Positions 1 to 62,742 of a stretch of 62,742 bases of DNA are shown here, piece after piece. Numbering within the stretch: the stretch's first letter is position 1; each line of letters opens with the position of its first letter. The notes below the pieces were generated by a model. That model ran no database searches, was not told where the DNA came from, and was given only the letters and a program-made list of their open reading frames with translations. Made by a program: the position numbers and the translations under genes. Location of the stretch: contig JACPHN010000135.1 of NCBI GenBank assembly GCA_016188575.1, forward strand, positions 1 through 62,742, read 5' to 3'. The stretch is from Candidatus Schekmanbacteria bacterium (GTDB taxonomy: Bacteria > CSSED10-310 > JACPHN01).

Positions 1-54
1 GAGGGCGAGGGCGCGCTCGCCGCGGGCAGTGAGGCGGCACTGACAAGCAGCAGC

Positions 55-681
55 ATGGAGACGTCGATGCGACAAGGCGAGCCGGGTCTGCTCGGAACGC
101 TCCTGGAGAGCGCCTACGATCGGTTCGGCGGCTGGCTGTTCGGCCGCTCGGTGCGGGACCTTCTTGCGGATCACTTCGAGCAACCGCCGGGAGGGCTTCC
201 CGTCGTGGAAGAGCCCATTGGAGTCGCCGAGCATCCGAACCTGCAGCTCGCCATCGACGATTTCACGGCGCGAGCGGGGTGGTCGTCGCGGTTGATCGGG
301 CTCACCTCGTCCGGCCTCTTCGGATTCGAACCCATCACCCTGACCGGCATAGTCAACGGCAGTGGGCTCGGCGGCGTGCGCGCCGGACCTGTCAGCTACC
401 GGCGGGTCGCGCTCGATGATGACCGCGCTGTCTCGTGCATTCAGCAGGGCCTGTTTCTGGTCTCGGGCGGGGGCGGAAAAGTCGCCTTGCTCGTCAGTCG
501 GCCGTTATCCATTGCCGGCGAAGGCGACCTCCGAATCGAGGTGATGGCGCCGGACCGAGGTGCGGCCGAGCAGGTGCTGGCCGACATCCGCGCGGCAGCG
601 GCGCGGCGCAATGTGTACCGTGGCAAGATCATCTCGCTCGAGATGACCAGGAGCAGAGAGGTCAACGTTCGCTTTCACTAG
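55..681 (+). pseudogene. AAA ATPase, N-terminal part (ends at an in-frame TAG)
   Basis: This 208-residue reading frame has no Walker motifs and reads as the accessory N-terminal region of an AAA+ ATPase. It stops at a TAG (679-681). Directly after the stop the same frame continues with Leu-Pro-Ala-Pro and runs without interruption into a complete AAA module, so both halves belonged to one roughly 485-residue protein. The frame is also open upstream to the window edge, so the true start may lie outside; ATG 55 and ATG 67 are the visible candidates. As it stands only the non-catalytic half would be translated. A single-base error, a real nonsense mutation or readthrough are all possible. Confidence 0.6.
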
Positions 682-777
682 CTGCCGGCCCCGGCGCGGG
701 ATGAGGTCATCCTGCCGGCGTCGCTGCTCGCGCGAATCGAGCGCCACACGCTCGGGTTCTCCGACCACGCGGAGCGG

Positions 778-1512
778 TTGCGAATGGCTGGCCGACACCT
801 GAAGCGGGGGTTGCTCCTGTACGGCGCCCCAGGTACGGGCAAGACGCTCACCGCAATGTACCTGGCGGGGCGGATGGCGCAGCGCACTGTGATCCTGATC
901 ACCGGCAGCGGCATGGGATTGATTCCGCAAGCCTGCCGCCTGGCTCGGGTGCTCCAACCGGCGACGATCGTGCTCGAGGATGTGGACCTGGTTGCGGAAG
1001 AGCGGACGAGACAGGAGCCGGGTTGCTGCGCCGCGCTGTTCGAGCTGCTGAACGAGATGGATGGTCTGGCGCAGGACGCGGACATCCTGTTTGTGCTCAC
1101 GACCAACCGGCCCGAGATCCTGGAGCCGGCGCTTGCCGCGCGGCCGGGACGAATTGATCTCGCCGTAGAGATTCCGCTTCCGGACGCCGAGTGCCGGCGG
1201 CGCTTGTTCGACCTCTACGGCAAAGGAATGGCGATTGACCAGCCGGCGGCGACGGCAATGATCGACCGCACCGAGGGCGTCAGCGCTGCGTTCATCCGGG
1301 AGCTGCTCCGCAAGGCGGCGCTGTTCGCCGCGGCAGGCAGCGACGGCGAGCTGAGGATCGGCAGTGACCATCTCGAGCAAGCTCTCGGAGAGCTCGTCCT
1401 CGCCGGCGGTGAGATGACGCGGGTGCTGCTCGGCGCGAAGGCCGGCAGCCTTGCTGATCCGCTGCCGCGAAGCGGGTTCTCAGCCGTTGGCGGTGTCGCT
1501 AGACATTTCTGA
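778..1512 (+). pseudogene. AAA ATPase, catalytic part (same frame as the upstream fragment)
   Basis: This is a complete AAA+ ATP-binding module: Walker A GAPGTGKT, Walker B-like stretch ending LEDVD, sensor-1 region LTTNRP, and the arginine-finger region AARPGRID, followed by the small helical lid domain. The coding frame actually begins right after the TAG at 679-681; ATG 778 is only the first later ATG and lies just before the Walker A strand. Proteins of this FtsH/CDC48-related type act as ATP-driven unfoldases or remodelers, but no protease domain follows, so the substrate is unknown. If translation restarts at 778 the product would lack its N-terminal domain. Confidence 0.65.
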
Positions 1513-1545
1513 ATCCACCACCCATTCACCGTCGGCGCGACAATA

Positions 1546-1590
1546 CCCCCTCCATCCCTCCCCCTCCGCGCGGGGGGGGAGGCAAGGCAT
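1546..1590. repeat. Dispersed C-rich/G-rich palindromic repeat, copy 1
   Basis: A pyrimidine-rich arm (CCTCCCC at 1557-1563) faces a purine-rich arm (GGGGAGG at 1576-1582) around a CG-rich centre, with further C-rich and G-rich flanks. The same design recurs near 6.1, 33.6, 36.0 and 44.3 kb. Here it lies between a plus-strand and a minus-strand gene that converge, so it could also work as a terminator hairpin. Confidence 0.65.
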
Positions 1591-1636
1591 GGGCGCTCGG
1601 CTTGGGAAGATATCGTGAAGCTGAAGCTATAGTCGA

Positions 1637-3961
1637 TCAGAGCGGCGAGCTCGGAACCTCAGTCGTGTGCTCGGGGTCTTCGGCGCGGTGATGGCCTCGC
1701 TGCCGGCGGAGGTGGTCCAGCGCCTTTTCGACAAACTCGTCCCGACCCTCGCGCACGCCCTTTAGCGTTCTCTCGACCGGAACCGTGGGAGCGATGCCGA
1801 CCAGGTGGTGCTGCGAGCCATCGTGCTTCAGCACCTTCATGCCGGTCCACACTACGGTGAAGCCACCGGGGAGCTCGATCCGATTCACGTTGCCATTGGT
1901 GCCCGCGGTTGTCTGGCCCACGATGTCGGCCAGCCTGTACGCCGCGACGATGCCGAGAAAGGTTTCGGCATAGCTGATGGCGTTCGCGTCGGTCAAGAAG
2001 ACCGGCCGTCTTCGCAGGCGCGGCGCTTTCGGACCTAGCGTCCAGCGGCCTCGGGTGTCGAATCCCACAATCCGCTCGTGATCCGGGTAGACAACGAGCG
2101 GCACGTTCCAGCGCGCTGATTGCACGGGCTCGTCGGTGAGATGACGAATGATGTCGTGATTGCCATTCGGGTAGCCGCGTAGGTCAAAGATCACGCCATT
2201 GGCCTGCGCGAGCTCTTCGATCCGCGCGTCGAGCTCCGTCATCTCGGTCCGTTGGAGATCCACATAATAGATGCCATCGTCGAGGGTCTCGATCTTCTCG
2301 TGGCGGTACTCGGACAGACCATACTGGAGCTCGTTCCGGCCGCGCATCGACTTGACCGCGAGCTCCCCGTCGCCGCGCCGCAGCCTGACCTGCGCGGTCG
2401 TGCCGAGATCGCCGAGCGTCAGGCGCGACAGCGCCCGGATCCGCCGCCATTGAGGCGAGCCCGAGCCGGTCGCGTCGCGGTCACGCAGGAGCTGTTGGGC
2501 TGGAATCCCGTCGATATCCAGCACCACATCGCCCAGGTGGAACGTCTCGGGTTCGGTGGTTGCCGTCACTACGACGTTTCCCTCGACGAAATCGAGAAGG
2601 ACGGGGACATCGCCCCAGCCTTTTAGCAGCGCGTGGCGCACGCCGGCGTGGCCATCTTGGAGGCCGGAGAGCATTCGCCGCAGCGTCCAGTAGAAGTCCT
2701 TTTCCGTCCGGTCGGCAAGGGCGCCACGCAGCGCCTCGGTCAATGCTGCGGCCCAGTCGGTGCTGACGATGTCGAAATACGGGTAGAAATGCTGAAGCAC
2801 GTTCCACGCGATGACCACGTCGGCGAGACGAAGCGACTCGTCGTCGGCCTGCAAGGTATCGAGAGGGATCCTGGCAAGCTCGGACCGCAGCCGCTCAAGG
2901 GCGCGTGGGTTTCCTGCTGGCAAGGTCGTGTTGCCATCCGAGAGCACCGCCACGGGCGCTCGGCAGCGCAGGCCCGGACCCAGCTCCTTGTCGATGACCT
3001 CGCCGATGGCGGGGGCCTGATCGAAGATTTTTCCTGAGTAGCGGAGCCGCAAGCTGGTGTTTCCGGTTGCTGGGCGCTGAGAGTCGAGCGTGGCCTCGTA
3101 GCCCTCGCCGGCTTGAGCCCACTCGCCGAGCTCCGCCTCGGGCGCGGCTTGCTCGAAGCCCGGATTGTCGAGATCCAGCGGCTTCCAGCCGCCCGCGTCA
3201 TCCTGACAGGCGACATCGAAATCGTCGGCTCCGAGCTGACCGAAGCCGGTGAGCGCGCAACCGACGACGAGATACGCGGCATCCTCCCCGACCTTGGCGA
3301 CAAGCTCGACCGGCGTCCAGTCCGCGGCGTCGATGGAAATGGCCTTGAGGTCCTCCGAGGCGTCATATTGGCCGGCGGGAACGACCTTCACGAACAGCCG
3401 CCCGTCCTCCTCGGGGCGGGTTTTTTCGATTCGCAGGCGCGCTCGGAGCCGGACAGAGCTCCCCTTGCAGGTGCCGGCCGATACCCATTGCGCGATCTCT
3501 CCGGTGCCTGACGCACCGGAGACATGCGGCTTGTTCATCCGGAAGCTCTGGTACCTGCCGGTGGCGTCGCTGGCGGCGTCGAGTCCGTCGCCGCGGTGCT
3601 GCCAGGCGACGACCTCGAGGCCGGTGCCCTCCTGGCGAAACAGCTCGCGGACTTTGCGCGGCCGGTCGCCGTCGGCGTAGATCTGCAGGCTCGGCGCCAG
3701 CGGCCCAAATAGCTCCGTCAAGAGCGACTTGAGCTCGGCGATGTCCCGGGCAGACTTGACTTTCGCTACGCCGTGGATCGCGAAGCGCTTCCAGTCGACG
3801 TTTGCGGCTTCATCGCTGGGATGGAAATACTTGACATACCCATAGAGTCTGGCAAAGGCGCGCAGGTTATCGATCGCGTTGTCGCCGGCGCCGCTGCTTG
3901 TCGTAGGCGCCAGCAACAGGCAACCAAGCACCGCCAAAGCTGACAATGGCTTGCTCCTCAT
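1637..3961 (-). CDS. S41-family peptidase, exported
   Basis: A 774-residue protein with an N-terminal signal peptide (hydrophobic stretch to about residue 23, then SGAGD). The C-terminal third is a tail-specific protease/tricorn-core S41 domain: strand motif VIFDLRGYPNG, then the presumed nucleophile in ANAISYAETFLG (Ser about residue 663) and the TTAGTNG turn. A PDZ-like segment (about residues 470-520) precedes it. The long N-terminal region has no recognisable domain; a beta-rich segment with GQLGADDFDV-like motifs spans about residues 140-300. Expected role: periplasmic or cell-surface cleavage of C-terminal tails. Substrate unknown. The protein is longer than CtpA-type proteases. Confidence 0.85.
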   Translation of the reverse strand: MRSKPLSALAVLGCLLLAPTTSSGAGDNAIDNLRAFARLYGYVKYFHPSDEAANVDWKRFAIHGVAKVKSARDIAELKSLLTELFGPLAPSLQIYADGDRPRKVRELFRQEGTGLEVVAWQHRGDGLDAASDATGRYQSFRMNKPHVSGASGTGEIAQWVSAGTCKGSSVRLRARLRIEKTRPEEDGRLFVKVVPAGQYDASEDLKAISIDAADWTPVELVAKVGEDAAYLVVGCALTGFGQLGADDFDVACQDDAGGWKPLDLDNPGFEQAAPEAELGEWAQAGEGYEATLDSQRPATGNTSLRLRYSGKIFDQAPAIGEVIDKELGPGLRCRAPVAVLSDGNTTLPAGNPRALERLRSELARIPLDTLQADDESLRLADVVIAWNVLQHFYPYFDIVSTDWAAALTEALRGALADRTEKDFYWTLRRMLSGLQDGHAGVRHALLKGWGDVPVLLDFVEGNVVVTATTEPETFHLGDVVLDIDGIPAQQLLRDRDATGSGSPQWRRIRALSRLTLGDLGTTAQVRLRRGDGELAVKSMRGRNELQYGLSEYRHEKIETLDDGIYYVDLQRTEMTELDARIEELAQANGVIFDLRGYPNGNHDIIRHLTDEPVQSARWNVPLVVYPDHERIVGFDTRGRWTLGPKAPRLRRRPVFLTDANAISYAETFLGIVAAYRLADIVGQTTAGTNGNVNRIELPGGFTVVWTGMKVLKHDGSQHHLVGIAPTVPVERTLKGVREGRDEFVEKALDHLRRQRGHHRAEDPEHTTEVPSSPL

Positions 3962-4093
3962 CGCGTCTCCCTCTCCTCCAGCGGTCCATCATCCAGCGCG
4001 GAATCAGCATAGGCGATCGCGCCCGCATGGACACAGGCGCAGGCCGAAATCACTCCCTCCTGGCGGCAGGCGGATGATGGAAACAGCCGGGCC

Positions 4094-5278
4094 CTACCAT
4101 CTACCACTCGCGCCGCCGCCGGACGATCTGCCGCCGGACGACCGGTAGCCGCTCCGCGACCCGGATCCGGACGTGCTGTGGGTCCTGCGCGGGATCGTGT
4201 ACGTTCTTCGCTCATGATGATCGCAATGGCCGCAACGCGAAATGCTCTCGCCAGTGCCGCTCGATGAATAGGTTGGCGCGATCAACGTTACGGATTTCGT
4301 TTCCAATGTCCGGTAACGACATCTTGGGCATCCGGAAAAGCTAGAAAACCAGCTCTTGTAGGCCGCAAGCCGGTGCGCGCCGCAGTATTCGCACAACCAG
4401 ATGTCATAGTCCACCGATTTCAGCGCCTCTTCGCGTAGTTGCCCGGCCTCCAGGAAGCGATCGTCCTGAGCTTCGTCGAGGCGGATCATTGCAGTGCCGC
4501 AGGTAGCGCAGCGGCGCGTCCGGAAACGGCAGTATCGGCGCAGGCCAAGGACGGCGCCGGTGAGGAGCCCCAGCCCGCCCAGCGCGGGAATGATCGGAGA
4601 ATCCCCGACGTACGCCTCGTAGAAATGCCCGACTCGCCGCAGCGCTGCTGCTGCCGGGCCGAATGTGCGCGCCCCCCAGGACGGAGGAGATGCCGGCGGC
4701 TCGGCGGCGGCCGGTCGAGCTTCCGGCGCGGGCGGCGTTGGCTGGGCGTCGACGGTTCGCGCTGCAGGCCTGGTGTCGAGCTTTTTGACCATCTGCTGCA
4801 CGCCATTGGCGATGCCCTTGCTGAAGGCGCTGCGTTTGAAGTGCGGGATGACATGCTCCTGGATTACTTCGTCCATTTCCGGGCTGAAACCGCTGCCATA
4901 AGCCGCGCCCAGCTCGATCCGGACGGCGCGATCCCGGACGCTGACCAGCATCATCGCACCGTTGTTCTTCGTTGCATCGCCGATACCCCAGCGATTGAAC
5001 AGATTTGTCGCAAACGCTTCGAAGCTTTCTTCGCCCGTGGCATATTCTTTGTACGCGTTGATGGTAACGACCACGGCTTCGATGCCCTGGCGCTGGTCCA
5101 GGTCGGTCAGCCAATGTTGGATCTGCGCGTTGTCCGGCGCCGCCAACAGCTTCGCGTAGTCGTTGATATGCAAGGCGGCTCGCCGCGGATATTGGCCAGC
5201 TTGCGCTTCCGCCCCCATCACCAAGGACGCTGTCACAATGACGAGCAAGCCGCCGAGCGATCTCGCGATGTGGCGCAT
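4094..5278 (-). CDS. TPM domain protein with transmembrane helix, zinc-ribbon cysteines and Ser/Gly-rich tail
   Basis: A signal peptide (residues 1-27, ending AEAQA) is followed by a TPM/YgcG-type domain (about 30-165) with features such as FNRWGIGD and NNGAMMLVSVRDR. A Pro/Ala-rich linker, one membrane helix (about 225-245) and a cytoplasmic part with four CxxC pairs (CATCG, CEYCG, CPRCR, CGHCD) follow, consistent with zinc ribbons. The last 40 residues are Ser/Gly/Arg-rich, a common ending for TPM proteins. TPM domains have been linked to photosystem repair in plants and to membrane-anchored phosphatase-like folds in bacteria; the role here is unknown. Confidence 0.85.
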   Translation of the reverse strand: MRHIARSLGGLLVIVTASLVMGAEAQAGQYPRRAALHINDYAKLLAAPDNAQIQHWLTDLDQRQGIEAVVVTINAYKEYATGEESFEAFATNLFNRWGIGDATKNNGAMMLVSVRDRAVRIELGAAYGSGFSPEMDEVIQEHVIPHFKRSAFSKGIANGVQQMVKKLDTRPAARTVDAQPTPPAPEARPAAAEPPASPPSWGARTFGPAAAALRRVGHFYEAYVGDSPIIPALGGLGLLTGAVLGLRRYCRFRTRRCATCGTAMIRLDEAQDDRFLEAGQLREEALKSVDYDIWLCEYCGAHRLAAYKSWFSSFSGCPRCRYRTLETKSVTLIAPTYSSSGTGESISRCGHCDHHERRTYTIPRRTHSTSGSGSRSGYRSSGGRSSGGGASGRW

Positions 5279-5328
5279 GGGCTACGTTTCTCCTCGCATA
5301 ACTAGCACTGTGGTGCCGGCCGGAGCGG

Positions 5329-5952
5329 TCAGCCCGCGAGGGCCTGACGGAAAGCGCGCACCGCTTGGAGCACGGTCGGCCGGTCGAGAAAGGACGTGAG
5401 AAGGTTCGTGTCAAGCTCGGGGAAACAAGCGCTTGATGCGCTGCGCTCATATCCTTGCGGGCCGCGCAGATAGATCTGGATCACATTGCTTTCCCAGAGC
5501 CAAAGCTCGCGGATCCCAAGCCGGCGGTAGATCTCGAGCTTGTCGAGCCCGCCGCGGGTCCAGGCCACCTCGATCACGAGGTCCGGTGCGTCTTTCTGCT
5601 GGTCGGCGCCGATAATGTAGCACTCGTCCGGCTCGGCGCCGGCCTCCTTGCTTGGCTGCTTCAGCGTCCAGCTTCCATAGGGTGACAGGTCGAGCCCACG
5701 ATCCATGGCGTAGGCCTCGATGAGCCTGCCGATGAACGACTTGAGGCGTTCGTGGTCACGAGATGGGCTCATGAGCTCGAGCTCTCCTGCGAGATAGGCG
5801 ATTCGCGGACCCGCCGCGTCACCGCGCAGCGCGAGGAACACCTCGAAGTGGGACCACGGCATGCCGTGCAGAACGACGCGATGGTCCGCGGTGGGGACAT
5901 GCTCCCCCGGGGCAATCGTCTCCGCGGTGGGCGATACGGTGGCTGCGGTCAT
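5329..5952 (-). CDS. Uma2-family (DUF820) PD-(D/E)XK endonuclease-like protein
   Basis: A 207-residue protein with the Uma2/DUF820 layout: early YLAGELELMSPS, the active-site region EPDECYIIG followed by PDLVIEV, and the helix LDKLEIYRRLGIRELWLW. The Asp and Glu of PDLVIEV are the expected metal ligands. The family is abundant in cyanobacteria and deltaproteobacteria; a nuclease fold is predicted but substrates are unknown. It is a single gene with no partner. The 300 bp between it and the tRNA operon carry a copy of the palindromic repeat. Confidence 0.88.
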   Translation of the reverse strand: MTAATVSPTAETIAPGEHVPTADHRVVLHGMPWSHFEVFLALRGDAAGPRIAYLAGELELMSPSRDHERLKSFIGRLIEAYAMDRGLDLSPYGSWTLKQPSKEAGAEPDECYIIGADQQKDAPDLVIEVAWTRGGLDKLEIYRRLGIRELWLWESNVIQIYLRGPQGYERSASSACFPELDTNLLTSFLDRPTVLQAVRAFRQALAG

Positions 5953-6094
5953 GGCTGATGCCCTCCTGCTCGTTCCGTTCTACCAGTGGGCGATTCGCGT
6001 GTCAACGCGTGGCCCGCGACCTTTCCTGTCTGGCCGATTCCGGGCGTCGGCCGAATGTGCCTTACACCAGGGCGAGGGCAATGCGCGTGGCATG

Positions 6095-6126
6095 CTGCCC
6101 CGCTTGTGGGGGGAGGTGGGGGGTCT
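6095..6126. repeat. Dispersed palindromic repeat, copy 2 (mostly G-rich arm)
   Basis: CCCCGC, a short spacer, then a G-rich arm reading GGGGGGAGGTGGGGGG. It matches the right half of the repeat seen at 1.55, 33.6, 36.0 and 44.3 kb. It lies in the intergenic space upstream of the tRNA promoter. Confidence 0.55.
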
Positions 6127-6190
6127 TGGTGATGTGCTTTCTACTCAGCTTCCGGTCGAACCGGCAGTGGATTCAGGACCGCGCATCCGG

Positions 6191-6219
6191 TTGACAGCGG
6201 GTCCGCCGACCCTTATAAT
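6191..6219 (+). promoter_or_regulatory. Sigma-70 promoter of the tRNA-Lys/tRNA-Glu operon
   Basis: A perfect -35 TTGACA (6191-6196) and perfect -10 TATAAT (6214-6219) are separated by 17 bp. Transcription would start near 6226, about 35 bases before the mature tRNA-Lys. Full-consensus promoters are usual for stable RNAs. Confidence 0.85.
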
Positions 6220-6261
6220 AGTCCGCCACATCGGCCGAGAACGTCGAACCTGTAGCACAGC

Positions 6262-6334
6262 GGGCCGGTAGCTCAGTTGGTAGAGCAGCGGCCTTTTAAG
6301 CCGCGGGTCGCAGGTTCGATCCCTGCCCGGCTCA
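6262..6334 (+). tRNA. tRNA-Lys (anticodon UUU)
   Basis: A complete 73-base cloverleaf: acceptor GGGCCGG pairs with CCGGCTC (one G-U), D-arm GCTC...GAGC, anticodon stem GCGGC/GCCGC with loop CTTTTAA (anticodon TTT at 6295-6297), T-arm GCAGG-TTCGATC-CCTGC, discriminator A. The CCA end is not encoded. Only 3 bases separate it from the following tRNA-Glu. Confidence 0.97.
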
Positions 6335-6337
6335 TCA

Positions 6338-6412
6338 GTCCCCATCGTCTAGCCCGGTCTAGGACATCGCCCTTTCACGGCGGCAACAGGGGTTCGAATC
6401 CCCTTGGGGACG
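6338..6412 (+). tRNA. tRNA-Glu (anticodon UUC)
   Basis: A 75-base cloverleaf: acceptor GTCCCCA pairs with TGGGGAC, anticodon loop CTTTCAC (TTC at 6374-6376), T-loop TTCGAAT, discriminator G. CCA is not encoded. Co-transcribed with tRNA-Lys from the promoter at 6191-6219. Confidence 0.97.
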
Positions 6413-6414
6413 TA

Positions 6415-6432
6415 GTCGGCCGCCCGACTTTT
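6415..6432 (+). terminator. Intrinsic terminator of the tRNA operon
   Basis: Short hairpin GTCGG-CCGC-CCGAC followed at once by TTTT. It begins three bases after tRNA-Glu and its T-run reaches the stop codon of the convergent minus-strand gene. Confidence 0.7.
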
Positions 6433-8000
6433 CAGTCAGACGGTAACGGCGTCCGGCGCAACGCCACCACGCTCAGCCGCCGCTGCAGGGCTGCCCCCGG
6501 CGGCACTACCTGCCTCGCTTCATACTCCGCCAGCGGACCCCTCGACCAGTCCGTCGCCACCTGCACGGTTGCTCCCTGCCACACCGGCCCAACGACAACG
6601 AACGAGACTCCGGCATCCCGAGGCGCTGCCGCCACCTCATGGTCAACGGTGGGCATCTGCCAGTGCGCGCACCGCTCCACGCGCAGGTCTTCCTCACCCG
6701 CAGCCCGCGTTACGGCGATGCCGAGCTCTGACCCCATGGCCCACACCGTGATCCTGGCGCCTTGCTCTTGGCCCCGCGCCAGGCCGCCTGCGGTCACCAT
6801 GGGGCCGAGCGCCGCGGCCGGATCGCGGTAAAGGGCCGCGCACGGGTTCACTCCGTCGGTGGGTGGCCACGCCGTATCTGCGGCGCGCACCGCCATCGAC
6901 GCGCCAGCAAGCCCGGTAGCGCAGCGCTGCTCGCCGCCGCCGATCTCGGCCAGGCACCACGCGCTCGCACCCGCCGTCACCTCCCGAGCCAGCCGGAAGC
7001 CCCGCGTGACTTCGCGATTTGCGCGCACCACAACCTCCGGCACGATGGCTCCGGGCGGCTCGCGGCCAGAACCAATCGCGATGTCCACCACCGCGTCGTC
7101 GAGCGGATAATACCGCTGCGGCTCGCCGGCGGCGCGGCCGGTGACCGGCCACATTCCGCGGACCGCCACGGCGCTCAGGTGCTCATCGCGCCCACTGCCC
7201 TCGCCGGCCTCCGGCGCCTGGCCCGGTGAAAGCGAGAAGCCGACGGTAGCCGTGCGCCTGAAACCGAGGTCGTCGAGCTCCAGGTAGCTGCACCCTGCCG
7301 CCACCACTGAAAAAGAAAGCTCGCGGATCGGTCCCGCGGCGAAGAAGTCTCCGGTCAGCGATACCGCGTCCAGGTCGATGATCTTCTCATGCCACTGGCT
7401 GTCGCCGGCGAGCCCAGCTCCGCCGACGCCCAGCACGACCGCATGAGAGCGCATCAGGCTGTGGTTCTCGTTGCCGTATGACAGAATGTCCGCGGCGCTG
7501 CAGTCGGTCCGATACCGAAACGCCAGCTCGGCAAGTCCCGCCGGGTCTACATCGAGGCCGCCGACGGTCGCGCGCAAGTCATTGCGAAAGGTTCCGGCCG
7601 CGCTTGCAGCCGCCAACAGCGCCGGCATTCGCCAGCGCGCGTCCAGCGCCGTCCACGCCGCCTTGCCGATCAGGGCGAAGGCCACTCGCGGCGCGCTCGG
7701 CCTGGACAACCGCAGTGCCCCCTGGGACCAGGTAACGGCTGAAGGAAACCCCTGCCAGCCCTCCTCATCGCGGTCCCAGCCAAAGCGCGCGGCGTCTCCG
7801 GCGCGGCGAACGACCACGGCGTCTCTGGCCGCGGCGCCCGCCCCACCCGCCGGCGCTGCCGTGCTCGCTACTGACTGCAACGCGGCGACACCGACAACCG
7901 CCACCCCCGCCAGCGCCAAGTAAACTCTCCTGCGCACCATCCTCCGCGCGGCGCTGCTTGCACCGAACGCTCCATCTGCCGTATCCTCAGATCGCACCAT
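6432..8000 (-). CDS. Exported or membrane-anchored hypothetical protein
   Basis: No family recognised. 522 residues from ATG 8000, or 502 from an internal ATG at 7940 that puts MVRRRVYLALAG at the start and gives a normal signal peptide or anchor (hydrophobic core about residues 26-43). The rest is predicted beta-rich, with WDRDEEGWQGFP near the start of the mature part and a region around YLELDDLGFRR that resembles carbohydrate-binding or jelly-roll folds. Two isolated cysteine pairs could form disulfides. Its stop codon abuts the tRNA terminator; the gene is divergent from the histidine kinase at 8216. Confidence 0.7.
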   Translation of the reverse strand: MVRSEDTADGAFGASSAARRMVRRRVYLALAGVAVVGVAALQSVASTAAPAGGAGAAARDAVVVRRAGDAARFGWDRDEEGWQGFPSAVTWSQGALRLSRPSAPRVAFALIGKAAWTALDARWRMPALLAAASAAGTFRNDLRATVGGLDVDPAGLAELAFRYRTDCSAADILSYGNENHSLMRSHAVVLGVGGAGLAGDSQWHEKIIDLDAVSLTGDFFAAGPIRELSFSVVAAGCSYLELDDLGFRRTATVGFSLSPGQAPEAGEGSGRDEHLSAVAVRGMWPVTGRAAGEPQRYYPLDDAVVDIAIGSGREPPGAIVPEVVVRANREVTRGFRLAREVTAGASAWCLAEIGGGEQRCATGLAGASMAVRAADTAWPPTDGVNPCAALYRDPAAALGPMVTAGGLARGQEQGARITVWAMGSELGIAVTRAAGEEDLRVERCAHWQMPTVDHEVAAAPRDAGVSFVVVGPVWQGATVQVATDWSRGPLAEYEARQVVPPGAALQRRLSVVALRRTPLPSD

Positions 8001-8215
8001 GCAGAGCGTCTACCTGAATTCCTCGCCTGCTCGACCACCAGTCGCTCGGCAGGTGTGCCGCAAGGACCCTCCACCGCGCCTTCTCCCGCACCTGGCGGGA
8101 CGCGCGACGGGCCAGAGCTCCCCATCGGCGTTGCCTCGCGGCGGATTCGGACTTCGCTACAAGCCCTCCCGGCACGACCTCTCCGTGCCCAACCTACGGC
8201 ACCATCCTACCACAA

Positions 8216-9982
8216 ATGGCCGCGATTTCTGAGACGCTTTTTCTCGTGAGCTTGCCGCCCGACCAGTGGTCGCCCTTTCGGGTCATGACCGAGAGCCTGC
8301 CGCTCACGACGCGGGCAGTCGAGAAGGAAGAGATCTCGACCCTGCTCACAACGGCGGTCGGACAGCTCCCGGCCGCGTCGCCCCCGCCTCTGCCGGCCGC
8401 GATCCCGGCCGTTGTCCTGGTGACGACTCCCGAGTGGTTCGATGCGCTCGACCCGGAGCTCGTCGCGCCGATCCCCGCGCTCCTCGTGTCCGATCCCACG
8501 GACCCTTCGATCCTGCCGCGACTGGACACCGAGCACCTGGTGGACATTCTTGCCGTCTGGAACGGCGCCATCGCGCCCGAATCCTTGACCGTTTGTTACG
8601 CGCGCCTTTGCCAGCGTATCGGTCTCCAGCAGCAGCGCGCGCGCCTGCGGGAGCGCGTCGCGCGACTCGAGAACCAACTCGGCTGTCTCACGCAGGTTGG
8701 CCCGCGGATCGCTTCACTGCTCAACCTGGACGAGGTTCTGGAGCAGACGGTGCGGTCGGTGGCGGAGCTCCTCGACGTTCATCGCGTCTCGGTCATGCTC
8801 GTCGAGGAAGACGGTGCCACGCTGGTCATCCGCGCTACCTATGGGTTTCCTCCGGACGTGCCCCGGCACCTCCGCGTCCCCATCGGCGAGGGCATTGCCG
8901 GGCGGGTAGCCGCGACCGGGGAGCCGGTGTTCGTGCGCGACATCAGCAGTTTGAGCTTGCCGCGGCGCCACCCCGAGGAGTACCCGGGGCCTTCGTTCAT
9001 GTCGCTGCCACTCGTTGTCGGCGGCCGGACGATCGGGGTGCTCAACGTTTCCAGCAAGGGCAGTGGCCGGCACTTCGGCAGCAACGAGTTCGACCTCATG
9101 CTCTCCATTTTTGGCACGATCGCGACCGCGCTCGAAAACGCGCGCCTCTATCAGCTCCTGGAACGTCGGGCGAGCGAGGCCGAACGCGCCCGTACGCAGA
9201 TCGAACGCCTCGAAAAACTGCACCTGACCGTCGCCGCGAATCTCTCCCACGAGCTGATGACGCCGCTGACCGCGATCAACGGCTACGCCGAGCTGCTCGA
9301 GATGGATTCGCGCAGTGGCCAGGAGCGCGTTTTGACCAGCGAGCAACGCGTCACGTACCTGAGCGCCATCCTGCAACGAGTCCAGCAGATTCGCTCGACT
9401 GTGGATGAGATGGCCGAGCTCTTTGACATCCTGCTCGATCACGGTTCCCTCACGTTGCGTGCTGCGACGGTGCGCGAGCTCTTGCTCGCGGGCTGGCGGG
9501 CGGCGCAGGAGCTGTTCGGCGACGCCGCCGACGCCGAAGCCGGCGACACCGCCCCCAACGTCTTGCAGATCGATATCGACCCCGGTCACGTCGTCTCCTG
9601 TGACCCCGAGAAAGTCGTCGTTGTGCTTCGCAACTTGTTTTCGAACGCGCTCAAGTTCTCGACACCGCGCAGCAGTCTCGGGGTGCGCACGGAGGTGGTG
9701 GCCGGACCAGGTCCCGGGGAGAATGTGCACGCGGACGGCGAATTCGTTCGCATTTCGGTGCAGAATGAGGGGGTCTACATTCCTCCCGAGGAAATCGAGG
9801 CGATTTTCGGTTTGTATCGGCAACTTGGCGATCCTCTCGTCAACAAGCCGAAAGGAATTGGGCTCGGCCTGCCTCTCTGTCGGGCGATCGTCGAGCATCA
9901 CCACGGAATGATCTGGGCGGACAGCCGTAGCGGCGGCCTGACCACGTTCAGCTTCACCCTCCCACGGAGGCGGAGCGCCTGA
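8216..9982 (+). CDS. GAF-domain sensor histidine kinase
   Basis: 588 residues. The N-terminal 130 residues have no hydrophobic anchor and might be a degenerate receiver-like sensor. A GAF domain follows (about 165-310), then a coiled-coil linker, the HisKA dimerisation domain with phospho-acceptor His about 345 in NLSHELMTPL, and a HATPase domain (about 460-585) with N-box NLFSNALKF and G-box GIGLGLPLC. It is a soluble, cytoplasmic-type kinase. The stop codon is one base upstream of the acyl-CoA synthetase ATG, so the two are likely co-transcribed. No partner response regulator is adjacent. Confidence 0.92.
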   Translation: MAAISETLFLVSLPPDQWSPFRVMTESLPLTTRAVEKEEISTLLTTAVGQLPAASPPPLPAAIPAVVLVTTPEWFDALDPELVAPIPALLVSDPTDPSILPRLDTEHLVDILAVWNGAIAPESLTVCYARLCQRIGLQQQRARLRERVARLENQLGCLTQVGPRIASLLNLDEVLEQTVRSVAELLDVHRVSVMLVEEDGATLVIRATYGFPPDVPRHLRVPIGEGIAGRVAATGEPVFVRDISSLSLPRRHPEEYPGPSFMSLPLVVGGRTIGVLNVSSKGSGRHFGSNEFDLMLSIFGTIATALENARLYQLLERRASEAERARTQIERLEKLHLTVAANLSHELMTPLTAINGYAELLEMDSRSGQERVLTSEQRVTYLSAILQRVQQIRSTVDEMAELFDILLDHGSLTLRAATVRELLLAGWRAAQELFGDAADAEAGDTAPNVLQIDIDPGHVVSCDPEKVVVVLRNLFSNALKFSTPRSSLGVRTEVVAGPGPGENVHADGEFVRISVQNEGVYIPPEEIEAIFGLYRQLGDPLVNKPKGIGLGLPLCRAIVEHHHGMIWADSRSGGLTTFSFTLPRRRSA

Positions 9983-9983
9983 C

Positions 9984-11783
9984 ATGCGCGAAACGATTCC
10001 CCACATCATGCGGCAGCAGGCTCTGGCTAACGCCGGGCGCGTCATCCACTACAGCCTGGAGAACGGCGAATGGCGCCCGATGACCTGGGCGCAGGCCCAG
10101 GAACACGTCGAGGCGGTGGCCGCGGGCCTTGATGACCACGGTTGCCGCCACGGCGATAGCGTCGCCATCATGGGGCGGACATGCTGGCAGTGGACGGTAG
10201 CCGACGGGGCGATTCTGCTGTTCGGTGGCGTCACAATCGGCATCTACGAGACGAGCACTCCGGACCAGGTCGCGTACATCATCAACCATTCGGAGTCCCG
10301 TGTCCTGTTTGTCGCGGCAGGGCAGCCCGCCGAGCGGGCCATGGCCGCCTGGAAGACCTGTCCCGGGCTCGAGCTCGTGATCGTCTGGGGCGGAGCGCTT
10401 CCCGCCGGTGCTCCCGGTCGCGTCGACTCCTGGGACGCGCTCCTGCAACAGGGCCGCAGACTGACTGCCGTAAACCCGCAGACCGCCGACCGACTGCTGG
10501 CGCAGGTGCAGCCCGATGACGTTGCCACCCTGGTCTACACGAGCGGCACGACAGGACCCCCGAAAGGCGTCGTGCTGACTCACGCCAACCTCGCATTCGT
10601 CGCGCGAGCTTCCAACGAGGTGTTGCCCATTGGCCCCGATGACGTGGGTATCGTGTTTCTTCCGCTCGCCCATTCGCTGCAGCGGGTGACCCTCTACGCC
10701 GGGCTCGTCGGCGGCCTGCTCGGGTATTTCGCACCGTCTCTCGATGCCTTGCCGGAGACGTGGAAAGTGGCGCGGCCAACCATCATGGCCTCCGTTCCTC
10801 GCATCTTCGAGAAAGTCCACGCGCGTATCGAGAACACTCTGGCCGCCGCGCCGCCGCACCGGCAAGCGCTCTTCCGCTTCGCGATGAAGATCGCGCGCCA
10901 CCGCGCCGCACTTGTCCGCGCCGGAAAGCCCGTGCCGCTGCCGCTTCAGGTGCTCCACCGTTGCTTCGATTCCCTCGTCTTCTCGCGCATCCGCGCCGTA
11001 TTCGGCGGGCGTGTCCGCTACATGGTCAGCGGCGGAGCACCGATCGGGGTCGAGCTCCTCGAGTTTTTCCACGCGCTCGGGATTCTCATCCTGGAGGGAT
11101 ATGGGCTCACCGAGACCTCCGGACCGGCCACCGTCAACGGCTTCGACGCGTTCAAGCTTGGGACCGTGGGCAGGGCGATGCCGGGCACCGAGCTGCGCAT
11201 CTCGGAGATCGGCGAGATCCTCATTCGCGGCACGGGTGTATTCCGCGAGTACTTCAAGGATCCCGAGGCTACGGCCGCGGCGTTTGCCGGCGCTGGACCG
11301 GATCGCTGGTTCCGCTCCGGCGATGTCGGTGACCTCGACGCGGACGGTTTTCTGCGCATCACGGATCGCATCAAGGACCTCATCATCACCGCCGGCGGCA
11401 AGAACATCGCACCGCAAAACATTGAAAACCTCGTCAAGTCGCGCAGCCCGCTCATCAGCCACGTGGTTGTTCACGGCGATCGGCGCAACTATCTGGTCGC
11501 CCTGATTGCGCTGCACGAAGACGAGTTGCTTGGTTGGGCCGAGCGCCACGGCCTCGCTGGCGACTACCCGGCGCTCTGCCGGAGTGAAGCGTTGCGCCAG
11601 CACCTCGAGGGGGCAATCTCCGAAGCGAATCGCGACCTCGCCCGCTACGAACAAATCAAGAAGTTTGCTGTCCTCGAGCAGGATCTCACGCAGGACGGCG
11701 GCGAGCTGACCCCGTCGCTCAAGGTGAAGCGACGCGTCGTCGAGAGCCGAAACCGCGCGGTCATCGAGAGCATGTACGCCTAA
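9984..11783 (+). CDS. Long-chain fatty-acid--CoA ligase (AMP-forming)
   Basis: 599 residues of the ANL superfamily. The phosphate-binding motif is LVYTSGTTGPPKGVVLTH; motif YGLTETSGPA and the hinge SGDVGDLDADGFLRITDRIKDLIITAGGKN (A8 core, split here by the hinge Asp) are intact, as is the C-terminal LKVKRRVV lysine region. It activates fatty acids via an acyl-AMP intermediate for membrane lipid synthesis or beta-oxidation. Length and the FadD15/LACS-like first third fit the long-chain class. It sits between a sensor kinase (1-base gap) and an outer-membrane barrel (no gap), an operon that suggests a link with envelope lipid. Confidence 0.93.
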   Translation: MRETIPHIMRQQALANAGRVIHYSLENGEWRPMTWAQAQEHVEAVAAGLDDHGCRHGDSVAIMGRTCWQWTVADGAILLFGGVTIGIYETSTPDQVAYIINHSESRVLFVAAGQPAERAMAAWKTCPGLELVIVWGGALPAGAPGRVDSWDALLQQGRRLTAVNPQTADRLLAQVQPDDVATLVYTSGTTGPPKGVVLTHANLAFVARASNEVLPIGPDDVGIVFLPLAHSLQRVTLYAGLVGGLLGYFAPSLDALPETWKVARPTIMASVPRIFEKVHARIENTLAAAPPHRQALFRFAMKIARHRAALVRAGKPVPLPLQVLHRCFDSLVFSRIRAVFGGRVRYMVSGGAPIGVELLEFFHALGILILEGYGLTETSGPATVNGFDAFKLGTVGRAMPGTELRISEIGEILIRGTGVFREYFKDPEATAAAFAGAGPDRWFRSGDVGDLDADGFLRITDRIKDLIITAGGKNIAPQNIENLVKSRSPLISHVVVHGDRRNYLVALIALHEDELLGWAERHGLAGDYPALCRSEALRQHLEGAISEANRDLARYEQIKKFAVLEQDLTQDGGELTPSLKVKRRVVESRNRAVIESMYA

Positions 11784-13358
11784 TTGAAAAGCTCTACCAG
11801 CAAGAAGCCGTCCCGGCTGCCGCGGCTGGTGGCGTTCGCCATCGGTTTCGGTTGGTTTGGCTGCCTCGCCGTCCCCGCGCCGAGCGCCGCCAGCGTGGCG
11901 TCGTTTTTCGGTCGCAGCGCCGGCCACGTCGCGAACGTGGCGTTCGCCGGCGCCGACGAGGCGCTGGCCGACGTGTTGCCGCTCGTGGTGATGGTGCAGA
12001 AGCGCGACCTGTTCGACGAGGCCGCGGTGGCGCTCGATGTGGCGCGCATCCAGAGCCTCGGCGTCTACGCGGATGTCCAGGCGGACGTTACCGAGGAAGC
12101 TACCGGGGTCACCGTCCGCTACCGCGTGAGCGGGCGCACCAACGCCGCGCTGCCGCGCCTTGACGCCATTCGCATCGAGGGCAACATCAAGACCAAGGAG
12201 CGCGTCGTGCTCCGCAGATTACGCCTGGCGGTGGGCGATAGCGTCGAGTGGCAGCGTCTCGTCGCGGCGATGCGGAGACTTCAGGAGCTGCGCTTCTTTG
12301 AAAAGGTGCGGTTCTGTTTCGGCCCGCCGCCGGCCGCCGCTGATGACTCCGGCGTCACTCTGGTCGTCACCATCGTAGAGGGGCTGACGCAAATCGGCTT
12401 CGGGTGGTTGACCTACTCCTCCGATAACCCTGACCTCGGTGGTTTGGGGCCGATCGCCGGTTACGTCAACATGAACTTGTTCGGAACCGGCGCCCAGTTC
12501 GGCTTCGGCGGGATGTGGGCGGAAACCAAGGTCGTCGTCGTCGGCGGGCGTCTCCTTCATCCTCTGGACACCGCCGCCACGCTTACGTTCGGTGCCGGTT
12601 ACCTGGATCAGGAACAGGAGCTCTTCGACCGCGATGCGCGCGAGACGGGCGACTCCTATCGCGCCTTGGGCACCACCGCGATCGCGTTCTGGGATCAGTC
12701 GCTCGATCGCGACGAGCACTGGCATCTCTTCGGCGGCATGATTCTGGCCCGTACGCGGTTTCGCGCCGCGCAGGGCGAGCCCCCGGCCGCCGGCGGCCGA
12801 TCGGCGCTGGCCATTGCCTCCGTCTACCTGGATCGCCGCGACGACAGGACCGAACCGACGCGCGGCTACGTGGCGGAGCTCCGCCTCGACCAAGGCTACC
12901 AGGATGCCGATGCGCCCGAGCGGTCGCGGGGTTTCCTGCGGTTCAACCCCGAGCTCCGCGGCTACTGGCGCCTCGGCCCGCGCCACTGTTTCGCCGCACA
13001 AGGAAAGGCCGGGGTGGCGAATCGCGACATTCCATTTCTCGCCAAATACACGCTCGGCGGCTACTCGAGCATGCGCGGCTACCCGTCGGAGGGCATGCGG
13101 GGCGACACCTACATCTGGGGAACAGTCGAGTATCGCTTCCCCATCTACGAGATCCGCGACGATCAGGCGATTACGGGCGTCGTATTCAGCGAGGCCGGAG
13201 ACGCCTGGGACCGCGGCAGCGACGACGCGCCCTGGCAGTTTCGGCTGAGCGGCGGGGTCGGCCTGAGGGCCATTGCCGGCCCCTTCGTGCTGCGCGCCGA
13301 CTACGGCGTCGCTCGCGACTCGAGCGGCTTCTACATCCACTTCGGGCACTACTTCTGA
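11784..13358 (+). CDS. Omp85/BamA-family outer membrane protein with POTRA domain
   Basis: Starts at a TTG directly after the stop of the ligase gene; this start gives a clean signal peptide (KKPSR n-region, hydrophobic core, APSAAS cleavage). About 60-210 hold POTRA-like segments with the typical IRIEGNIKTKERVVLRRL and LQELRFFEKV motifs. The C-terminal 300 residues form a D15/surface-antigen barrel with alternating aromatic strands, FGGYSSMRGY-type motif (here LGGYSSMRGYPSEG) and a terminal aromatic residue (HFGHYF). It is shorter than BamA (one or two POTRAs), so a TamA-like or lipid/autotransporter-secretion role is more likely than the main BAM complex. Confidence 0.88.
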   Translation: MKSSTSKKPSRLPRLVAFAIGFGWFGCLAVPAPSAASVASFFGRSAGHVANVAFAGADEALADVLPLVVMVQKRDLFDEAAVALDVARIQSLGVYADVQADVTEEATGVTVRYRVSGRTNAALPRLDAIRIEGNIKTKERVVLRRLRLAVGDSVEWQRLVAAMRRLQELRFFEKVRFCFGPPPAAADDSGVTLVVTIVEGLTQIGFGWLTYSSDNPDLGGLGPIAGYVNMNLFGTGAQFGFGGMWAETKVVVVGGRLLHPLDTAATLTFGAGYLDQEQELFDRDARETGDSYRALGTTAIAFWDQSLDRDEHWHLFGGMILARTRFRAAQGEPPAAGGRSALAIASVYLDRRDDRTEPTRGYVAELRLDQGYQDADAPERSRGFLRFNPELRGYWRLGPRHCFAAQGKAGVANRDIPFLAKYTLGGYSSMRGYPSEGMRGDTYIWGTVEYRFPIYEIRDDQAITGVVFSEAGDAWDRGSDDAPWQFRLSGGVGLRAIAGPFVLRADYGVARDSSGFYIHFGHYF

Positions 13359-13492
13359 GCCCGCCGGATACGGCGAACGCGCGGCAGCCGGCGCCGGCCG
13401 ATCGCGGTCGCTATTCGCGGTTGCCCCTGGACCGGTTTGCACTAGCGTACCCTGCCTTGAACCTTGTTTCCTTGCGAGAGGGCAGTGCGCCG

Positions 13493-13678
13493 ATGGCCGA
13501 GCCAGCGATGACCGTCCGAGAGGTGGCTAGCTACCTGAACGTGAATGAGAAGACGGTCTACCGGCTCGCCCAGAAGGCAGCGCTTCCAGGCTTCAAAGTC
13601 GCCGGGGCCTGGCGCTTCCGGCGCGCCGACATCGATCGCTGGATCGATGACCAGAAGCGAGCCGTGGTCGACCGCTAA
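13493..13678 (+). CDS. Small helix-turn-helix (excisionase/MerR-like) DNA-binding protein
   Basis: 61 residues with the classic excisionase-family helix-turn-helix: MTVREVASYLNVNEKTVYRL, then the wing GFKVAGAWRFRRADIDRWI. GAGAGGGCAG upstream of ATG 13493 is a plausible ribosome-binding site. It lies 17 bases upstream of the BREX-like remnants and could have been their regulator. It looks intact. Base composition matches the neighbours. Confidence 0.8.
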   Translation: MAEPAMTVREVASYLNVNEKTVYRLAQKAALPGFKVAGAWRFRRADIDRWIDDQKRAVVDR

Positions 13679-13695
13679 GAGGGGAAGGAGTAGGG

Positions 13696-14100
13696 GTGGA
13701 TGCGGCGAGCGTCCGCTTTGGAGCAGGGAGGATCCGCGTGGCGGCGCCGGTGAAGACCAGCGATGTCCGCGCCCGTCCCGGTTTTCACGACGGCGACTGC
13801 GGCACGCACTCCAGCCGGACCCTGATGTTCGCCGAGCTGGAGCTCCTGCTGGAGGCCACCGCGCCCGACGCTGCTATCTCCGACTACCGTCGCGCAACCG
13901 TTGAGCAGAACGTGCTGGGGAAGCGGACGCGTACGACGCGGGAACATACGGTCCGAAAGCTCAAGGCACTCTACGGGCTGGATTCAGTACTCCCGGTGTT
14001 CCGCGCGCTGCGGACCTTCTGGCCGCTCGACAACGAGGCGTTGCGCGAGATCAACCCGAAGCTGAGCGTGAGCTTCGGGTGCTTCGGTAAGCTGTTTGGG
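13696..14100 (+). pseudogene. Remnant of a BrxA-like (DUF1819) gene
   Basis: About residues 36-110 of this frame (EQNVLGKRTRTTREHTVRKL then LYGLDSVLPVFRALRTFW) resemble the N-terminal part of the BrxA/DUF1819 proteins that open BREX operons. The expected continuation is missing: after DNEALREIN the frame runs directly into sequence matching the tail of a DNA methyltransferase. The open frame 13696-14409 is therefore a chance join, not one protein. Assignment is from motif memory; a profile search against BrxA would settle it. Confidence 0.45.
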
Positions 14101-14176
14101 GACTACGCGGAATGGAGCGACCGATCCTGTTCCTCCGTGCTCCCGCCGCCGACGACCGGTTTGCGCGGCCCGCGGC

Positions 14177-14505
14177 CTTCAGGAGAAACTCAAGCGTATC
14201 CTCCATGGCGCCCTCCTTGCGGCATCTTCGTGCGGTGGAAGCCCATCGAGCAGCAGCCGCCGGGATGGGATCCGGACATCAACGATGGCGTTGGGGTCAA
14301 CATCCGCCCGTTCATGCGGGTCGGCGATGTCGGCAAGAAGGGCGCGGGGATCCTGAGGGAGAAGCCGAACATCGACTGGGGCAAGGACCCGGCGGGCGCG
14401 CCCTGGTAAGACCTCTTCGCGGATGACCGGATCAACGATCACCACCTCACGCTCGCCGAGAAGCAGGCCGCGCGAGAGGCGAACGCACTCAGGGAGGAAG
14501 CATGA
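14177..14505 (+). pseudogene. Remnant: C-terminal tail of a PglX-like adenine methyltransferase
   Basis: Three pieces of one protein are visible. LQEKLKRILHGA is in frame 2 (14177-14212). A -1 type shift then leads to frame 1, IFVRWKPIEQQPPGWDPDIN and NIRPFM...VGKKGAGILR. A TAA at 14407-14409 sits exactly where Tyr is expected between GAPW and DLFADDRINDHHLTLAEK. The frame then closes at TGA 14503-14505, which overlaps the ATG of the next gene (ATGA). The motif set is that of the C-terminus of large N6-adenine methylases of BREX (PglX) or Eco57I type. At least one frameshift and one nonsense change make it dead; the catalytic NPPY part is absent. Confidence 0.5.
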
Positions 14506-15710
14506 TCGACTGGGCGCAACTGGAAGCGCGAATCGCCGTCGGCGAGGACGAGCACACCGAGCTCAAGCGCGGGCCGGGCGATCTCAGGCCGATCGGTCGC
14601 GCCATTTCGGCCATCGCGAACACGGACGGTGGCCTCGTGATCCTGGGAGTCGACGACAATGGCAACATCGTTGGGGTTCGCGAGGATCCGGAGTCCGTGT
14701 CCGAGCGGCTCACGGGCTTCCTGCAGTCCGGGCTGAATGCGCCCGTTCAGGCGCGCCTCGGACAGCATCGGGACGCCAATGGGTGGATTCACTGGGTCGA
14801 GGTGCCGCGGCAGCGGGGTTTCGAGCCGCTATCTCACGATGGGCGGGTCTTTGTCCGCCGAGCGCGGGCGAGCGTGCAGCCGTCCCCTCAGGAGCTGCAG
14901 GATCTGTACAACCTGTTCGGCTACATCATTACGGAAGAACGGGCGATAGCTTCCGCCGGGATCGAGGCCATCGAGGTGCAGAGCTTCTGGTCCTATCTCG
15001 ATCGTCTGGGGCTGGACCGAACAGGCGATCCACAGCCTGGGCTGGAGGACGACTTGTTGGCCAGAGGCGTGCTGGCCGAGATCGGCGGGGATCTGCGGGC
15101 GACTCTGTACGGCGCCCTGGCTTTCGGGAAGACGCCGCAGTCCTATCCGCAGACAGGAAGGTTTTGGGTAGAATGCGTCTCCTACGGTGGAAAAGACCGT
15201 GCGGACGAGGTCCTTCAGGTCGCCGAAGGGAAAGGCCGTCTCGACGAGCAGGTCGATCGAGCCCTCGGGTGGGTGCGTGGGCTTGGAAGAGGCGAGCGCT
15301 ACGAGGGCATCACTCGGATCGACATGCCACTTGTCCCGCGAGCTGCGGTGCGGGAGGCGCTCGTGAATGCCGTGGCTCACCGCGACTACGCCATTATCGG
15401 ATCGCAGACTCTTCTCGAAGTCTTCTCCGACCGCCTCGTGGTCACGAGCCCCGGAGTGCTGCCGACCACGGTCACGGTCGAGTCCGTCAAGCGCGGGGGT
15501 AGACCACGGTCGCGCAACGAGTCCATCGCAAACTATCTGCTCGCGATGCAGAAAATGGAGAGGCGAGGTCGGGGATGGCTCCTGATGCGGCGGGCCATGC
15601 TGGAGCACAACGGCACCGAGCCAGAGATTGAAGAGGATCGTGAGGCGCGCTGGGTGAGCGTCACCCTCTGGCTTCGGCCTCCGCAGAATGCAGCAGAGAG
15701 TAGGGCATGA
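14502..15710 (+). CDS. AlbA_2 (Schlafen-like) domain ATP-binding protein
   Basis: 402 residues. The N-terminal AlbA_2 domain (about 1-125) shows TELKRGPGD, ISAIANTDGGLVILGVDDNG and VRRARASVQPS. The C-terminal part carries the HATPase_c_4-type motif REALVNAVAHRDYAIIG and a following strand. COG2865 proteins of this build are annotated as transcriptional regulators or RecG-like helicases and recur inside BREX and type I restriction loci. Here the gene is intact while both flanking BREX-like genes are broken. ATGA overlaps at both ends (14502-14505 and 15707-15710) show it was an internal gene of the former operon. Confidence 0.85.
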   Translation: MIDWAQLEARIAVGEDEHTELKRGPGDLRPIGRAISAIANTDGGLVILGVDDNGNIVGVREDPESVSERLTGFLQSGLNAPVQARLGQHRDANGWIHWVEVPRQRGFEPLSHDGRVFVRRARASVQPSPQELQDLYNLFGYIITEERAIASAGIEAIEVQSFWSYLDRLGLDRTGDPQPGLEDDLLARGVLAEIGGDLRATLYGALAFGKTPQSYPQTGRFWVECVSYGGKDRADEVLQVAEGKGRLDEQVDRALGWVRGLGRGERYEGITRIDMPLVPRAAVREALVNAVAHRDYAIIGSQTLLEVFSDRLVVTSPGVLPTTVTVESVKRGGRPRSRNESIANYLLAMQKMERRGRGWLLMRRAMLEHNGTEPEIEEDREARWVSVTLWLRPPQNAAESRA

Positions 15711-15890
15711 CCCCGAAGCCAGCCGTACCGCCGTGCTCGACGCCCTTCTCGCGTCGCTGCACAGGGCGGCCGTCTGTCTTCAAGCGCGACGCCCAGGTCG
15801 CGCCGACCGCCATGCTGTGGCCCGACCAGGCCGAGCAATGGCGCCCGCTCTTGCCGGTCCTGCGCGAGGTCTTCGCCGATCGCTCGGCGT
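15707..15890 (+). pseudogene. Remnant of a PglZ-like gene (N-terminus)
   Basis: ATG 15707 overlaps the stop of the AlbA_2 gene (ATGA). The coding signal moves between frames: frame 1 gives AVLDALLASLHRAAV, frame 2 then gives FKRDAQVAPTAMLWPDQAEQ and WRPLLPVLREVF. Together they read like the start of a BREX PglZ protein (the APxxxLWPDxxxQWxPLLPxLR signature). The switch coincides with a tandem GTCT-GTCT (15772-15779); removing one GTCT restores Ala-Val-Phe-Lys in frame. No further PglZ sequence is recognisable; 15900-16110 keeps an open frame-1 stretch (DRTIDDYAMGIVAEELALDG) that I cannot assign. Confidence 0.5.
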
Positions 15891-16114
15891 GGTCGAGGCC
15901 GAGAACCAGGAGCCGTTCAGGACCGCGTTCTTTGATCCCTCGGCCACAAGACGAGACCGCACCATTGACGACTATGCGATGGGTATCGTTGCGGAGGAGC
16001 TCGCGCTCGACGGTGCGTTCGCGTACCTGCGAGATAGCACGATTGCGCAATTGTCGCCCGAGCTCGCGCCAGGACCCCGAAGAGGGCGGTACGGGGGTGA
16101 GCTCTTACGCCGCG

Positions 16115-16642
16115 TCACGCATCTCGCTGCCTGTACCATGCGAGCGCTAGCTTTTCGACCCGTTTTATCCAAGTGCTCTTACCGGCGTTGTATGCAGCAA
16201 TATCCGCCGGGTACTGCGAATAGACTTCTCTCTTCAAGTTTTCGTAGTCTCGGCAATGATCCTTGTGAGCTCTCAAATATGCACAGAAAGCGATGTGACG
16301 TTCCACGTCAGGATCACCCGTCTGGTATATGTGTATATTATGCGTGCGATGTTCTCCGCAATCCTTGGTGAAAAAGCGGCGGCCGGGGAGCCCGTATTCT
16401 CCCCACGCCTTGTAGCCGGCGCCCTGAAATAGGGCCGTACTTGCATCAACTCGTGTGACGCTGAGGACCAGTGGGAGCAGATCGATGACGGGCTTGGCAG
16501 CCAGACCCGGGACGGAAGTGCTGCCGACATGGTGCACCGTAACCAGGTTATCGCCGAGCAGGATCTGAAGTCTCCCGGCTTCCCGCGCAAACTCAGATGG
16601 CCAGTCGGGCGAGTAGTCAGTAAACGTATACAGGCTAGGCAT
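16115..16642 (-). CDS. GrpB-family (UPF0157) nucleotidyltransferase-like protein
   Basis: 175 residues with GrpB hallmarks: HVGSTSVPGLAAKPVIDLL near residue 40 (the GST...D..D nucleotidyltransferase-fold motif), then FFTKDCGEHRTHNIHIY and HIAFCAYLRAHKD. The family belongs to the polymerase-beta nucleotidyltransferase fold; function is unproven. Start ATG 16642 is the first in frame. The gene closes off the decayed defence region on its right side. Confidence 0.9.
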   Translation of the reverse strand: MPSLYTFTDYSPDWPSEFAREAGRLQILLGDNLVTVHHVGSTSVPGLAAKPVIDLLPLVLSVTRVDASTALFQGAGYKAWGEYGLPGRRFFTKDCGEHRTHNIHIYQTGDPDVERHIAFCAYLRAHKDHCRDYENLKREVYSQYPADIAAYNAGKSTWIKRVEKLALAWYRQRDA

Positions 16643-16679
16643 GGCGCTCGTTCACGGACCTCGCCCAGGCGGCCGGCGG

Positions 16680-17873
16680 CTAGACGACATCCGGGCTGAC
16701 CAGACGTGTGCGGTCGCCGAGATACACGAGAGTCGTCCCGACCACGAGGCCGATGACGTAGCCGTAGGGAAGGCCAACGGCGAGCAGACCGACCAGGACG
16801 GCGATCGGAAACTCGGTGCGGGATGCGGCCGTGTCCCGCACCAGCCAGATGAGCGCCAAAGCCTCGAAGAGAAGGATGATTCCGAGCATCGGCAGCGGGA
16901 ATGACGCCGCGACTCGGTCGAAGCCTTTTCCAAAGAACAGGCCCAGCACCAGAAAGAGCGAGCCGTACAGGATGACCGACCCACCGGTTCTCCCCCCAAA
17001 GGCAAAATGCCCGGCCATTCCACCGGAGCCGTGGCACGTGGGCACGCCGCCAAACCACGGATTCACGAGATTCATCAGCGCGTAGGTCATTCCGATCTTG
17101 CGAATCGTGAATGAGCGGCCGGGAAAAAGATCTTCGGCAAGCTGTCGAGTGGCAAGGATGGAGTTGCCAAGAGAAAGCGGTAGCTGCGGAAGCGCGAGCA
17201 ACAGGAAGCCGGCGACGATGTCCGCCAGCCGCGGCACGCGCGGCTCGGGTAGGCGGAAGGCAATGCTATCAGCGATGCTGCCACCGTCCCAGTTGAAGGC
17301 CACCGCGTAGACCAGACCGAGGGCGACCACGGGGAGCGCCGCGGGAAACCGCCGATTACCAAGAAGCAGCACCGTGATGATGAAGGCAGCCGCCGCCAGG
17401 GCATAGCCGCGGGCGCCGTCCGCCTGCACGAACTTCCCCAATGCCACGGTTGCGAGCTGCAGCCCGAGTCCGAGCTGAATGCCGCGCACGACACACTTTG
17501 GGATCACGCGCCCGAGCCAGTCGAGCAAACCGGTCGCGGCGAGCAACAGCATGGCGAGCCCAATGGCAAAGCCGGCGCCATAGAGCGTCGCGGCGGATGC
17601 CTGCTGCGCGATCACGATCGCCGCCACCGCCTTGAGCGGTTGCACCGGCATCGGCAAGCGGTATGAGAGGCCGGTAAAAATCTGCATGGCGCCAAACAGT
17701 ACGAGGACGCTGGTACCGTCCAGGCCGGCGGCGAGCGCCATGCCGATCAGGAGCGGCACGTCGGTTCCCACGTCCCCGAAAGCTCCCGCGAGCTCGTTGC
17801 GGTCGAATCTGATCCCGGTGGCTGCGGCTGAATGACTGGTCCCGGCGGCAGAGGTAGCTCTCGCTTGCTGCAA
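16680..17873 (-). CDS. MOT1-type sulfate/molybdate transporter
   Basis: 397 residues, about ten membrane helices. Both MOT1 signatures are present: NELAGAFGDVGTDVPLLIGM near residue 25 and the half-helix motif GVPTCHGSGGMAGHFAFGGR near residue 275. MOT1 proteins are high-affinity molybdate importers in plants and are annotated as putative sulfate/molybdate transporters in bacteria. No molybdenum-cofactor gene is nearby, so the substrate is open. Confidence 0.87.
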   Translation of the reverse strand: MQQARATSAAGTSHSAAATGIRFDRNELAGAFGDVGTDVPLLIGMALAAGLDGTSVLVLFGAMQIFTGLSYRLPMPVQPLKAVAAIVIAQQASAATLYGAGFAIGLAMLLLAATGLLDWLGRVIPKCVVRGIQLGLGLQLATVALGKFVQADGARGYALAAAAFIITVLLLGNRRFPAALPVVALGLVYAVAFNWDGGSIADSIAFRLPEPRVPRLADIVAGFLLLALPQLPLSLGNSILATRQLAEDLFPGRSFTIRKIGMTYALMNLVNPWFGGVPTCHGSGGMAGHFAFGGRTGGSVILYGSLFLVLGLFFGKGFDRVAASFPLPMLGIILLFEALALIWLVRDTAASRTEFPIAVLVGLLAVGLPYGYVIGLVVGTTLVYLGDRTRLVSPDVV

Positions 17874-17956
17874 ATCGCGTCTCCTTTGCCGCCTAACCTA
17901 GCGCGAATCAGGACCGCTTGGGCAGCCCCTGGGCGCCGGCAGGATGCGGTAGCGGC

Positions 17957-18817
17957 CTAGTCTACGCGCGGGCCGGCCGCGCCGGAGTCCGGCGGGCGTG
18001 CACCGGGCAGACTGCACCCGTCAAAGAGCGCTCCGTGCAGATTCGCCCCGGCGAGCTTGGCGCCGGCGAGCAGCGCGCGCGAAAAGTCGGCATGTTCCGC
18101 ATTTACCGCCGTGAAGTCGGCGCCGCGCAGGTCCGCGCCGACCAGATCCGCACGCGTCAGGTTGGCCCAACAGAGACGGGCATCCACCAGGCTTGCCCCG
18201 CTCAAGTTGGCGGCGACCAGTCGCGCATTGTCGAAAATGGCGCCATCGAGCACTGCGTTGGAAAGATCCGCCTGGTCGAGCACGCTGCCGGCGAGTTGGC
18301 AGCGGTCCAGAAGCGCGCGGCGGAGGTCTGCACCGGAAAGGTCGGCGCCAACCAGGTAGGCGTTGGACAGCACCGCGTCGTGGAGTGTGGCCTGGCGCGC
18401 GACACCGGCGCGCCAGAACGCCTGGGCGAGCATGGCACCCGCGAGATCCGCGTGCGAAAGATCGGTTTCCGCGAGCGCCGCGGCGCTGAGTCTGGCGTTA
18501 CGCAGGATCGCATGGGCGAGGTCGGCGCCCGTAAGCACGGCACCCGAGAGATTGGCGCCGGAGAGGTTCGCATTGCGAAGCACGGCGCCCGGCAGCGACA
18601 GGCCACCAAGGTCGGCGCCGATCAGCACGAAACCCATGAGCGGTCGCCGTGCCGCCACGAAGGCGACCAGTTGCTCCCGATAGTCCCCTGGAAGCGACTT
18701 ACCCGCCGCCATCAGATGCCAGATGCACTGCCCGCACCCGGCCTCGTGCTCCGGAAAATCGCACGCGTGCGGGACACTTCCGGGAGCGGTAGCGCGGAAG
18801 CCGCAAGACGCCCGCAC
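17957..18817 (-). CDS. Pentapeptide-repeat protein
   Basis: 286 residues. From about residue 60 to 270 the sequence is an almost unbroken run of A(D/N)Lxx pentapeptides (LIGADLGGLSLPGAVLRNAN and so on), predicted to form a right-handed quadrilateral beta helix of about 40 coils. The N-terminal 45 residues contain a CDFPEHEAGCGQCIWH cysteine cluster that might bind a metal. No transmembrane segment. Four bases separate its start from the stop of the 205-residue gene upstream, so they are probably co-transcribed. Function cannot be inferred; some family members mimic DNA. Confidence 0.9.
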   Translation of the reverse strand: MRASCGFRATAPGSVPHACDFPEHEAGCGQCIWHLMAAGKSLPGDYREQLVAFVAARRPLMGFVLIGADLGGLSLPGAVLRNANLSGANLSGAVLTGADLAHAILRNARLSAAALAETDLSHADLAGAMLAQAFWRAGVARQATLHDAVLSNAYLVGADLSGADLRRALLDRCQLAGSVLDQADLSNAVLDGAIFDNARLVAANLSGASLVDARLCWANLTRADLVGADLRGADFTAVNAEHADFSRALLAGAKLAGANLHGALFDGCSLPGARPPDSGAAGPRVD

Positions 18818-18820
18818 GGC

Positions 18821-19438
18821 TCAGTTGCGCCCGACAGCCTTGAGCTTGGCTTTTCCGTCCTCCACCGTGACGCGGAAGGTGACGCTCTTGCAGCCGAGCT
18901 GTTCCTGAATTTTCTTGGCCTGCTTCATGACGAGCTGCCGGAATGCCTCGATGTCGACGTTTGTGCCCTCTCCCGTATCCTGGCGAGCGGACACATACCG
19001 GTCAAACAGCTTGGCGACGGAGTCTGGCTTGCTCTTGGCTGCTGTCGGCGGCGCGCTGGGCTCGGCGGTGACGGGTTCCGCCGTGCGCGGCGGCGCTTCC
19101 ACGGGTTCGGGCGGCGGTGGGGGCGGCGGCGGCGCCTCGACCAGCTTTTCCGAGCGCCGCGCCACCGGCCGGCCGATCGCGATGCCCTCCTCCCGCTCGC
19201 GATTCTTCCGCGCCCAAAGCTGATTGTACATCCCGAAGCGGCCGACGAGATTGCGCAGGCGGAACGACGCCTGGGGATTATTCAGCTTCTTGTCGGACAG
19301 GCGGTTGATGATCGCCTCTACCTTTCGCTGAATATCCCACGGCGGGTGCTTCTGGTGGCCGGCAAAAAACATGTCGTAGTCCCGCCGGCAGCGTTCGATA
19401 AAGTGCTCCAACTGATTGAGCTCTTCGATGATGTTCAT
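18821..19438 (-). CDS. Hypothetical protein resembling the MXAN_5187 C-terminal family
   Basis: 205 residues in three parts: an alpha-helical N-terminus (1-90) with RKVEAIINRLSDKKLN and FGMYNQLWARKNRE, a Pro/Glu-rich linker with eight consecutive prolines (about 98-130), and a C-terminal domain FDRYVSARQDTGEG...VMKQAKKIQEQLGCKSVTF RVTVEDGK. The last part resembles the domain named after MXAN_5187 of Myxococcus xanthus. The start ATG overlaps the preceding gene's stop (ATGA, 19435-19438). Cytoplasmic, no catalytic motif seen. Confidence 0.7.
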   Translation of the reverse strand: MNIIEELNQLEHFIERCRRDYDMFFAGHQKHPPWDIQRKVEAIINRLSDKKLNNPQASFRLRNLVGRFGMYNQLWARKNREREEGIAIGRPVARRSEKLVEAPPPPPPPPEPVEAPPRTAEPVTAEPSAPPTAAKSKPDSVAKLFDRYVSARQDTGEGTNVDIEAFRQLVMKQAKKIQEQLGCKSVTFRVTVEDGKAKLKAVGRN

Positions 19439-19938
19439 TTTCGCCCTGCCGGCACCGTGCCGTCGCCCTGCGCCAAAAACGCGAGGAGAGGCAGCCAGAG
19501 GTCACGCGCGTACGGTCGCGGGCGGCCGTTTACCAGCACCCCGATATCCAGGGGCGCCGTCAGCAATGGCAACATGGCGCCGGCCTCCTCGGGCGTGAAG
19601 CACGTGTAATACTCCGTCGGTGTTGCCCGTCCCTCACCCGCTGTCCGGAGCGTGCCGTCGCGGCGCCACGAGACGTGCCGGCCGATCTCCTCCGGAACGT
19701 CTCCCGCGCTCGTGAAGATGATGGTAAATACCAGGTCGGGAACTGCCTTCGGGTCCGCCGTCAGCGCGCAAACTGCGCACCGACCGCGGGCGTTGTCCCA
19801 CGACTCGCGGCCGCATCGCGGGCACCAGGCGAGATCGGCCAGGGCTTCCACAGGCTGCTCTCCTTTGCGGGGATCGGGGGTTCTCAAGACGGCGTATCGC
19901 CCTTGCATGTGTGTAGCTCCAGATGATTCGGGTGTCAA
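19435..19938 (-). CDS. Hypothetical protein with N-terminal zinc-ribbon cysteines
   Basis: 167 residues from ATG 19938, or 157 from ATG 19908 (MQGRYAVLRT). WCPRCGRES followed by CAVC about 17 residues later is a plausible zinc ribbon. The remainder has a conserved-looking FTPEEAGAMLPLL segment but no family I recognise. Translationally coupled to the downstream MXAN_5187-like gene by a 4-base overlap, so the two products may act together. Confidence 0.65.
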   Translation of the reverse strand: MTPESSGATHMQGRYAVLRTPDPRKGEQPVEALADLAWCPRCGRESWDNARGRCAVCALTADPKAVPDLVFTIIFTSAGDVPEEIGRHVSWRRDGTLRTAGEGRATPTEYYTCFTPEEAGAMLPLLTAPLDIGVLVNGRPRPYARDLWLPLLAFLAQGDGTVPAGRK

Positions 19939-20067
19939 CGCGCGTTGTCGAGGTCCAATCGCAGGCTCGGCGAGCCCCGCGGCCGTGGTTTGGGCATTCC
20001 CGCGGCGGTACAGAGTACCCTATCAGCGCACCGCGTGCACCATCGGAAAACCCAAGATTGGAGGATA

Positions 20068-21519
20068 ATGATGACGATCGACGCGAGTGGTGAGCGAGCT
20101 CTGCCCGCCGTGGGTCGCCTGCTGTCGCTGCCGGAAGCGCGCGCGCTCGCGGACACCTACGGGCGCGAGCTCCTCGTAGATGCCCTGCGAGCGGTCGTCG
20201 CGGAGCTTCGCATCGAGCTGCGGTCGTCGCGAGCTGTAATGCTGCCGGCGGCGGACCGCATCGTTCGCCGCGCCGGGTCGAGACTGGCCGCCTCCTTCGC
20301 CGCCCCCCTCGGGCGCGTCGTCAACGCCACCGGCGTGGCACTGCACACCAACCTGGGCCGGGCGCCGCTGGCGGAGAGCGCTCTGCTGCAGGCGATCGGC
20401 CCGTGCACGGGGTACTCGGACCTCGAAATCGAACGGACAACAGGCAAGCGCGGCCAGCGCGGGGCTGCGGTCGAGAGGTCGCTGTGTGCGCTCGTCGGCG
20501 GCGAGGCGGCGCTATTCGTCAACAACAATGCCGCCGCCGTGCTCCTGGTGCTCGACACGTTCGCGCGCAACCGCGCCGTCGTCATCGCGCGATCACAGCT
20601 TGTAGAAATCGGCGGCGGGTTTCGCCTCCCGGACATCCTGGAACGGTCCGGTTGCTCGCTTCGCGAGGTCGGCTGCACCAATCGGGTGCATCTTGGCGAC
20701 TATGAAGCGGCGATCGACCCGGCCACGGCCATGATCCTGGTGGTGCACCGGAGCAATTTCGCGTTGCGCGGGTTCGTGTCCGAGCCCGGGGTCGCCGAGC
20801 TGGCGGAGCTGGCGCGTGCGCGCCACGTGCCGCTCGTGTATGACCTTGGCAGCGGCCTCATTGCGCGGCGCAGCGGGCCGTGGTGCGCCGATCCCGCCGA
20901 GCTGACCGTCAGCGAGGCGCTTGCGGTCGGATGTGACCTGGTCTCGTTCAGCGGTGACAAGATGTTTGGCGGTCCGCAGGCTGGAATCGTGGTCGGTCGC
21001 GCGTCGCGAATTGCGGCCATGGGCGCAAATCCCCTCTATCGCGCGGTGCGCGTGGGAAAGCTCACGTTGTGCGTGCTCGCCGCCACGATCGCCGCGCATC
21101 ACCGGGGTGACCGGACGCTGCCCGTGGAGCGCGTGCTCGACGCCAGCCAGGAGGACATACGGGCGCGCGTCGAGCGCGTTCTGGAGCTCCTCGGCGAGTC
21201 GGTGATCCAGGCGCTCCAGGCCAGCGCGGTCGCCACGGAGGCGGCTACGGGTGGCGGTGCGTTCCCGGACGTCGCGATCCCAAGCTTCGGCATCGCCATC
21301 GGCGCCCCTGCAGGCCGGGGCGCCGAAGCGCTCGCCGCGACTCTGCGCGAGCGCCCGACGCCGGTCATCGCGATTATCCGCCACGACAGGCTCCTGCTCG
21401 ACTTGCGCACAGTGCTCGAGGACGATGTGCCCGAGCTCGTCAGGGCGATGCAAGAGCTCCCGGATCGGCTCGCGGCAACGTCTCTGCAAACGGCGGCCGA
21501 TGGACGCCCAGCTCCGTGA
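20068..21519 (+). CDS. selA: L-seryl-tRNA(Sec) selenium transferase
   Basis: SelA converts Ser-tRNA(Sec) to selenocysteinyl-tRNA using selenophosphate and PLP. The 483-residue product shows the SelA N-terminal helical domain, GRVVNATGVALHTNLGRAPL, the YSDLEIE and NNNAAAVLL motifs, and the PLP-lysine site VSFSGDKMFGGPQAG. ATG 20068 is chosen because GGAGG lies 4 bases upstream; the frame is open further upstream to 19945 but that part is Arg-rich and unlike SelA. No selB, selD or tRNA-Sec lies in the window. The 3' end overlaps the convergent mtnA by 80 bp. Confidence 0.95.
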   Translation: MMTIDASGERALPAVGRLLSLPEARALADTYGRELLVDALRAVVAELRIELRSSRAVMLPAADRIVRRAGSRLAASFAAPLGRVVNATGVALHTNLGRAPLAESALLQAIGPCTGYSDLEIERTTGKRGQRGAAVERSLCALVGGEAALFVNNNAAAVLLVLDTFARNRAVVIARSQLVEIGGGFRLPDILERSGCSLREVGCTNRVHLGDYEAAIDPATAMILVVHRSNFALRGFVSEPGVAELAELARARHVPLVYDLGSGLIARRSGPWCADPAELTVSEALAVGCDLVSFSGDKMFGGPQAGIVVGRASRIAAMGANPLYRAVRVGKLTLCVLAATIAAHHRGDRTLPVERVLDASQEDIRARVERVLELLGESVIQALQASAVATEAATGGGAFPDVAIPSFGIAIGAPAGRGAEALAATLRERPTPVIAIIRHDRLLLDLRTVLEDDVPELVRAMQELPDRLAATSLQTAADGRPAP

Positions 21520-22489
21520 TGATCCCGGTCACCAGCGGCGCTGGAGTGACGTCGAATGCGGGCGCCAGGGCGGGCATGCGCGCGGGCGCCACCGCGCGCC
21601 CTGAAAAGTGTGTGACCTCCCGGGGATCTCGCATCTCGATGGGGATGTCGCCGCCATCCGCCAGCGACCAGTCGATGGTCGACCGCGTTGCGGCGACGTA
21701 GAACGGGATTTCATAGTGGCGAGCGAGGATGGCAAGGCCGAGCGTGCCGATCTTGTTGGCCACGTCCCCGCGCGCGGTGATGCGGTCGGCACCGACCAGG
21801 ACAAGATCGACGCGACCTTGCGACATGAGCCAGGCGGCGGCATTGTCAGTCACCAGGGTCGCGGCCACACCGGCGCGCTTCAGCTCCCAGGCGGTCAGCC
21901 GGGCGCCCTGCAGGAGCGGGCGGGTCTCGGGGATGTAGACGTGCGCTACCGCGCCTGCCTGCCAGCCGCGGCGGAGGATCGCCAACGCGGTTCCATGCCC
22001 ACCGGTAGCGATGGCGCCGGTGTGGCAATAGGTCATGGCGCGGCAGGTCTTGCCGAGGATGGGGAGGCCGTTCGCGGCCAGTCTGGAGTTGTGCTCCCGG
22101 TCCTCCTGCAGCAGGTCGAGCGCCGTCTTTAGCAGGCTCGCGACGGCCGCCGGGACGGTAGGGCACGTGTGCGCCGCGGCAACGGCGCGATTGACTGCCC
22201 AGGCCAGGTTCACGGCCGTTGGGCGCACCGCCGCGACCGCGCGCGCCGTTCCCTGCAGCGCCGGGACGAGCTCATCCCGAGAGCCCGAAAACCCTCGCAG
22301 GCCAAGATAGAGCGCGAAGGCGCCGGCGATGCCGACGGCCGGCGCTCCGCGGACTTGCAGCCGGCGTATCGCCTCCTCCATCTCCTCCTGCGTGGCGATC
22401 CGTCGCCATGCCGTCCGATGCGGCAGCAGCGTCTGATCCAGTAGAGACACAAAATCCCCCTCCCACCTGAGCGCGGCCAGTTCTTCCAT
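21440..22489 (-). CDS. mtnA: S-methyl-5-thioribose-1-phosphate isomerase
   Basis: MtnA isomerises 5-methylthioribose-1-phosphate to the ribulose form in methionine salvage. Key features: QTLLPHRTAWRRIAT, IRRLQVRGAPAVGIAGAFAL, the catalytic cysteine region ILGKTCRAMTYCHTGAIATGG, ETRPLLQGARLTAWEL, and catalytic Asp in LVGADRITARGDVANKIGT. Start ATG 22489 (MEELAALRW) is preferred over an open extension to 22576, because the latter runs through the promoter at 22513-22540. C-terminus THRPPFAESL-like (here HRPPFAETL). Other mtn genes are not in the window. Confidence 0.95.
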   Translation of the reverse strand: MEELAALRWEGDFVSLLDQTLLPHRTAWRRIATQEEMEEAIRRLQVRGAPAVGIAGAFALYLGLRGFSGSRDELVPALQGTARAVAAVRPTAVNLAWAVNRAVAAAHTCPTVPAAVASLLKTALDLLQEDREHNSRLAANGLPILGKTCRAMTYCHTGAIATGGHGTALAILRRGWQAGAVAHVYIPETRPLLQGARLTAWELKRAGVAATLVTDNAAAWLMSQGRVDLVLVGADRITARGDVANKIGTLGLAILARHYEIPFYVAATRSTIDWSLADGGDIPIEMRDPREVTHFSGRAVAPARMPALAPAFDVTPAPLVTGIITELGVHRPPFAETLPRADPGALASP

Positions 22490-22512
22490 GGCGACTTTCT
22501 CCGATGCGAACG

Positions 22513-22540
22513 TTGACATTCCCTTGTCAAGTGATATACT
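22513..22540 (+). promoter_or_regulatory. Sigma-70 promoter of the response regulator gene
   Basis: -35 TTGACA (22513-22518), 16-bp spacer, -10 TATACT (22535-22540) in a locally AT-rich stretch. Predicted start near 22547 leaves a 100-base leader before ATG 22647 and argues against the upstream ATG at 22488. Confidence 0.75.
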
Positions 22541-22646
22541 ACAATTGTTTCCTGGCGCTGCTCCGATTCCCGCCACCGAAAGACAGGAGGCGAGCGCCCT
22601 GGAGCGTCTTGGCGAAGTCAGTCCTTACCAGGACGAAGCCCACCGA

Positions 22647-23417
22647 ATGGATACCTCAAGTCTCGATAACGCGGTCGTTCTTCTCGTTGAAGATCAGGCG
22701 AAGACGCGAGAGATGATTGCCGTCGCACTTCGGGACAAGGGGTTTACAGTCCTCACGGCAGCCGACGGGCTCACCGGCCTATCCCTGGTGCGCCGTCACC
22801 TTCCCGAAGTCGTCGTGGTGGATGCCATGCTCCCGAAGCTGCATGGCTTCCAGCTTTGTCGCGCAATCAAGACCAATGAGGGCACCAAGCACACGCTGGT
22901 AATCGTCATCACGGGAGTGTTCACGAAATCCCGCTATCGTCTCGAAGCCATTCAACGCTACCTGGCGGATGGTTTCCTGGTCAAGCCGGTGGACATGGAT
23001 GAGCTAACCTCCTTGATCTACGGATACCTGGCCGAGCGCACCCGGCGCATGCTCGAGCGCGTCGCCGAGACCGCCCCGCCGAGCGCCGCGCAGGAAGCGC
23101 CGCCGCGAGCCGAGAAAGTCCAGCTCGTCGACCCCCGAGTCGATCGGGTGATGCCGACGTGGAGCTCTCCCGACGCCTCCACGCCACCACCTCCAAAACC
23201 CGTGCTGCCCTCGCGCTCGAGCGCGGTGACGCCGCCGCCAAGAGTGGTGACGCCGCCTCTTCCCCCGGAGCCGCAGCCGGCGCCAGATCGCCCCGCGGCG
23301 CTCGGGACCCCGGCGCGCGAGCCGACCAGAAAGCTCACTTTCGCCCAGGACTTTCAGCGCACCCTCGAGGAACTTGACAAGATCTCAGCCGCAAAGCAAG
23401 ATGGGACGCGGAAGTAG
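22647..23417 (+). CDS. Response regulator receiver protein with Pro-rich C-terminal tail
   Basis: A CheY-like receiver (residues 1-125): VLLVEDQAKTREM acidic pocket, phospho-acceptor Asp in EVVVVDAMLPKLHGF, conserved Thr in VIVITGVF and Lys in LVKPVDMDEL. After an amphipathic helix a 130-residue Pro/Ala/Thr-rich tail follows with no output domain. The tail has the same composition as the N-terminal linker of the Ser/Thr kinase encoded 40 bases downstream, so the two may share a complex or an anchoring role. ATG 22647 is chosen because the promoter lies between it and the earlier ATG. Confidence 0.87.
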   Translation: MDTSSLDNAVVLLVEDQAKTREMIAVALRDKGFTVLTAADGLTGLSLVRRHLPEVVVVDAMLPKLHGFQLCRAIKTNEGTKHTLVIVITGVFTKSRYRLEAIQRYLADGFLVKPVDMDELTSLIYGYLAERTRRMLERVAETAPPSAAQEAPPRAEKVQLVDPRVDRVMPTWSSPDASTPPPPKPVLPSRSSAVTPPPRVVTPPLPPEPQPAPDRPAALGTPAREPTRKLTFAQDFQRTLEELDKISAAKQDGTRK

Positions 23418-23458
23418 CCGCAGCGACGGGAAACCTGAAAGTAAGCAGCCAGCCGCGC

Positions 23459-25705
23459 TTGCTGGCACGGGAGACTGAAAGACACGTGAGCTCCTCGCAT
23501 CCAAATCGGAATGGCGACAACGAGCAGCCTGGCGCCGAGAGCTCGCCCGGCGACCCCATGGACGACCCTGGTGAGCTTGGCGGAGACGGGGTAACGGGCG
23601 GTGCCGAGCAGGCCCGAGAGGGAAGCAGAGTCTCGTTTCCCACAGTCAGGCTCAATCGTCCGACCGGCCAGCCGGAGACCGGCGGCCGCACCGACGAGGC
23701 AGCGCCGCCGCGGAGCCAGGCATACCGAGGACCCATTGCTTCAGCTCCCGAGCCGCCTGCGGACACCAAGAACCGGGGGCTCGACGACCTCGACGAGGAC
23801 GACATCGATCAGTTCGTTGACGATGCCTTCTTCGCAATCGAAGAAGACATCCGCCAGGCAGATGAGCGCGAGACGCCGCAACAGGTCGCCAAGGTCATGC
23901 AGAAGGTCACGCCGGCGCCTGCCGCCCGGCCGCCGTCGCCGCCGAAACCCGCGGCTCCGCCCTCCTTTGTCGACCAGCCGACCAGCCCGCCGCAGCGAGC
24001 CCCCCGCTTGACCCCAACGGTTGCGCCGCAAGCGAAGGAACCGCCCGCGCCGCGGCCACCCATCAGCGAGCCGTCGACGCAGATTCCTACCGTGCAGGTG
24101 CGCGTGCGACCGGCTCCGACCGAGGCGGCCGAGACTATCCCTGTCGTCTCGCCTATCGCCGCCGCGCCGATACCGGTCGTCGAGCCGCGCGTGCAGCTTC
24201 CACGTGCCGCCGAACCCCCCGTCGTGGCGCGCCCCCTAGAGCAAAAGGAAACCCCACCGGCCCCCGCTCCCGCACCGCCGCGACCGGCTCCGGCCGAGCC
24301 GCCGGCAGGGCTCCAGATTCCCGTCGAAGCGGCTGCAGTTGAATTCATCGAAGAGGTAGAAGCTCGCCCCAAAGGCCGGCCTTTTGGAAAATACCTCCTC
24401 CTCGAAAAAATCGCCGTCGGCGGCATGGCCGAGGTCTTCAAGGCCAAACAGCTCGGCCTCGAAGGTTTCGAAAAGCTCGTTGCGATCAAGCGCATACTTC
24501 CACACCTTTCCGACAACAACGACTTCGTCACCATGTTCATTGACGAAGCCAAGGTCGCAGCCCAGCTCACTCATCAGAACATCTGCCAGATCTACGACCT
24601 CGGCGAGCAAGACGGCGCCTACTTTCTCGCCATGGAATATATCTCTGGCCAAGACCTCAAGGCGGTTATCGAACGCGGCAAGGACAAGGAGGCACCGCTT
24701 ACGCCTCAGCATGCCGCGCTCATCACCAGCAAGCTCGCCGCCGGACTGGATTACGCCCACCGGCAAAAGGACCTCGAGGGCAGAGATCTCAATATCGTCC
24801 ACCGCGACATCAGCCCCCAGAATATCCTCATTTCCTACGAGGGAGAGGTCAAGCTTATCGACTTCGGTATCGCCAAGGCCGCCTCCAAAGTCTCGATCAC
24901 GCGCACCGGGGCCCTCAAGGGAAAGATTCTCTACATGAGCCCCGAACAGGCGCAAGGACTGCCAATCGACAAGCGCTCCGATATTTTCAGCCTCGGTACG
25001 CTGCTGTTTGAAATGCTCACCTCGCGCCGGCTTTTCATGGCGAAAACCGAGCACGCCATCCTCGAAAAAGTCCGCGACGCCAAAGTCCTGCCGCCGTCCA
25101 GCTTCAACAAGATTGTCCCGCGCGAGCTTGACCGCATCATTCTCAAGGCCCTCCAGAAAAACACGGCAGAGCGCTATCAGAGCGCCGCCGAAATGCAACG
25201 CGATCTCGATCTGTTCCTGCTGCAATCAACCAACCGCTCGCCCGCCGCTTTTGATCTCTCTACCTACATGCATCAACTTTTCCGCGAGGAAATTGAACGG
25301 GAACGTGTTCTCGGGATCGTCGGTGAACCCGTCGGACCCCGGGACGAGCAGCCGCAGACGCCGCCACCTCCCGTGCGCCCGCGTGTGGCGGTCAAGCCGG
25401 CTCCGCAGGAGCCGGAAGAGGCTCCCAAAGTCGTCCAGGCGGTCAAGCCAGAGCCACCCGAAGAAATCATTACCGCCTCCGGTGTCAAAACCGACCCCGA
25501 TATTCAAAAGCCCCCGCGGCGCGGACTTGCCAAGTCTATCCTCAGCCCGTTCGGCATTGCCGCAATCCTTTTCTTGATTATCGCCATCACGCTCATTGCC
25601 ATCGGCGGCATTGGGTCCAGGCGCGACGCGCCCCCCGTCCAGGACGAGCAACCTACGGCTGCGAGCAGCCAATCTTCCGCCGACGAGGCACCACCACAAC
25701 CGTGA
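23459..25705 (+). CDS. Serine/threonine protein kinase, membrane-anchored
   Basis: 748 residues from TTG 23459; GTG 23486 is an alternative with a weak GGGAG upstream. Residues 1-300 are a Pro/Ala-rich disordered region with an acidic patch (LDEDDIDQFVDDAFFAIEED). The Hanks-type kinase domain spans about 308-590: Gly loop EKIAVGGMAEVFKA, ATP Lys 344 in VAIKRIL, catalytic HRD (Asp 450 in IVHRDISPQN), DFG at 468-470, APE-like MSPEQAQG. HRDISPQN and GGMAEVF are typical of myxobacterial kinases. One transmembrane helix near 705-725 (FGIAAILFLIIAITLIAIGG) puts the kinase in the cytoplasm with a short tail outside. Confidence 0.93.
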   Translation: MLARETERHVSSSHPNRNGDNEQPGAESSPGDPMDDPGELGGDGVTGGAEQAREGSRVSFPTVRLNRPTGQPETGGRTDEAAPPRSQAYRGPIASAPEPPADTKNRGLDDLDEDDIDQFVDDAFFAIEEDIRQADERETPQQVAKVMQKVTPAPAARPPSPPKPAAPPSFVDQPTSPPQRAPRLTPTVAPQAKEPPAPRPPISEPSTQIPTVQVRVRPAPTEAAETIPVVSPIAAAPIPVVEPRVQLPRAAEPPVVARPLEQKETPPAPAPAPPRPAPAEPPAGLQIPVEAAAVEFIEEVEARPKGRPFGKYLLLEKIAVGGMAEVFKAKQLGLEGFEKLVAIKRILPHLSDNNDFVTMFIDEAKVAAQLTHQNICQIYDLGEQDGAYFLAMEYISGQDLKAVIERGKDKEAPLTPQHAALITSKLAAGLDYAHRQKDLEGRDLNIVHRDISPQNILISYEGEVKLIDFGIAKAASKVSITRTGALKGKILYMSPEQAQGLPIDKRSDIFSLGTLLFEMLTSRRLFMAKTEHAILEKVRDAKVLPPSSFNKIVPRELDRIILKALQKNTAERYQSAAEMQRDLDLFLLQSTNRSPAAFDLSTYMHQLFREEIERERVLGIVGEPVGPRDEQPQTPPPPVRPRVAVKPAPQEPEEAPKVVQAVKPEPPEEIITASGVKTDPDIQKPPRRGLAKSILSPFGIAAILFLIIAITLIAIGGIGSRRDAPPVQDEQPTAASSQSSADEAPPQP

Positions 25706-25825
25706 CCAGGGGCGCGCCAGGCTCACAGTCGCGGCGACAAAACACCGGAACAGGAACAGGCCCAGAGGATCCGCCGCTGAACCCATGATCTGACGCTCAT
25801 CGAGCTCGTGTACAGGAGTTACGCC

Positions 25826-26128
25826 ATGGCAGTAAAGCTGAGCCAGGAACAGGTCGGTTTTTACAGGAATGTCGTTTCGTTCACAAAGAACGATCTGGAA
25901 GACATCCAAAATACCATCGAACGGGAGCTTTCCGGAGTCAAGGAGCGAATAACAAAGCTCAATGGTGAGAAGGAAAGCTCGCGGCAGATCTATGATGCAA
26001 TTTGTCAACGCCTTGGCATGGAAAACGAGTTCGCCAAGATGGAAGAAGAGCAAACGGCTGAAGTCGATGCAAAATACGGTGACGAAATAGATATCGATGT
26101 CGAGCTCGACGACGCCGACCTCGAGTGA
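25826..26128 (+). CDS. Small acidic coiled-coil hypothetical protein
   Basis: 100 residues from ATG 25826, with AGGAG 9 bases upstream. The central part (FTKNDLEDIQNTIERELSGV through KLNGEKESSR) is a long helix or coiled coil; the last 20 residues are strongly acidic (DEIDIDVELDDADLE). No domain recognised. It follows the kinase gene by 120 bp and its 3' end overlaps the START-domain gene by 32 bp. Confidence 0.7.
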   Translation: MAVKLSQEQVGFYRNVVSFTKNDLEDIQNTIERELSGVKERITKLNGEKESSRQIYDAICQRLGMENEFAKMEEEQTAEVDAKYGDEIDIDVELDDADLE

Positions 26129-26891
26129 TCTGCGCGCCACCCACGAACGGCGGTGCGACCGCGCAGGTGCCCCACGGCACCCGCGAAGGGTCGGCGCCGC
26201 GCCACGGCTGAAACGTCTTACGGCTACAGGAGCGCTGCTGGTAATGGCATTCTTCGGAGCGCGAAGTGGAGCCACCGCCGCAGCGGACGGCTGGGAGCTA
26301 AAAGCCGACACGGACGATATCAGAGTCTATTCGCGCGAGGTCGAAGGTACCAGAGTCCGCCAAATGAAGGCCGTGGGACAGATCGATGCTCCTCCTGCGC
26401 GCGTTTTGGCGGTGGTTGCAGACGCGGCATCCTATCGCGAGACCATGCCCTACACGGAGGAATCGCAGGTCGTTCGCACCGAAGGCTCCTCCCTGTGGTT
26501 CTACACCGTGATCAACGCGCCCCTGGTGTCTCGACGCGACTACTGCATCCGTATCACCGTATCCGACCTCGGTGGAGGCGTCCTGCGCAGTCGCTGGGTT
26601 CCAGCCAACGATTACGCTCCTCCCAAAGCCCCAGACGTCGTCCGCGTCGAGATCAATGACGGTCACTGGTTGCTTACGCCCCGCGACGGTGGCCAGCACA
26701 CCGAGACCGAGTACTTCCTGTTTACGGATCCTGGCGGCAGCATCCCGACGTTCGTGGCCAACAAGGCAAACTCCGTCGCCGTTCCCGACGTCTTTCGCGC
26801 CATTCGCCGCGCTGTTCGGCTCGCGAAATACGCTGCTGCTCGGCTTCCAGATGGTCTCACCCTGGAAGCGGCGGCATCGCCCAACCCCTAG
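26097..26891 (+). CDS. START-domain lipid-binding protein, probably exported
   Basis: The START/Bet v1-like domain covers about residues 68-255: WELKADTDDIRVYSREVEGT, VLAVVADAASYRETMPYT, FYTVINAPLVSRRDYCIR, DGHWLLTPRDGGQHTETEY. A hydrophobic stretch before it (TGALLVMAFFGARSGATAAADG) looks like a signal peptide, but the ATG at 26097 puts 45 Arg-rich residues ahead of it; a non-ATG start nearer the hydrophobic stretch is possible. START proteins bind lipids or other hydrophobic ligands. Confidence 0.85.
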   Translation: MSSSTTPTSSDLRATHERRCDRAGAPRHPRRVGAAPRLKRLTATGALLVMAFFGARSGATAAADGWELKADTDDIRVYSREVEGTRVRQMKAVGQIDAPPARVLAVVADAASYRETMPYTEESQVVRTEGSSLWFYTVINAPLVSRRDYCIRITVSDLGGGVLRSRWVPANDYAPPKAPDVVRVEINDGHWLLTPRDGGQHTETEYFLFTDPGGSIPTFVANKANSVAVPDVFRAIRRAVRLAKYAAARLPDGLTLEAAASPNP

Positions 26892-27009
26892 GCGTCCGCG
26901 ACCAGCGCGTTGCACAGCATGCGTGATCGGATAAGGATGCGGGTCGTGGCGGAGAGCACCGGCTATTTCTCTGGAAGGCAATTTCCCCAAGCTTCCGGAG
27001 GTTGGACCT

Positions 27010-27162
27010 GTGATCCCCGCCAGGTGGAAGTCTACCATCGTGACCGATACCTTGAGGAGCATCCTCGATCGCGAGCGCATCGAGCAGGAGGCGCGAGCGG
27101 TGGGTGCGCTGCGTCGCCAGCGCCTGAATGTCCCCCTTTCCACTCTTGTGGATCAAACCTGA
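27010..27162 (+). pseudogene. Fragment resembling the N-terminus of an IS4-type transposase
   Basis: A 50-codon frame from GTG 27010 reads TLRSILDRERIEQEARAVGA LRRQR, like the extreme N-terminus of IS4-family transposases. It then ends at a TGA. No DDE part or terminal inverted repeat is visible, so at most a scrap of an insertion sequence remains. It sits 15 bases from the end of the ATPase/TOPRIM-like pair. Confidence 0.35.
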
Positions 27163-27177
27163 GTGGCGGCCGCTGCG

Positions 27178-27663
27178 TTAGAAGACAAACGGCATGACGG
27201 TCTGAACCAAACGCTGCCGCTCCGCATCGTTGTGCTGGAGTTGCGCGTGATCCCAGTATTCAACAGTGCCGGCGCCGCAATCATTGGCCAGAGATTTGCC
27301 GATCTCCTCGAAACTGATGTTTAGTGCCTTCTTGAGCGTCTCAGGTTCGTACTTCGAGCCGACCACAAACACGCGCGTCTTGAAGTTCGCTGGGATCTCT
27401 TGGTCAAATTCGCGTTTGCGTTTGCCGACCTGGTCATCGAAGTCAATGAGCATGACGACGTGAGCGTCCGGGTAATCACGCAGCCTTGGGATATATTCAT
27501 CCTGAAACGTCTTGAGCACCTTGGACCAGCCCCCGGCGGGTGGCACGACCTGTATTCGCGCGTCTTTCACCTGGTGATGCAGGACGAAGCCGTCGGCGAT
27601 TTGCCGATCGCGGTCATCTTCCGGGATGACATAGACGTGAGGAGCGTACCTGTTCATGGTCAC
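27178..27663 (-). CDS. Small TOPRIM-like protein, partner of the adjacent ATPase
   Basis: 161 residues (ATG 27663; a second ATG two codons later is equally good). No named domain recognised, but the layout fits a minimal TOPRIM fold: an acidic motif after the first strand (VYVIPEDDRDRQIADGF) and a DxD motif after a later strand (HVVMLIDFDDQVGKRKREF), then a strand VFVVGSKYEPE and a C-terminal DHAQLQHNDAERQRLVQTV helix. Its start overlaps the stop of the ATPase gene by 4 bases, so the two are translationally coupled. ATPase plus TOPRIM nuclease pairs are the core of OLD/Gabija/PARIS-type defences; whether this is a nuclease is inference. Confidence 0.75.
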   Translation of the reverse strand: MTMNRYAPHVYVIPEDDRDRQIADGFVLHHQVKDARIQVVPPAGGWSKVLKTFQDEYIPRLRDYPDAHVVMLIDFDDQVGKRKREFDQEIPANFKTRVFVVGSKYEPETLKKALNISFEEIGKSLANDCGAGTVEYWDHAQLQHNDAERQRLVQTVMPFVF

Positions 27664-28760
27664 CCGATGATCTCGTCGCGAATCAGAGCGTTGATCAGGT
27701 CGCCGCTGTAGGGGAGGTCAGCGAGTGGTCTCACGACAGTGGGATCCAGATGAGACTTACGTGTGAGCACGAAAGTGGTTTCGTCGGAGAACTTGCGGAC
27801 TGTTTCCGGGTGGTGGGTCGTTGCAATGAATTGACCGCTTCGATTGGTCATCTTCCGCAAGCCGGTGATGAAGTGGCCGACTTCTGAAAGCGAAAGGTGG
27901 CTGTCCGGTTCGTCCCACATGCAGACGACGGGTGAACCCACAGCATTGGAAGCGATGATGTACGCGCTGAGGAAGTAGCACTTCTCGCCGTCGGAAAGTG
28001 ACTTGAACTCGACCGAGAGGCTGCGCTGCGGATTCTGTTGCTCGAATTTGACAATCAACTGAGTGCCGCTCTCGCCGCGTTCGACGTTCTCGATCGATGA
28101 GAAATCGGGGATCACGGTCTTCATGTAGGCGTCGAACACGCCATATGCTGCGGGCCTTTGCCCGAACAGTGCCCGCAAACACGATGCGTAGTTTCCGGCG
28201 TCGTCCTGCAACTCCATCGAGGGTTCTTTGGAGAACCCCGTCATCGTCTTCGGAATCGGTGCAATCAGGATCATTGTCGCGAAAAACGTCTTGATGTCCT
28301 GGATCGCTCGTTCGCCGGGCCGCTCGTTGATCACCGGCAGGGCGAAGATGTGCCAGTCGAGGCCAAACGCCGCTCCGCCCGAGAGTTGGATCTGCGAGTG
28401 GTGGCGCGTGAAGATGGATTGCCCGTCGACCGCCAGACTTTCGTCCAAGATACGCACCTCTCGGAAGCTCGCTGGCCATTCGAAGGATACCGCGTACTCG
28501 AACCGCTTGTCTGACAGTGTCAGTTCGACCTCAAACCTCATCGGGTGATCCGTGCGATGCTGTGTGAAATCACGTGCAGAGATGCGATCGCCAACCCGGT
28601 TGGAGCCCCGGCAGATACTTTGAAACAGCGCCAGGCAACGTAGCACCGTTGACTTCCCCGCCCCGTTCTTGCCAATCACCAAGACGGAGCGGTGGCCGGA
28701 AAAATCAAGCGTGAAGTTTTCGAGGCAGCGGAAGTTGTGCACGTAAAGCCGTTCGATCAT
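27660..28760 (-). CDS. SMC/OLD-like AAA ATPase (AAA_15/AAA_21 type)
   Basis: 366 residues from ATG 28760 (MIERLYVHNFRCLENFTLDF, the usual start of this family); a TTG 48 bases upstream would add 16 residues. Walker A is VIGKNGAGKSTVLR; the ABC-type signature is KSLSDGEKCYFLSAY; Walker B is VVCMWDEPDSHLSLSE; the H-loop region is FIATTHHPETVRKF. There is no C-terminal TOPRIM in this protein; that part appears to be supplied by the small downstream gene. The build is close to the ATPase subunits of two-gene defence systems. Intact, no frameshift. Confidence 0.88.
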   Translation of the reverse strand: MIERLYVHNFRCLENFTLDFSGHRSVLVIGKNGAGKSTVLRCLALFQSICRGSNRVGDRISARDFTQHRTDHPMRFEVELTLSDKRFEYAVSFEWPASFREVRILDESLAVDGQSIFTRHHSQIQLSGGAAFGLDWHIFALPVINERPGERAIQDIKTFFATMILIAPIPKTMTGFSKEPSMELQDDAGNYASCLRALFGQRPAAYGVFDAYMKTVIPDFSSIENVERGESGTQLIVKFEQQNPQRSLSVEFKSLSDGEKCYFLSAYIIASNAVGSPVVCMWDEPDSHLSLSEVGHFITGLRKMTNRSGQFIATTHHPETVRKFSDETTFVLTRKSHLDPTVVRPLADLPYSGDLINALIRDEIIG

Positions 28761-28808
28761 CAGAGATCCCGCAGTGTTGGATTCTCCGTGAGGAGAAAAT
28801 TCAGTCAA

Positions 28809-29237
28809 AGCCGCGGGAGTAACCAGATCACCTGACCCTCTTCATGCAGGTGTCTCGCAACTCACTATCGCAACTCCCCTTTCACTTTGAGCGTCGCCCA
28901 ATCCTGCGTCTTTCTATAGAACAACGCCGTGCGGTCAGGCGCACGGTCAGTCTCCCTCAGCCGACTCCCGCGGCCATCACGTCTCGAAAGACATCTACGC
29001 CGTCGCGATTCGAGCACCGATCGACGAGCGTGTCAAGTCTGCGCTCGACCAGCCGCCGGGAGGCCTCCCGGGCGACCGCCGGCAACCAATGATGCTTCTG
29101 AAACGCGCTTCCGGAGCGGGGTCTCGGCGATAGAGCCGGCGCTTCGCGGCGAGGACACCGACGCTTCCTGTGCCGAGCGGCTCACGGCGCGCCGGACCGA
29201 CATCCTGAGCTCAGGCGACATCGACCGCCGGTGAACG
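28809..29237. other. Gene-poor stretch, possibly decayed coding sequence
   Basis: No convincing intact gene. On the minus strand 28957-29106 has a 49-codon open tail (AFQKHHWLPAVAREASRRLV, then VERRLDTLVDRC) that looks protein-like but has no start in frame and no family I recognise. It may be the end of a broken gene upstream of the ATPase unit. Confidence 0.3.
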
Positions 29238-29489
29238 TCAGCCGCAACGGCGCGATGGGCAGCGCCCACCATGGACTTGCGGCAGCGCGCCGATACGGCG
29301 GAGAGCATGGGCCGCGAGATCTTCCCAACTCCGCGGCAGGTCGGACAGGTTCGGCTCCGCCACGGGCGGCAGGCCGGCGGCGGTCTGCGCGGCGACCCAC
29401 GACCGGCATTCGCTATCGGCGGCCGCGGCGCAGGAGACCAGCGACGCGAAGACGCAGGCGATGATCATCGATACCCGTCGAGCGCTCAT
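29238..29489 (-). CDS. Small secreted hypothetical protein (weak call)
   Basis: An 83-residue frame from ATG 29489 begins with a good signal peptide (MSARRVSMIIACVFASLVSC, then AAAADSEC). The mature part has SWVAAQTAAGLPPVAEPNLS and no known domain. The last residues (GGRCPSRRCG) look like noise, so the gene may be truncated by a frameshift near 29260. The frame is open upstream to 29714 but that part is Arg-rich and not protein-like. Confidence 0.3.
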   Translation of the reverse strand: MSARRVSMIIACVFASLVSCAAAADSECRSWVAAQTAAGLPPVAEPNLSDLPRSWEDLAAHALRRIGALPQVHGGRCPSRRCG

Positions 29490-29780
29490 CCGACTCTTGC
29501 CGTCGTGCGGTTTCCGATTTCGGTCCTGCCCATTGGACCGTCGAGGTCGAAGGAGGTTGCAGGGCATGCGGTCCTCGTCCCGGACCGCCGGCTCACGCGC
29601 GGTTGCGATCGCCGGCCGCGTTCGAGCTCGGACTCGAGCCCGGCTGTCCCGGCCCGGGGAGGGCGCCGTCGCCGGTGACCGGCTCCGCCGCCACCGACTC
29701 TTGCTCATGCACATCCTTTACCGATCACACATGCCTTCCACCGCGACGGTTCGGCGTTGCCGCTGTCGAGGGGCTTGTAG

Positions 29781-32336
29781 GTGTGCGCGCCGCGCGCGTA
29801 TGCTGGGGTAAGGTGTAGGAGGAGGCCCTCACGATTGCAGCCTGGGGTCTGGATTGTGTGCTCCGGAATCGGCGCGGGCGACAAGATCGCGGTCCAGTGC
29901 CGAAGCGCCGGGAAACCCGCCGAGATCATCATGCCCGAGGAGCTGGTGCGTTTTCGCGTTCCCTCCTCAGCTCCGCATGTATTCCTGGTCGAGTGGCAAG
30001 GCTTGGAGCGCGGCGATGAGGTTGTTACCGCGCTGCGTCAGAGTCAGCCGCGCGCGACCATCGTGGGGCTCGTGCCTGCGGAGTATCTGCTCGCGGTCGA
30101 TTGGTCGGCGCCCCCGGCGTGGGACACCTGCTTGCCCCTCCCGCCGAGCGCTGCCGACATTGCGCTGCTCTTGCGTGACCGTATCCCGGACGCCCCTGCG
30201 CCCGATGCCCTCCCGCGCAAGTACCGCCCGCGACCCCTGATGCTCGGCGGCGCAACACTTTCCCCGACTGTGCTCGTCGCCGGCGAGCTGACACTGTCAG
30301 GGGAACCGATCGACCTGGCGCTGCGAAAATCCGGCTACGACGTCGTTCCTGCTCACGATCCGCGCGACCTGCTGGCGTTTTTCACGCAAGGGTTCACGGC
30401 GCCGCTGGCATTGATCGATTCCGGGCGGGAAAACGCTGCGCGCGCGGACGAGCTGCGCGGTCTTTTCTGTCGTCACGATCTGGCAGCTCGCTGCATCGCG
30501 GTTGTCGACGAAGGGGACACGGAAACCGCCGCATCTGCCCTGCTCGGAGGTGCTCACGGCGTCGTGGCCCGGCCCCTGACCCCGGAAAAAGTGCTGAGAT
30601 CACTCTGCGCCGCCTGGGAGGCGTTCTGGGTGGCGCGCCAACGCCGCTTCCAGACCGATCGCCTGCTTCAAGAGCGCACCCGACTCATCGCCGAGCGACT
30701 CACCGCCGAGACCGCCAACCGCGCCAAGAGCGAGTTTCTTGCCAAGACGAGCCATGAAATCCGCACCCCCATGAGCGGCGTCATCGGCATGGCGAACCTG
30801 CTCCTCGACACGCCGCTGTCGCGCGAGCAATGGGAGTACGCTGATCTGATCAGGACCGCTGGCGACTCTCTGGTCACCGTTATCGATGACATCCTCGACT
30901 TCTCCAAGATCGAAGCCGGCCGGCTGGAGCTGGAAATCGCCGACCTCGACCTGCTGTGCGCCGTCGAGGACACCGTCGACCTTTTGGCCGACAAGGCGCA
31001 TCGCAAAGGCCTGGAGATTTCCACCTACCTGGCCCCGGAGGTGCCGCTGTGGATTGCGGGCGATCCGGTACGGTTTCGCCAGATTCTCATCAATCTCGTG
31101 AGCAACGCGGTAAAGTTCACCGAGCAAGGCGAGGTCGCCGTGACCGCATCGGCGGTCGCCGGCCGCGGTGACGTCGAGACGATACGCTTCGAGGTTACGG
31201 ACACCGGCATCGGCCTGTCGCGTGCCGATCAGGTGAAGCTGTTCAACCCGTTTGCGCAGGCCGCGCTGGACACCGCGCGCAGGTATGGCGGGACCGGACT
31301 GGGCCTGGCAATCTGCCGGCAGCTCGTCGAGCTCATGGGCGGGGAGATTGGTTTGCAGAGCGAGCGCGGCCGCGGCAGCACCTTCTTTTTCTCGATTCGC
31401 GGCGAGCGTCGCACCCCGCCGGCAACCGATCGACCGCGCCCGCGCCGCGCCGTCGACGATCAGGAAGCGCTCCGCGGCGAGCGCGTGGCGCTTTCCATGG
31501 CAAACCCCCTGGCGGCCGCCAACACGGCTCGGCAGTTGCGCGACTGGGGCATGACCGTCGACCTCTGCGCCACCGGCGCCGAGATCATGGCGCTACTCGA
31601 GGCGCGTATCGGCCGCGAGGACTGCCCGAGCGTGGTGATCTTCGACTGGTCGCTGCCCGATGTCGAGGGCCCGACGCTCGCTCGCATGCTGCACTCCGTT
31701 CCCGGGCTGCGGGAGGTCGGAATCCTGGTCGCTCTGCCGCTTTCCAAGCGAAACCGCGCCCCGGCGCTGCGCGAGCCGTCGGGACCCGTCGTGCATCTGT
31801 TCAAACCCCTGCGCCGGCTCCGGCTTGCCGAAGCGGTCCTCTCGCTGCTCGGCGCCCGGCGGCGCGGAGCCAGCGAGAGCGCCGGACACGCGAGCTCCGC
31901 TCTGGGGGCAACCGCGGCGTCCGAGGCAGGCTCGCGAGCATCTGGCGCTGCGCATGTCCTCCTTGTCGAGGACGACGCCGTCAACCAGAAGGTGGCCGCG
32001 CGCATGCTCGACAAGCTCGGGCACCGCGTGGCCGTCGCCGCAAATGGCAAGGAGGCGTTGCGCGCGATGCGGGCGAGTCGCTTCGACCTGGTGCTGATGG
32101 ACTGCCACATGCCCGGGATGGATGGCTACGAGACGACTGCCGAAATTCGCCGCCTCGAGCCAGGCGACGGCCGCACCCCGATCATCGCACTTACCGCGGA
32201 CGCAAGTGACGGAGAGGCCGAGCGGTGCCTTGCCGCAGGCATGGACGATTACCTGCCCAAGCCGGTCCGCCTGGAAAAGCTTCGCGAGATTGTCGCCCAC
32301 TGGCTGGCGCGCAATCGCGACCGGCGTGCGGGATGA
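29781..32336 (+). CDS. Hybrid sensor histidine kinase / response regulator
   Basis: 851 residues from GTG 29781; ATG 29931 would remove 50 residues of uncertain character. Residues 55-285 hold two degenerate receiver-like segments. HisKA with phospho-acceptor His about 325 ([15 protein letters not shown]), HATPase about 430-550 with [17 protein letters not shown] and [10 protein letters not shown] degenerate receiver follows (about 565-690, with [12 protein letters not shown]) and then a full receiver (about 725-845): [13 protein letters not shown], Asp in [13 protein letters not shown], Thr/Ala in IIALTADA, Lys in YLPKPVR. No transmembrane helix. Architecture is that of a BarA/ArcB-like cytosolic phosphorelay node without Hpt. 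Confidence 0.92.
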
Positions 32337-32454
32337 GCCCGCCGGCGCCTCCTGCCGCCGGTACGCTGCGAGCGCCGGGAGGACTGATCGAGCGCCGGGG
32401 TTGCAGCGCTCGTCGGGACATGTACATGATATTAGTAGAGGGGAGCTCGGCAGA

Positions 32455-33021
32455 ATGATCATCGCGAACCGTCACTCTGCCGGCCGCCGCCAAGGAGCAA
32501 GCTGCGACCTGAGTTTCGGCGCGGGGCTGCCGGGTGGGGCCCGCTTTGGTCAAGGGGGTATGACGCTCTTGGAGCTGATTGCTGTCGTCGGTATCATCGG
32601 GATCCTCATGGGTATCAGTCTCCTGTCCTTTGCATCACTCGCGCGTTCGTTTCAGCTCGAGATGGCGGCACAACAGATCATGACGCAGGCCCGCCTGGCG
32701 AGATACCGCGCCGCTCAGGAAAAGCAGCGCTACCGCCTGCGCTTCATCTTTCCCAACGAGATCGACGTCGACCAGGAACAGGACGACGGCACGTGGGTCT
32801 ATCAACGGACCTCCGTGTTCAGCAGCCGCGTGCGGTTTCGGGCGATCTCGGCGGGATTCGACCAACTTATCGTGAGCCAGACCGGCAAGGCGGACCGCAC
32901 CGGCTGGCTCGAGCTCGAGCTCATTCCCAACCCCAACGAAGCTCTCTGTCTGAAGATCCCGAACGTTGCGAGTCGAAACACGATCAAGTTCGTTGAAAGC
33001 CAGGGATTATGCGACGCTTGA
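32455..33021 (+). CDS. Type IV pilin-like protein, GspH/FimT type
   Basis: 188 residues. A long 35-residue leader ends in GQGG and is followed by the class III pilin start MTLLELIAVVGIIGILMGIS; cleavage by prepilin peptidase would fall after GG, before Met, with Glu at +5. The mature protein is about 150 residues with a GspH-like beta domain and a C-terminal Cys (QGLC) that may pair with the Cys in ALCLKIP. First gene of a four-gene minor pilin operon. GGGGAG lies 9 bases before the ATG. Confidence 0.87.
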   Translation: MIIANRHSAGRRQGASCDLSFGAGLPGGARFGQGGMTLLELIAVVGIIGILMGISLLSFASLARSFQLEMAAQQIMTQARLARYRAAQEKQRYRLRFIFPNEIDVDQEQDDGTWVYQRTSVFSSRVRFRAISAGFDQLIVSQTGKADRTGWLELELIPNPNEALCLKIPNVASRNTIKFVESQGLCDA

Positions 33022-33069
33022 GGCTGCCGAGCGCTCCGTCACCATGCTCCAACCCATCGGATCCACGCC

Positions 33070-33585
33070 ATGATCTGCCCAGCAAGGATGAAACAGGCCG
33101 GCTTTTCCATTCTCGAGCTCTTGATGGCCCTGGTCATCCTGTCCACGGCAACGGGTTTCATTGTCGGCATGTATCCGCGCGCGATTGGTCGGCTGGAAAG
33201 CAGCGAGCGGCGGTCGCTGGCGGTCGCCTTGAGCCAGGAGCTCATGGGGATGATCGCGCTGACTCCCTACGGCGACATCCAGGCAGTCGCCTCCAATCCG
33301 AAGCTTTCCGCTGGCCATGCCCTGTTTGGCACGTGCGCGTCGTTCGATCCGTGCTCGGGTGGCTCGGGAACCATCCTGCACAACTTTGGGACAATCGGGG
33401 AGGCGACCTCGGTGTACCGCGACTTTCGCGCCGAGGTCACGGTGGATCTGGGACAGCCGCCGACCCCTCTTGGCGACATGCTCACGATTACGATCAGAGT
33501 CCACTGGCTCTTCCCGGGCATCGACCCGGCACGTCAGGACCTTCCAGGCGTGACCTATGTGCGCCGCTTCGTCAAGACACAATGA
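33070..33585 (+). CDS. Type IV pilus minor pilin, PilV-like
   Basis: 171 residues. The short leader MICPARMKQAG precedes FSILELLMALVILSTATGF, a classic prepilin N-terminus with Phe +1 and Glu +5. The length, the N-terminal LLMALVILS and the position between GspH- and PilW-like genes fit PilV/GspI. One Cys pair (GTCASFDPCSG) could form a disulfide. Its stop overlaps the ATG of the next gene (ATGA, 33582-33585). Confidence 0.87.
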   Translation: MICPARMKQAGFSILELLMALVILSTATGFIVGMYPRAIGRLESSERRSLAVALSQELMGMIALTPYGDIQAVASNPKLSAGHALFGTCASFDPCSGGSGTILHNFGTIGEATSVYRDFRAEVTVDLGQPPTPLGDMLTITIRVHWLFPGIDPARQDLPGVTYVRRFVKTQ

Positions 33586-36011
33586 ACCCGAATCGCCTGC
33601 ACGAGGACCCTCCACCTCACCTCCCCCCACGAGCGCGAGGAGGCGATGAATGCTTGCACCTCCCCCCGCAAGCGGGGGGAGGCAGGGAGGGGGGCATGAC
33701 CATGATCGAGCTCCTTGTCGGCGTGCTCATCTTCGCGATCCTGTCGATGATCGTCATGGAAATGCTGAAACTGGCGCGCCATGGGGCCAAAGAGGGCACC
33801 GCCAAGGCCGAGCTCCAGCAGCTTGCCCGCCTCGTGCAGGGCGAGGCAACGCAGATGATTGCTCGGGCAGGTGACGGTACCGACGTCACCAACAAGGGCT
33901 ACGCCCGACTGCGCCACCAGCCTATCGTCGTGTTCGCGGATGACTACACGTTCGTATTTACTGCCGACCTGGACGAGGAACAGACGCTGCTCGACACCGA
34001 TGTCTCCGATGCCGGTTCGATCCGCGACACTGGTCCCGCGGTCACCGCCAACGTGCAGCTCATGCACCCGGGGGACATCGCCGGCGGCTGGTACTACTGG
34101 TATCTGGCCGGCCCCGACGGGACCTTGGGGACGCTGGACGACCCCTTTGTGCATCCCGGCCCTAACGGCGTCTGGACGCGTTGCGACAAGTGCGACGCCA
34201 CGCCCCAGGATTGCCCGGAGGACGTGCCGATCGAGGAAACGGAATGCGACGACCTGACCGGGAACGGCGGGACCGGCTGGTTTGATGCCATGGACCGCGC
34301 GGGCGCCTTCGCCTACGCGCTGAAGGCCGGCCCCGACCTGTCGTGGGGGACCGCTGACGACACCTTCATGCAACCAGGGCCCGACCGCGTCTGGGGGAGC
34401 CTTGACGATCTGACCGCGGCGGGACCCGATGCCACTCTCGGCACCGAGGACGACATCGCGGGGTACGGCGCGACCAACGAAGGCACGACCTGGAACTGGG
34501 GGCCGCCGCTCGGAACGAGTGTCAGCCAGTTCGACATCGGAACCAATCTGAACTGGGATCTCACAGGGGCCGAGACGATTGTCCTGACGCTCGACAAGAA
34601 CGGCGATGGACAGGTCGACCCGGGTGACGGTTGTGCCCCGCAAAACCCTGACGCCTTCGAGCTCGGGTACTACCGCAACGCCAATTCCGCGGAGGCCTGG
34701 ATCCCGATTGCGTGCGGCCTGAGGGGCCCGGCGCCCTATCCGGACGGCACCTACGCGCCGCCGCTGTTCCAGTACTGGATCGACGAGGATCTCGACGGCG
34801 ATGGCAACGTCGCCAGCCCGAACGAAATCGACTTCAATCAGAACGCGGGAGAGACTGGCGGTGCGGCGGACGTGGCCCTGTTTGGCGACCACGGTCTGTG
34901 CGCCGGATGCACCAGGGCAAACGGCGTCCTGGAGCCCGGTGAGATCGCTTTGCTCGTGGCTGGCGGCGACGGCAAGATCGGCACCGCCGGCGGCGGCGAC
35001 GCGGTTGCAGGCATCCCGGACGAGGCCGGCGGCAGCGCCGGCGACACGCCGTTTGTCTCCGCCGCGACCGCCCTCGACACCAGGGTTCCCTGGTTGTATC
35101 GAGAGAAAATCGAGCGGGTCTCCATCTCCGTGACGATGGAAACCCTGGCTCCGATGAAAAAGACCACGCAGTACTCCGCCGACGGTAAGGAGCGCGTGGA
35201 CTACGGGCGCGCGCGGTCCCGCGGCGCGGTCGTTCCCGCGATGCTCGCATACCCCGGACTCCAGGGTCTTGACGCGGGTGCCTCGGTCAGCCCGCCGAAC
35301 CTGCCGTCTGCGACGCCGACTCCCACGCCCACCGATACGCCGACGCCGACTCCTACGCCGACGCCGACCCCGACGGATACGCCGACCGAAACTCCGACCC
35401 CGGTACCCACGGAGGAGGCCACGCCAACCTCCATCGGCACCGCGACGCCAGTGCCGAATTGCTGCAGCTATTATGGCCGGCCGACCTACACGCCGCTGCT
35501 ATGCGACGACTTCGAATCCGCTGTGCAGTGGACGCACAGCGGGGCCAATGACGATTGGCAACAGGGGCGGCCGGCGGCGAGCCCGGGAACTTGGGATCCC
35601 CTAGCTGCGTGGGAGGGTGTGCAGGTCATCGGCAACAACCTCGGCATCGCGCCGCAGGCGAGCAGTGGGGACTATCGCGCCAGGCAGGACTCCACGATTC
35701 GCTCACCCACCCTGTCCGGCGTGGGTTTCCGCACCATCCTGGTGTACTACAAGCGGTGGGTGACGCTCCGCTACACCGCGCCGCAGAAGGACTACGCGCG
35801 GTGGGGCGTCAGCGTGAACGGCTTGCCACCTGACTGGCGTGGTCAGTTCGCCGCACCCCGGGGGCGGGGATGGTCGACGGGCAACTTCAACATCTCCGCG
35901 CAAGCCAGAGGACAGGCGGCGTTCAACGTGCTCTTCGGACTGAGCACCAGCCCGAGCCTGCAGCGCGGCGGCTGGAATATCGACCAGGTCGCGGTATGCG
36001 CGCGGCCATGA
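33582..36011 (+). CDS. Very large PilW-like pilin with Thr-Pro linker and C-terminal domain
   Basis: 809 residues, three to four times longer than usual PilW. The first 37 residues are translated from two copies of the palindromic repeat (DPPPHLPPRARGG and LHLPPQAGGGREGG) and end in GG before the pilin motif MTMIELLVGVLIFAILSMIV. A large beta-rich region follows with repeated GPDLxWGTxDDTFxQPGPD-like segments and several DxNGDGxxDPGD calcium-type loops. A Thr-Pro linker (residues about 583-625) connects to a C-terminal domain (about 635-805) beginning CCSYYGRP with FESAVQWTHSGANDDWQQG, resembling a jelly-roll/adhesin-type domain. ATGA overlaps on both sides. Confidence 0.83.
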   Translation: MNPNRLHEDPPPHLPPRARGGDECLHLPPQAGGGREGGMTMIELLVGVLIFAILSMIVMEMLKLARHGAKEGTAKAELQQLARLVQGEATQMIARAGDGTDVTNKGYARLRHQPIVVFADDYTFVFTADLDEEQTLLDTDVSDAGSIRDTGPAVTANVQLMHPGDIAGGWYYWYLAGPDGTLGTLDDPFVHPGPNGVWTRCDKCDATPQDCPEDVPIEETECDDLTGNGGTGWFDAMDRAGAFAYALKAGPDLSWGTADDTFMQPGPDRVWGSLDDLTAAGPDATLGTEDDIAGYGATNEGTTWNWGPPLGTSVSQFDIGTNLNWDLTGAETIVLTLDKNGDGQVDPGDGCAPQNPDAFELGYYRNANSAEAWIPIACGLRGPAPYPDGTYAPPLFQYWIDEDLDGDGNVASPNEIDFNQNAGETGGAADVALFGDHGLCAGCTRANGVLEPGEIALLVAGGDGKIGTAGGGDAVAGIPDEAGGSAGDTPFVSAATALDTRVPWLYREKIERVSISVTMETLAPMKKTTQYSADGKERVDYGRARSRGAVVPAMLAYPGLQGLDAGASVSPPNLPSATPTPTPTDTPTPTPTPTPTPTDTPTETPTPVPTEEATPTSIGTATPVPNCCSYYGRPTYTPLLCDDFESAVQWTHSGANDDWQQGRPAASPGTWDPLAAWEGVQVIGNNLGIAPQASSGDYRARQDSTIRSPTLSGVGFRTILVYYKRWVTLRYTAPQKDYARWGVSVNGLPPDWRGQFAAPRGRGWSTGNFNISAQARGQAAFNVLFGLSTSPSLQRGGWNIDQVAVCARP
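33605..33698. repeat. Two tandem copies of the dispersed palindromic repeat inside a pilin gene
   Basis: Copy A (33605-33643) has the arm CACCTCCCCCC and a partly degenerate G-rich arm; copy B (33655-33698) has CACCTCCCCCCGC facing GCGGGGGGAGG, then GGGAGGGGGGC. They fill the space between the ATG of the PilW-like gene and its pilin helix, in frame without stops. Confidence 0.75.
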
Positions 36012-37696
36012 GCAGCCATCCCGCATGCCCCCCTCCCTGCCTCCCCCCGCCAGCGGGGGGTGTAACGGGGTCTTGCCTCCCTCCGCCTGCGGGGGGAGGT
36101 GAGGTGGGGGGTCTTCGGCATGCGCGCGAGCGCGGGATCGCCCTGTTGATGGTCCTGGTCGTCCTGATGGTGGTCTTTCTCGGCGGCATGGCGCTGACCC
36201 TGACAACGATTACCGAAAGCGAGATCTCGGTTGCCGTCGACCAGTGGGAAATCGCGTACAACGTCGCCGCCAGCGGTATCGCCTCGACCTTGAGCTACCT
36301 CGCGACGTTGCCGCCGGGAGCGTTTTCCGGCACCGCTCCGGTCGACGTCACGGCCGCGGTCGCTGCATACTCTGGAAATGCGCTGGGGCCGGAAGGCTCC
36401 ACGTTCACGGTGGTCGTCGACCCGAGAAATGGGACCGGGACGGCCGCGGAACGGTACTATCTGATTCGGTCGACCGCCTGGGTACCGGTAGTCAATGGGC
36501 GCAAGGTACGCCGTCAGCTCGAAGCCGTTGTCGAAGCGCTCAACTTCGCGCGCTATGCCTACTTCTCGAACGCGGAGGAAACGCCGACGGGCGACCCGAT
36601 GTGGTTTGCCCCGGGCGACGAGCTCTATGGACCGGTACATACCAACGACCAGCTCCATATCGCCGCGGACGCTACCGGGCCGATTTTCCACGGTCGCGTC
36701 ACCTCCGTCGCGCCGACCTACACGAAGCTCGATGAGACCCAGCCGGCCCCGCAGTTGCTCGGCGGTTTCGAGCTCGGCACCGAACCCATGGCGATGCCGA
36801 CCAACACCGCGCAGCTCGAAACCTTCGCGGGTGCGGGGATCCTGCTCGAAGGCGCAACCAGCCTGACGTTCTACGTGGATGGGGGCGGCGGTGGGGCGGC
36901 GAAGGTACTGATCGAGAACGCCGACTTTGCCGGCTCGGCCTCCTGCGTTCCAGTCGCCGGCGTTACGGCGCTGCAGGCGCCACAGCTCTGCAGTTGGGCG
37001 TTGGCCGACCCCTGGTCGGCCGGATCCGGTCCTGGAGCGCCAGGGACCGCCAATGGAGTAATCGCTGTCGTGCCTGGATCGGGCGAGATCTCGGCCCAGG
37101 TCCGTCTCTCCACCCACCGCGGCTATCCATCCGTAATCTGGTCGCCCGCCGACCCGGGCTCTTGGGACATCGCCGCGATGTGTCCCACCGGTTGTGTCGA
37201 TGTCGTCGCCACCGGGGTTGCGGGGACTCCCGGCGTGAAAGGCAAGATCACGCTCGCGGTCGCGGGGGACCTGTTCATCGACAACGACATCACGTACGTC
37301 GAACCAATCGAATCGTCCGTGCTCGGTATCGTGACCTCCGGCAACGTCTATCTCACGGATAATGGCCTGTTTGGCGCGACGGAGCAGCCGGACGGCATGC
37401 AGAATCGCTATGTCCACGGCGTTGTCATGACCCTTGGAGAGAGCTTCCAGGCCTGGAACTGGGGCACGCGGGGAACCGGCACGCTGGCAGTGTATGGCGG
37501 CTTGATCCAGGCGCGCCGCGGCATTCTCGGCACCTATGAAAGCGGTGCAGTCGTTACCGGCTTCGCGAAGAGCTTCGTCTACGATCCCCGGATCGGCACC
37601 TCGCCGCCGCCCTACTTTCCGACCACGGGCGCTTTCGAGGTGATGACGCTCCGGGAGCGGGACGCGCCGATCCTGCAGCTTGTGGATACGTTCTGA
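36008..37696 (+). CDS. PilX-like pilus assembly protein (DUF4900-like region)
   Basis: 562 residues from ATG 36008, which overlaps the previous stop. Residues 2-36 are encoded by repeat copies (PPPCLPPPAGGV, CLPPPAGGGEVGG). RERGIALLMVLVVLMVVFLGGMA is a PilX-type pilin N-terminus. The central region carries GDELYGPVHTNDQLHIAAD and a later IFHGRVTSVAPTY, matching the DUF4900 pattern of secreted pilin-associated proteins. The C-terminal part repeats VAGDLFIDNDITYVEP-like strands, typical of beta-helical polar-assembly proteins. Probably surface-exposed; last pilin gene of the operon. Confidence 0.83.
   Translation: MSSHPACPPPCLPPPAGGVTGSCLPPPAGGGEVGGLRHARERGIALLMVLVVLMVVFLGGMALTLTTITESEISVAVDQWEIAYNVAASGIASTLSYLATLPPGAFSGTAPVDVTAAVAAYSGNALGPEGSTFTVVVDPRNGTGTAAERYYLIRSTAWVPVVNGRKVRRQLEAVVEALNFARYAYFSNAEETPTGDPMWFAPGDELYGPVHTNDQLHIAADATGPIFHGRVTSVAPTYTKLDETQPAPQLLGGFELGTEPMAMPTNTAQLETFAGAGILLEGATSLTFYVDGGGGGAAKVLIENADFAGSASCVPVAGVTALQAPQLCSWALADPWSAGSGPGAPGTANGVIAVVPGSGEISAQVRLSTHRGYPSVIWSPADPGSWDIAAMCPTGCVDVVATGVAGTPGVKGKITLAVAGDLFIDNDITYVEPIESSVLGIVTSGNVYLTDNGLFGATEQPDGMQNRYVHGVVMTLGESFQAWNWGTRGTGTLAVYGGLIQARRGILGTYESGAVVTGFAKSFVYDPRIGTSPPPYFPTTGAFEVMTLRERDAPILQLVDTF
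36025..36118. repeat. Two further repeat copies inside the PilX-like gene leader
   Basis: CCTCCCCCC faces GCGGGGGG in the first copy, and CCTCCCTCC faces GCGGGGGGAGG in the second. They occupy exactly the same position (between ATG and pilin helix) as in the PilW-like gene upstream. Confidence 0.75.
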
Positions 37697-37756
37697 TCGG
37701 CGCTAGGCTAGGAAACACCGCGCGCAGGGGATTGCGGCGGCGGAGTGGTTGCCCAG

Positions 37757-38479
37757 ATGACCATCATCACACAGGAAACGATCGAACGCCTCCGCAAGAT
37801 CGCCGAGACCGCTCTCGCCAGTGGTGACGTGAAGCGCGCCTTTGCTTTGGCCAAGCACATGGATCTCGTAGTCAAGCGCCTGGGCGCGGGCGAGCCGCTC
37901 TCCGAAGACGAAGAAGCGGCCATCGAGGCGGATGCAGGGTTCAAGCTACGAGCCGACACGGCGAGCGGCGATGCGGACGAGGCCGGCGCCGACGAGGCTC
38001 CCAGGACCACGGCCTGGCTCGAATGGAAAGAGGCCGGTGCTCCTCCGGCGGAGGCCTCGCCGCTGCAGTGGGATGCGACCAGGTCGGCTCAAGCCGCCGC
38101 CTCTGCGCCACTGCCCGAGGCCCCTGCGCGCGCTTCCCGGAAATGGCAGGTACTTGCCGTAGCGGCGCTGGCCATCGTCGTCCTCGCTGTCTGGCTGTGG
38201 CCGGGGGCACCGCCAAGCTCTGCCCCGGACCCCGCCGCTGCTCGGCGCGACGCGGCCCAGGAACGACTGGAGAAGAGCCGGCGCCCGCAACGGCGTTGGC
38301 AGCCCAACCGCGCGCCACAGCAGGCGTCGCCGGAAAGCTCGGGACCCCAGCTCAGCCTCGCGCCGCTCCCCACCGTGCCGCTGCCGGATGCTGCGGACGA
38401 CAGCGCGCCCGAGCCGACGCCCGCTGGCGAGGACGCGAACGAGTCTGAAGAAGGGGAACGCAAGAAGACGCTGCTGTGA
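37757..38479 (+). CDS. Hypothetical single-pass membrane protein
   Basis: 240 residues from ATG 37757 (GTG 37745 is possible). The N-terminal helical region (ETIERLRKIAETALASGDVK) is followed by an acidic stretch, one membrane helix near residues 133-152 (WQVLAVAALAIVVLAVWLWP) and a Pro/Arg/Ser-rich tail. No family recognised. It follows the pilin operon by 60 bp in the same direction and may be transcribed with it. Confidence 0.7.
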   Translation: MTIITQETIERLRKIAETALASGDVKRAFALAKHMDLVVKRLGAGEPLSEDEEAAIEADAGFKLRADTASGDADEAGADEAPRTTAWLEWKEAGAPPAEASPLQWDATRSAQAAASAPLPEAPARASRKWQVLAVAALAIVVLAVWLWPGAPPSSAPDPAAARRDAAQERLEKSRRPQRRWQPNRAPQQASPESSGPQLSLAPLPTVPLPDAADDSAPEPTPAGEDANESEEGERKKTLL

Positions 38480-38891
38480 GCTCGGTCGTCTCGCTGTGGC
38501 CGGACGCGTAGGTGCCTCTTTCCCGCTCCTCTTCGCGGGCTGATTGCTGTTGATTCGATGAGGCCAACCTGCGATTATTCGGACGCCTGCGAACATCCAC
38601 CGAGATCCCCGAACGCTGCTACAGTCCCGCGCAGGCTGCCAAGCAGCGGAGGGGCGCGATTCATCGCGCCCCAATGCCGGGCCAGGGATCATCGGGCCGA
38701 GAATGATCCGCCCGGATTACCGGCCGCGACGACCGGGCGCGATAAATCGCGCCCCTGCGTGGCGGCCTCAGGTGTAAAGCACATTCGGCCGATGCCAGAA
38801 AAATTACCCGGCAGGGCTAAACGCCAGAGCGAAGATGCGGGTAATATAGGGTGTTGGCGCGTTTTTCCGATTCTGAGTTGGAGACAGAGCA
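38480..38891. other. Intergenic region carrying a REP/BIME-like element
   Basis: 412 bp without a supported gene. It holds the REP-like pair at 38651-38755. Upstream 38500-38640 shows nothing clear; downstream 38820-38890 includes the AT-richer sequence AATATAGGGTG, a possible -10 region for the lipoprotein gene, without a good -35. Confidence 0.5.
38651..38755. repeat. REP-like palindrome pair flanking a hairpin (BIME-like)
   Basis: Unit 1 (38651-38672) has arms GGGGCGCGAT and ATCGCGCCCC around TC; unit 2 (38735-38755) has arms GGGCGCGAT and ATCGCGCCCC around AA. Between them GGATCAT and ATGATCC form another inverted repeat. The GCGCGAT/ATCGCGC arms are typical of REP elements mobilised by RAYT/TnpA_REP transposases. 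No such gene is in the window. Confidence 0.75.
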
Positions 38892-39995
38892 ATGCAAAAC
38901 TCGCAGCGAGTCCGATTCCGAACGAGATGGTGCTGGAGCAGGCGAGGCGTGGCGGCTGTCCTGCTGCTCGCGTTGGTTCCGTTTCTCATGCAGGGTTGTG
39001 TCCAGATCAAGGTCAAGGTTCAGGGCGCGGCGGAATCGGGCGTCGCGGCAGCGGTCGAGGAAGCGCGTCTCGACGTTCCCGATGGACCGCTGTCGATGTT
39101 CCGGTTTCTGGCCGTGCAGAAGTCGAAGCACGCGGACAATCCCCAGTTCGCCGTCCCATACCTCGTCGCCTCCTTGTGGCGCCAGACCGATCACGGGCGA
39201 GAGGTCGTGTGGCGGGAACGGCACGGGACGTGGCAGGTCGGCGGCCTGCCATCAGGAACCTATGTGGTGAAGGTCGAGCGCGTTTTCGACAATAAGGGTA
39301 AGGAAGAGGACGCGAGCGGGGAGACGGAAAAGACCTTCCACCTCGGGCCGGGCCAGCTCGCGCAAGCGCAGGTCGTCCTCGAGAAGACGCCAGTGGGATT
39401 GATCATCGTGCTGGCGGTGACGATCGTGCTCCTGGCCGTGATTCTCTTCATCCTGGCCAGGGAGGGAGCTGACTTGTCGCTGCCGGATCTGAGCGTGATG
39501 CCGGCGCCGCCAGGCCTGATCGTGCCGCCAGCTCTGCCCGTGCCCTCAGACCCTGCCGCCATTCACCTGGCAATCGACCTCATACCGCCACCAAGCATTG
39601 AGCTCGCGGAGGGGATCTACGTTTCCGGCGGCGAGGAGGACGAAGAACCCGCCTCACGCTCTTTCGTCCAGTGGTACGGCCCGGCGCACGGAGCTGAGCA
39701 CGTCGGCGCGGGGAGCGCGATCGAAATCGTCCTCCGCCAACCTGTCGATCCGCTTACGGTGGACCAGGGCACATTTGTCGCATACTCGGAGCGCGGCCAG
39801 CTTCTCGGGGGCATCAGCGTGGACGCTGAGCACCGCCGACTGCGCCTCACACCGTTGTTTCCGCTACCGCAGGGGGAGCAGGTCACCGTTCGCTTCCTCG
39901 GCAGTTACGTGCGCTTGCTGGACGACGACGGCGTCCCCCTGGATGAGGTCGTAGGTTCCAACTACACCTGGCAGTTCACCACCACCGCAGGGTAG
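38892..39995 (+). CDS. Lipoprotein with internal membrane helix and C-terminal Ig-like domain
   Basis: 367 residues. The N-terminal signal ends in a lipobox-like LMQGC (Cys about 36). A domain follows with FRFLAVQKS and GTYVVKVERVFDNKGKEE, resembling a carboxypeptidase-regulatory-like beta sandwich. A second membrane helix spans about 167-188. The C-terminal 100 residues look like a Big_5/Ig-like domain (VGAGSAIEIVLRQPVDPLTV, RLRLTPLFPLPQGEQVTVRF). A lipid anchor plus a downstream helix is unusual; either the lipobox is not used or the protein spans both membranes. Confidence 0.72.
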   Translation: MQNSQRVRFRTRWCWSRRGVAAVLLLALVPFLMQGCVQIKVKVQGAAESGVAAAVEEARLDVPDGPLSMFRFLAVQKSKHADNPQFAVPYLVASLWRQTDHGREVVWRERHGTWQVGGLPSGTYVVKVERVFDNKGKEEDASGETEKTFHLGPGQLAQAQVVLEKTPVGLIIVLAVTIVLLAVILFILAREGADLSLPDLSVMPAPPGLIVPPALPVPSDPAAIHLAIDLIPPPSIELAEGIYVSGGEEDEEPASRSFVQWYGPAHGAEHVGAGSAIEIVLRQPVDPLTVDQGTFVAYSERGQLLGGISVDAEHRRLRLTPLFPLPQGEQVTVRFLGSYVRLLDDDGVPLDEVVGSNYTWQFTTTAG

Positions 39996-40008
39996 CCTAC
40001 CGAGACGA

Positions 40009-40078
40009 ATGCCCCTCGCCCGTGGGGGGGCATCCGTGGGAGGAGGCACAGAGGCGGTGCCGAGCGCCGTCCTGTGCC
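40009..40078. terminator. Two hairpins between convergent genes
   Basis: ATGCCCC (40009-40015) pairs with GGGGCAT (40027-40033), and GGCACAG (40045-40051) with CTGTGCC (40072-40078). They fill the gap between the lipoprotein gene and the convergent TPR gene and could terminate transcription both ways. No T-tract follows, so rho-independence is uncertain. Confidence 0.4.
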
Positions 40079-40085
40079 CCCCGGC

Positions 40086-42833
40086 CTATTTGTCGGCAAA
40101 GCGTTCCAGCATTTTGGTTACCGCGGGCTGATCTGGATTGAGCTCGAGCGACTTCTTCCAGGAGTCGGAGGCTTGCTGGCGGAGCTCATCTTTCTCGGCT
40201 CCCGACGCATCGGCCGCGAGCTGAAAGCAAACCATTCCCAGATTCGCAAACGCTTCGGCATAGGCGGGCCGGAGCTCCGTAGCCTTCAGAAAAGAGTCTC
40301 GGGCCTGGCCGAGCTCACCCATCTTGAACAGCGCGGCTCCGGAAAGATAGTGAAGCGTTGCGTCATTGGGAAACAGCGTCAGACCGTGACGATAGGTTTC
40401 GGCAGCTTCGGGGAATCGTTCTAGCCGATACAGCGTGGTCCCGACATTGATGATGGCGGTGGGATCGTCGGTGCTGATAATCTCGGCCTGCCGATATTCG
40501 CCGAGCGCCTTCGCCAAGTTACCCTGCCGGCGCCAAAGATCGCCCTTCGCGTTGAAAAAGGCAATCTTCAGGCGTGCGTCCGCCTTTTGCACGGCGCTCG
40601 CCGGGATGCTTTCCAGGGCGCGCCCCGCCGCGTCGAGCTGGTCCAGCTCGGAAAACAACTGGCTGTGCAAGAGTCGCGCCTCCAGGTTGTCGGGCGCCAT
40701 GGCGATCGCCTCTTCGACTTTCTTGACCGCAAGGGAAAGCGTTTTTTGGCGCCGCATCAGGCGTGCCATTTCGATGCGCACGCCGACATCGTCGGGCAGA
40801 AAGCGTTCCGCTTCGCGACCAAACTCGATTGCCGGGGCCGGCTCGGCGTCCGCGGAGAGCTGCATGAGGCGGCGATACGCCTCGCCTCGGTACGTGCCGC
40901 CCAGGCTGAGAATCGTGACCTGGCGGTAGCGCGCCTTCGCATCGCTGGCCCGGTTCAGCTTTTCCAGGAGCGCCGCGGACTCGTAGACGGCGTCCGCGGC
41001 TCCGGGGTTGAGGCGGAGGTAGGCGTCATACTCCTCGATGGCCTTGTCGAGGTTGCCGGCGGCCGCGTAAGCGCGAGCAAGCTGCAGGCGAAGGTCATGC
41101 TGCTCTGGGGCGAGCGTCAGAGCCTCCGCGAATGCCTGGGCTGCCTCGGCGGGAGACCCCGCGAGTCGCGACCGCGCGCGCGAAACGAGGTCGGCTACCT
41201 GGGCGTCCGTGCGCGCCTGAAGAAACGCGAAGACACCGGCCGCAGCGAGACCGGCGACGGCGATCAAGCCGAGCACGATCGCCATCTTGGCGAGAGTGCG
41301 CCGGGAGCGAGGGGGCGTCTTTCCTACCGCGGGTCGGGCCTTCTGCTCTGCCCGCTGCTTTGCCGCCGGCGCCTGCGGCGCGTGGGGGACCGTAGCCGGT
41401 GGAAGTGGGGACAGTGGCTGGGCGGGTGCTTCAGGGCTCGGCGAAGCCGTCTGGACGGGTGAGAGCGAAGGCAGCGCATCGAGAAGGTCGGGGAGCGGCT
41501 CCAGTGGGGGCATCCCAGGGCCAACCGCCATGGTTTCTGCGCCCGTCAGCTCGCCCATGTCGTACAGGGAAGCGCCGAGCACGACCTCTTCCGGCACTTG
41601 CTCGCTGGCGTCGTCGAGCGGCCAGAGGCGTACTCTCGAAGTCTCATCCGGCGAGAAATCGCCCGGGCCTGTGTCCGCTGCCTCGTCCCGGTTGCGGTTG
41701 CCGGCGCTGGACCCCGCCTCGAGAAAGAGCTCTGATTTCCCGAGTGGATCCGGAGCTGTCGCCGTCAAGCTGCTGCGAAAGGCCGAAATATCCAGGCGCC
41801 GGGTCTCCGCGAGCTCGGACAACCGCGGATGTGCCTCGGTCTCGCTGTCGGCGCGCGCGGAAGCGGCACTGGCGGGCGGTGCTACGGCATCACCGAGAGG
41901 GAACCATGCCATGGTTTCCATACCTGCCTGAAGCGCCGGGTCTGGCGGCTCCAGCTCGAGCGAGAGCTCGCCCGTCTCGACTCCGGGTTCAGCGGGCTCA
42001 GCGAGCTCGGAATGTGCGGCCACAAGCTCTTGGGCAGGCGGTTCGGCGCGAGCTGGTCGAGATCCGGCGAGCTCGCTGATCAGGCTCGGGTCCAGGCGAA
42101 TCCGCCGCGTCTCCTGAAACGCCGCGCCGCCGGCCTCCTCGTCCGCCGCGGCGGTGGGTGCCGGCGGCTCATCCGGCCAGGCGAGATCTAGCGGGTTCAC
42201 CGTGAAGATCTCTTCGGCGCCAGGCGCCTCGTCGACAGCGGCGAAAGCGTCGGCCGTGGCCAACGCTGCTTCATCCAACCCGGCAAGCTCATCGTCATGA
42301 TACCGATGAGCGTCGCGCTCGATTTCGAATTCGCCCTGATCGGCGTCGTCACTGACCGGGATGGGGGTGACCGGCTCTCTGCTCCCCCCGTCCACCGGGA
42401 TTCTCAGTGCCTCGCTTGTGTCGTCTGGCGGCGCTGGCAGGGGCGGCAGCTCGGCCGCGTCGGCCCCGGCCGGCAGTGGCCGAGCCGTGCCGCCGAGTTG
42501 CTGAACCAGAACATTGAAAAACTCGCTGGCGCGGAGATTGGCGGGCTCGATGTCCAGTGCCAGGACCAGCAAGGCCAACGCATCGGAGGCGTTGCCGCTC
42601 TTGAAGTGCGCAACCGCCTGATTACGATAGTAGCGCGCCCGATAGGCGGCTCCAATCATGTCTACGGTGCGGATTGCTTCCTCACGCAGCTCTGGATCAT
42701 GGGGGCGGCTCATGAGGAGGTTGCGATAAACCTCCAGTGCTTCATGGAGCTCGCCCCGTTCCCGCAACGCCAGGGCTTTCTGGACTGGATCACGCTCAGA
42801 AAATGTCGAGGGAAAGTTGAATGCCTCGCTCAC
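40086..42833 (-). CDS. Large TPR protein with a single membrane helix
   Basis: 915 residues from GTG 42833 ([21 protein letters not shown]), which overlaps the CpaF stop by 38 bp. Residues 20-130 are TPR-like (GELHEALEVYRNLLMSRPHD, AVAHFKSGNASDALALLVLA). Residues 160-550 are an acidic Pro/Glu/Ala-rich disordered region. One membrane helix near 568-588 (IVLGLIAVAGLAAAGVFAFL) precedes a second, continuous TPR array to the C-terminus (for example LAKALGEYRQAEIISTDD). Likely a scaffold; context suggests it serves the CpaF ATPase. Frame open further upstream to 42995 but antisense-like in composition. Confidence 0.82.
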   Translation of the reverse strand: MSEAFNFPSTFSERDPVQKALALRERGELHEALEVYRNLLMSRPHDPELREEAIRTVDMIGAAYRARYYRNQAVAHFKSGNASDALALLVLALDIEPANLRASEFFNVLVQQLGGTARPLPAGADAAELPPLPAPPDDTSEALRIPVDGGSREPVTPIPVSDDADQGEFEIERDAHRYHDDELAGLDEAALATADAFAAVDEAPGAEEIFTVNPLDLAWPDEPPAPTAAADEEAGGAAFQETRRIRLDPSLISELAGSRPARAEPPAQELVAAHSELAEPAEPGVETGELSLELEPPDPALQAGMETMAWFPLGDAVAPPASAASARADSETEAHPRLSELAETRRLDISAFRSSLTATAPDPLGKSELFLEAGSSAGNRNRDEAADTGPGDFSPDETSRVRLWPLDDASEQVPEEVVLGASLYDMGELTGAETMAVGPGMPPLEPLPDLLDALPSLSPVQTASPSPEAPAQPLSPLPPATVPHAPQAPAAKQRAEQKARPAVGKTPPRSRRTLAKMAIVLGLIAVAGLAAAGVFAFLQARTDAQVADLVSRARSRLAGSPAEAAQAFAEALTLAPEQHDLRLQLARAYAAAGNLDKAIEEYDAYLRLNPGAADAVYESAALLEKLNRASDAKARYRQVTILSLGGTYRGEAYRRLMQLSADAEPAPAIEFGREAERFLPDDVGVRIEMARLMRRQKTLSLAVKKVEEAIAMAPDNLEARLLHSQLFSELDQLDAAGRALESIPASAVQKADARLKIAFFNAKGDLWRRQGNLAKALGEYRQAEIISTDDPTAIINVGTTLYRLERFPEAAETYRHGLTLFPNDATLHYLSGAALFKMGELGQARDSFLKATELRPAYAEAFANLGMVCFQLAADASGAEKDELRQQASDSWKKSLELNPDQPAVTKMLERFADK

Positions 42834-44118
42834 GGACCTGCTCGTAGAAGCGGGGAACGACCCCTTGGGATTGAAAATGGCCGACGACCGCACTGCCGCT
42901 AACGCCGGTCTGGCGGAACTGGAACAACGTCGAACGGGTAATGGTATCGCCTTCCATTCCGGTGATTTCGACGATTTCATTGATCCGTCTGACACCGTCC
43001 GGGTAGCGCGCGATCTGCACGATGAGATTGACCGCTCCGGCGATGTAGCGGCGAATGGCCAGCAACGGTAGGTTCATTCCCGAGAGCGCAACCATGGTCT
43101 CGAGCCGATAGATCAGATCTTTCGGCGAATTGGCATGCGCCGTGGTCATCGAACCGTCGTGGCCGCTGTTCATCGCCTGCAACATGTCCAGCGCCTCGCC
43201 GCCCCGGCACTCGCCGACGATGATACGATCGGGCCGCATGCGCAGGGAGTTTCGGAAAAGGTCCCGAATTTCGACGGCACCTTCTCCTCCGGGTCCTGGA
43301 GGCCGCGCCTCGAGCCGGCCGACATGCTCCTGAGAAAGCTGCAGCTCCGCGGCGTCCTCGATGGTGATGATGCGCTCATGCGGCGGAACAAAGGAGGACA
43401 GGACATTGAGTAGCGTGGTTTTCCCCGCGCCGGTGCCCCCAGAGATCACGATGTTTTGACGCGTCAAGACCGCCGCCCTGAGAAGCTCCGCCATGTCGGC
43501 AGAAAGGCACTCGCGGGAGACCAGGTCCGACATGGTGATCAGATCACGCGAGAATTTGCGGATCGTGAGCATGGGGCCCTGGACGGCAAGAGGCGGGATA
43601 ACTGCGTTTACCCGGGAGCCGTCTGGAAGACGAGCGTCCACCATCGGCCGGCGGTCATCGACGCTGCGCCCGATCATCTCGGTGATGCGATGGATCGTCT
43701 GCAGCAGGTGTTGATCGTCCTGAAACCGCACGTCGGTGACGGCGAGCTTTCCCTGGCGCTCAACGTAGACCTGATCAGCGCGGTTGACCATGATGTCGGA
43801 GATCTCTTCGTCCAACAACAGGGGAAGTAGAGGGCCATAATCGATGAGCTTGTCGAGAAAAGCTGGAATGAGATCCCGCGGCGCGCTGGCGCCTCCGGGA
43901 TCAAGGTCCTGCAGGATTGCCGTGAGCTGCTTGGCGACGGCGATGCGGCGATTTCGCGAGCGCAGCGAATCACCTCTGTCGAGCAGCAGCGCGGCGGGGT
44001 CAAGCTCCTGAGAAAGGCGCGCCAAGAGCTCGAGCTGGAGCTTGTTGGCATCGACGGCCCTGGGCGCGGGCGGTCGATGCTTGACGATTTCCATGCGGAG
44101 GGTTTCGTCTGCCTTCAT
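42796..44118 (-). CDS. cpaF: CpaF/TadA-family secretion ATPase
   Basis: About 440 residues from ATG 44118 (MKADETLRM, with GGGAAG upstream); a GTG at 44166 would add 16 residues. Motifs: N-terminal [16 protein letters not shown], Walker [19 protein letters not shown], Asp box [12 protein letters not shown], Walker [21 protein letters not shown], His box [19 protein letters not shown]. These ATPases power assembly of Flp/Tad pili. The rest of a tad locus (tadB, tadC, rcpA, flp) is not in the window. Confidence 0.93.
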
Positions 44119-44279
44119 GGCTTCCCGGCCGCCGTGTCGCGACCTCGTCGGGTAAGATGCGACCACACCTACAGATCAGTCGGAAACTGTACATCGAGAT
44201 TCGCCATAGCGTCAACCGCCCGCGCGATCCTGAATCCACCGCCTGTTCGACGCAAGCTGTGCGGACGGCGCTTCACGAT

Positions 44280-44333
44280 GACCCCAACCTCACCTCCCCA
44301 CGCTTGCGGGGGGAGGGACGGAGGGGGGCGGTG
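44280..44333. repeat. Dispersed palindromic repeat, copy 7
   Basis: CACCTCCCCACGC faces GCGGGGGGAGGG, then GGAGGGGGGCGG. Same design as the copies at 1.55, 6.1, 33.6 and 36.0 kb. Located between the divergent cpaF and winged-helix genes. Confidence 0.75.
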
Positions 44334-44448
44334 GATCCAGGACGCCTCGCGGTCAGGTCTTGCTTCCGCCGGCAATCCTGCTATAACTGCTGCAATCGTC
44401 GACCCACCCTGGTTTGCGAATTCGTTGCGTCTACTTGGGAGAACTACC

Positions 44449-44679
44449 GTGACTACCGATACCATCGAGAACCTAGTTGAGAAGATCGGAGAAACCGCGG
44501 GTCTCGTGTGGCGATACCTCAACGAGAACGGTGAGGTGAACCTGACCCAGCTCAAAAAAGGCGTTGAAGCCCCAAACGATGTCCTCCATCAAGCGATCGG
44601 CTGGCTGGCTCGCGAGGGAAAGCTGACCTATGAAAAGGACAATCGCAGCGTACGCGTTGCCCTGCTTGCCGGGAAGTAA
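44449..44679 (+). CDS. Small winged helix-turn-helix protein (DUF2582)
   Basis: 76 residues from GTG 44449, chosen because GGGAG lies 7 bases upstream and because the upstream extension runs through the palindromic repeat. It matches the DUF2582 winged helix: ETAGLVWRYLNENGEVNLTQ, LKKGVEAPNDVLHQAIGWLA, REGKLTYEKDNRSVRVAL. Family members are small single-domain proteins of unknown target. Its TAA overlaps the ATG of the next gene (TAATG). Confidence 0.85.
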   Translation: MTTDTIENLVEKIGETAGLVWRYLNENGEVNLTQLKKGVEAPNDVLHQAIGWLAREGKLTYEKDNRSVRVALLAGK

Positions 44680-45956
44680 TGTCTCGGTGGCACCCCAGCT
44701 TCGGCCTGGCGCCCTTGGCGCTCGCGCTTGTCGTGAGCATCGGAGTGGTCAGAGCCGCCGCCGCTCCTGCGGTGGACTTTGAAGAGATCGGCCGGCCGGA
44801 CCTTGCCCCGGTGCCTCCGGGAGTCTCGCCCCTCGAGCTGACTCCGCCGCCCGGCCCAAAGCGGCGATGCGCCGGCGATCGCTTCGCCAACGCGATCATC
44901 AATTCGCACTTGCGCTGCGAGGACACGAATCAGCGCTTTGACAACCCGCTGCACGCTCTCGGCGAACCCAATGCGACAGGTACTGACGTGGAGACGTACC
45001 GCGGTTTTGTATCGCTCGGGTTCCGCGGCTGGATCGCGGTGGACATGGGACCCGACGAGTGCGAGTGGATTCACGACGTGCCCGATGGGCCGGACGTGCG
45101 GATCTACCAGTACGTGGCGACCGAAGCAGTCGAGGTGCTCGCCGTTCCGGTGCTAGACGGTCCGACCTACTCGCTGGGCACGCACGCGTGTGGCACACCG
45201 TGCCCGGACATCTATCGCCGCTGCTGCGACTTCGACCTGGAGGGAACTGGTCTGCAGGCCGCCCGCTACCTCATCATCAAAGACCACCAGGGCGACGATA
45301 GACCCGATTCGGAGTGCTACGAAACCGCTGGTGCGGATATCGACGCCGTGCGCACCCTGGACCCGGAGCTCGACGCCACGCCGACGGTCACTGCGACGCC
45401 GACGGCGACCGAAACGCCGACCGAAACGGAGACGGCAACGCCGACGGAAACCGCCACCGCGACGCCGACACCCGCGCTAGGCCGGCTCTCCTTCGATAGA
45501 CCGCTATATTCACATTTCGACGAAACCGCCGACATTCGCCTCTTCGACCCAGATCCTGCCGATGATCCCAACGCGCAGAACGAACGCATCGTTCGGGTCT
45601 GGAGCGAGAGCGGCGACGCGCTTGGGTTTGACATGACGCTTCGCGAGACGGCCACTGGTTCCGGCTATTTCACGACCTCCGAAGCTGGAGCGCTGTTGCG
45701 TTTCTCGCATACGGTCAGCAACCGGGAAGCCGGCCTCCTGTTGGTCGCCAGCCCTGACACCTTGCGGGCGCGATTCGAGGACCAGGCACCGAGCGCCACC
45801 GTCGATGCCCAGGCCGTCTGGCAGTATCCGGTAGTGCCGCTTGCGAGTGCGGCGCGTCTTGCTGCCGCCGTGAGTCTCGTGCTCGCTGTCTCCCAGATCT
45901 GGCGCCGGCGCAGTCGTTCTTTTCCTCGCCACGGTAAGCGGCGGAGCGTGCCATGA
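44679..45956 (+). CDS. Exported protein with Thr-Pro linker and C-terminal membrane segment
   Basis: 425 residues. A signal peptide (to AAAAPAV) precedes a Cys-rich domain with HLRCEDTNQRFDNPLHALGE and VDMGPDECEWIHDVPDGPDV that resembles a discoidin/jelly-roll surface domain. A Thr-Glu-Pro linker (about 229-263, TPTATETPTETETATPTE) leads to a second beta domain (SFDRPLYSHFDETADIRLFD). The end holds a hydrophobic helix (about 388-408) followed by an Arg/Lys tail, so it is probably membrane-anchored at the C-terminus. The linker is very like the one in the large PilW-like protein. Confidence 0.75.
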   Translation: MSRWHPSFGLAPLALALVVSIGVVRAAAAPAVDFEEIGRPDLAPVPPGVSPLELTPPPGPKRRCAGDRFANAIINSHLRCEDTNQRFDNPLHALGEPNATGTDVETYRGFVSLGFRGWIAVDMGPDECEWIHDVPDGPDVRIYQYVATEAVEVLAVPVLDGPTYSLGTHACGTPCPDIYRRCCDFDLEGTGLQAARYLIIKDHQGDDRPDSECYETAGADIDAVRTLDPELDATPTVTATPTATETPTETETATPTETATATPTPALGRLSFDRPLYSHFDETADIRLFDPDPADDPNAQNERIVRVWSESGDALGFDMTLRETATGSGYFTTSEAGALLRFSHTVSNREAGLLLVASPDTLRARFEDQAPSATVDAQAVWQYPVVPLASAARLAAAVSLVLAVSQIWRRRSRSFPRHGKRRSVP

Positions 45957-46150
45957 GCTGTCCGGACGGCACCTCCGGAAGCGTCTGCAGCAGCGGCTCT
46001 TTGACGATTCTCCCGGGAACCAGAGCGAGCCAAATCGTGTTACACCGAATAGGCCGGTATTGTGCGACAACATTGTTCGGAGCGCGCCAGCAGCGACCAT
46101 GGGCAATGGGAACCGGCGCCCAGCCAGGCCGATCTCGACGAGAAGATCGC

Positions 46151-46414
46151 ATGACGATTGTTGGCCGAGGCGCGGCTCTCATGACAGCTTCCCACCGTTT
46201 GCAACTCCCCGTTGTCATTTCCCTGTTGCTGTTGCTGCCTGGAGCGCCCGGTTGCGGCCGTGAATGGTCCGGCGGAGGAGATTCCCTCTCAACGTGGCTG
46301 GCAGGCTCGCCAGCGGCCCAGCCTGGCGAGAAGGTTCTGGCGCGGGTAGGTGGTGTGCCCGTAACCGCCGGCGACGTCGAGCATCGACTCCAGAGCCTCC
46401 CGCCGGGCTCATGA
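46151..46414 (+). pseudogene. Lipoprotein N-terminus of a SurA/PrsA-like foldase (frame ends early)
   Basis: 87 residues from ATG 46151 (or 77 from ATG 46181). A lipoprotein signal (VVISLLLLLPGAPGC) is followed by EKVLARVGGVPVTAGDVEHR, the opening strand-helix of SurA/PrsA-type foldases, and then a TGA. The next frame starts at the overlapping ATGA (46411) and holds the rest of the protein. About 40 residues of the usual helical N-domain are missing at the junction, so a deletion that shifted the frame is likely. Confidence 0.55.
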
Positions 46415-47415
46415 GCAATGCCGAGACCGCCGCGTTGGTGCGCCAGCGTGCCCGTGATGCGCTGCGCGGTGTCTTTCTCGCGAAGCGGATCCAGGGGGAT
46501 CCGGGGGTTCCCGAGGAGCAAATCAAAGCCTTCTATGACGCACATCTCGCCGATTTCGACATTCCCGACCGCTGGCATGGTCGACAGATCGTGCTCGACT
46601 CGCAGGAGCAAGCGGATGAGGTTCGCGAGAGCCTCGCCGGTGGTGCGGACTTTGCTGCCGTTGCCCGCGAGAAGAGCGTTGATCTCTTTACCCGAGATGA
46701 AGGCGGCGATATGGGCTGGGTTGAAGAGGGAGGCGCCATTCCTTCGCTGGGCGCGAATCCAGGTTTCGAGTCGGTAATCGCCAAGCTCGCGATCGGCGAG
46801 ACTTCGACACCGATCAAATCCGCGCGCGGATTCCACCTCGTTCAGGTGCTCGAAAGAGAGACCCGCGGTTACCGGCCGCTTGCGGAGGTGCTCCCCGAGC
46901 TATTGCCGAAACTGCTGATTTCCGCTCAGGAAATCGAAAAGGTATATGAGGACAACAAGGCGAAATATGTCATTCAGCCCTCTCTACACCTCTGGCACAT
47001 TCTCGTTGCCTCCAAGAAAGAAGCACTCGATGCGAGGAAACGAATTGTGGGTGGAGAACCCTTTGAGAAGGTGGCCAAAGCGGTTTCGACCGACCTCCAA
47101 TCCAAGAACGAGGGCGGAGCGCTGGGAGCATTCGCTCGCGGTTCTTCTCTGCGCGGGTTCGGCCGTCTGGAGCCCGTTGAGGCTGCGGCTTTCAAGCTCG
47201 CCGAGAACACCGTCTCTGCGCCCGTGGCGAGCGAGGCGGGCTGGCACCTTCTGCTCGTGCGCGACAAGCAGGAGGAGTCGGTCCGGCCGCTGAAGGAGGT
47301 CGAAAACGTTATCCGCAACCAACTTTTCAGACAGCGCAAGCAGGAAATTGAAAAGCAGGCCGTGCAGCAGCTCAGAGAGCGCATCGGGGTGGAGATTCTC
47401 AGCGCCACCGAGTAG
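46411..47415 (+). CDS. Peptidyl-prolyl isomerase with two parvulin domains (probably cut off from its signal peptide)
   Basis: 334 residues from ATG 46411. After a helical segment (ALVRQRARDALRGVFLAKRI) come two rotamase domains: the first (about 45-155) with GGADFAAVAREKSVDLFTRD and EGGDMGWVEEGG, the second (about 185-290) with HILVASKKEALDARKRIVGG, STDLQSKNEGGALGAFARG and AGWHLLLVRDK. The C-terminal helix RKQEIEKQAVQQLRERIG closes the SurA-like fold. These proteins work in the periplasm or on the outer face, but this frame has no export signal; the signal is on the upstream fragment. Confidence 0.78.
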   Translation: MSNAETAALVRQRARDALRGVFLAKRIQGDPGVPEEQIKAFYDAHLADFDIPDRWHGRQIVLDSQEQADEVRESLAGGADFAAVAREKSVDLFTRDEGGDMGWVEEGGAIPSLGANPGFESVIAKLAIGETSTPIKSARGFHLVQVLERETRGYRPLAEVLPELLPKLLISAQEIEKVYEDNKAKYVIQPSLHLWHILVASKKEALDARKRIVGGEPFEKVAKAVSTDLQSKNEGGALGAFARGSSLRGFGRLEPVEAAAFKLAENTVSAPVASEAGWHLLLVRDKQEESVRPLKEVENVIRNQLFRQRKQEIEKQAVQQLRERIGVEILSATE

Positions 47416-47433
47416 CCTGACCGCGGAGCTCAG

Positions 47434-49755
47434 GTGCAGCAGAGAGCTATTCTGGCGGTTCGGCATGCGCTGGGACGGCCCATGAACCCACAGCTCGCGA
47501 TCGCCACAAGCAGCGCACTGCTCGGCGCAGCAATCGTTCTGGCCTCCTGGTACCTGATCAAGACCCGGGGCACGGGGCCGGCCTGGCTGGTGCTTACGCT
47601 CGCGCTCTTGTTCCTGGGCGTCCAGGAGCTCGCAGGGCTGAGCTTGAAACGAGACAATCTGTGGCCCAATCGCGAGCTGGCGGGTTCAGTCAAGCTGATC
47701 GGCGCCATCGGGGCAGGGCTGCTCGTGGCCGCGGTGGTGCTCATCGGCAGGATGTTCACCAGTCTGGAGAAGGCGGGGAATGCGCTGCGCGCAAGCTTTG
47801 CCAGATTGAAGGCCTCCGAGGATCGATTCCGGCGGCTCGCTGAGGGCGCTCCCCACATCCTCTTTCGCTTTCATCTCGGCGAGGACCGCTTCGAATACGT
47901 CAGCCCCGCCGCGCTGCGCCTCAGCGGCTATTCCCCAGCCGAGTGGACCGCGGACGCCGGTTTTCTCGAACGGGCCGTGCACCCTGACTGGTACAAGACC
48001 GTGCGCCGGCACTTTGTCGCCGTTTGCCGGGCTCAGGAGTCAGAGTCCAATCTCGAGTTTCAGATCTGCAGGAAGGACGGTCAGATTCGCATCTTCAGGC
48101 AGAGCAGCGTGCTCGTGTTCGATGCCGCGGATCGGCCGATCGCCATCGAAGGCATCATTGACGATGTCACCGAGCGCCGGCAGGCCGAAGCCGCGTTGCG
48201 AGAGAGTGAAGAGCGCTACGCGTTGGCCGTACGCGGCGCCAATGACGGCCTCTGGGATTGGAATCTCCACTCCGGTCAGTTGCACTGCTCCCCGCGCTGG
48301 CGCGCAATGCTGGGGTTTCCGGACGATGCGGAACCACTTGAATCGGAAGCCTGGTTGCAGCGCGTTCACCCGGAAGATGTCGCGGCCGTGCGCCGTGAGA
48401 TCGACACACACCTCAAGGGACTGTCCAGCTTCTTGCGCAGTGAGCATCGCATCAACCATCCCAAGACCGGGGTCCGCTGGATGCTGGTCCGCGGCCAGGC
48501 GGTTCGCGATGCGACCGGCAGCCCGATCCGCATGGTCGGATCCCAGACCGACATGACCGAGCGCAAAAGGGTCCTTGAAGCGCTGCGCGAAAGTGAGGAG
48601 CGCTACCGACTCGTGGTCGAGCTCTGCCCGGAGGCGATTGTCGTTCACGCGGACGGCAAGGTCACCTACATCAATCAGGCCGGCGCCAAGCTCTTTGGCG
48701 CCAGTAACCCCGGGCAGCTCGTGGGCCGCAACGTTCTGGACTTCGTGCATCCGGAGTTCCGCGAGTTCGCCGCGAATCGCATTGCGCGCATTCGCAGGGA
48801 TGGCATCGACACCACGCCGGCGCGAGAGAAGCTGCTGCGGCTGGACGGCTCCGTCATCGACGTCGAGGTGGTCGGCGCAGCGATCCCGGTCAATGGCAAG
48901 ACAGCCAACCTCGCCGTCGTCCGCGACATTGCGGAGCGCAAACTCTGGGAGCAACGCCTCATCGAAGCCCGTGAGGGCGCTCTGGCTGCCTCGCGCGCCA
49001 AGTCCGACTTCCTCGCCGCCGTCAGTCATGAGCTCAGAACGCCGCTGCATCAGATCTTCATCGCCGCCGACCTGATCGCGGCTACCGAGCTGTCGGCGGA
49101 GCAGGCCGAGTACCTCGAGATCTACCGCCGAGCAGCCGACACTCTCCTCAACCTCATCGATGACCTGCTCGATCTGGCCCAAGTCGAGGCCGGACGAATC
49201 GAAATCAAGTCCACGCCCTTCGCGATGAGCGACCTGGTGGATGCGGCGATCAAGCCGGCCGAGAGCCTCGCGGTGCAAAAAGGCCTGAATCTCAGTGCCG
49301 TCGTCAAGCCGGGGGTTCCTGCCCGGGTCGTCGGTGACACCAATCGCATTCTCCAAGTCCTGGCGAATCTCATCAACAACGCTATCAAGTTCACTGATGC
49401 CGGATCGGTGTGCCTGACGATCGAGCCGGATGCCGATGGGCTGTCGGCCGGCGACCTGCGGTTTACGGTCACCGACACGGGCATCGGCATCGCGCGCGAC
49501 AAGCTCGACAAGGTCTTTCGCGTCTTCACCCAGGCAGATGGATCAATCTTTCGGCGCTATGGCGGTACCGGGCTCGGGTTGGCAATCTGCAAGCGCCTTG
49601 TCGAGAAGATGAATGGCCGGATCTGGGTCCTTTCCGAGCTTGGTCGCGGCACGAGCTTGATCTTCACCCTGCCGCTCGGGCTCCCACCAGACGCCGCCGG
49701 CCCTGCTCCCGTCTCGGTTCCCGCAGAGTCGAGTCCGACAGCGAGTGCAGGCTAG
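47434..49755 (+). CDS. Membrane PAS-domain sensor histidine kinase
   Basis: 773 residues from GTG 47434 (GGAG five bases upstream); ATG 47482 is an alternative. Two membrane helices (about 20-44 and 50-100) precede three PAS domains: about 130-250 (RRLAEGAPHILFRFHLGEDR), 258-375 with PAC (DGLWDWNLHSGQLHCSPRWR) and 382-495 (PEAIVVHADGKVTYINQAGA). HisKA with His about 530 (DFLAAVSHELRTPLHQIF); HATPase with [41 protein letters not shown]. No receiver domain and no adjacent regulator: an orphan kinase. Confidence 0.92.
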   Translation: MQQRAILAVRHALGRPMNPQLAIATSSALLGAAIVLASWYLIKTRGTGPAWLVLTLALLFLGVQELAGLSLKRDNLWPNRELAGSVKLIGAIGAGLLVAAVVLIGRMFTSLEKAGNALRASFARLKASEDRFRRLAEGAPHILFRFHLGEDRFEYVSPAALRLSGYSPAEWTADAGFLERAVHPDWYKTVRRHFVAVCRAQESESNLEFQICRKDGQIRIFRQSSVLVFDAADRPIAIEGIIDDVTERRQAEAALRESEERYALAVRGANDGLWDWNLHSGQLHCSPRWRAMLGFPDDAEPLESEAWLQRVHPEDVAAVRREIDTHLKGLSSFLRSEHRINHPKTGVRWMLVRGQAVRDATGSPIRMVGSQTDMTERKRVLEALRESEERYRLVVELCPEAIVVHADGKVTYINQAGAKLFGASNPGQLVGRNVLDFVHPEFREFAANRIARIRRDGIDTTPAREKLLRLDGSVIDVEVVGAAIPVNGKTANLAVVRDIAERKLWEQRLIEAREGALAASRAKSDFLAAVSHELRTPLHQIFIAADLIAATELSAEQAEYLEIYRRAADTLLNLIDDLLDLAQVEAGRIEIKSTPFAMSDLVDAAIKPAESLAVQKGLNLSAVVKPGVPARVVGDTNRILQVLANLINNAIKFTDAGSVCLTIEPDADGLSAGDLRFTVTDTGIGIARDKLDKVFRVFTQADGSIFRRYGGTGLGLAICKRLVEKMNGRIWVLSELGRGTSLIFTLPLGLPPDAAGPAPVSVPAESSPTASAG

Positions 49756-49870
49756 CGATTCTTGCGCTGACGCCGAGCCCGCCTTACACTGCAATCGATG
49801 CTGACCTCGGCGCCGGCCGCTTGCCTGGTGGCGCCGCAGGCACTACTGGCTAGCGCTGAGGAGGATTGCG

Positions 49871-50959
49871 ATGGTGTGCGGTGAGCGGAAGCGTGCGTTG
49901 TCCGAATGCAACCGGGATGGCTGCCTTCCCATCTGGCGATTGTTTGCCCTGATGCTGCTGCTTGCAGCGTTCGCCCTGGTTGTCCCGGGGTGTGACTCCA
50001 GCTCGGAGGACGACGAAAAGACGATTCGGGTGGAGGTAGACTGGCTTGTCATAAACGGCACCGATTTTCTTCGTCCAGACGTGAACAATATTGTAAATCG
50101 CATGGTTCAAGCATTCAAGAACCACGGGTATACGCTGGAGGTAGAAGTATCAAACGGTATCTCACATTCGACGGGTCAGTTGGCTCTCGGGCCGTCAACA
50201 ACAGCAAACTACAATGACCTGTTCAATTCGTCGACAGAGTTTGGACAGCTAAGATCGCAGAACAAGAATAAAGGTGACGACTGGCACTACTGCATAATAT
50301 CTTGGGCATTTTACTTCTCTGACCAAAGCACGGTAATATCTGCAAGCGGGCTTGCGCAGCTACCCGGGAAGAGCTTTGTTCTCGGCGCCTTTGCCTATAC
50401 ACCGCCGACTTCTCATAACCAGAACTACATGACAAACACGCTCATGCACGAGCTTGGCCACAATCTCGGCCTTCATCACGGCGGTTTCGAGGACGCCAAC
50501 TGGAAACCCAACTACAACTCGATCATGAACTATCGCTACCAGTTCGATGGATTCGACGGCAACTGCGACGCCATCGGCGAGGGCAACGGCTCCGCCAGTG
50601 GGGGCACCGCGGAGTACTCCGTCGGCCGTAACGTAAACCTCGACGAAACCCGCATCTTTGAACCCGACGGGGTTTGTGGCGGCGGCAATGGCATTGACTG
50701 GAGCGGCGACGGACAGATCGACACGGCCAACTTCTATAGCGGCAACCTGGACATCAACCAGCAGACCGGGCAACCGTTCGACCCCTCGCTGAGCGTGCTT
50801 CGCGACTTCGATGACTGGTCCAATCTGAATACGACGGCGTCGGGCAGAGAACGAGCGGAGCAGGAGGTCGCGGTTTGTCGAAATGTCGCTCCAGGCGTGG
50901 ACCTGATTCCCGACTTCGCGACGTGGTGGGAGCGCTACGGCGCCAACTTCACCAACTGA
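49871..50959 (+). CDS. Metzincin-type zinc metalloprotease lipoprotein
   Basis: 362 residues; GAGGAGG ribosome-binding site before ATG 49871. Signal with lipobox LVVPGC (Cys 41) followed by an acidic linker. Zinc site HELGHNLGLHHGG: His 193, Glu 194, His 197 and His 203, spaced exactly as HExxHxxGxxH, with the Met-turn in SIMNYRYQ (Met 219). This is a metzincin layout, but I cannot place it in a named subfamily. Bases 50040-50360 are clearly more AT-rich than the neighbourhood (codons such as ATA, TCA, AAT), a possible sign of recent transfer. Confidence 0.82.
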   Translation: MVCGERKRALSECNRDGCLPIWRLFALMLLLAAFALVVPGCDSSSEDDEKTIRVEVDWLVINGTDFLRPDVNNIVNRMVQAFKNHGYTLEVEVSNGISHSTGQLALGPSTTANYNDLFNSSTEFGQLRSQNKNKGDDWHYCIISWAFYFSDQSTVISASGLAQLPGKSFVLGAFAYTPPTSHNQNYMTNTLMHELGHNLGLHHGGFEDANWKPNYNSIMNYRYQFDGFDGNCDAIGEGNGSASGGTAEYSVGRNVNLDETRIFEPDGVCGGGNGIDWSGDGQIDTANFYSGNLDINQQTGQPFDPSLSVLRDFDDWSNLNTTASGRERAEQEVAVCRNVAPGVDLIPDFATWWERYGANFTN

Positions 50960-51026
50960 ATCGAGAGTAACGGTCACCGCGGGGCGCCGCGCCCGGCGGT
51001 GACCACATTTCGGTGAGGGACCTTCA

Positions 51027-52754
51027 ATGAGATGCCGGCAGGTCTTACAGTCGCGTCGGTGGGCGTCAGCCATGCTGCTCGCCGCGGCACTTGTCGCTCT
51101 GCAGGCCGCGGGAGTGGCGGGCGAGCTCCCAACGGTTCCCGAGACCTCGTGGCCAAAGAATCTTCCGGAGTATGCAGACGGCCTTCTTCTGGTCAGGTTG
51201 CGGCCGACGCTGGGCGCGGCAGCACGAGCCGGCTTTTTTTCTCACCACCAGCTTACTGTCGTCAGCACGCTGGAGGCCATCGGCGTGTATCAGGTTCGCC
51301 TCGGCAGCGGCGATTCCGTGCCCGCTGCGCGCGCCCGTCTGACGGCAGATCCAGCGGTGGAATATGCGGAACCGGATCGCTTCAACGTCGCCTGGTCGCA
51401 GCCAAACGACGCCTACTACGGTCTGCAATGGCACTACCAGGCCGCGTTCATGACGCTGGAAGCGGCGTGGGATTTCACCCAGGGGAGCACTGACGTGACG
51501 ATCGGCGTCGTCGACAACGGTTTCGTCTATTCGCACCCCGACCTTGTCGGTCGCATGGATGAGGTCAACGATTTCGATTTCGTCGACTGTAGCGCCTGCG
51601 GATGCGCTGGCAACTGCGTCCTGGAGAACGACCCGACCCTGGGCGTGGACGACGAAGCGGCCGACCGGGGTCCCGATCCCAGCCAGGCGGCAAGCTCCTA
51701 CTCGTCCCATGGCACCCACGTTGCCGGCACAATGGCGGCGACGACGAATAATGGCCTTGGCGTTGCCGGCATCAATTGGTCTGGTCGTATCGTCGGAGCG
51801 CGCGGCCTCGACGCGCACGCGCCGTCGGCGGGTCTCACGTCGCAGATTATTACGGCCGCGTTCTACCTGGCGGGAATCGGCACGGCGTACGGAAACTTGT
51901 CGTTGCCGGCGAAGGTCATCAACCTGAGTCTCGGTAGCCAGTCGTCGACCTGCGACCCCGTGTGGCAGGATGCAATTGACAAGATTGTCCAGCGCGGCAC
52001 GGTGATCGTTGCTTCGGCCGGCAACTCTGGCGGTGCGGTCGGAAGCCCGGCCAACTGCATGGGCGTGATCGCGGTGAGCGCCGTCGGGCAGACAAAACAA
52101 CTGGCATCGTATTCCTCCTTCGGGTCACAAGTCGATGTCGCGGCGCCCGGCGGAGACCTGAGCATGGACAGCAATGGCGATGGCTATCGGGACGGAGTGC
52201 TATCGTCGTGCTTCGACTTTGCCGGGGGCAGGGCCGCCTACTGTTTTTTTGCGGGGACTTCGATGGCGGCACCGCATGTCTCGGGTCTTGTTGGGCTCAT
52301 GCTGGCAAAAGGCGTTCCTGCGCAGGAGGTCGAACAGCGCCTGAAGGACACAGCGGTGGATCTCGGGCCGGCTGGCAAAGACGATCAGTTTGGCTACGGC
52401 CTGATTGACCCCCGCGCGGCCGTGGACTATACGCCGCCTGACCCCGGGGATGGGGACGATGACGACGATGGGGGAGACGGCGGCGGCGGCTCGGGGTGCT
52501 TCAGCCCCGGGCGCCGAGCAGACAGCGCCGGCCTGCCCGGCTACCTCGACGCGTTGCTGCTCGCGGCGATCGGCGCGGCCAACGTTCTTGCCCGAACCCT
52601 CTCGCGGCGGCGCGCCGCCCCGAACGCGCTGCGTGCCTGCCGGCAAGGGCCGCAGAGCCCGCGCCGGTCGCGCTACTCTTGCTCTTCGCCCTCCGCCTCT
52701 TCTTGCAGCCCACTATCTTCGTCATCCAGGAGCTCGACTTCCGGCAGCTCATAG
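51027..52754 (+). CDS. Subtilisin-like (S8) serine protease with C-terminal anchor/sorting signal
   Basis: 575 residues. Signal peptide (1-32, ending AGVAGE), inhibitor-like propeptide (about 48-118), then the catalytic domain with Asp 163 (IGVVDNGF), His 228 (SSHGTHVAGT), Asn 333 (ASAGNSG) and Ser 412 (FFAGTSMAAPHVSG). Cys-rich insert DCSACGCAGNC after the first loop. The C-terminus has an Asp/Gly tract, a single Cys 491 (GGSGC), a hydrophobic helix (about 506-523) and SRRR, the tripartite plan of bacterial C-terminal sorting signals. The last 27 codons run antisense over the next gene and are probably not selected as protein. Confidence 0.88.
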   Translation: MRCRQVLQSRRWASAMLLAAALVALQAAGVAGELPTVPETSWPKNLPEYADGLLLVRLRPTLGAAARAGFFSHHQLTVVSTLEAIGVYQVRLGSGDSVPAARARLTADPAVEYAEPDRFNVAWSQPNDAYYGLQWHYQAAFMTLEAAWDFTQGSTDVTIGVVDNGFVYSHPDLVGRMDEVNDFDFVDCSACGCAGNCVLENDPTLGVDDEAADRGPDPSQAASSYSSHGTHVAGTMAATTNNGLGVAGINWSGRIVGARGLDAHAPSAGLTSQIITAAFYLAGIGTAYGNLSLPAKVINLSLGSQSSTCDPVWQDAIDKIVQRGTVIVASAGNSGGAVGSPANCMGVIAVSAVGQTKQLASYSSFGSQVDVAAPGGDLSMDSNGDGYRDGVLSSCFDFAGGRAAYCFFAGTSMAAPHVSGLVGLMLAKGVPAQEVEQRLKDTAVDLGPAGKDDQFGYGLIDPRAAVDYTPPDPGDGDDDDDGGDGGGGSGCFSPGRRADSAGLPGYLDALLLAAIGAANVLARTLSRRRAAPNALRACRQGPQSPRRSRYSCSSPSASSCSPLSSSSRSSTSGSS

Positions 52755-53194
52755 AGCTCCGCCACCGGAACGAACGTCAGCCGCATGCCAAAGCCCGCGC
52801 GCTCCGCGAGGAGCGCACCGAGCTCGCGCAAGGAGAGCTCCTTGTCATCGATGCCGATCACGACTTCGCCGCTGATATCCGTCTTGATCACGCAGCGCAG
52901 CACATCCGCTCTGGCGACCCACGAGGCCAGGCGCTTGGAGTAGCGGATTTGCGGCATCCCCGGTGGCATTTCTCCGGCCGTGGTAGCGCCCTCGTCGACG
53001 CCCTCCCCGGTTCCGAAGGCGAGCGCCGCGTTGTGATGATCCAGGATCTCCTGATCGGTCAGGCTGTCCGCATCGACCCCAAGGCACACCTGCGTCAGGG
53101 GTATCCCGCTTTCTCGATATTCGATGATCGCGCAATCCCCTTGCCGGCGGATAAGAACCTCGTTCAACGACGCGATGTATCGATCCCTGACCAT
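52673..53194 (-). CDS. Conserved hypothetical protein (similar to DUF7713-type sequences)
   Basis: 173 residues from ATG 53194. Recognisable conserved segments: SLTDQEILDHHNAALAFG, EMPPGMPQIRYSKRLASWVA, ADVLRCVI and IDDKELSLRELGALLA. The order matches a family I recall as DUF7713-like, of unknown function. The last 25 residues are Asp/Glu-rich. Cytoplasmic. Convergent with the protease gene (82-bp overlap) and divergent from the ArsR-methyltransferase gene. Confidence 0.65.
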   Translation of the reverse strand: MVRDRYIASLNEVLIRRQGDCAIIEYRESGIPLTQVCLGVDADSLTDQEILDHHNAALAFGTGEGVDEGATTAGEMPPGMPQIRYSKRLASWVARADVLRCVIKTDISGEVVIGIDDKELSLRELGALLAERAGFGMRLTFVPVAELYELPEVELLDDEDSGLQEEAEGEEQE

Positions 53195-53265
53195 CTGTTT
53201 CGGCGCTGCTCGCCGCGGTGCTCCAAGACACGACTGTACCCACGACGCGCACTCCTTCGCAACAG

Positions 53266-53294
53266 TTGGCGCCCCGATCGCGCTGTCTTATAAT
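53266..53294 (+). promoter_or_regulatory. Sigma-70 promoter of the ArsR-methyltransferase gene
   Basis: -35 TTGGCG (53266-53271), 17-bp spacer, perfect -10 TATAAT (53289-53294). Transcription would start near 53301, 28 bases before ATG 53329. It lies in the 130-bp divergent region. Confidence 0.75.
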
Positions 53295-53328
53295 CGACTG
53301 TCCCCGGCCCTGGCAAGTAGGCACCGCG

Positions 53329-54321
53329 ATGTCCCCACGACTCCTCGATGACAACGTCTACTCCCACCTTTCGGCGCTCGCGGAACCGCTGCGCGTTCGT
53401 CTCCTGTGCCTCCTGGAAATCGAGGAGCTCAGCGTCGGCGAGCTCGGCAGGATCGTTCAGGCGCCACAGTCGACGATCAGCCGCCACCTGAAAATCCTGG
53501 AGGCCGATGGCTGGCTGCGCCGCCGCACCGACGGCCCCTCCAGTCTGGTCCGCCTTGCCGCCGACCAGCTCCCCCCCGATAGCCACGAGCTGTGGAACAT
53601 CGTGCGCCGAGACGCGCAGCGCTATCCCCAATACGCGGAAGACCGGTTGCGACTCCAGGGGGTCTTGAGCGCCCGCCGCATTGACTCCGGAACGTTTTTC
53701 GAGCGTGTGGCGGGGCAGTGGGAATCGCTTCGTAACGAGCTTTTTGGTAAGACTTTCTGGCTCCACACCCTCGCCGCGCTGCTGCCCGCGGAATGGACCA
53801 TCGCCGATCTCGGCTGCGGTGTCGGCGACATCGCCGCATTGATCGCTCCGCACGTGCGACGCGTCATTGCGATCGACCGCGAGCCAGCAATGCTCTCGCT
53901 CGCGTCTCGCCGGCTGGCACCTGCCGGTAATGTCGAGCTCCGCCAGGGAGACCTGCATTGCTTGCCCATCAGCGACGATGCCATCGACGTCGCGCTCTGC
54001 GTGCTGGTTTTTCATCACATCGGCGACCTCCCAAGTGTCTTTGCCGAGATCTCCCGAGTGCTTGTCCGGGGTGGAAAGCTTGTGGTGGTCGACATGGTTG
54101 CGCACGACAGAGAGGCCTACCGAACCGCGATGGGTCACGTGCACATGGGATTCGCTCGCGACACCCTTGCCACCGCCGCGGCCCATGGCGGGATGCAGGA
54201 GCGCGACTACGAGCCGCTGCCTGCGGATGCCGCTGCGAGCGGCCCGGGACTGTTCATCGCCACCTACTCGCGCGCCCAGAGCGCGCCACCCGAGCGGCCC
54301 GGTCCCGCGTTGCGCCATTGA
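53329..54321 (+). CDS. sahR: ArsR-family regulator fused to a SAM-dependent methyltransferase, SahR-like
   Basis: 330 residues from ATG 53329 (the longer open frame crosses the promoter). N-terminal ArsR winged helix (about 1-95): AEPLRVRLLCLLEIEELSVG, recognition helix PQSTISRHLKILEADGWL. C-terminal class I methyltransferase fold (about 155-300): motif I IADLGCGVGDIAALI, acidic strand end AIDRE, motif IV DVALCVLVFHHIGD. The fusion plus its place just upstream of ahcY match SahR, the S-adenosylhomocysteine-responsive repressor of methyl-cycle genes in proteobacteria; in that family the methyltransferase domain serves as ligand sensor. Motif I is intact, so enzymatic activity cannot be excluded. 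Confidence 0.85.
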   Translation: MSPRLLDDNVYSHLSALAEPLRVRLLCLLEIEELSVGELGRIVQAPQSTISRHLKILEADGWLRRRTDGPSSLVRLAADQLPPDSHELWNIVRRDAQRYPQYAEDRLRLQGVLSARRIDSGTFFERVAGQWESLRNELFGKTFWLHTLAALLPAEWTIADLGCGVGDIAALIAPHVRRVIAIDREPAMLSLASRRLAPAGNVELRQGDLHCLPISDDAIDVALCVLVFHHIGDLPSVFAEISRVLVRGGKLVVVDMVAHDREAYRTAMGHVHMGFARDTLATAAAHGGMQERDYEPLPADAAASGPGLFIATYSRAQSAPPERPGPALRH

Positions 54322-54346
54322 CATTGCGCGCGCTCCAGCGTATATA
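54318..54346 (+). promoter_or_regulatory. Sigma-70 promoter of ahcY, overlapping the sahR stop codon
   Basis: Perfect -35 TTGACA (54318-54323), which contains the sahR TGA, 17-bp spacer, -10 TATATA (54341-54346). Predicted start near 54353. ahcY can therefore be transcribed separately from sahR. Confidence 0.75.
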
Positions 54347-54353
54347 TCCTATC

Positions 54354-54369
54354 ATCCGGATGTACGGAT
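54354..54369. promoter_or_regulatory. Candidate operator at the ahcY transcription start
   Basis: Inverted repeat ATCCG (54354-54358), 6-bp spacer, CGGAT (54365-54369), which also contains the perfect palindrome ATCCGGAT. It sits at the predicted ahcY start site, where a bound ArsR-type repressor would block transcription. I do not know whether it matches the published SahR motif. Confidence 0.45.
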
Positions 54370-54412
54370 CAATGCAATCCCGTGAACCTCCTCGACCGCC
54401 TGGAGAAGCCCC

Positions 54413-55960
54413 ATGAGCTCCGCTACGGCTACCCAGTCCAAACTCTTCCTCGACACCGGCCTCCCGCTTTGCTCCGACCTTACCTACAAGGTGGCGGACT
54501 CCCGTCCGCAAACTATCCAGTTCGGGCGCAAGGAGCTCGAGCTGGCCCTGTATGAGATGCCTGGGCTGGCCGCCCTGCGCGAAGAATTCGCGGCGAGCAA
54601 GCCGCTTGCCGGAGCGCGCATCACCGGATCTCTGCACATGACCGTGCAGACTGGGGTGCTCATCGAAACGCTCGTCGCCCTCGGCGCCGAGGTCCGATGG
54701 GCGTCGTGCAACATCTTTTCCACGCAAGATCACGCGGCGGCCGCGGTCGTGGTGGGGCCGCCCGAGCTCGGCGGCTCGCCGGCGGAGCCCAGGGGAGTGC
54801 CCGTGTATGCCTGGAAAGGCGAATCCATCGAGGAGTACTGGTGGTGTGCGCTGCAGACTCTCCTCTGGCCGGACGGCGGCGGACCAAACCTGATTCTCGA
54901 CGATGGCGGCGACGCCACGCTGCTCGTCCACCTCGGCGTCGAGCTGGAGCGGAGCGGAAGTATCCCATCGCCGGAGAGCACTGACAATCACGAGCTCCAG
55001 ACGATTTATCGGTTGCTTGCCGGCATTCGCCAGGAGAAGGGCGGCGGTTTCTGGACGGCGATGGCCGCGAAGATCCGCGGCGTCTCCGAAGAAACCACCA
55101 CGGGGGTACATCGGCTCTACCAGAGGATGGAGGACGGGTCACTCTTGTTCCCGGCGATCAACGTAAACGACTCGGTCACCAAGAGCAAATTCGACAACTT
55201 GTATGGGTGCCGGCACTCCCTGATCGACAGTCTGTTCCGCGCCACGGACGTGCTGATGAGTGGCAAACGTGCGCTCGTCTGCGGTTTCGGCGACGTCGGC
55301 AAGGGCTGCGTCCAGTCGCTGCGCGGTCAGGAAGCCAAGGTCTCGGTGACTGAAATCGACCCGATTTGCGCTCTGCAGGCGTCCATGCAGGGCCTCGACG
55401 TGCTCACCGTCGAAGATGCGCTGGAGGCTTTCGACATCTTCGTGACCGCCACGGGATGCAAGGGCGTGATTTCTGTCGAGCACATGAAGCGCATGAAGCA
55501 CAATGCGATCGTCTGCAACATCGGGCACTTCGACCATGAGATCGACATGGCTGGTCTCCATGCCCTGCTTCGCAATGGCGAGGTCGAGAAGATCCAGATC
55601 AAGCCGCAAGTGCATGAATGGCGCTTCAAGAACACGACGCACGGTCCGGGTGGTCGGGGCCATTCCGTGATCGTGTTGGCGGAAGGTCGACTCGTCAATC
55701 TGGGATGCGCCACGGGGCATCCCAGTTTCGTGATGTCGGCATCGTTCACGAATCAGGTGCTCGCGCAGATTGAGCTACACCGCAACGCCGAGCACTACGG
55801 ACGCCGGGTTGCCGTGCTCCCGAAGTATCTCGACGAACGCGTTGCGCGGCTACACCTCCACCGCTTCGGAGCCAAGCTGACCCGGCTGACAGACGAGCAG
55901 GCCGAGTATATCGGTGTCCAGGTGGATGGGCCTTTCAAGCCGGACTACTACCGCTACTGA
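54413..55960 (+). CDS. ahcY: Adenosylhomocysteinase (SAH hydrolase)
   Basis: 515 residues, somewhat longer than the E. coli-independent bacterial norm of about 430-470. It hydrolyses S-adenosylhomocysteine to adenosine and homocysteine with bound NAD. Motifs: [66 protein letters not shown] (catalytic Lys/Asp), NAD loop [27 protein letters not shown], and the C-terminal PFKPDYYRY with the conserved Lys-Pro-x-x-Tyr-Arg-Tyr end. Tetrameric cytoplasmic enzyme. Regulated, by context, by the adjacent SahR-like protein. Confidence 0.97.
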
Positions 55961-55980
55961 TCGCGCCTTGTCGGGCCCCG

Positions 55981-56006
55981 GAGCCGCGGCGTGGACGCCG
56001 CGGCTC
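55981..56006 (+). terminator. Strong hairpin downstream of ahcY
   Basis: GAGCCGCGGCG (55981-55991) pairs perfectly with CGCCGCGGCTC (55996-56006) around a 4-base loop TGGA. It starts 20 bases after the ahcY stop. No T-run follows, so it may be an RNA-stabilising or rho-assisted terminator, or a REP-type element. Confidence 0.5.
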
Positions 56007-56069
56007 ACCCACAATCCAAGGGCTGCTGCGCGCGCGCCCGCCAGCAAGCCTAGGCACAAGCGACTCTGC

Positions 56070-56093
56070 ACCCCGGTTTTCGCCGGAGTGACG
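56070..56093. repeat. Short REP-like inverted repeat
   Basis: CCCCGGTTTTCGCCGGAGTG and the following AC form the CCGG...CCGG hairpin with the GTGAC tail seen in a widespread family of bacterial dispersed repeats. Located in the 188-bp gap between ahcY and the convergent giant gene. Confidence 0.45.
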
Positions 56094-56148
56094 GACAGCG
56101 GACAGGATGTCCGCGCCGGGCCAGTCCAGGATAGGCGACGGATTCAGG

Positions 56149-59100
56149 TCACGCGGCCGTATCTACCTTCCGGCGGCGGTGCCGCCGCGCGACATGGTAC
56201 ACGGACGCCAGACCCGCCGCGGCGGCCAGGAGACCGGGAACAACCCCCATCGCCGGCACCTCGGCAGGTGTGCCCACGGTTATCGATCCGTCAATTCCCG
56301 ACCCGGCCCCGGGATTCCCCGATTCATCGCTGAAGGTGCAACTCTGTACCTGAATCGGGACCTCGGTCCCCATTGCTGCCTCTGCCAACACCGTGAATCT
56401 CGCCTCCAGAACGGTTGCGGTCGTGCTGGCGAGAGCTTGGGCGCTCACGCCCACAATGTCCACACGACCGGTCATCGACTTGCTGTACACCTCCCAGGAT
56501 GCCGCCGGAGACGCCGTCGTGAGCGACGCGAGCTGCACGCTTGCCGGGTCGTAGGTGAGCGAGCACCGTAGGCCGGCGATCGCCTCCGCGCCGGATACGG
56601 TGAGCGACACCGTGGCCGTCTCGCCTGCCTCCGCCACCGCATCAGACGCGGCCAGCGTCGCTGCGAGCCCTGCCTGCGCGACCTCGAACAGATGGCCCGA
56701 TCCCTGTGCCGTGCGCATGTGGATGCCGAGGAATTGGGCGCCGGTCGGTGCGAAATCCACTTGACTGTCGGCGGAAACGGTGCGCGCCAACCCGTTCCGC
56801 TGGATCGGTTTTCCGCCCCACAGATGGGGAATCAAGGTCTCGCCAGGCAGCATGTTGCCATGCTCACCGGTGCTCGTGAAGAGCGGATTGCCGAAGAACC
56901 AGCCACTTGGGTCCTCGTCCGACGACGGCTTGCCACCCGAAAGGATGATGTCTCCGCTCCGATGATCATCGAGATTCTCGAGGTGTGTGGCGATGTTCAG
57001 GTCGCGGATCTGCTCGCTGGAGAACACGGCCGCCGGATCGCTGATCTCATTCGTCGTGCCGTCCCCGGTGTACACATAGTATCCCTCGGACTCGTAGCGC
57101 CCGTCGCGAAGCGCCGTCTTCCGCACCAGAATGTAGCGAATGGCTCCCTGCTCGATCGGCTTGTCGGAGTCGTCCGTGTTGCGCCGAAGAGCCTTGGCTA
57201 CCGGCAAGATGTCCTGGGTGAAGTCCGGGTAGTCGGACCAGTCGTTCGTTGTGCGGTTGCGGATGTAGATATAGCAGGAGTCTCCGTTGAACTCGATAGA
57301 GCCTCCCGCGTTTTCGAAGTCCTCGCTGGAGGTTCTCCGGAATGCGGTCGAGCGGCGCTCTACGTCGCGAATTCCCGCCAACGCCGTCAAGACATCGAGC
57401 TTGTTGTCGGCCTGGTCATAGAGCTCTCGCGCATACAGACCGCGCGACGGTGAGCTGGCGATGACGATATCCTCACCGAGCGCTTCCTCGATGACCGCTT
57501 CAAGCTCGGTGCGATCTACCGGGTCGTCCCCGATGTTTACCTGCCCGTGATCGGGTGAAAAAGCGAACACCGTGTTGTCATAGAGCGTATCGTCGGGGTC
57601 GGACGTCGTCGAGTCGGGCATGTGCGCGAGCCCCGCGAACGGGATGGGGTCTTCCTTTCCGCCTGGGTAATTGATCGTGCCGCCGTTGATGAGAATATCG
57701 AACAGCGTGTCGAGAAACTCCATGTGGATGGGCTGGGACGTGATTCCTTCTGCATGGGAGCGATGGTCGAGCCCCGCCAGGTAGAGGTAGAAGACTTCCG
57801 GCAGACCGTTGCTGACCACCTCCTGCATCCCTCGATAGAAACTTGCCGTATCGTAGTCCTGCGCGGGGTCGAGCAGGAACATGAGGAACTCCGATGGATT
57901 CGTCGGCGTTACCCAGCGGTTCGCGCCCTTGGGATACTGGTGGAAGATGACCGACGACCGGTAACCGTGGTCCGCGGCATATTCGTAGATGGACCTCGGA
58001 AAGGAGTAGAGGTCATTGAGCGCCAGTGACGAGACGTAGACCTGTTGAGCGTCGATGCCGACGAACGCCCGGTCAAAGAGATCGTCGCGATCCATCATCT
58101 CGTTGCCGGCGATACCGGACAAATGAGGATGGACGCCGAGAGGCAAGATGGCCTGGTTGACGAAGGTGACCGACGGGAAGACGGCGCGGGAGCGATCGAC
58201 GCCGATTGCCATGGAGGATGAAAAGTCGGCCGGGTCATCGTTGGTGCCGGAGAAGACCACATTTCCAATAATGTCGTCGCGCAACGTGTTCGACCCATCT
58301 TCGTGCTGCCGGTTGGCGATCCAGTTGTACATGACGTCGCGCCGCACGCCGTCGATGTCGATGATGAACAGGTGTTGGGCGTATTTTGGGAGCAGCGGCT
58401 GGACGTAGCGACCGATCTTGCCACTGGAGTCGCGAACCTCGAGAACGACGTTGTGCAACCCCACCTCCGCAAAGGTGTGGGTGGCCTGCGGCGAGGAGGA
58501 CCACGCGGTGAACGATCCCGTGCCCTCGAAGTCCCAGCGGAACATCAACGTGTTGGCCGGTTCCTCGCGGTCGTAGGAGCCCGCCGCGTCGAACGCGGTT
58601 GGATCCGCCGTTTGCACGTATGGCGGCGTGCTCGCGAAGGTGGCGATCGGTGCCGTATCCAGTGGCGGCGCGACGAGCTGCTGCAGAGCTACGGCATCTC
58701 CGACATCGATGCGATCGTTGCCATTGGCATCAGCGTTGTCCAGGAGCTTGCCCTTGATGGTGGCAAGGTGCACGAGGCTGCGGGCCAGCAAGCTGGCGTC
58801 GTAGCTGTCGGTGGCGCCGCTGTCGTCGACGTCGCCCGACGCGGACTGCTGGGGAATGACGGTGCGCTCCGGCGCGTCGTTGCTGGCGCCGCCGGAGCTG
58901 TCGTAGGCGCGCACCGTGACGTAGTAGGTCGCGCCGTTGCGTAGCCCGGCAAGAACGAGCTGGGTGCTCGTACCGGCGTCCACCGGTGAGCTGCCTTGCG
59001 TGGCGTCGACCCCGCGATAGGGAGGTCCGGCGGCATCGGAATCGTAGTACACGCGATAGCCGGCAGCGTCGGCGACGGCATCCCACGTCAAAGCGATCTG

Positions 59101-61158
59101 GCCGTTCGCGCCGCGAGCCCAGAAGTTTTCGGGGGTGTCCGGCGGCGTGTGGGGGGCCCTCTGCACCTCCGTGGAGAGCGCTCCTTCTGAGGTCTGATCG
59201 ACCGCGGAAACGGCGAGGTAGTAGGTCTGGCCGGAAGTCAGCCCCGACAGCGTGAATGTGGGGTAGCCGGGATCCGCCAAGGAGGCAGCCGGCACGAACA
59301 CCGGTGAGCTACCCTGCACCGCGCCCGTGCCCGCGTACGGTTCCCCCGAGCCGTCTGTGTCGTAGTACACGTTGTAGCCGGCGATATCCGAAACACCTAC
59401 GCCTTTCCAGGACAGCTCGAGCGAGGACGAATGGGCGACGGCGTCGAGCTCGGAGGGCGCCGGCGGCGCTGCGGTGGCATCCGTGACGGTGACGATTGCC
59501 GAGAGCGTGTTTGCGGGCACTGGCACCTCGACGAGGACGCGATGAATGCCACCGTCCAGGGCCAGATCCTGCACGATGGTGCCGCCGCTGGCCTGCACCG
59601 AGTCGGCCTTGACGAGAAACTTCAGGGTGCCCGTTACGGGCTCGGCCAGCAGATTCTTGACGATCGCGGCGACAAATGGCTCGCTGCCGTCATTGGCGTA
59701 GGCGCCGTAGGAGTAGTCGATATACGGCACAACGTCCACGGCTCTGCCGGATCGGGCGGCATCATACCCGTACGGTTGCGAAAGTTGGGAATCGCCATTG
59801 TACGTGTAGGAGGCAATCTTGTCTGCGATCACGTCGAAGACGCGGAACCCCCAATGAGATCCGAAGCGCCGCGAGCTGCCCGCGGTTGTCGTCAGCACGA
59901 ACTTCGCTCCCCAGGCGTCTCGTACCTCGTCGTAGTGGTCGTGCCCGAGGAGAATCCACGAGACTCCAAACCTCTGGATCAAATCGTGTATGATCTCGGC
60001 CGACGATCGGTACTCTTCGATGCCGTATTCCCACTGGTCATGCTGCTCGTAGTTGGTGGTGACGTCCTTGGCGGGATCATGGTGCATGTAGAGCAGGACG
60101 GTCTCCTCCCCCGACAGCGCCTGCAGGTCCTGCTCCACCCATTCGAGCTGGTTTCCGATGTCGAGCTGAATTCCGCCCCAGTACTCGGCCTTGATGCCAT
60201 CGAGATCAAAGCCGATCTCGCGGTCGGACTGGGGCCGATCCATCGAGTTGAGGCCGACGAAGTGGAATTTTCCATAGTCGAAAGAAAAGTATGTTGGACC
60301 GTAGAAGCGGGGATAGTAATCCGCGCCGTCCTTGAGCGAGACGAAAGCGACCTTATGCTCCATGTCGTGATTTCCGGGGACGACGTAGGTGGCGAAGTCA
60401 GCAGCTTCGAAGGTGTGGAAAGCGTCCGGGTATTCGTCCTCGTAGGCGCTGCCGAAGGCGAGGTCGCCGGAGACGACGACAAAGGCGGGTTGCAGGAAGT
60501 TGATGGTCTTGATGATGCCATCGACCACCTCCTGCGGGTAGGTGCCGTCGTCGGTACCGCGCGGGTCACCCTGGTGCACGTCGGACAGATGCACAAAGCG
60601 GAAGCTCGAACGTTCACCGGTGTCGATGCGCACGGCCCGAATCTGCGTATCCTCGAAGAGCTGGCCGCCAGCCGACCCGGAGACCTGTAGATCAAACACG
60701 CCGAGCGGCAGGTCGCTGGTGGGCAGCGTTGCGGAGATCGTGAACAGGTCGTTCTCGTCATCTTCCCCGGCGGTGCTCGAAGCGGTCAGGTCAATTTCCA
60801 CCGGGACGGGGGAGAGGTGCTCGGAGAGCGCAACGCGCGCCACCGAAAGAGCGGTGACCGCCGGATCGAGGTCCAGGTCAAGCACCACATGGAGCTCTTG
60901 CCCCGCGGAGAGAATCGCGGGATGCCCGAGCGTGGGGTTCTTGATCTCCTGCACGGCTTCCGATTCGCCGTCGCGCAGGGTTACCGCCTCGAGGTTGTCG
61001 CTGTAGTTGGGCTCGGGGAGCTCATCTTCCGGAGTCCATGCAGGGGTCGCTCCTGGAGCCCACAACAGGGAGCAGGTCGCCACGATGGTGCCGAGCGTGG
61101 CGGTGCAAAGATGGTTGCGGAGCTGCCCGAGAGGGAGAAAGCGGCCCTGTGTTTGCAT
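56149..61158 (-). CDS. Giant secreted protein: metallophosphoesterase, FN3, dockerin-like, PKD, alkaline-phosphatase-like and cohesin-like domains
   Basis: 1669 residues from ATG 61158, which gives a signal peptide ending GATPAW (ATG 61215 would add 19). Domains in order: calcineurin-like phosphoesterase (about 185-440; FVHLSDVHQGD, VVSGDL, VPGNHD, MHHD, GHDHYDE); two FN3 modules (565-775) with near-identical ATQGSSPVxxG inserts; dockerin-like calcium repeats (GDVDDSGATDSYDA, ADANGNDRIDVGDA, 775-830); PKD domain (835-920); a type I phosphodiesterase/alkaline-phosphatase-like domain from about 925 (IIDIDGVRRDVMYNW, LAGLDHRSHAEG, AFSPDHGQVN); a cohesin-like domain (about 1500-1620); one C-terminal helix and RRHRRRK. 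All metal-binding motifs of the first domain are present. Confidence 0.85.
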   Translation of the reverse strand: MQTQGRFLPLGQLRNHLCTATLGTIVATCSLLWAPGATPAWTPEDELPEPNYSDNLEAVTLRDGESEAVQEIKNPTLGHPAILSAGQELHVVLDLDLDPAVTALSVARVALSEHLSPVPVEIDLTASSTAGEDDENDLFTISATLPTSDLPLGVFDLQVSGSAGGQLFEDTQIRAVRIDTGERSSFRFVHLSDVHQGDPRGTDDGTYPQEVVDGIIKTINFLQPAFVVVSGDLAFGSAYEDEYPDAFHTFEAADFATYVVPGNHDMEHKVAFVSLKDGADYYPRFYGPTYFSFDYGKFHFVGLNSMDRPQSDREIGFDLDGIKAEYWGGIQLDIGNQLEWVEQDLQALSGEETVLLYMHHDPAKDVTTNYEQHDQWEYGIEEYRSSAEIIHDLIQRFGVSWILLGHDHYDEVRDAWGAKFVLTTTAGSSRRFGSHWGFRVFDVIADKIASYTYNGDSQLSQPYGYDAARSGRAVDVVPYIDYSYGAYANDGSEPFVAAIVKNLLAEPVTGTLKFLVKADSVQASGGTIVQDLALDGGIHRVLVEVPVPANTLSAIVTVTDATAAPPAPSELDAVAHSSSLELSWKGVGVSDIAGYNVYYDTDGSGEPYAGTGAVQGSSPVFVPAASLADPGYPTFTLSGLTSGQTYYLAVSAVDQTSEGALSTEVQRAPHTPPDTPENFWARGANGQIALTWDAVADAAGYRVYYDSDAAGPPYRGVDATQGSSPVDAGTSTQLVLAGLRNGATYYVTVRAYDSSGGASNDAPERTVIPQQSASGDVDDSGATDSYDASLLARSLVHLATIKGKLLDNADANGNDRIDVGDAVALQQLVAPPLDTAPIATFASTPPYVQTADPTAFDAAGSYDREEPANTLMFRWDFEGTGSFTAWSSSPQATHTFAEVGLHNVVLEVRDSSGKIGRYVQPLLPKYAQHLFIIDIDGVRRDVMYNWIANRQHEDGSNTLRDDIIGNVVFSGTNDDPADFSSSMAIGVDRSRAVFPSVTFVNQAILPLGVHPHLSGIAGNEMMDRDDLFDRAFVGIDAQQVYVSSLALNDLYSFPRSIYEYAADHGYRSSVIFHQYPKGANRWVTPTNPSEFLMFLLDPAQDYDTASFYRGMQEVVSNGLPEVFYLYLAGLDHRSHAEGITSQPIHMEFLDTLFDILINGGTINYPGGKEDPIPFAGLAHMPDSTTSDPDDTLYDNTVFAFSPDHGQVNIGDDPVDRTELEAVIEEALGEDIVIASSPSRGLYARELYDQADNKLDVLTALAGIRDVERRSTAFRRTSSEDFENAGGSIEFNGDSCYIYIRNRTTNDWSDYPDFTQDILPVAKALRRNTDDSDKPIEQGAIRYILVRKTALRDGRYESEGYYVYTGDGTTNEISDPAAVFSSEQIRDLNIATHLENLDDHRSGDIILSGGKPSSDEDPSGWFFGNPLFTSTGEHGNMLPGETLIPHLWGGKPIQRNGLARTVSADSQVDFAPTGAQFLGIHMRTAQGSGHLFEVAQAGLAATLAASDAVAEAGETATVSLTVSGAEAIAGLRCSLTYDPASVQLASLTTASPAASWEVYSKSMTGRVDIVGVSAQALASTTATVLEARFTVLAEAAMGTEVPIQVQSCTFSDESGNPGAGSGIDGSITVGTPAEVPAMGVVPGLLAAAAGLASVYHVARRHRRRKVDTAA

Positions 61159-61215
61159 TGGAGGAGACCTCGCGCCGGCGGGTTCGGGAGTGATGTCGGC
61201 AGAGAAGGCTTGCAT

Positions 61216-61714
61216 CTTCGCATGACTTTTTCAATGAGCCGGGAGCGCGCTGAATCGACCGCAGCGCCACCACCCCGACCCCTTTCACGGGTAGGTAGTT
61301 TAGAGAAATTGCTTGGCCATCGCGTTGTCGTAGACCTGGACTGGCCGCAACCTCCGCCCTTGGCGTAGGCGTCTGCGAGGGCAATCCCGAGATCTCATGC
61401 AACGCTCCTCTTTACGAGCATGGAAAGCCGCCTCTGCAGCCGTATTTTGCCTTGGGCGTACCGTTGCTGCGCAAGCGCTCCGGCGATCTTGGCCGCGTGA
61501 AGAACGGCCTTCGCTTGCTCGCCGACCCGTCGGCACCCGCATGGAAGCGCGAAGTGTCGCGAGGGGTTCTCTTGCCAAAGTCAGCTAATCCTGGCCGATC
61601 TGGAACCGTGCGAGAGCAGCCCCGCATGGTTCTGACCGCGAGTCTGGATTGCGCAGATGTTTAAACGGAGGGGTGCACTGTCGCGTCGGCGGAGAAGTGG
61701 CGGTGGATTTGGGT
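61216..61714. other. Intergenic region, no supported gene
   Basis: About 500 bp between the start of the giant gene and the end of the beta-propeller gene, both on the minus strand. Short open frames exist on both strands but none has a ribosome-binding site, family match or convincing composition. No clear promoter for the giant gene was identified; the AT-richer TAGTTTAGAGAAATT near 61301 is the only candidate. Confidence 0.5.
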
Positions 61715-62742
61715 TTACCATGGGCGGTTGCATCGTCTGTGGAGAGGTTTGCGATCCGCGGTCCGGCCGCGGCGAACGCGCCGGTAAACTGCCGCGGCGG
61801 CGGGCACCGCAAGCAGAGCAGCGGCGGCGAGATCAAGCGGCACGGTCTGTTCGCCGAGAGCGTATTTCGCCACGAAGATCTCGCAGCAGCCACCGCCGGT
61901 CAATGTGGTTTCGGTGGAATCGCCGGCGCCGAAGACGGCCAGCGTGTCAAAGTCGCCGGCCACCACCAGCGCCTGCGCTGCGGGATCGACGGCGAGCCCT
62001 TCCACGCGGGCACTCCTGGATGCGGCGCCCATCGCTCTTGCCCACACCAGCGAACCGTCAGCACCGTAGCGCGCAATGAAACCGTCCTCGCAAACTCCCG
62101 GAGGGGACACCAGCGTCGTTTCGTTGGGCTCGCCCTTGCCGAAGACAGCGGTTTCGGAAAAGAAACCGGCGATAGCGGCTCCCTTGTCGGCGTCGGCAAT
62201 GGCCACTCCCGCGCAGAGATCGGCTTTGGGACCGCCCGCCGCGCGGGCCCAGAGCAAGCCGCCCGCAGGGTCATAGAGCGCAACAAACGGGTCACGCTCG
62301 CCGCTTGCCGTCAGTGTCGTCTCATTCGCTTCGCCCTCGCCAAAGGTAACGGTGTCTTCCATGTCCCCACAGACCGCGATGGTCCCGAGCCGTTGCCCCA
62401 CCGCGACGCCTTCTCCATAGTCACCGCCGTGCTCACTGCCGATCTGCTTTGCCCATAGCAGCTTTCCATCCCGATCGTAACGCGCCACGTAGGCGTCCTG
62501 GTTGGGCGAGGAAAGCACTGTTTCGTTTGCTTCTCCTGGCCCAAAGGTGGCTTCCAAGCCAAACTCGCCCACGACCGCGACGCTCCCCGTCCGCCCCTCC
62601 GCCGCCACGGCCGGCGCGTTGTCGAAGGCCGTCCCTCCGGCGCGCTTCGCCCACAACAGGCTGCCATCGGTGTTGTATTTGGCCACAAAGATGTCTAACC
62701 CGCCAGCCGCCCTGAGCACCGTTTCATTGACCTCACCGGGAC
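61715..62742 (-). CDS. Beta-propeller (SBBP-like) repeat protein, C-terminal part
   Basis: The frame is open to the window edge, so the start is outside. It is built of repeats of about 50-60 residues with the pattern FGxGExNETxL...DxFVAxYDxDGxLLWAxxAGG...GVAV...IAVxGxF; at least five units are visible, the last with CCEIFVAKYALG. SBBP/beta-propeller proteins of this type are secreted or surface-exposed. The C-terminus has a helix (LAAAALLAVPAAAAVY) and a Arg-rich end (RRVRRGR), a possible anchor or sorting signal. Confidence 0.82.
   Translation of the reverse strand, partial: PGEVNETVLRAAGGLDIFVAKYNTDGSLLWAKRAGGTAFDNAPAVAAEGRTGSVAVVGEFGLEATFGPGEANETVLSSPNQDAYVARYDRDGKLLWAKQIGSEHGGDYGEGVAVGQRLGTIAVCGDMEDTVTFGEGEANETTLTASGERDPFVALYDPAGGLLWARAAGGPKADLCAGVAIADADKGAAIAGFFSETAVFGKGEPNETTLVSPPGVCEDGFIARYGADGSLVWARAMGAASRSARVEGLAVDPAAQALVVAGDFDTLAVFGAGDSTETTLTGGGCCEIFVAKYALGEQTVPLDLAAAALLAVPAAAAVYRRVRRGRTADRKPLHRRCNRPW

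Follow-up and report, generated by a model that had tools for sequence, protein, structure and literature searches.

The window (the whole stretch of DNA analysed, 62,742 nucleotides in length) carries two overlapping genes, one for an SMC/Rad50-like ATPase and the other for a small protein, probably a TOPRIM-type nuclease, and homologues of the two are found side by side in several bacterial phyla. On balance, and with some reserve, we favour the view that the pair is a conflict module, its effector a TOPRIM protein, and a new family built to the known design of ATPase sensor and TOPRIM effector. More specifically, abortive infection or toxin-antitoxin action is, from its architecture, the most likely role.

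A two-gene unit conserved as a pair

The features of the pair are collected in Table 1. Measured against the three nearest comparable loci, the small gene has a dN/dS of 0.19-0.36 and the ATPase one of 0.08-0.25, so that both are real, maintained proteins under purifying selection. The initial annotation was right in seeing an ATPase gene followed by a separate small one. It described the junction as an ATGA overlap, which is incorrect for the window: the four shared bases are GTGA, the small gene starting at the GTG within CGGGTGACCATG, with an in-frame ATG six bases further on. ATGA does occur among relatives. Spacing was measured in 76 related pairs (75 loci from the scan described below plus that of Kovacikia), and 61 of them have a four-base overlap, reading ATGA in 54 and GTGA in seven.

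Table 1. Features of the ATPase and TOPRIM-like gene pair in the window
Feature	Position	Strand	Details
ABC/SMC-Rad50-type ATPase, first gene of the pair	27660..28760	-	366 aa, ATG at 28760
Walker A GKNGAGKST, residues 30-38	28647..28673	-	G30, N32, G33, G35, K36 and T38 at 98-100% in 81 sequences
ABC signature LSDGE, residues 255-259	27984..27998	-	96-100% conserved in 81 sequences
Walker B / D-loop CMWDEPD, residues 280-286	27903..27923	-	C280, W282, D283, E284, P285 and D286 at least 98%
H-loop histidine H316	27813..27815	-	99% conserved in 81 sequences
Stop/start overlap GTGA, 4 bases	27660..27663	-	CGGGTGACCATG
TOPRIM-like protein, second gene, proposed nuclease effector	27178..27663	-	161 aa
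E15-D16, acidic motif after strand 1	27616..27621	-	E15 in 68/69, D16 in 69/69 sequences
D74-F-D76, DxD motif ending strand 3	27436..27444	-	each Asp in 69/69 sequences
E108, third conserved acidic position, not named in the initial annotation	27340..27342	-	69/69 sequences

The distribution of the pair was assessed by scanning the contigs of about 85,000 species genomes with the ATPase alignment (tblastn, E 0.001). This produced 251 stretches encoding relatives, the best 80 of which, all with about 44% identity or more, were kept. These best 80 come mostly from planctomycetes, cyanobacteria, acidobacteria, Chlorobiota and desulfobacteria, and 76 of them have the small gene matched immediately downstream of the ATPase. 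The small gene is unmatched at L012, L044 (where the contig ends within the ATPase gene), L066 and L083. Given this recurrence and the low dN/dS values, the pairing of the two genes is not due to chance. Each of 20 genomes checked has a single copy, and in two of these copies the small gene is short or broken. No third gene is conserved across lineages, the recurring neighbours being lineage-specific.

Plasmid-borne copies were also found with tblastn. Plasmid pA of Kovacikia carries the pair, at 43.5% and 46.8% identity, and a conjugative plasmid of Dolichospermum (L005) has the ATPase without the small gene. Loci at which the ATPase stands beside a truncated or broken small gene, or has none, are L005 (11111-11700), L049, L059 and L060; at L049 the ATPase is shortened as well. 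The lone Dolichospermum ATPase is flanked by VapC-type toxin genes (9039-9727 and 18599-19184), and reverse transcriptase genes lie further upstream.

Motifs and predicted folds of the two proteins

The key motif positions of the ATPase are conserved at 96-100% in 81 aligned sequences, bearing out the description of its Walker A, signature, Walker B and H-loop as intact. Pfam matches are to AAA_21 (3e-18), AAA_15 and SMC_N, and RecF, like SMC_N, is among the profile matches. The best PADLOC profile is AbiLi (2.6e-25), with mad3 and HEC-01A (1.4e-22) also matching. The AlphaFold model (pLDDT 89.5) has as its top VIA match PtuA of retron Ec83 (Z 21.0, rmsd 4.1 A, 299 aligned), and the heads of SMC, cohesin and Rad50 proteins follow within 1-2 Z units (Z about 20 for SMC/Rad50). 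Both this model and that of the small protein have TsOLD among their structural matches. As judged from its sequence and model, then, the ATPase resembles SMC, Rad50 and PtuA and lacks none of the motifs, and its profile and structural neighbours point to no one system.

The small protein was modelled by AlphaFold from 69 sequences (pLDDT 91.6, pTM 0.85). In the model, strand 9-14, helix 17-27, strand 37-39 and helix 46-63 are succeeded by strand 67-74, helix 79-89, strand 98-103 and then further helices. TOPRIM domains have acids after strand 1 and a DxD motif where strand 3 ends. The acidic motif and DxD that had been read in this order from the sequence do indeed occupy these positions and, along with E108, are invariant or nearly so in the family (Table 1). 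The small protein thus has, in its model, the TOPRIM order of elements, and is probably a TOPRIM-type nuclease.

Structural comparison is less clear-cut. VIA matches the small protein to OLD of Thermus (6p74; Z 7.4, rmsd 4.5 A, 135 aligned), OLD of Burkholderia (6nk8; Z 6.9) and topoisomerase II (Z 6.6), and lumazine synthases also reach Z 7.4, equal to the best OLD. Foldseek found no match at E 0.001 or better in the PDB or among viral models, an RloB-like protein coming only tenth in the viral list, and sequence searches against solved structures returned nothing significant. AriB is absent from the structural lists, an absence that carries no weight either way. The fold match to OLD nucleases is only moderate, and fold comparison alone is not decisive, since lumazine synthases tie in Z and Foldseek gives no PDB match at E 0.001.

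These results bear on another idea, in which the active partner is the ATPase and the small protein, instead of being a TOPRIM nuclease, is a regulator of Rossmann- or flavodoxin-like fold that carries a site for a metal or nucleotide. Other Rossmann-like folds join the lumazine synthases in equalling OLD by VIA Z, and a profile link to any TOPRIM family is not significant. Nevertheless, strands 1 and 3 each end in acids, whose order is that of TOPRIM and whose spacing is family-like, and several TOPRIM proteins recur in both the VIA and viral-model lists, so that we regard such a regulator as very unlikely. The spacing in the window protein is E-59-DxD-32-E, and the same 59 and 32 residues separate the acids of L098, a member of the DUF4276/HEC-01B-like group. 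In the other comparison-group sequences listed, the distance from E to DxD is about 52-66 and that from DxD to E 27-41. The acidic signature may thus be taken as a stronger hint of TOPRIM relationship than fold comparison.

The comparison with TOPRIM and DUF4435 families proposed at the outset had uneven results, the modelled element order speaking for TOPRIM and the profile searches yielding neither DUF4435 nor any significant match. The window small protein has no match in Pfam, NCBIfam or PADLOC, and there is no confident name for its family in these three, although the ABC ATPase classification of Krishnan et al. 2020 may describe it. DUF4435 (PF14491) is not among the 22 Pfam families matched, at E values up to 1, by 70 small proteins. 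None of the 70 has a Pfam match to RloB (PF13707), for which hhalign gives a non-significant P of 0.77. Matches to HEC-01B are weak (nine and five of 70 members, best 4e-4, the window protein not among them) and the family comparison is not significant (hhalign P 0.055). DUF4276 (PF14103) is matched by one member in 70, at an E of 0.11 that falls short of the cut-off; hhalign gives P 0.028 over 45 columns, and the comparisons with the DUF4276/HEC-01B-like group and with a second DUF4276 group are not significant. Between themselves, the HEC-01B and DUF4276-like groups do match, at 98%. The comparison alignments were small (3-10 sequences), limiting the power of these profile comparisons and, as they are non-significant, we do not claim membership of any of these families for the small protein.

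Genomic context, dispensability and origin

A defensive role is suggested by architecture and precedent rather than by context. The neighbours of the relatives are mostly housekeeping genes, at chromosomal sites that are fixed within genera. In a set of 139 neighbours from 20 loci, kinase-type models (PD-T4-6, MkoA, C3a189) make up nearly all of the 25 most frequent PADLOC matches, with mad6 in addition, and 132 control genes from the same contigs show comparable other PADLOC matches, including one to HEC-01B. A further 142 neighbours at 62 loci, from which kinase-motif proteins had been removed beforehand, gave scattered matches to restriction enzymes, helicases and others, each with one or two members. 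There is therefore no clear enrichment of defence genes around the pairs with respect to control regions, in tallies that are too coarse for a formal test. No relative of either gene was found in viral contigs, and none of the small one in phage records.

Within the window itself, the dead second defence locus reported about 12 kb away is confirmed: a 237-aa frame at 13696-14409 (+) contains fragments of BrxA and of the end of PglX, and part of a pAgo-like protein follows at 14502-15710 (+). Ordinary genes lie between these BREX/pAgo remnants and the pair. A transposase-like scrap placed just beyond the small gene, in the frame at 26959-27159 (+), found no such support, having no match in 72,556 plasmids and occurring only once in this genome.

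The mostly housekeeping surroundings do not make the pair itself housekeeping-like, its occurrence being patchy. In Microcoleaceae the small gene is present in 19 of 62 genomes, in three of these as a remnant only. At one site the pair lies between a DUF212 gene and a YbjN-like gene, and in 13 empty-site relatives these two genes are adjacent, with the pair absent between them. Comparison of L053 with five empty-site relatives shows homology to break at 9881 and 11696, delimiting a 1.8-kb unit that comprises the two genes and their leader and nothing else. The pair is a dispensable, modular and patchy cassette, which is decaying in places. The empty Microcoleaceae site in L168 holds short repetitive filler.

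An accessory role in DNA repair or recombination has to be weighed against these observations. In the RecF-RecR system an SMC-like ATPase works with a TOPRIM protein, and the window pair could by analogy be loaded at gaps or stalled forks, where the small protein would trim or clamp DNA and the pair would have no part in defence. Housekeeping neighbourhoods and fixed sites would suit such a module, as would the RecF and SMC_N profile matches and SMC/Rad50 fold of the ATPase. So would the tree of the ATPase, which appears largely vertical: it tracks phyla closely, with eight changes against a minimum of five and a shuffled mean of 34.4, and is in this respect unusual for a fast-moving defence system. 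There is also precedent in the OLD-family enzyme Cran1, which is reported to have no apparent antiviral role (PMC12796447). The decayed copies, the exactness of the empty sites and the patchy occurrence nonetheless argue against a repair module, as do the conserved E/DxD/E acids, which suggest catalysis, and the position of AbiLi as best PADLOC profile. RecR, moreover, is a DNA clamp encoded by a common core gene, whereas the window cassette is dispensable and has conserved acids of catalytic type. We therefore consider a repair function unlikely.

The window copy itself probably has a planctomycete origin. Its ATPase is nested with nine planctomycete rows at a support of 100. Only seven of the window's 145 searched relatives belong to its own phylum, none of them with the pair, and this number would seem lower than expected for a planctomycete genome. 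The 1.6-kb stretch of the pair has a GC content of 0.567 against 0.647 window-wide, with just one of 612 sliding windows lower. Together, the nesting, the few same-phylum relatives and the low GC suggest acquisition of the pair from a planctomycete, mis-binning being a possible alternative.

Known ATPase-TOPRIM systems and a possible mechanism

Associations of ATPase and TOPRIM protein include AbiL, MADS and PARIS; in the last of these AriA sequesters AriB until a trigger frees it as a two-metal tRNase (PMC12409363). AAA:TOPRIM_OLD pairs have been validated as antitoxin and toxin, and AbiL acts by abortive infection (PMC10440598). Seen against this background, the window pair most likely works as AbiL, MADS, PARIS and the AAA:TOPRIM_OLD pairs do, while being assignable to none of them.

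Similarities and differences vary with the system. AbiL (AbiLi and AbiLii) and RloA/RloB likewise have an ABC-type ATPase gene adjacent to that for a small TOPRIM-like protein, and share with the window protein the E..DxD..E order, AbiLi also providing the best PADLOC profile; but their small protein is about 200 aa, as against 161 here, and the RloB Pfam entry matches none of the 70 small proteins. The HEC-01A/HEC-01B and DUF4276 pairs are again composed of an ATPase and a downstream small TOPRIM-like protein, and here the window ATPase matches HEC-01A and the acid spacing equals that of L098; the window small protein differs in having no HEC-01B match, the profile-profile comparison being non-significant. 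The genomes searched have a Walker A ATPase directly upstream of every strong HEC-01B gene (ten) and every RloB gene (three), and of most DUF4276 genes. PARIS shares the design of separate sensor ATPase and TOPRIM effector, but AriB, of the DUF4435 family, is larger and a tRNase (PMC12409363), and none of the small proteins matches DUF4435. That the small protein is much smaller than AriB, as initially remarked, is true, but TOPRIM proteins of about 200 aa beside such ATPases are known in RloB/AbiLii, DUF4276 and HEC-01B.

The remaining comparisons are more distant. OLD proteins, the classes of which have been reviewed (PMC10568477), and GajA of Gabija combine an SMC-like ATPase with the TOPRIM chemistry proposed here, but OLD classes 1-3 and Gabija do so in one chain, and the window pair in two genes, both having a start and a stop of their own. 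Next to the window pair there is neither a GajB helicase gene nor one for reverse transcriptase. The ATPase fold is like that of PtuA in Septu and retrons, with the retron Ec83 protein the top structural match, but the Septu partner is the HNH nuclease PtuB and that of the window ATPase is TOPRIM-like; no HNH family was matched in Pfam by the window protein or the 70 members, and no retron was seen beside the pair.

The mechanism that we infer, embracing complex formation, nuclease activity, toxicity, a trigger and a role in defence, would run as follows. The SMC/Rad50-type ATPase, probably oligomeric, would bind and restrain the small protein and sense a trigger, for instance interference by a phage or damage to nucleoprotein, upon which the small TOPRIM protein would be released or switched on. 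Acting as a two-metal nuclease through E15/D16, D74, D76 and E108, it would then cut nucleic acid, which might be host tRNA (the target in PARIS) or DNA (as for OLD), and so cause growth arrest or destruction of the invader.

The same components could serve a selfish addiction cassette of toxin-antitoxin type with no benefit against phage, the TOPRIM protein being toxin and the ATPase antitoxin. The overlapping two-gene operon, patchy gain and loss, the copy on Kovacikia plasmid pA and the tested AAA:TOPRIM toxin-antitoxin pairs (PMC10440598) would all accord with addiction. However, the copies are mostly chromosomal, at sites fixed within genera, and the ATPases of L005, L059 and L060 with their broken or missing small genes fit loss of a toxin and equally loss of any function, leaving pure addiction quite unlikely in our estimation.

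The conflict-module reading with which we began agrees in its essentials with the compact anti-phage or toxin-antitoxin-like module initially envisaged, in that the design of ATPase and small TOPRIM-like protein is PARIS/AbiL-like and has no confident name in Pfam, NCBIfam or PADLOC. The neighbourhoods, made up mostly of housekeeping genes and with no clear defence enrichment, go part of the way towards one of the findings that had been named at the outset as refuting it. Tentatively, the pair may be taken a step further, as an undescribed split ATPase-TOPRIM immune or toxin-antitoxin family of at least five phyla, occupying fixed chromosomal sites outside defence islands; as part of the same tentative reading, its 161 aa would make the small protein the smallest separate TOPRIM effector among those compared here. 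If this is true, location outside islands would explain why island-based screens missed it and, should the role be defence or toxin-antitoxin, guilt-by-association searches miss conserved two-gene systems outside islands. The pair would also offer a compact, testable model of an SMC-like ATPase restraining a TOPRIM nuclease, its small size easing biochemical and structural work.

Finally, the same genome contains a second pair of ATPase and small TOPRIM-like protein (L097; G000:C154, around 27322-27663, +). It belongs to the HEC-01B/DUF4276 group and its genes, too, overlap by four bases.
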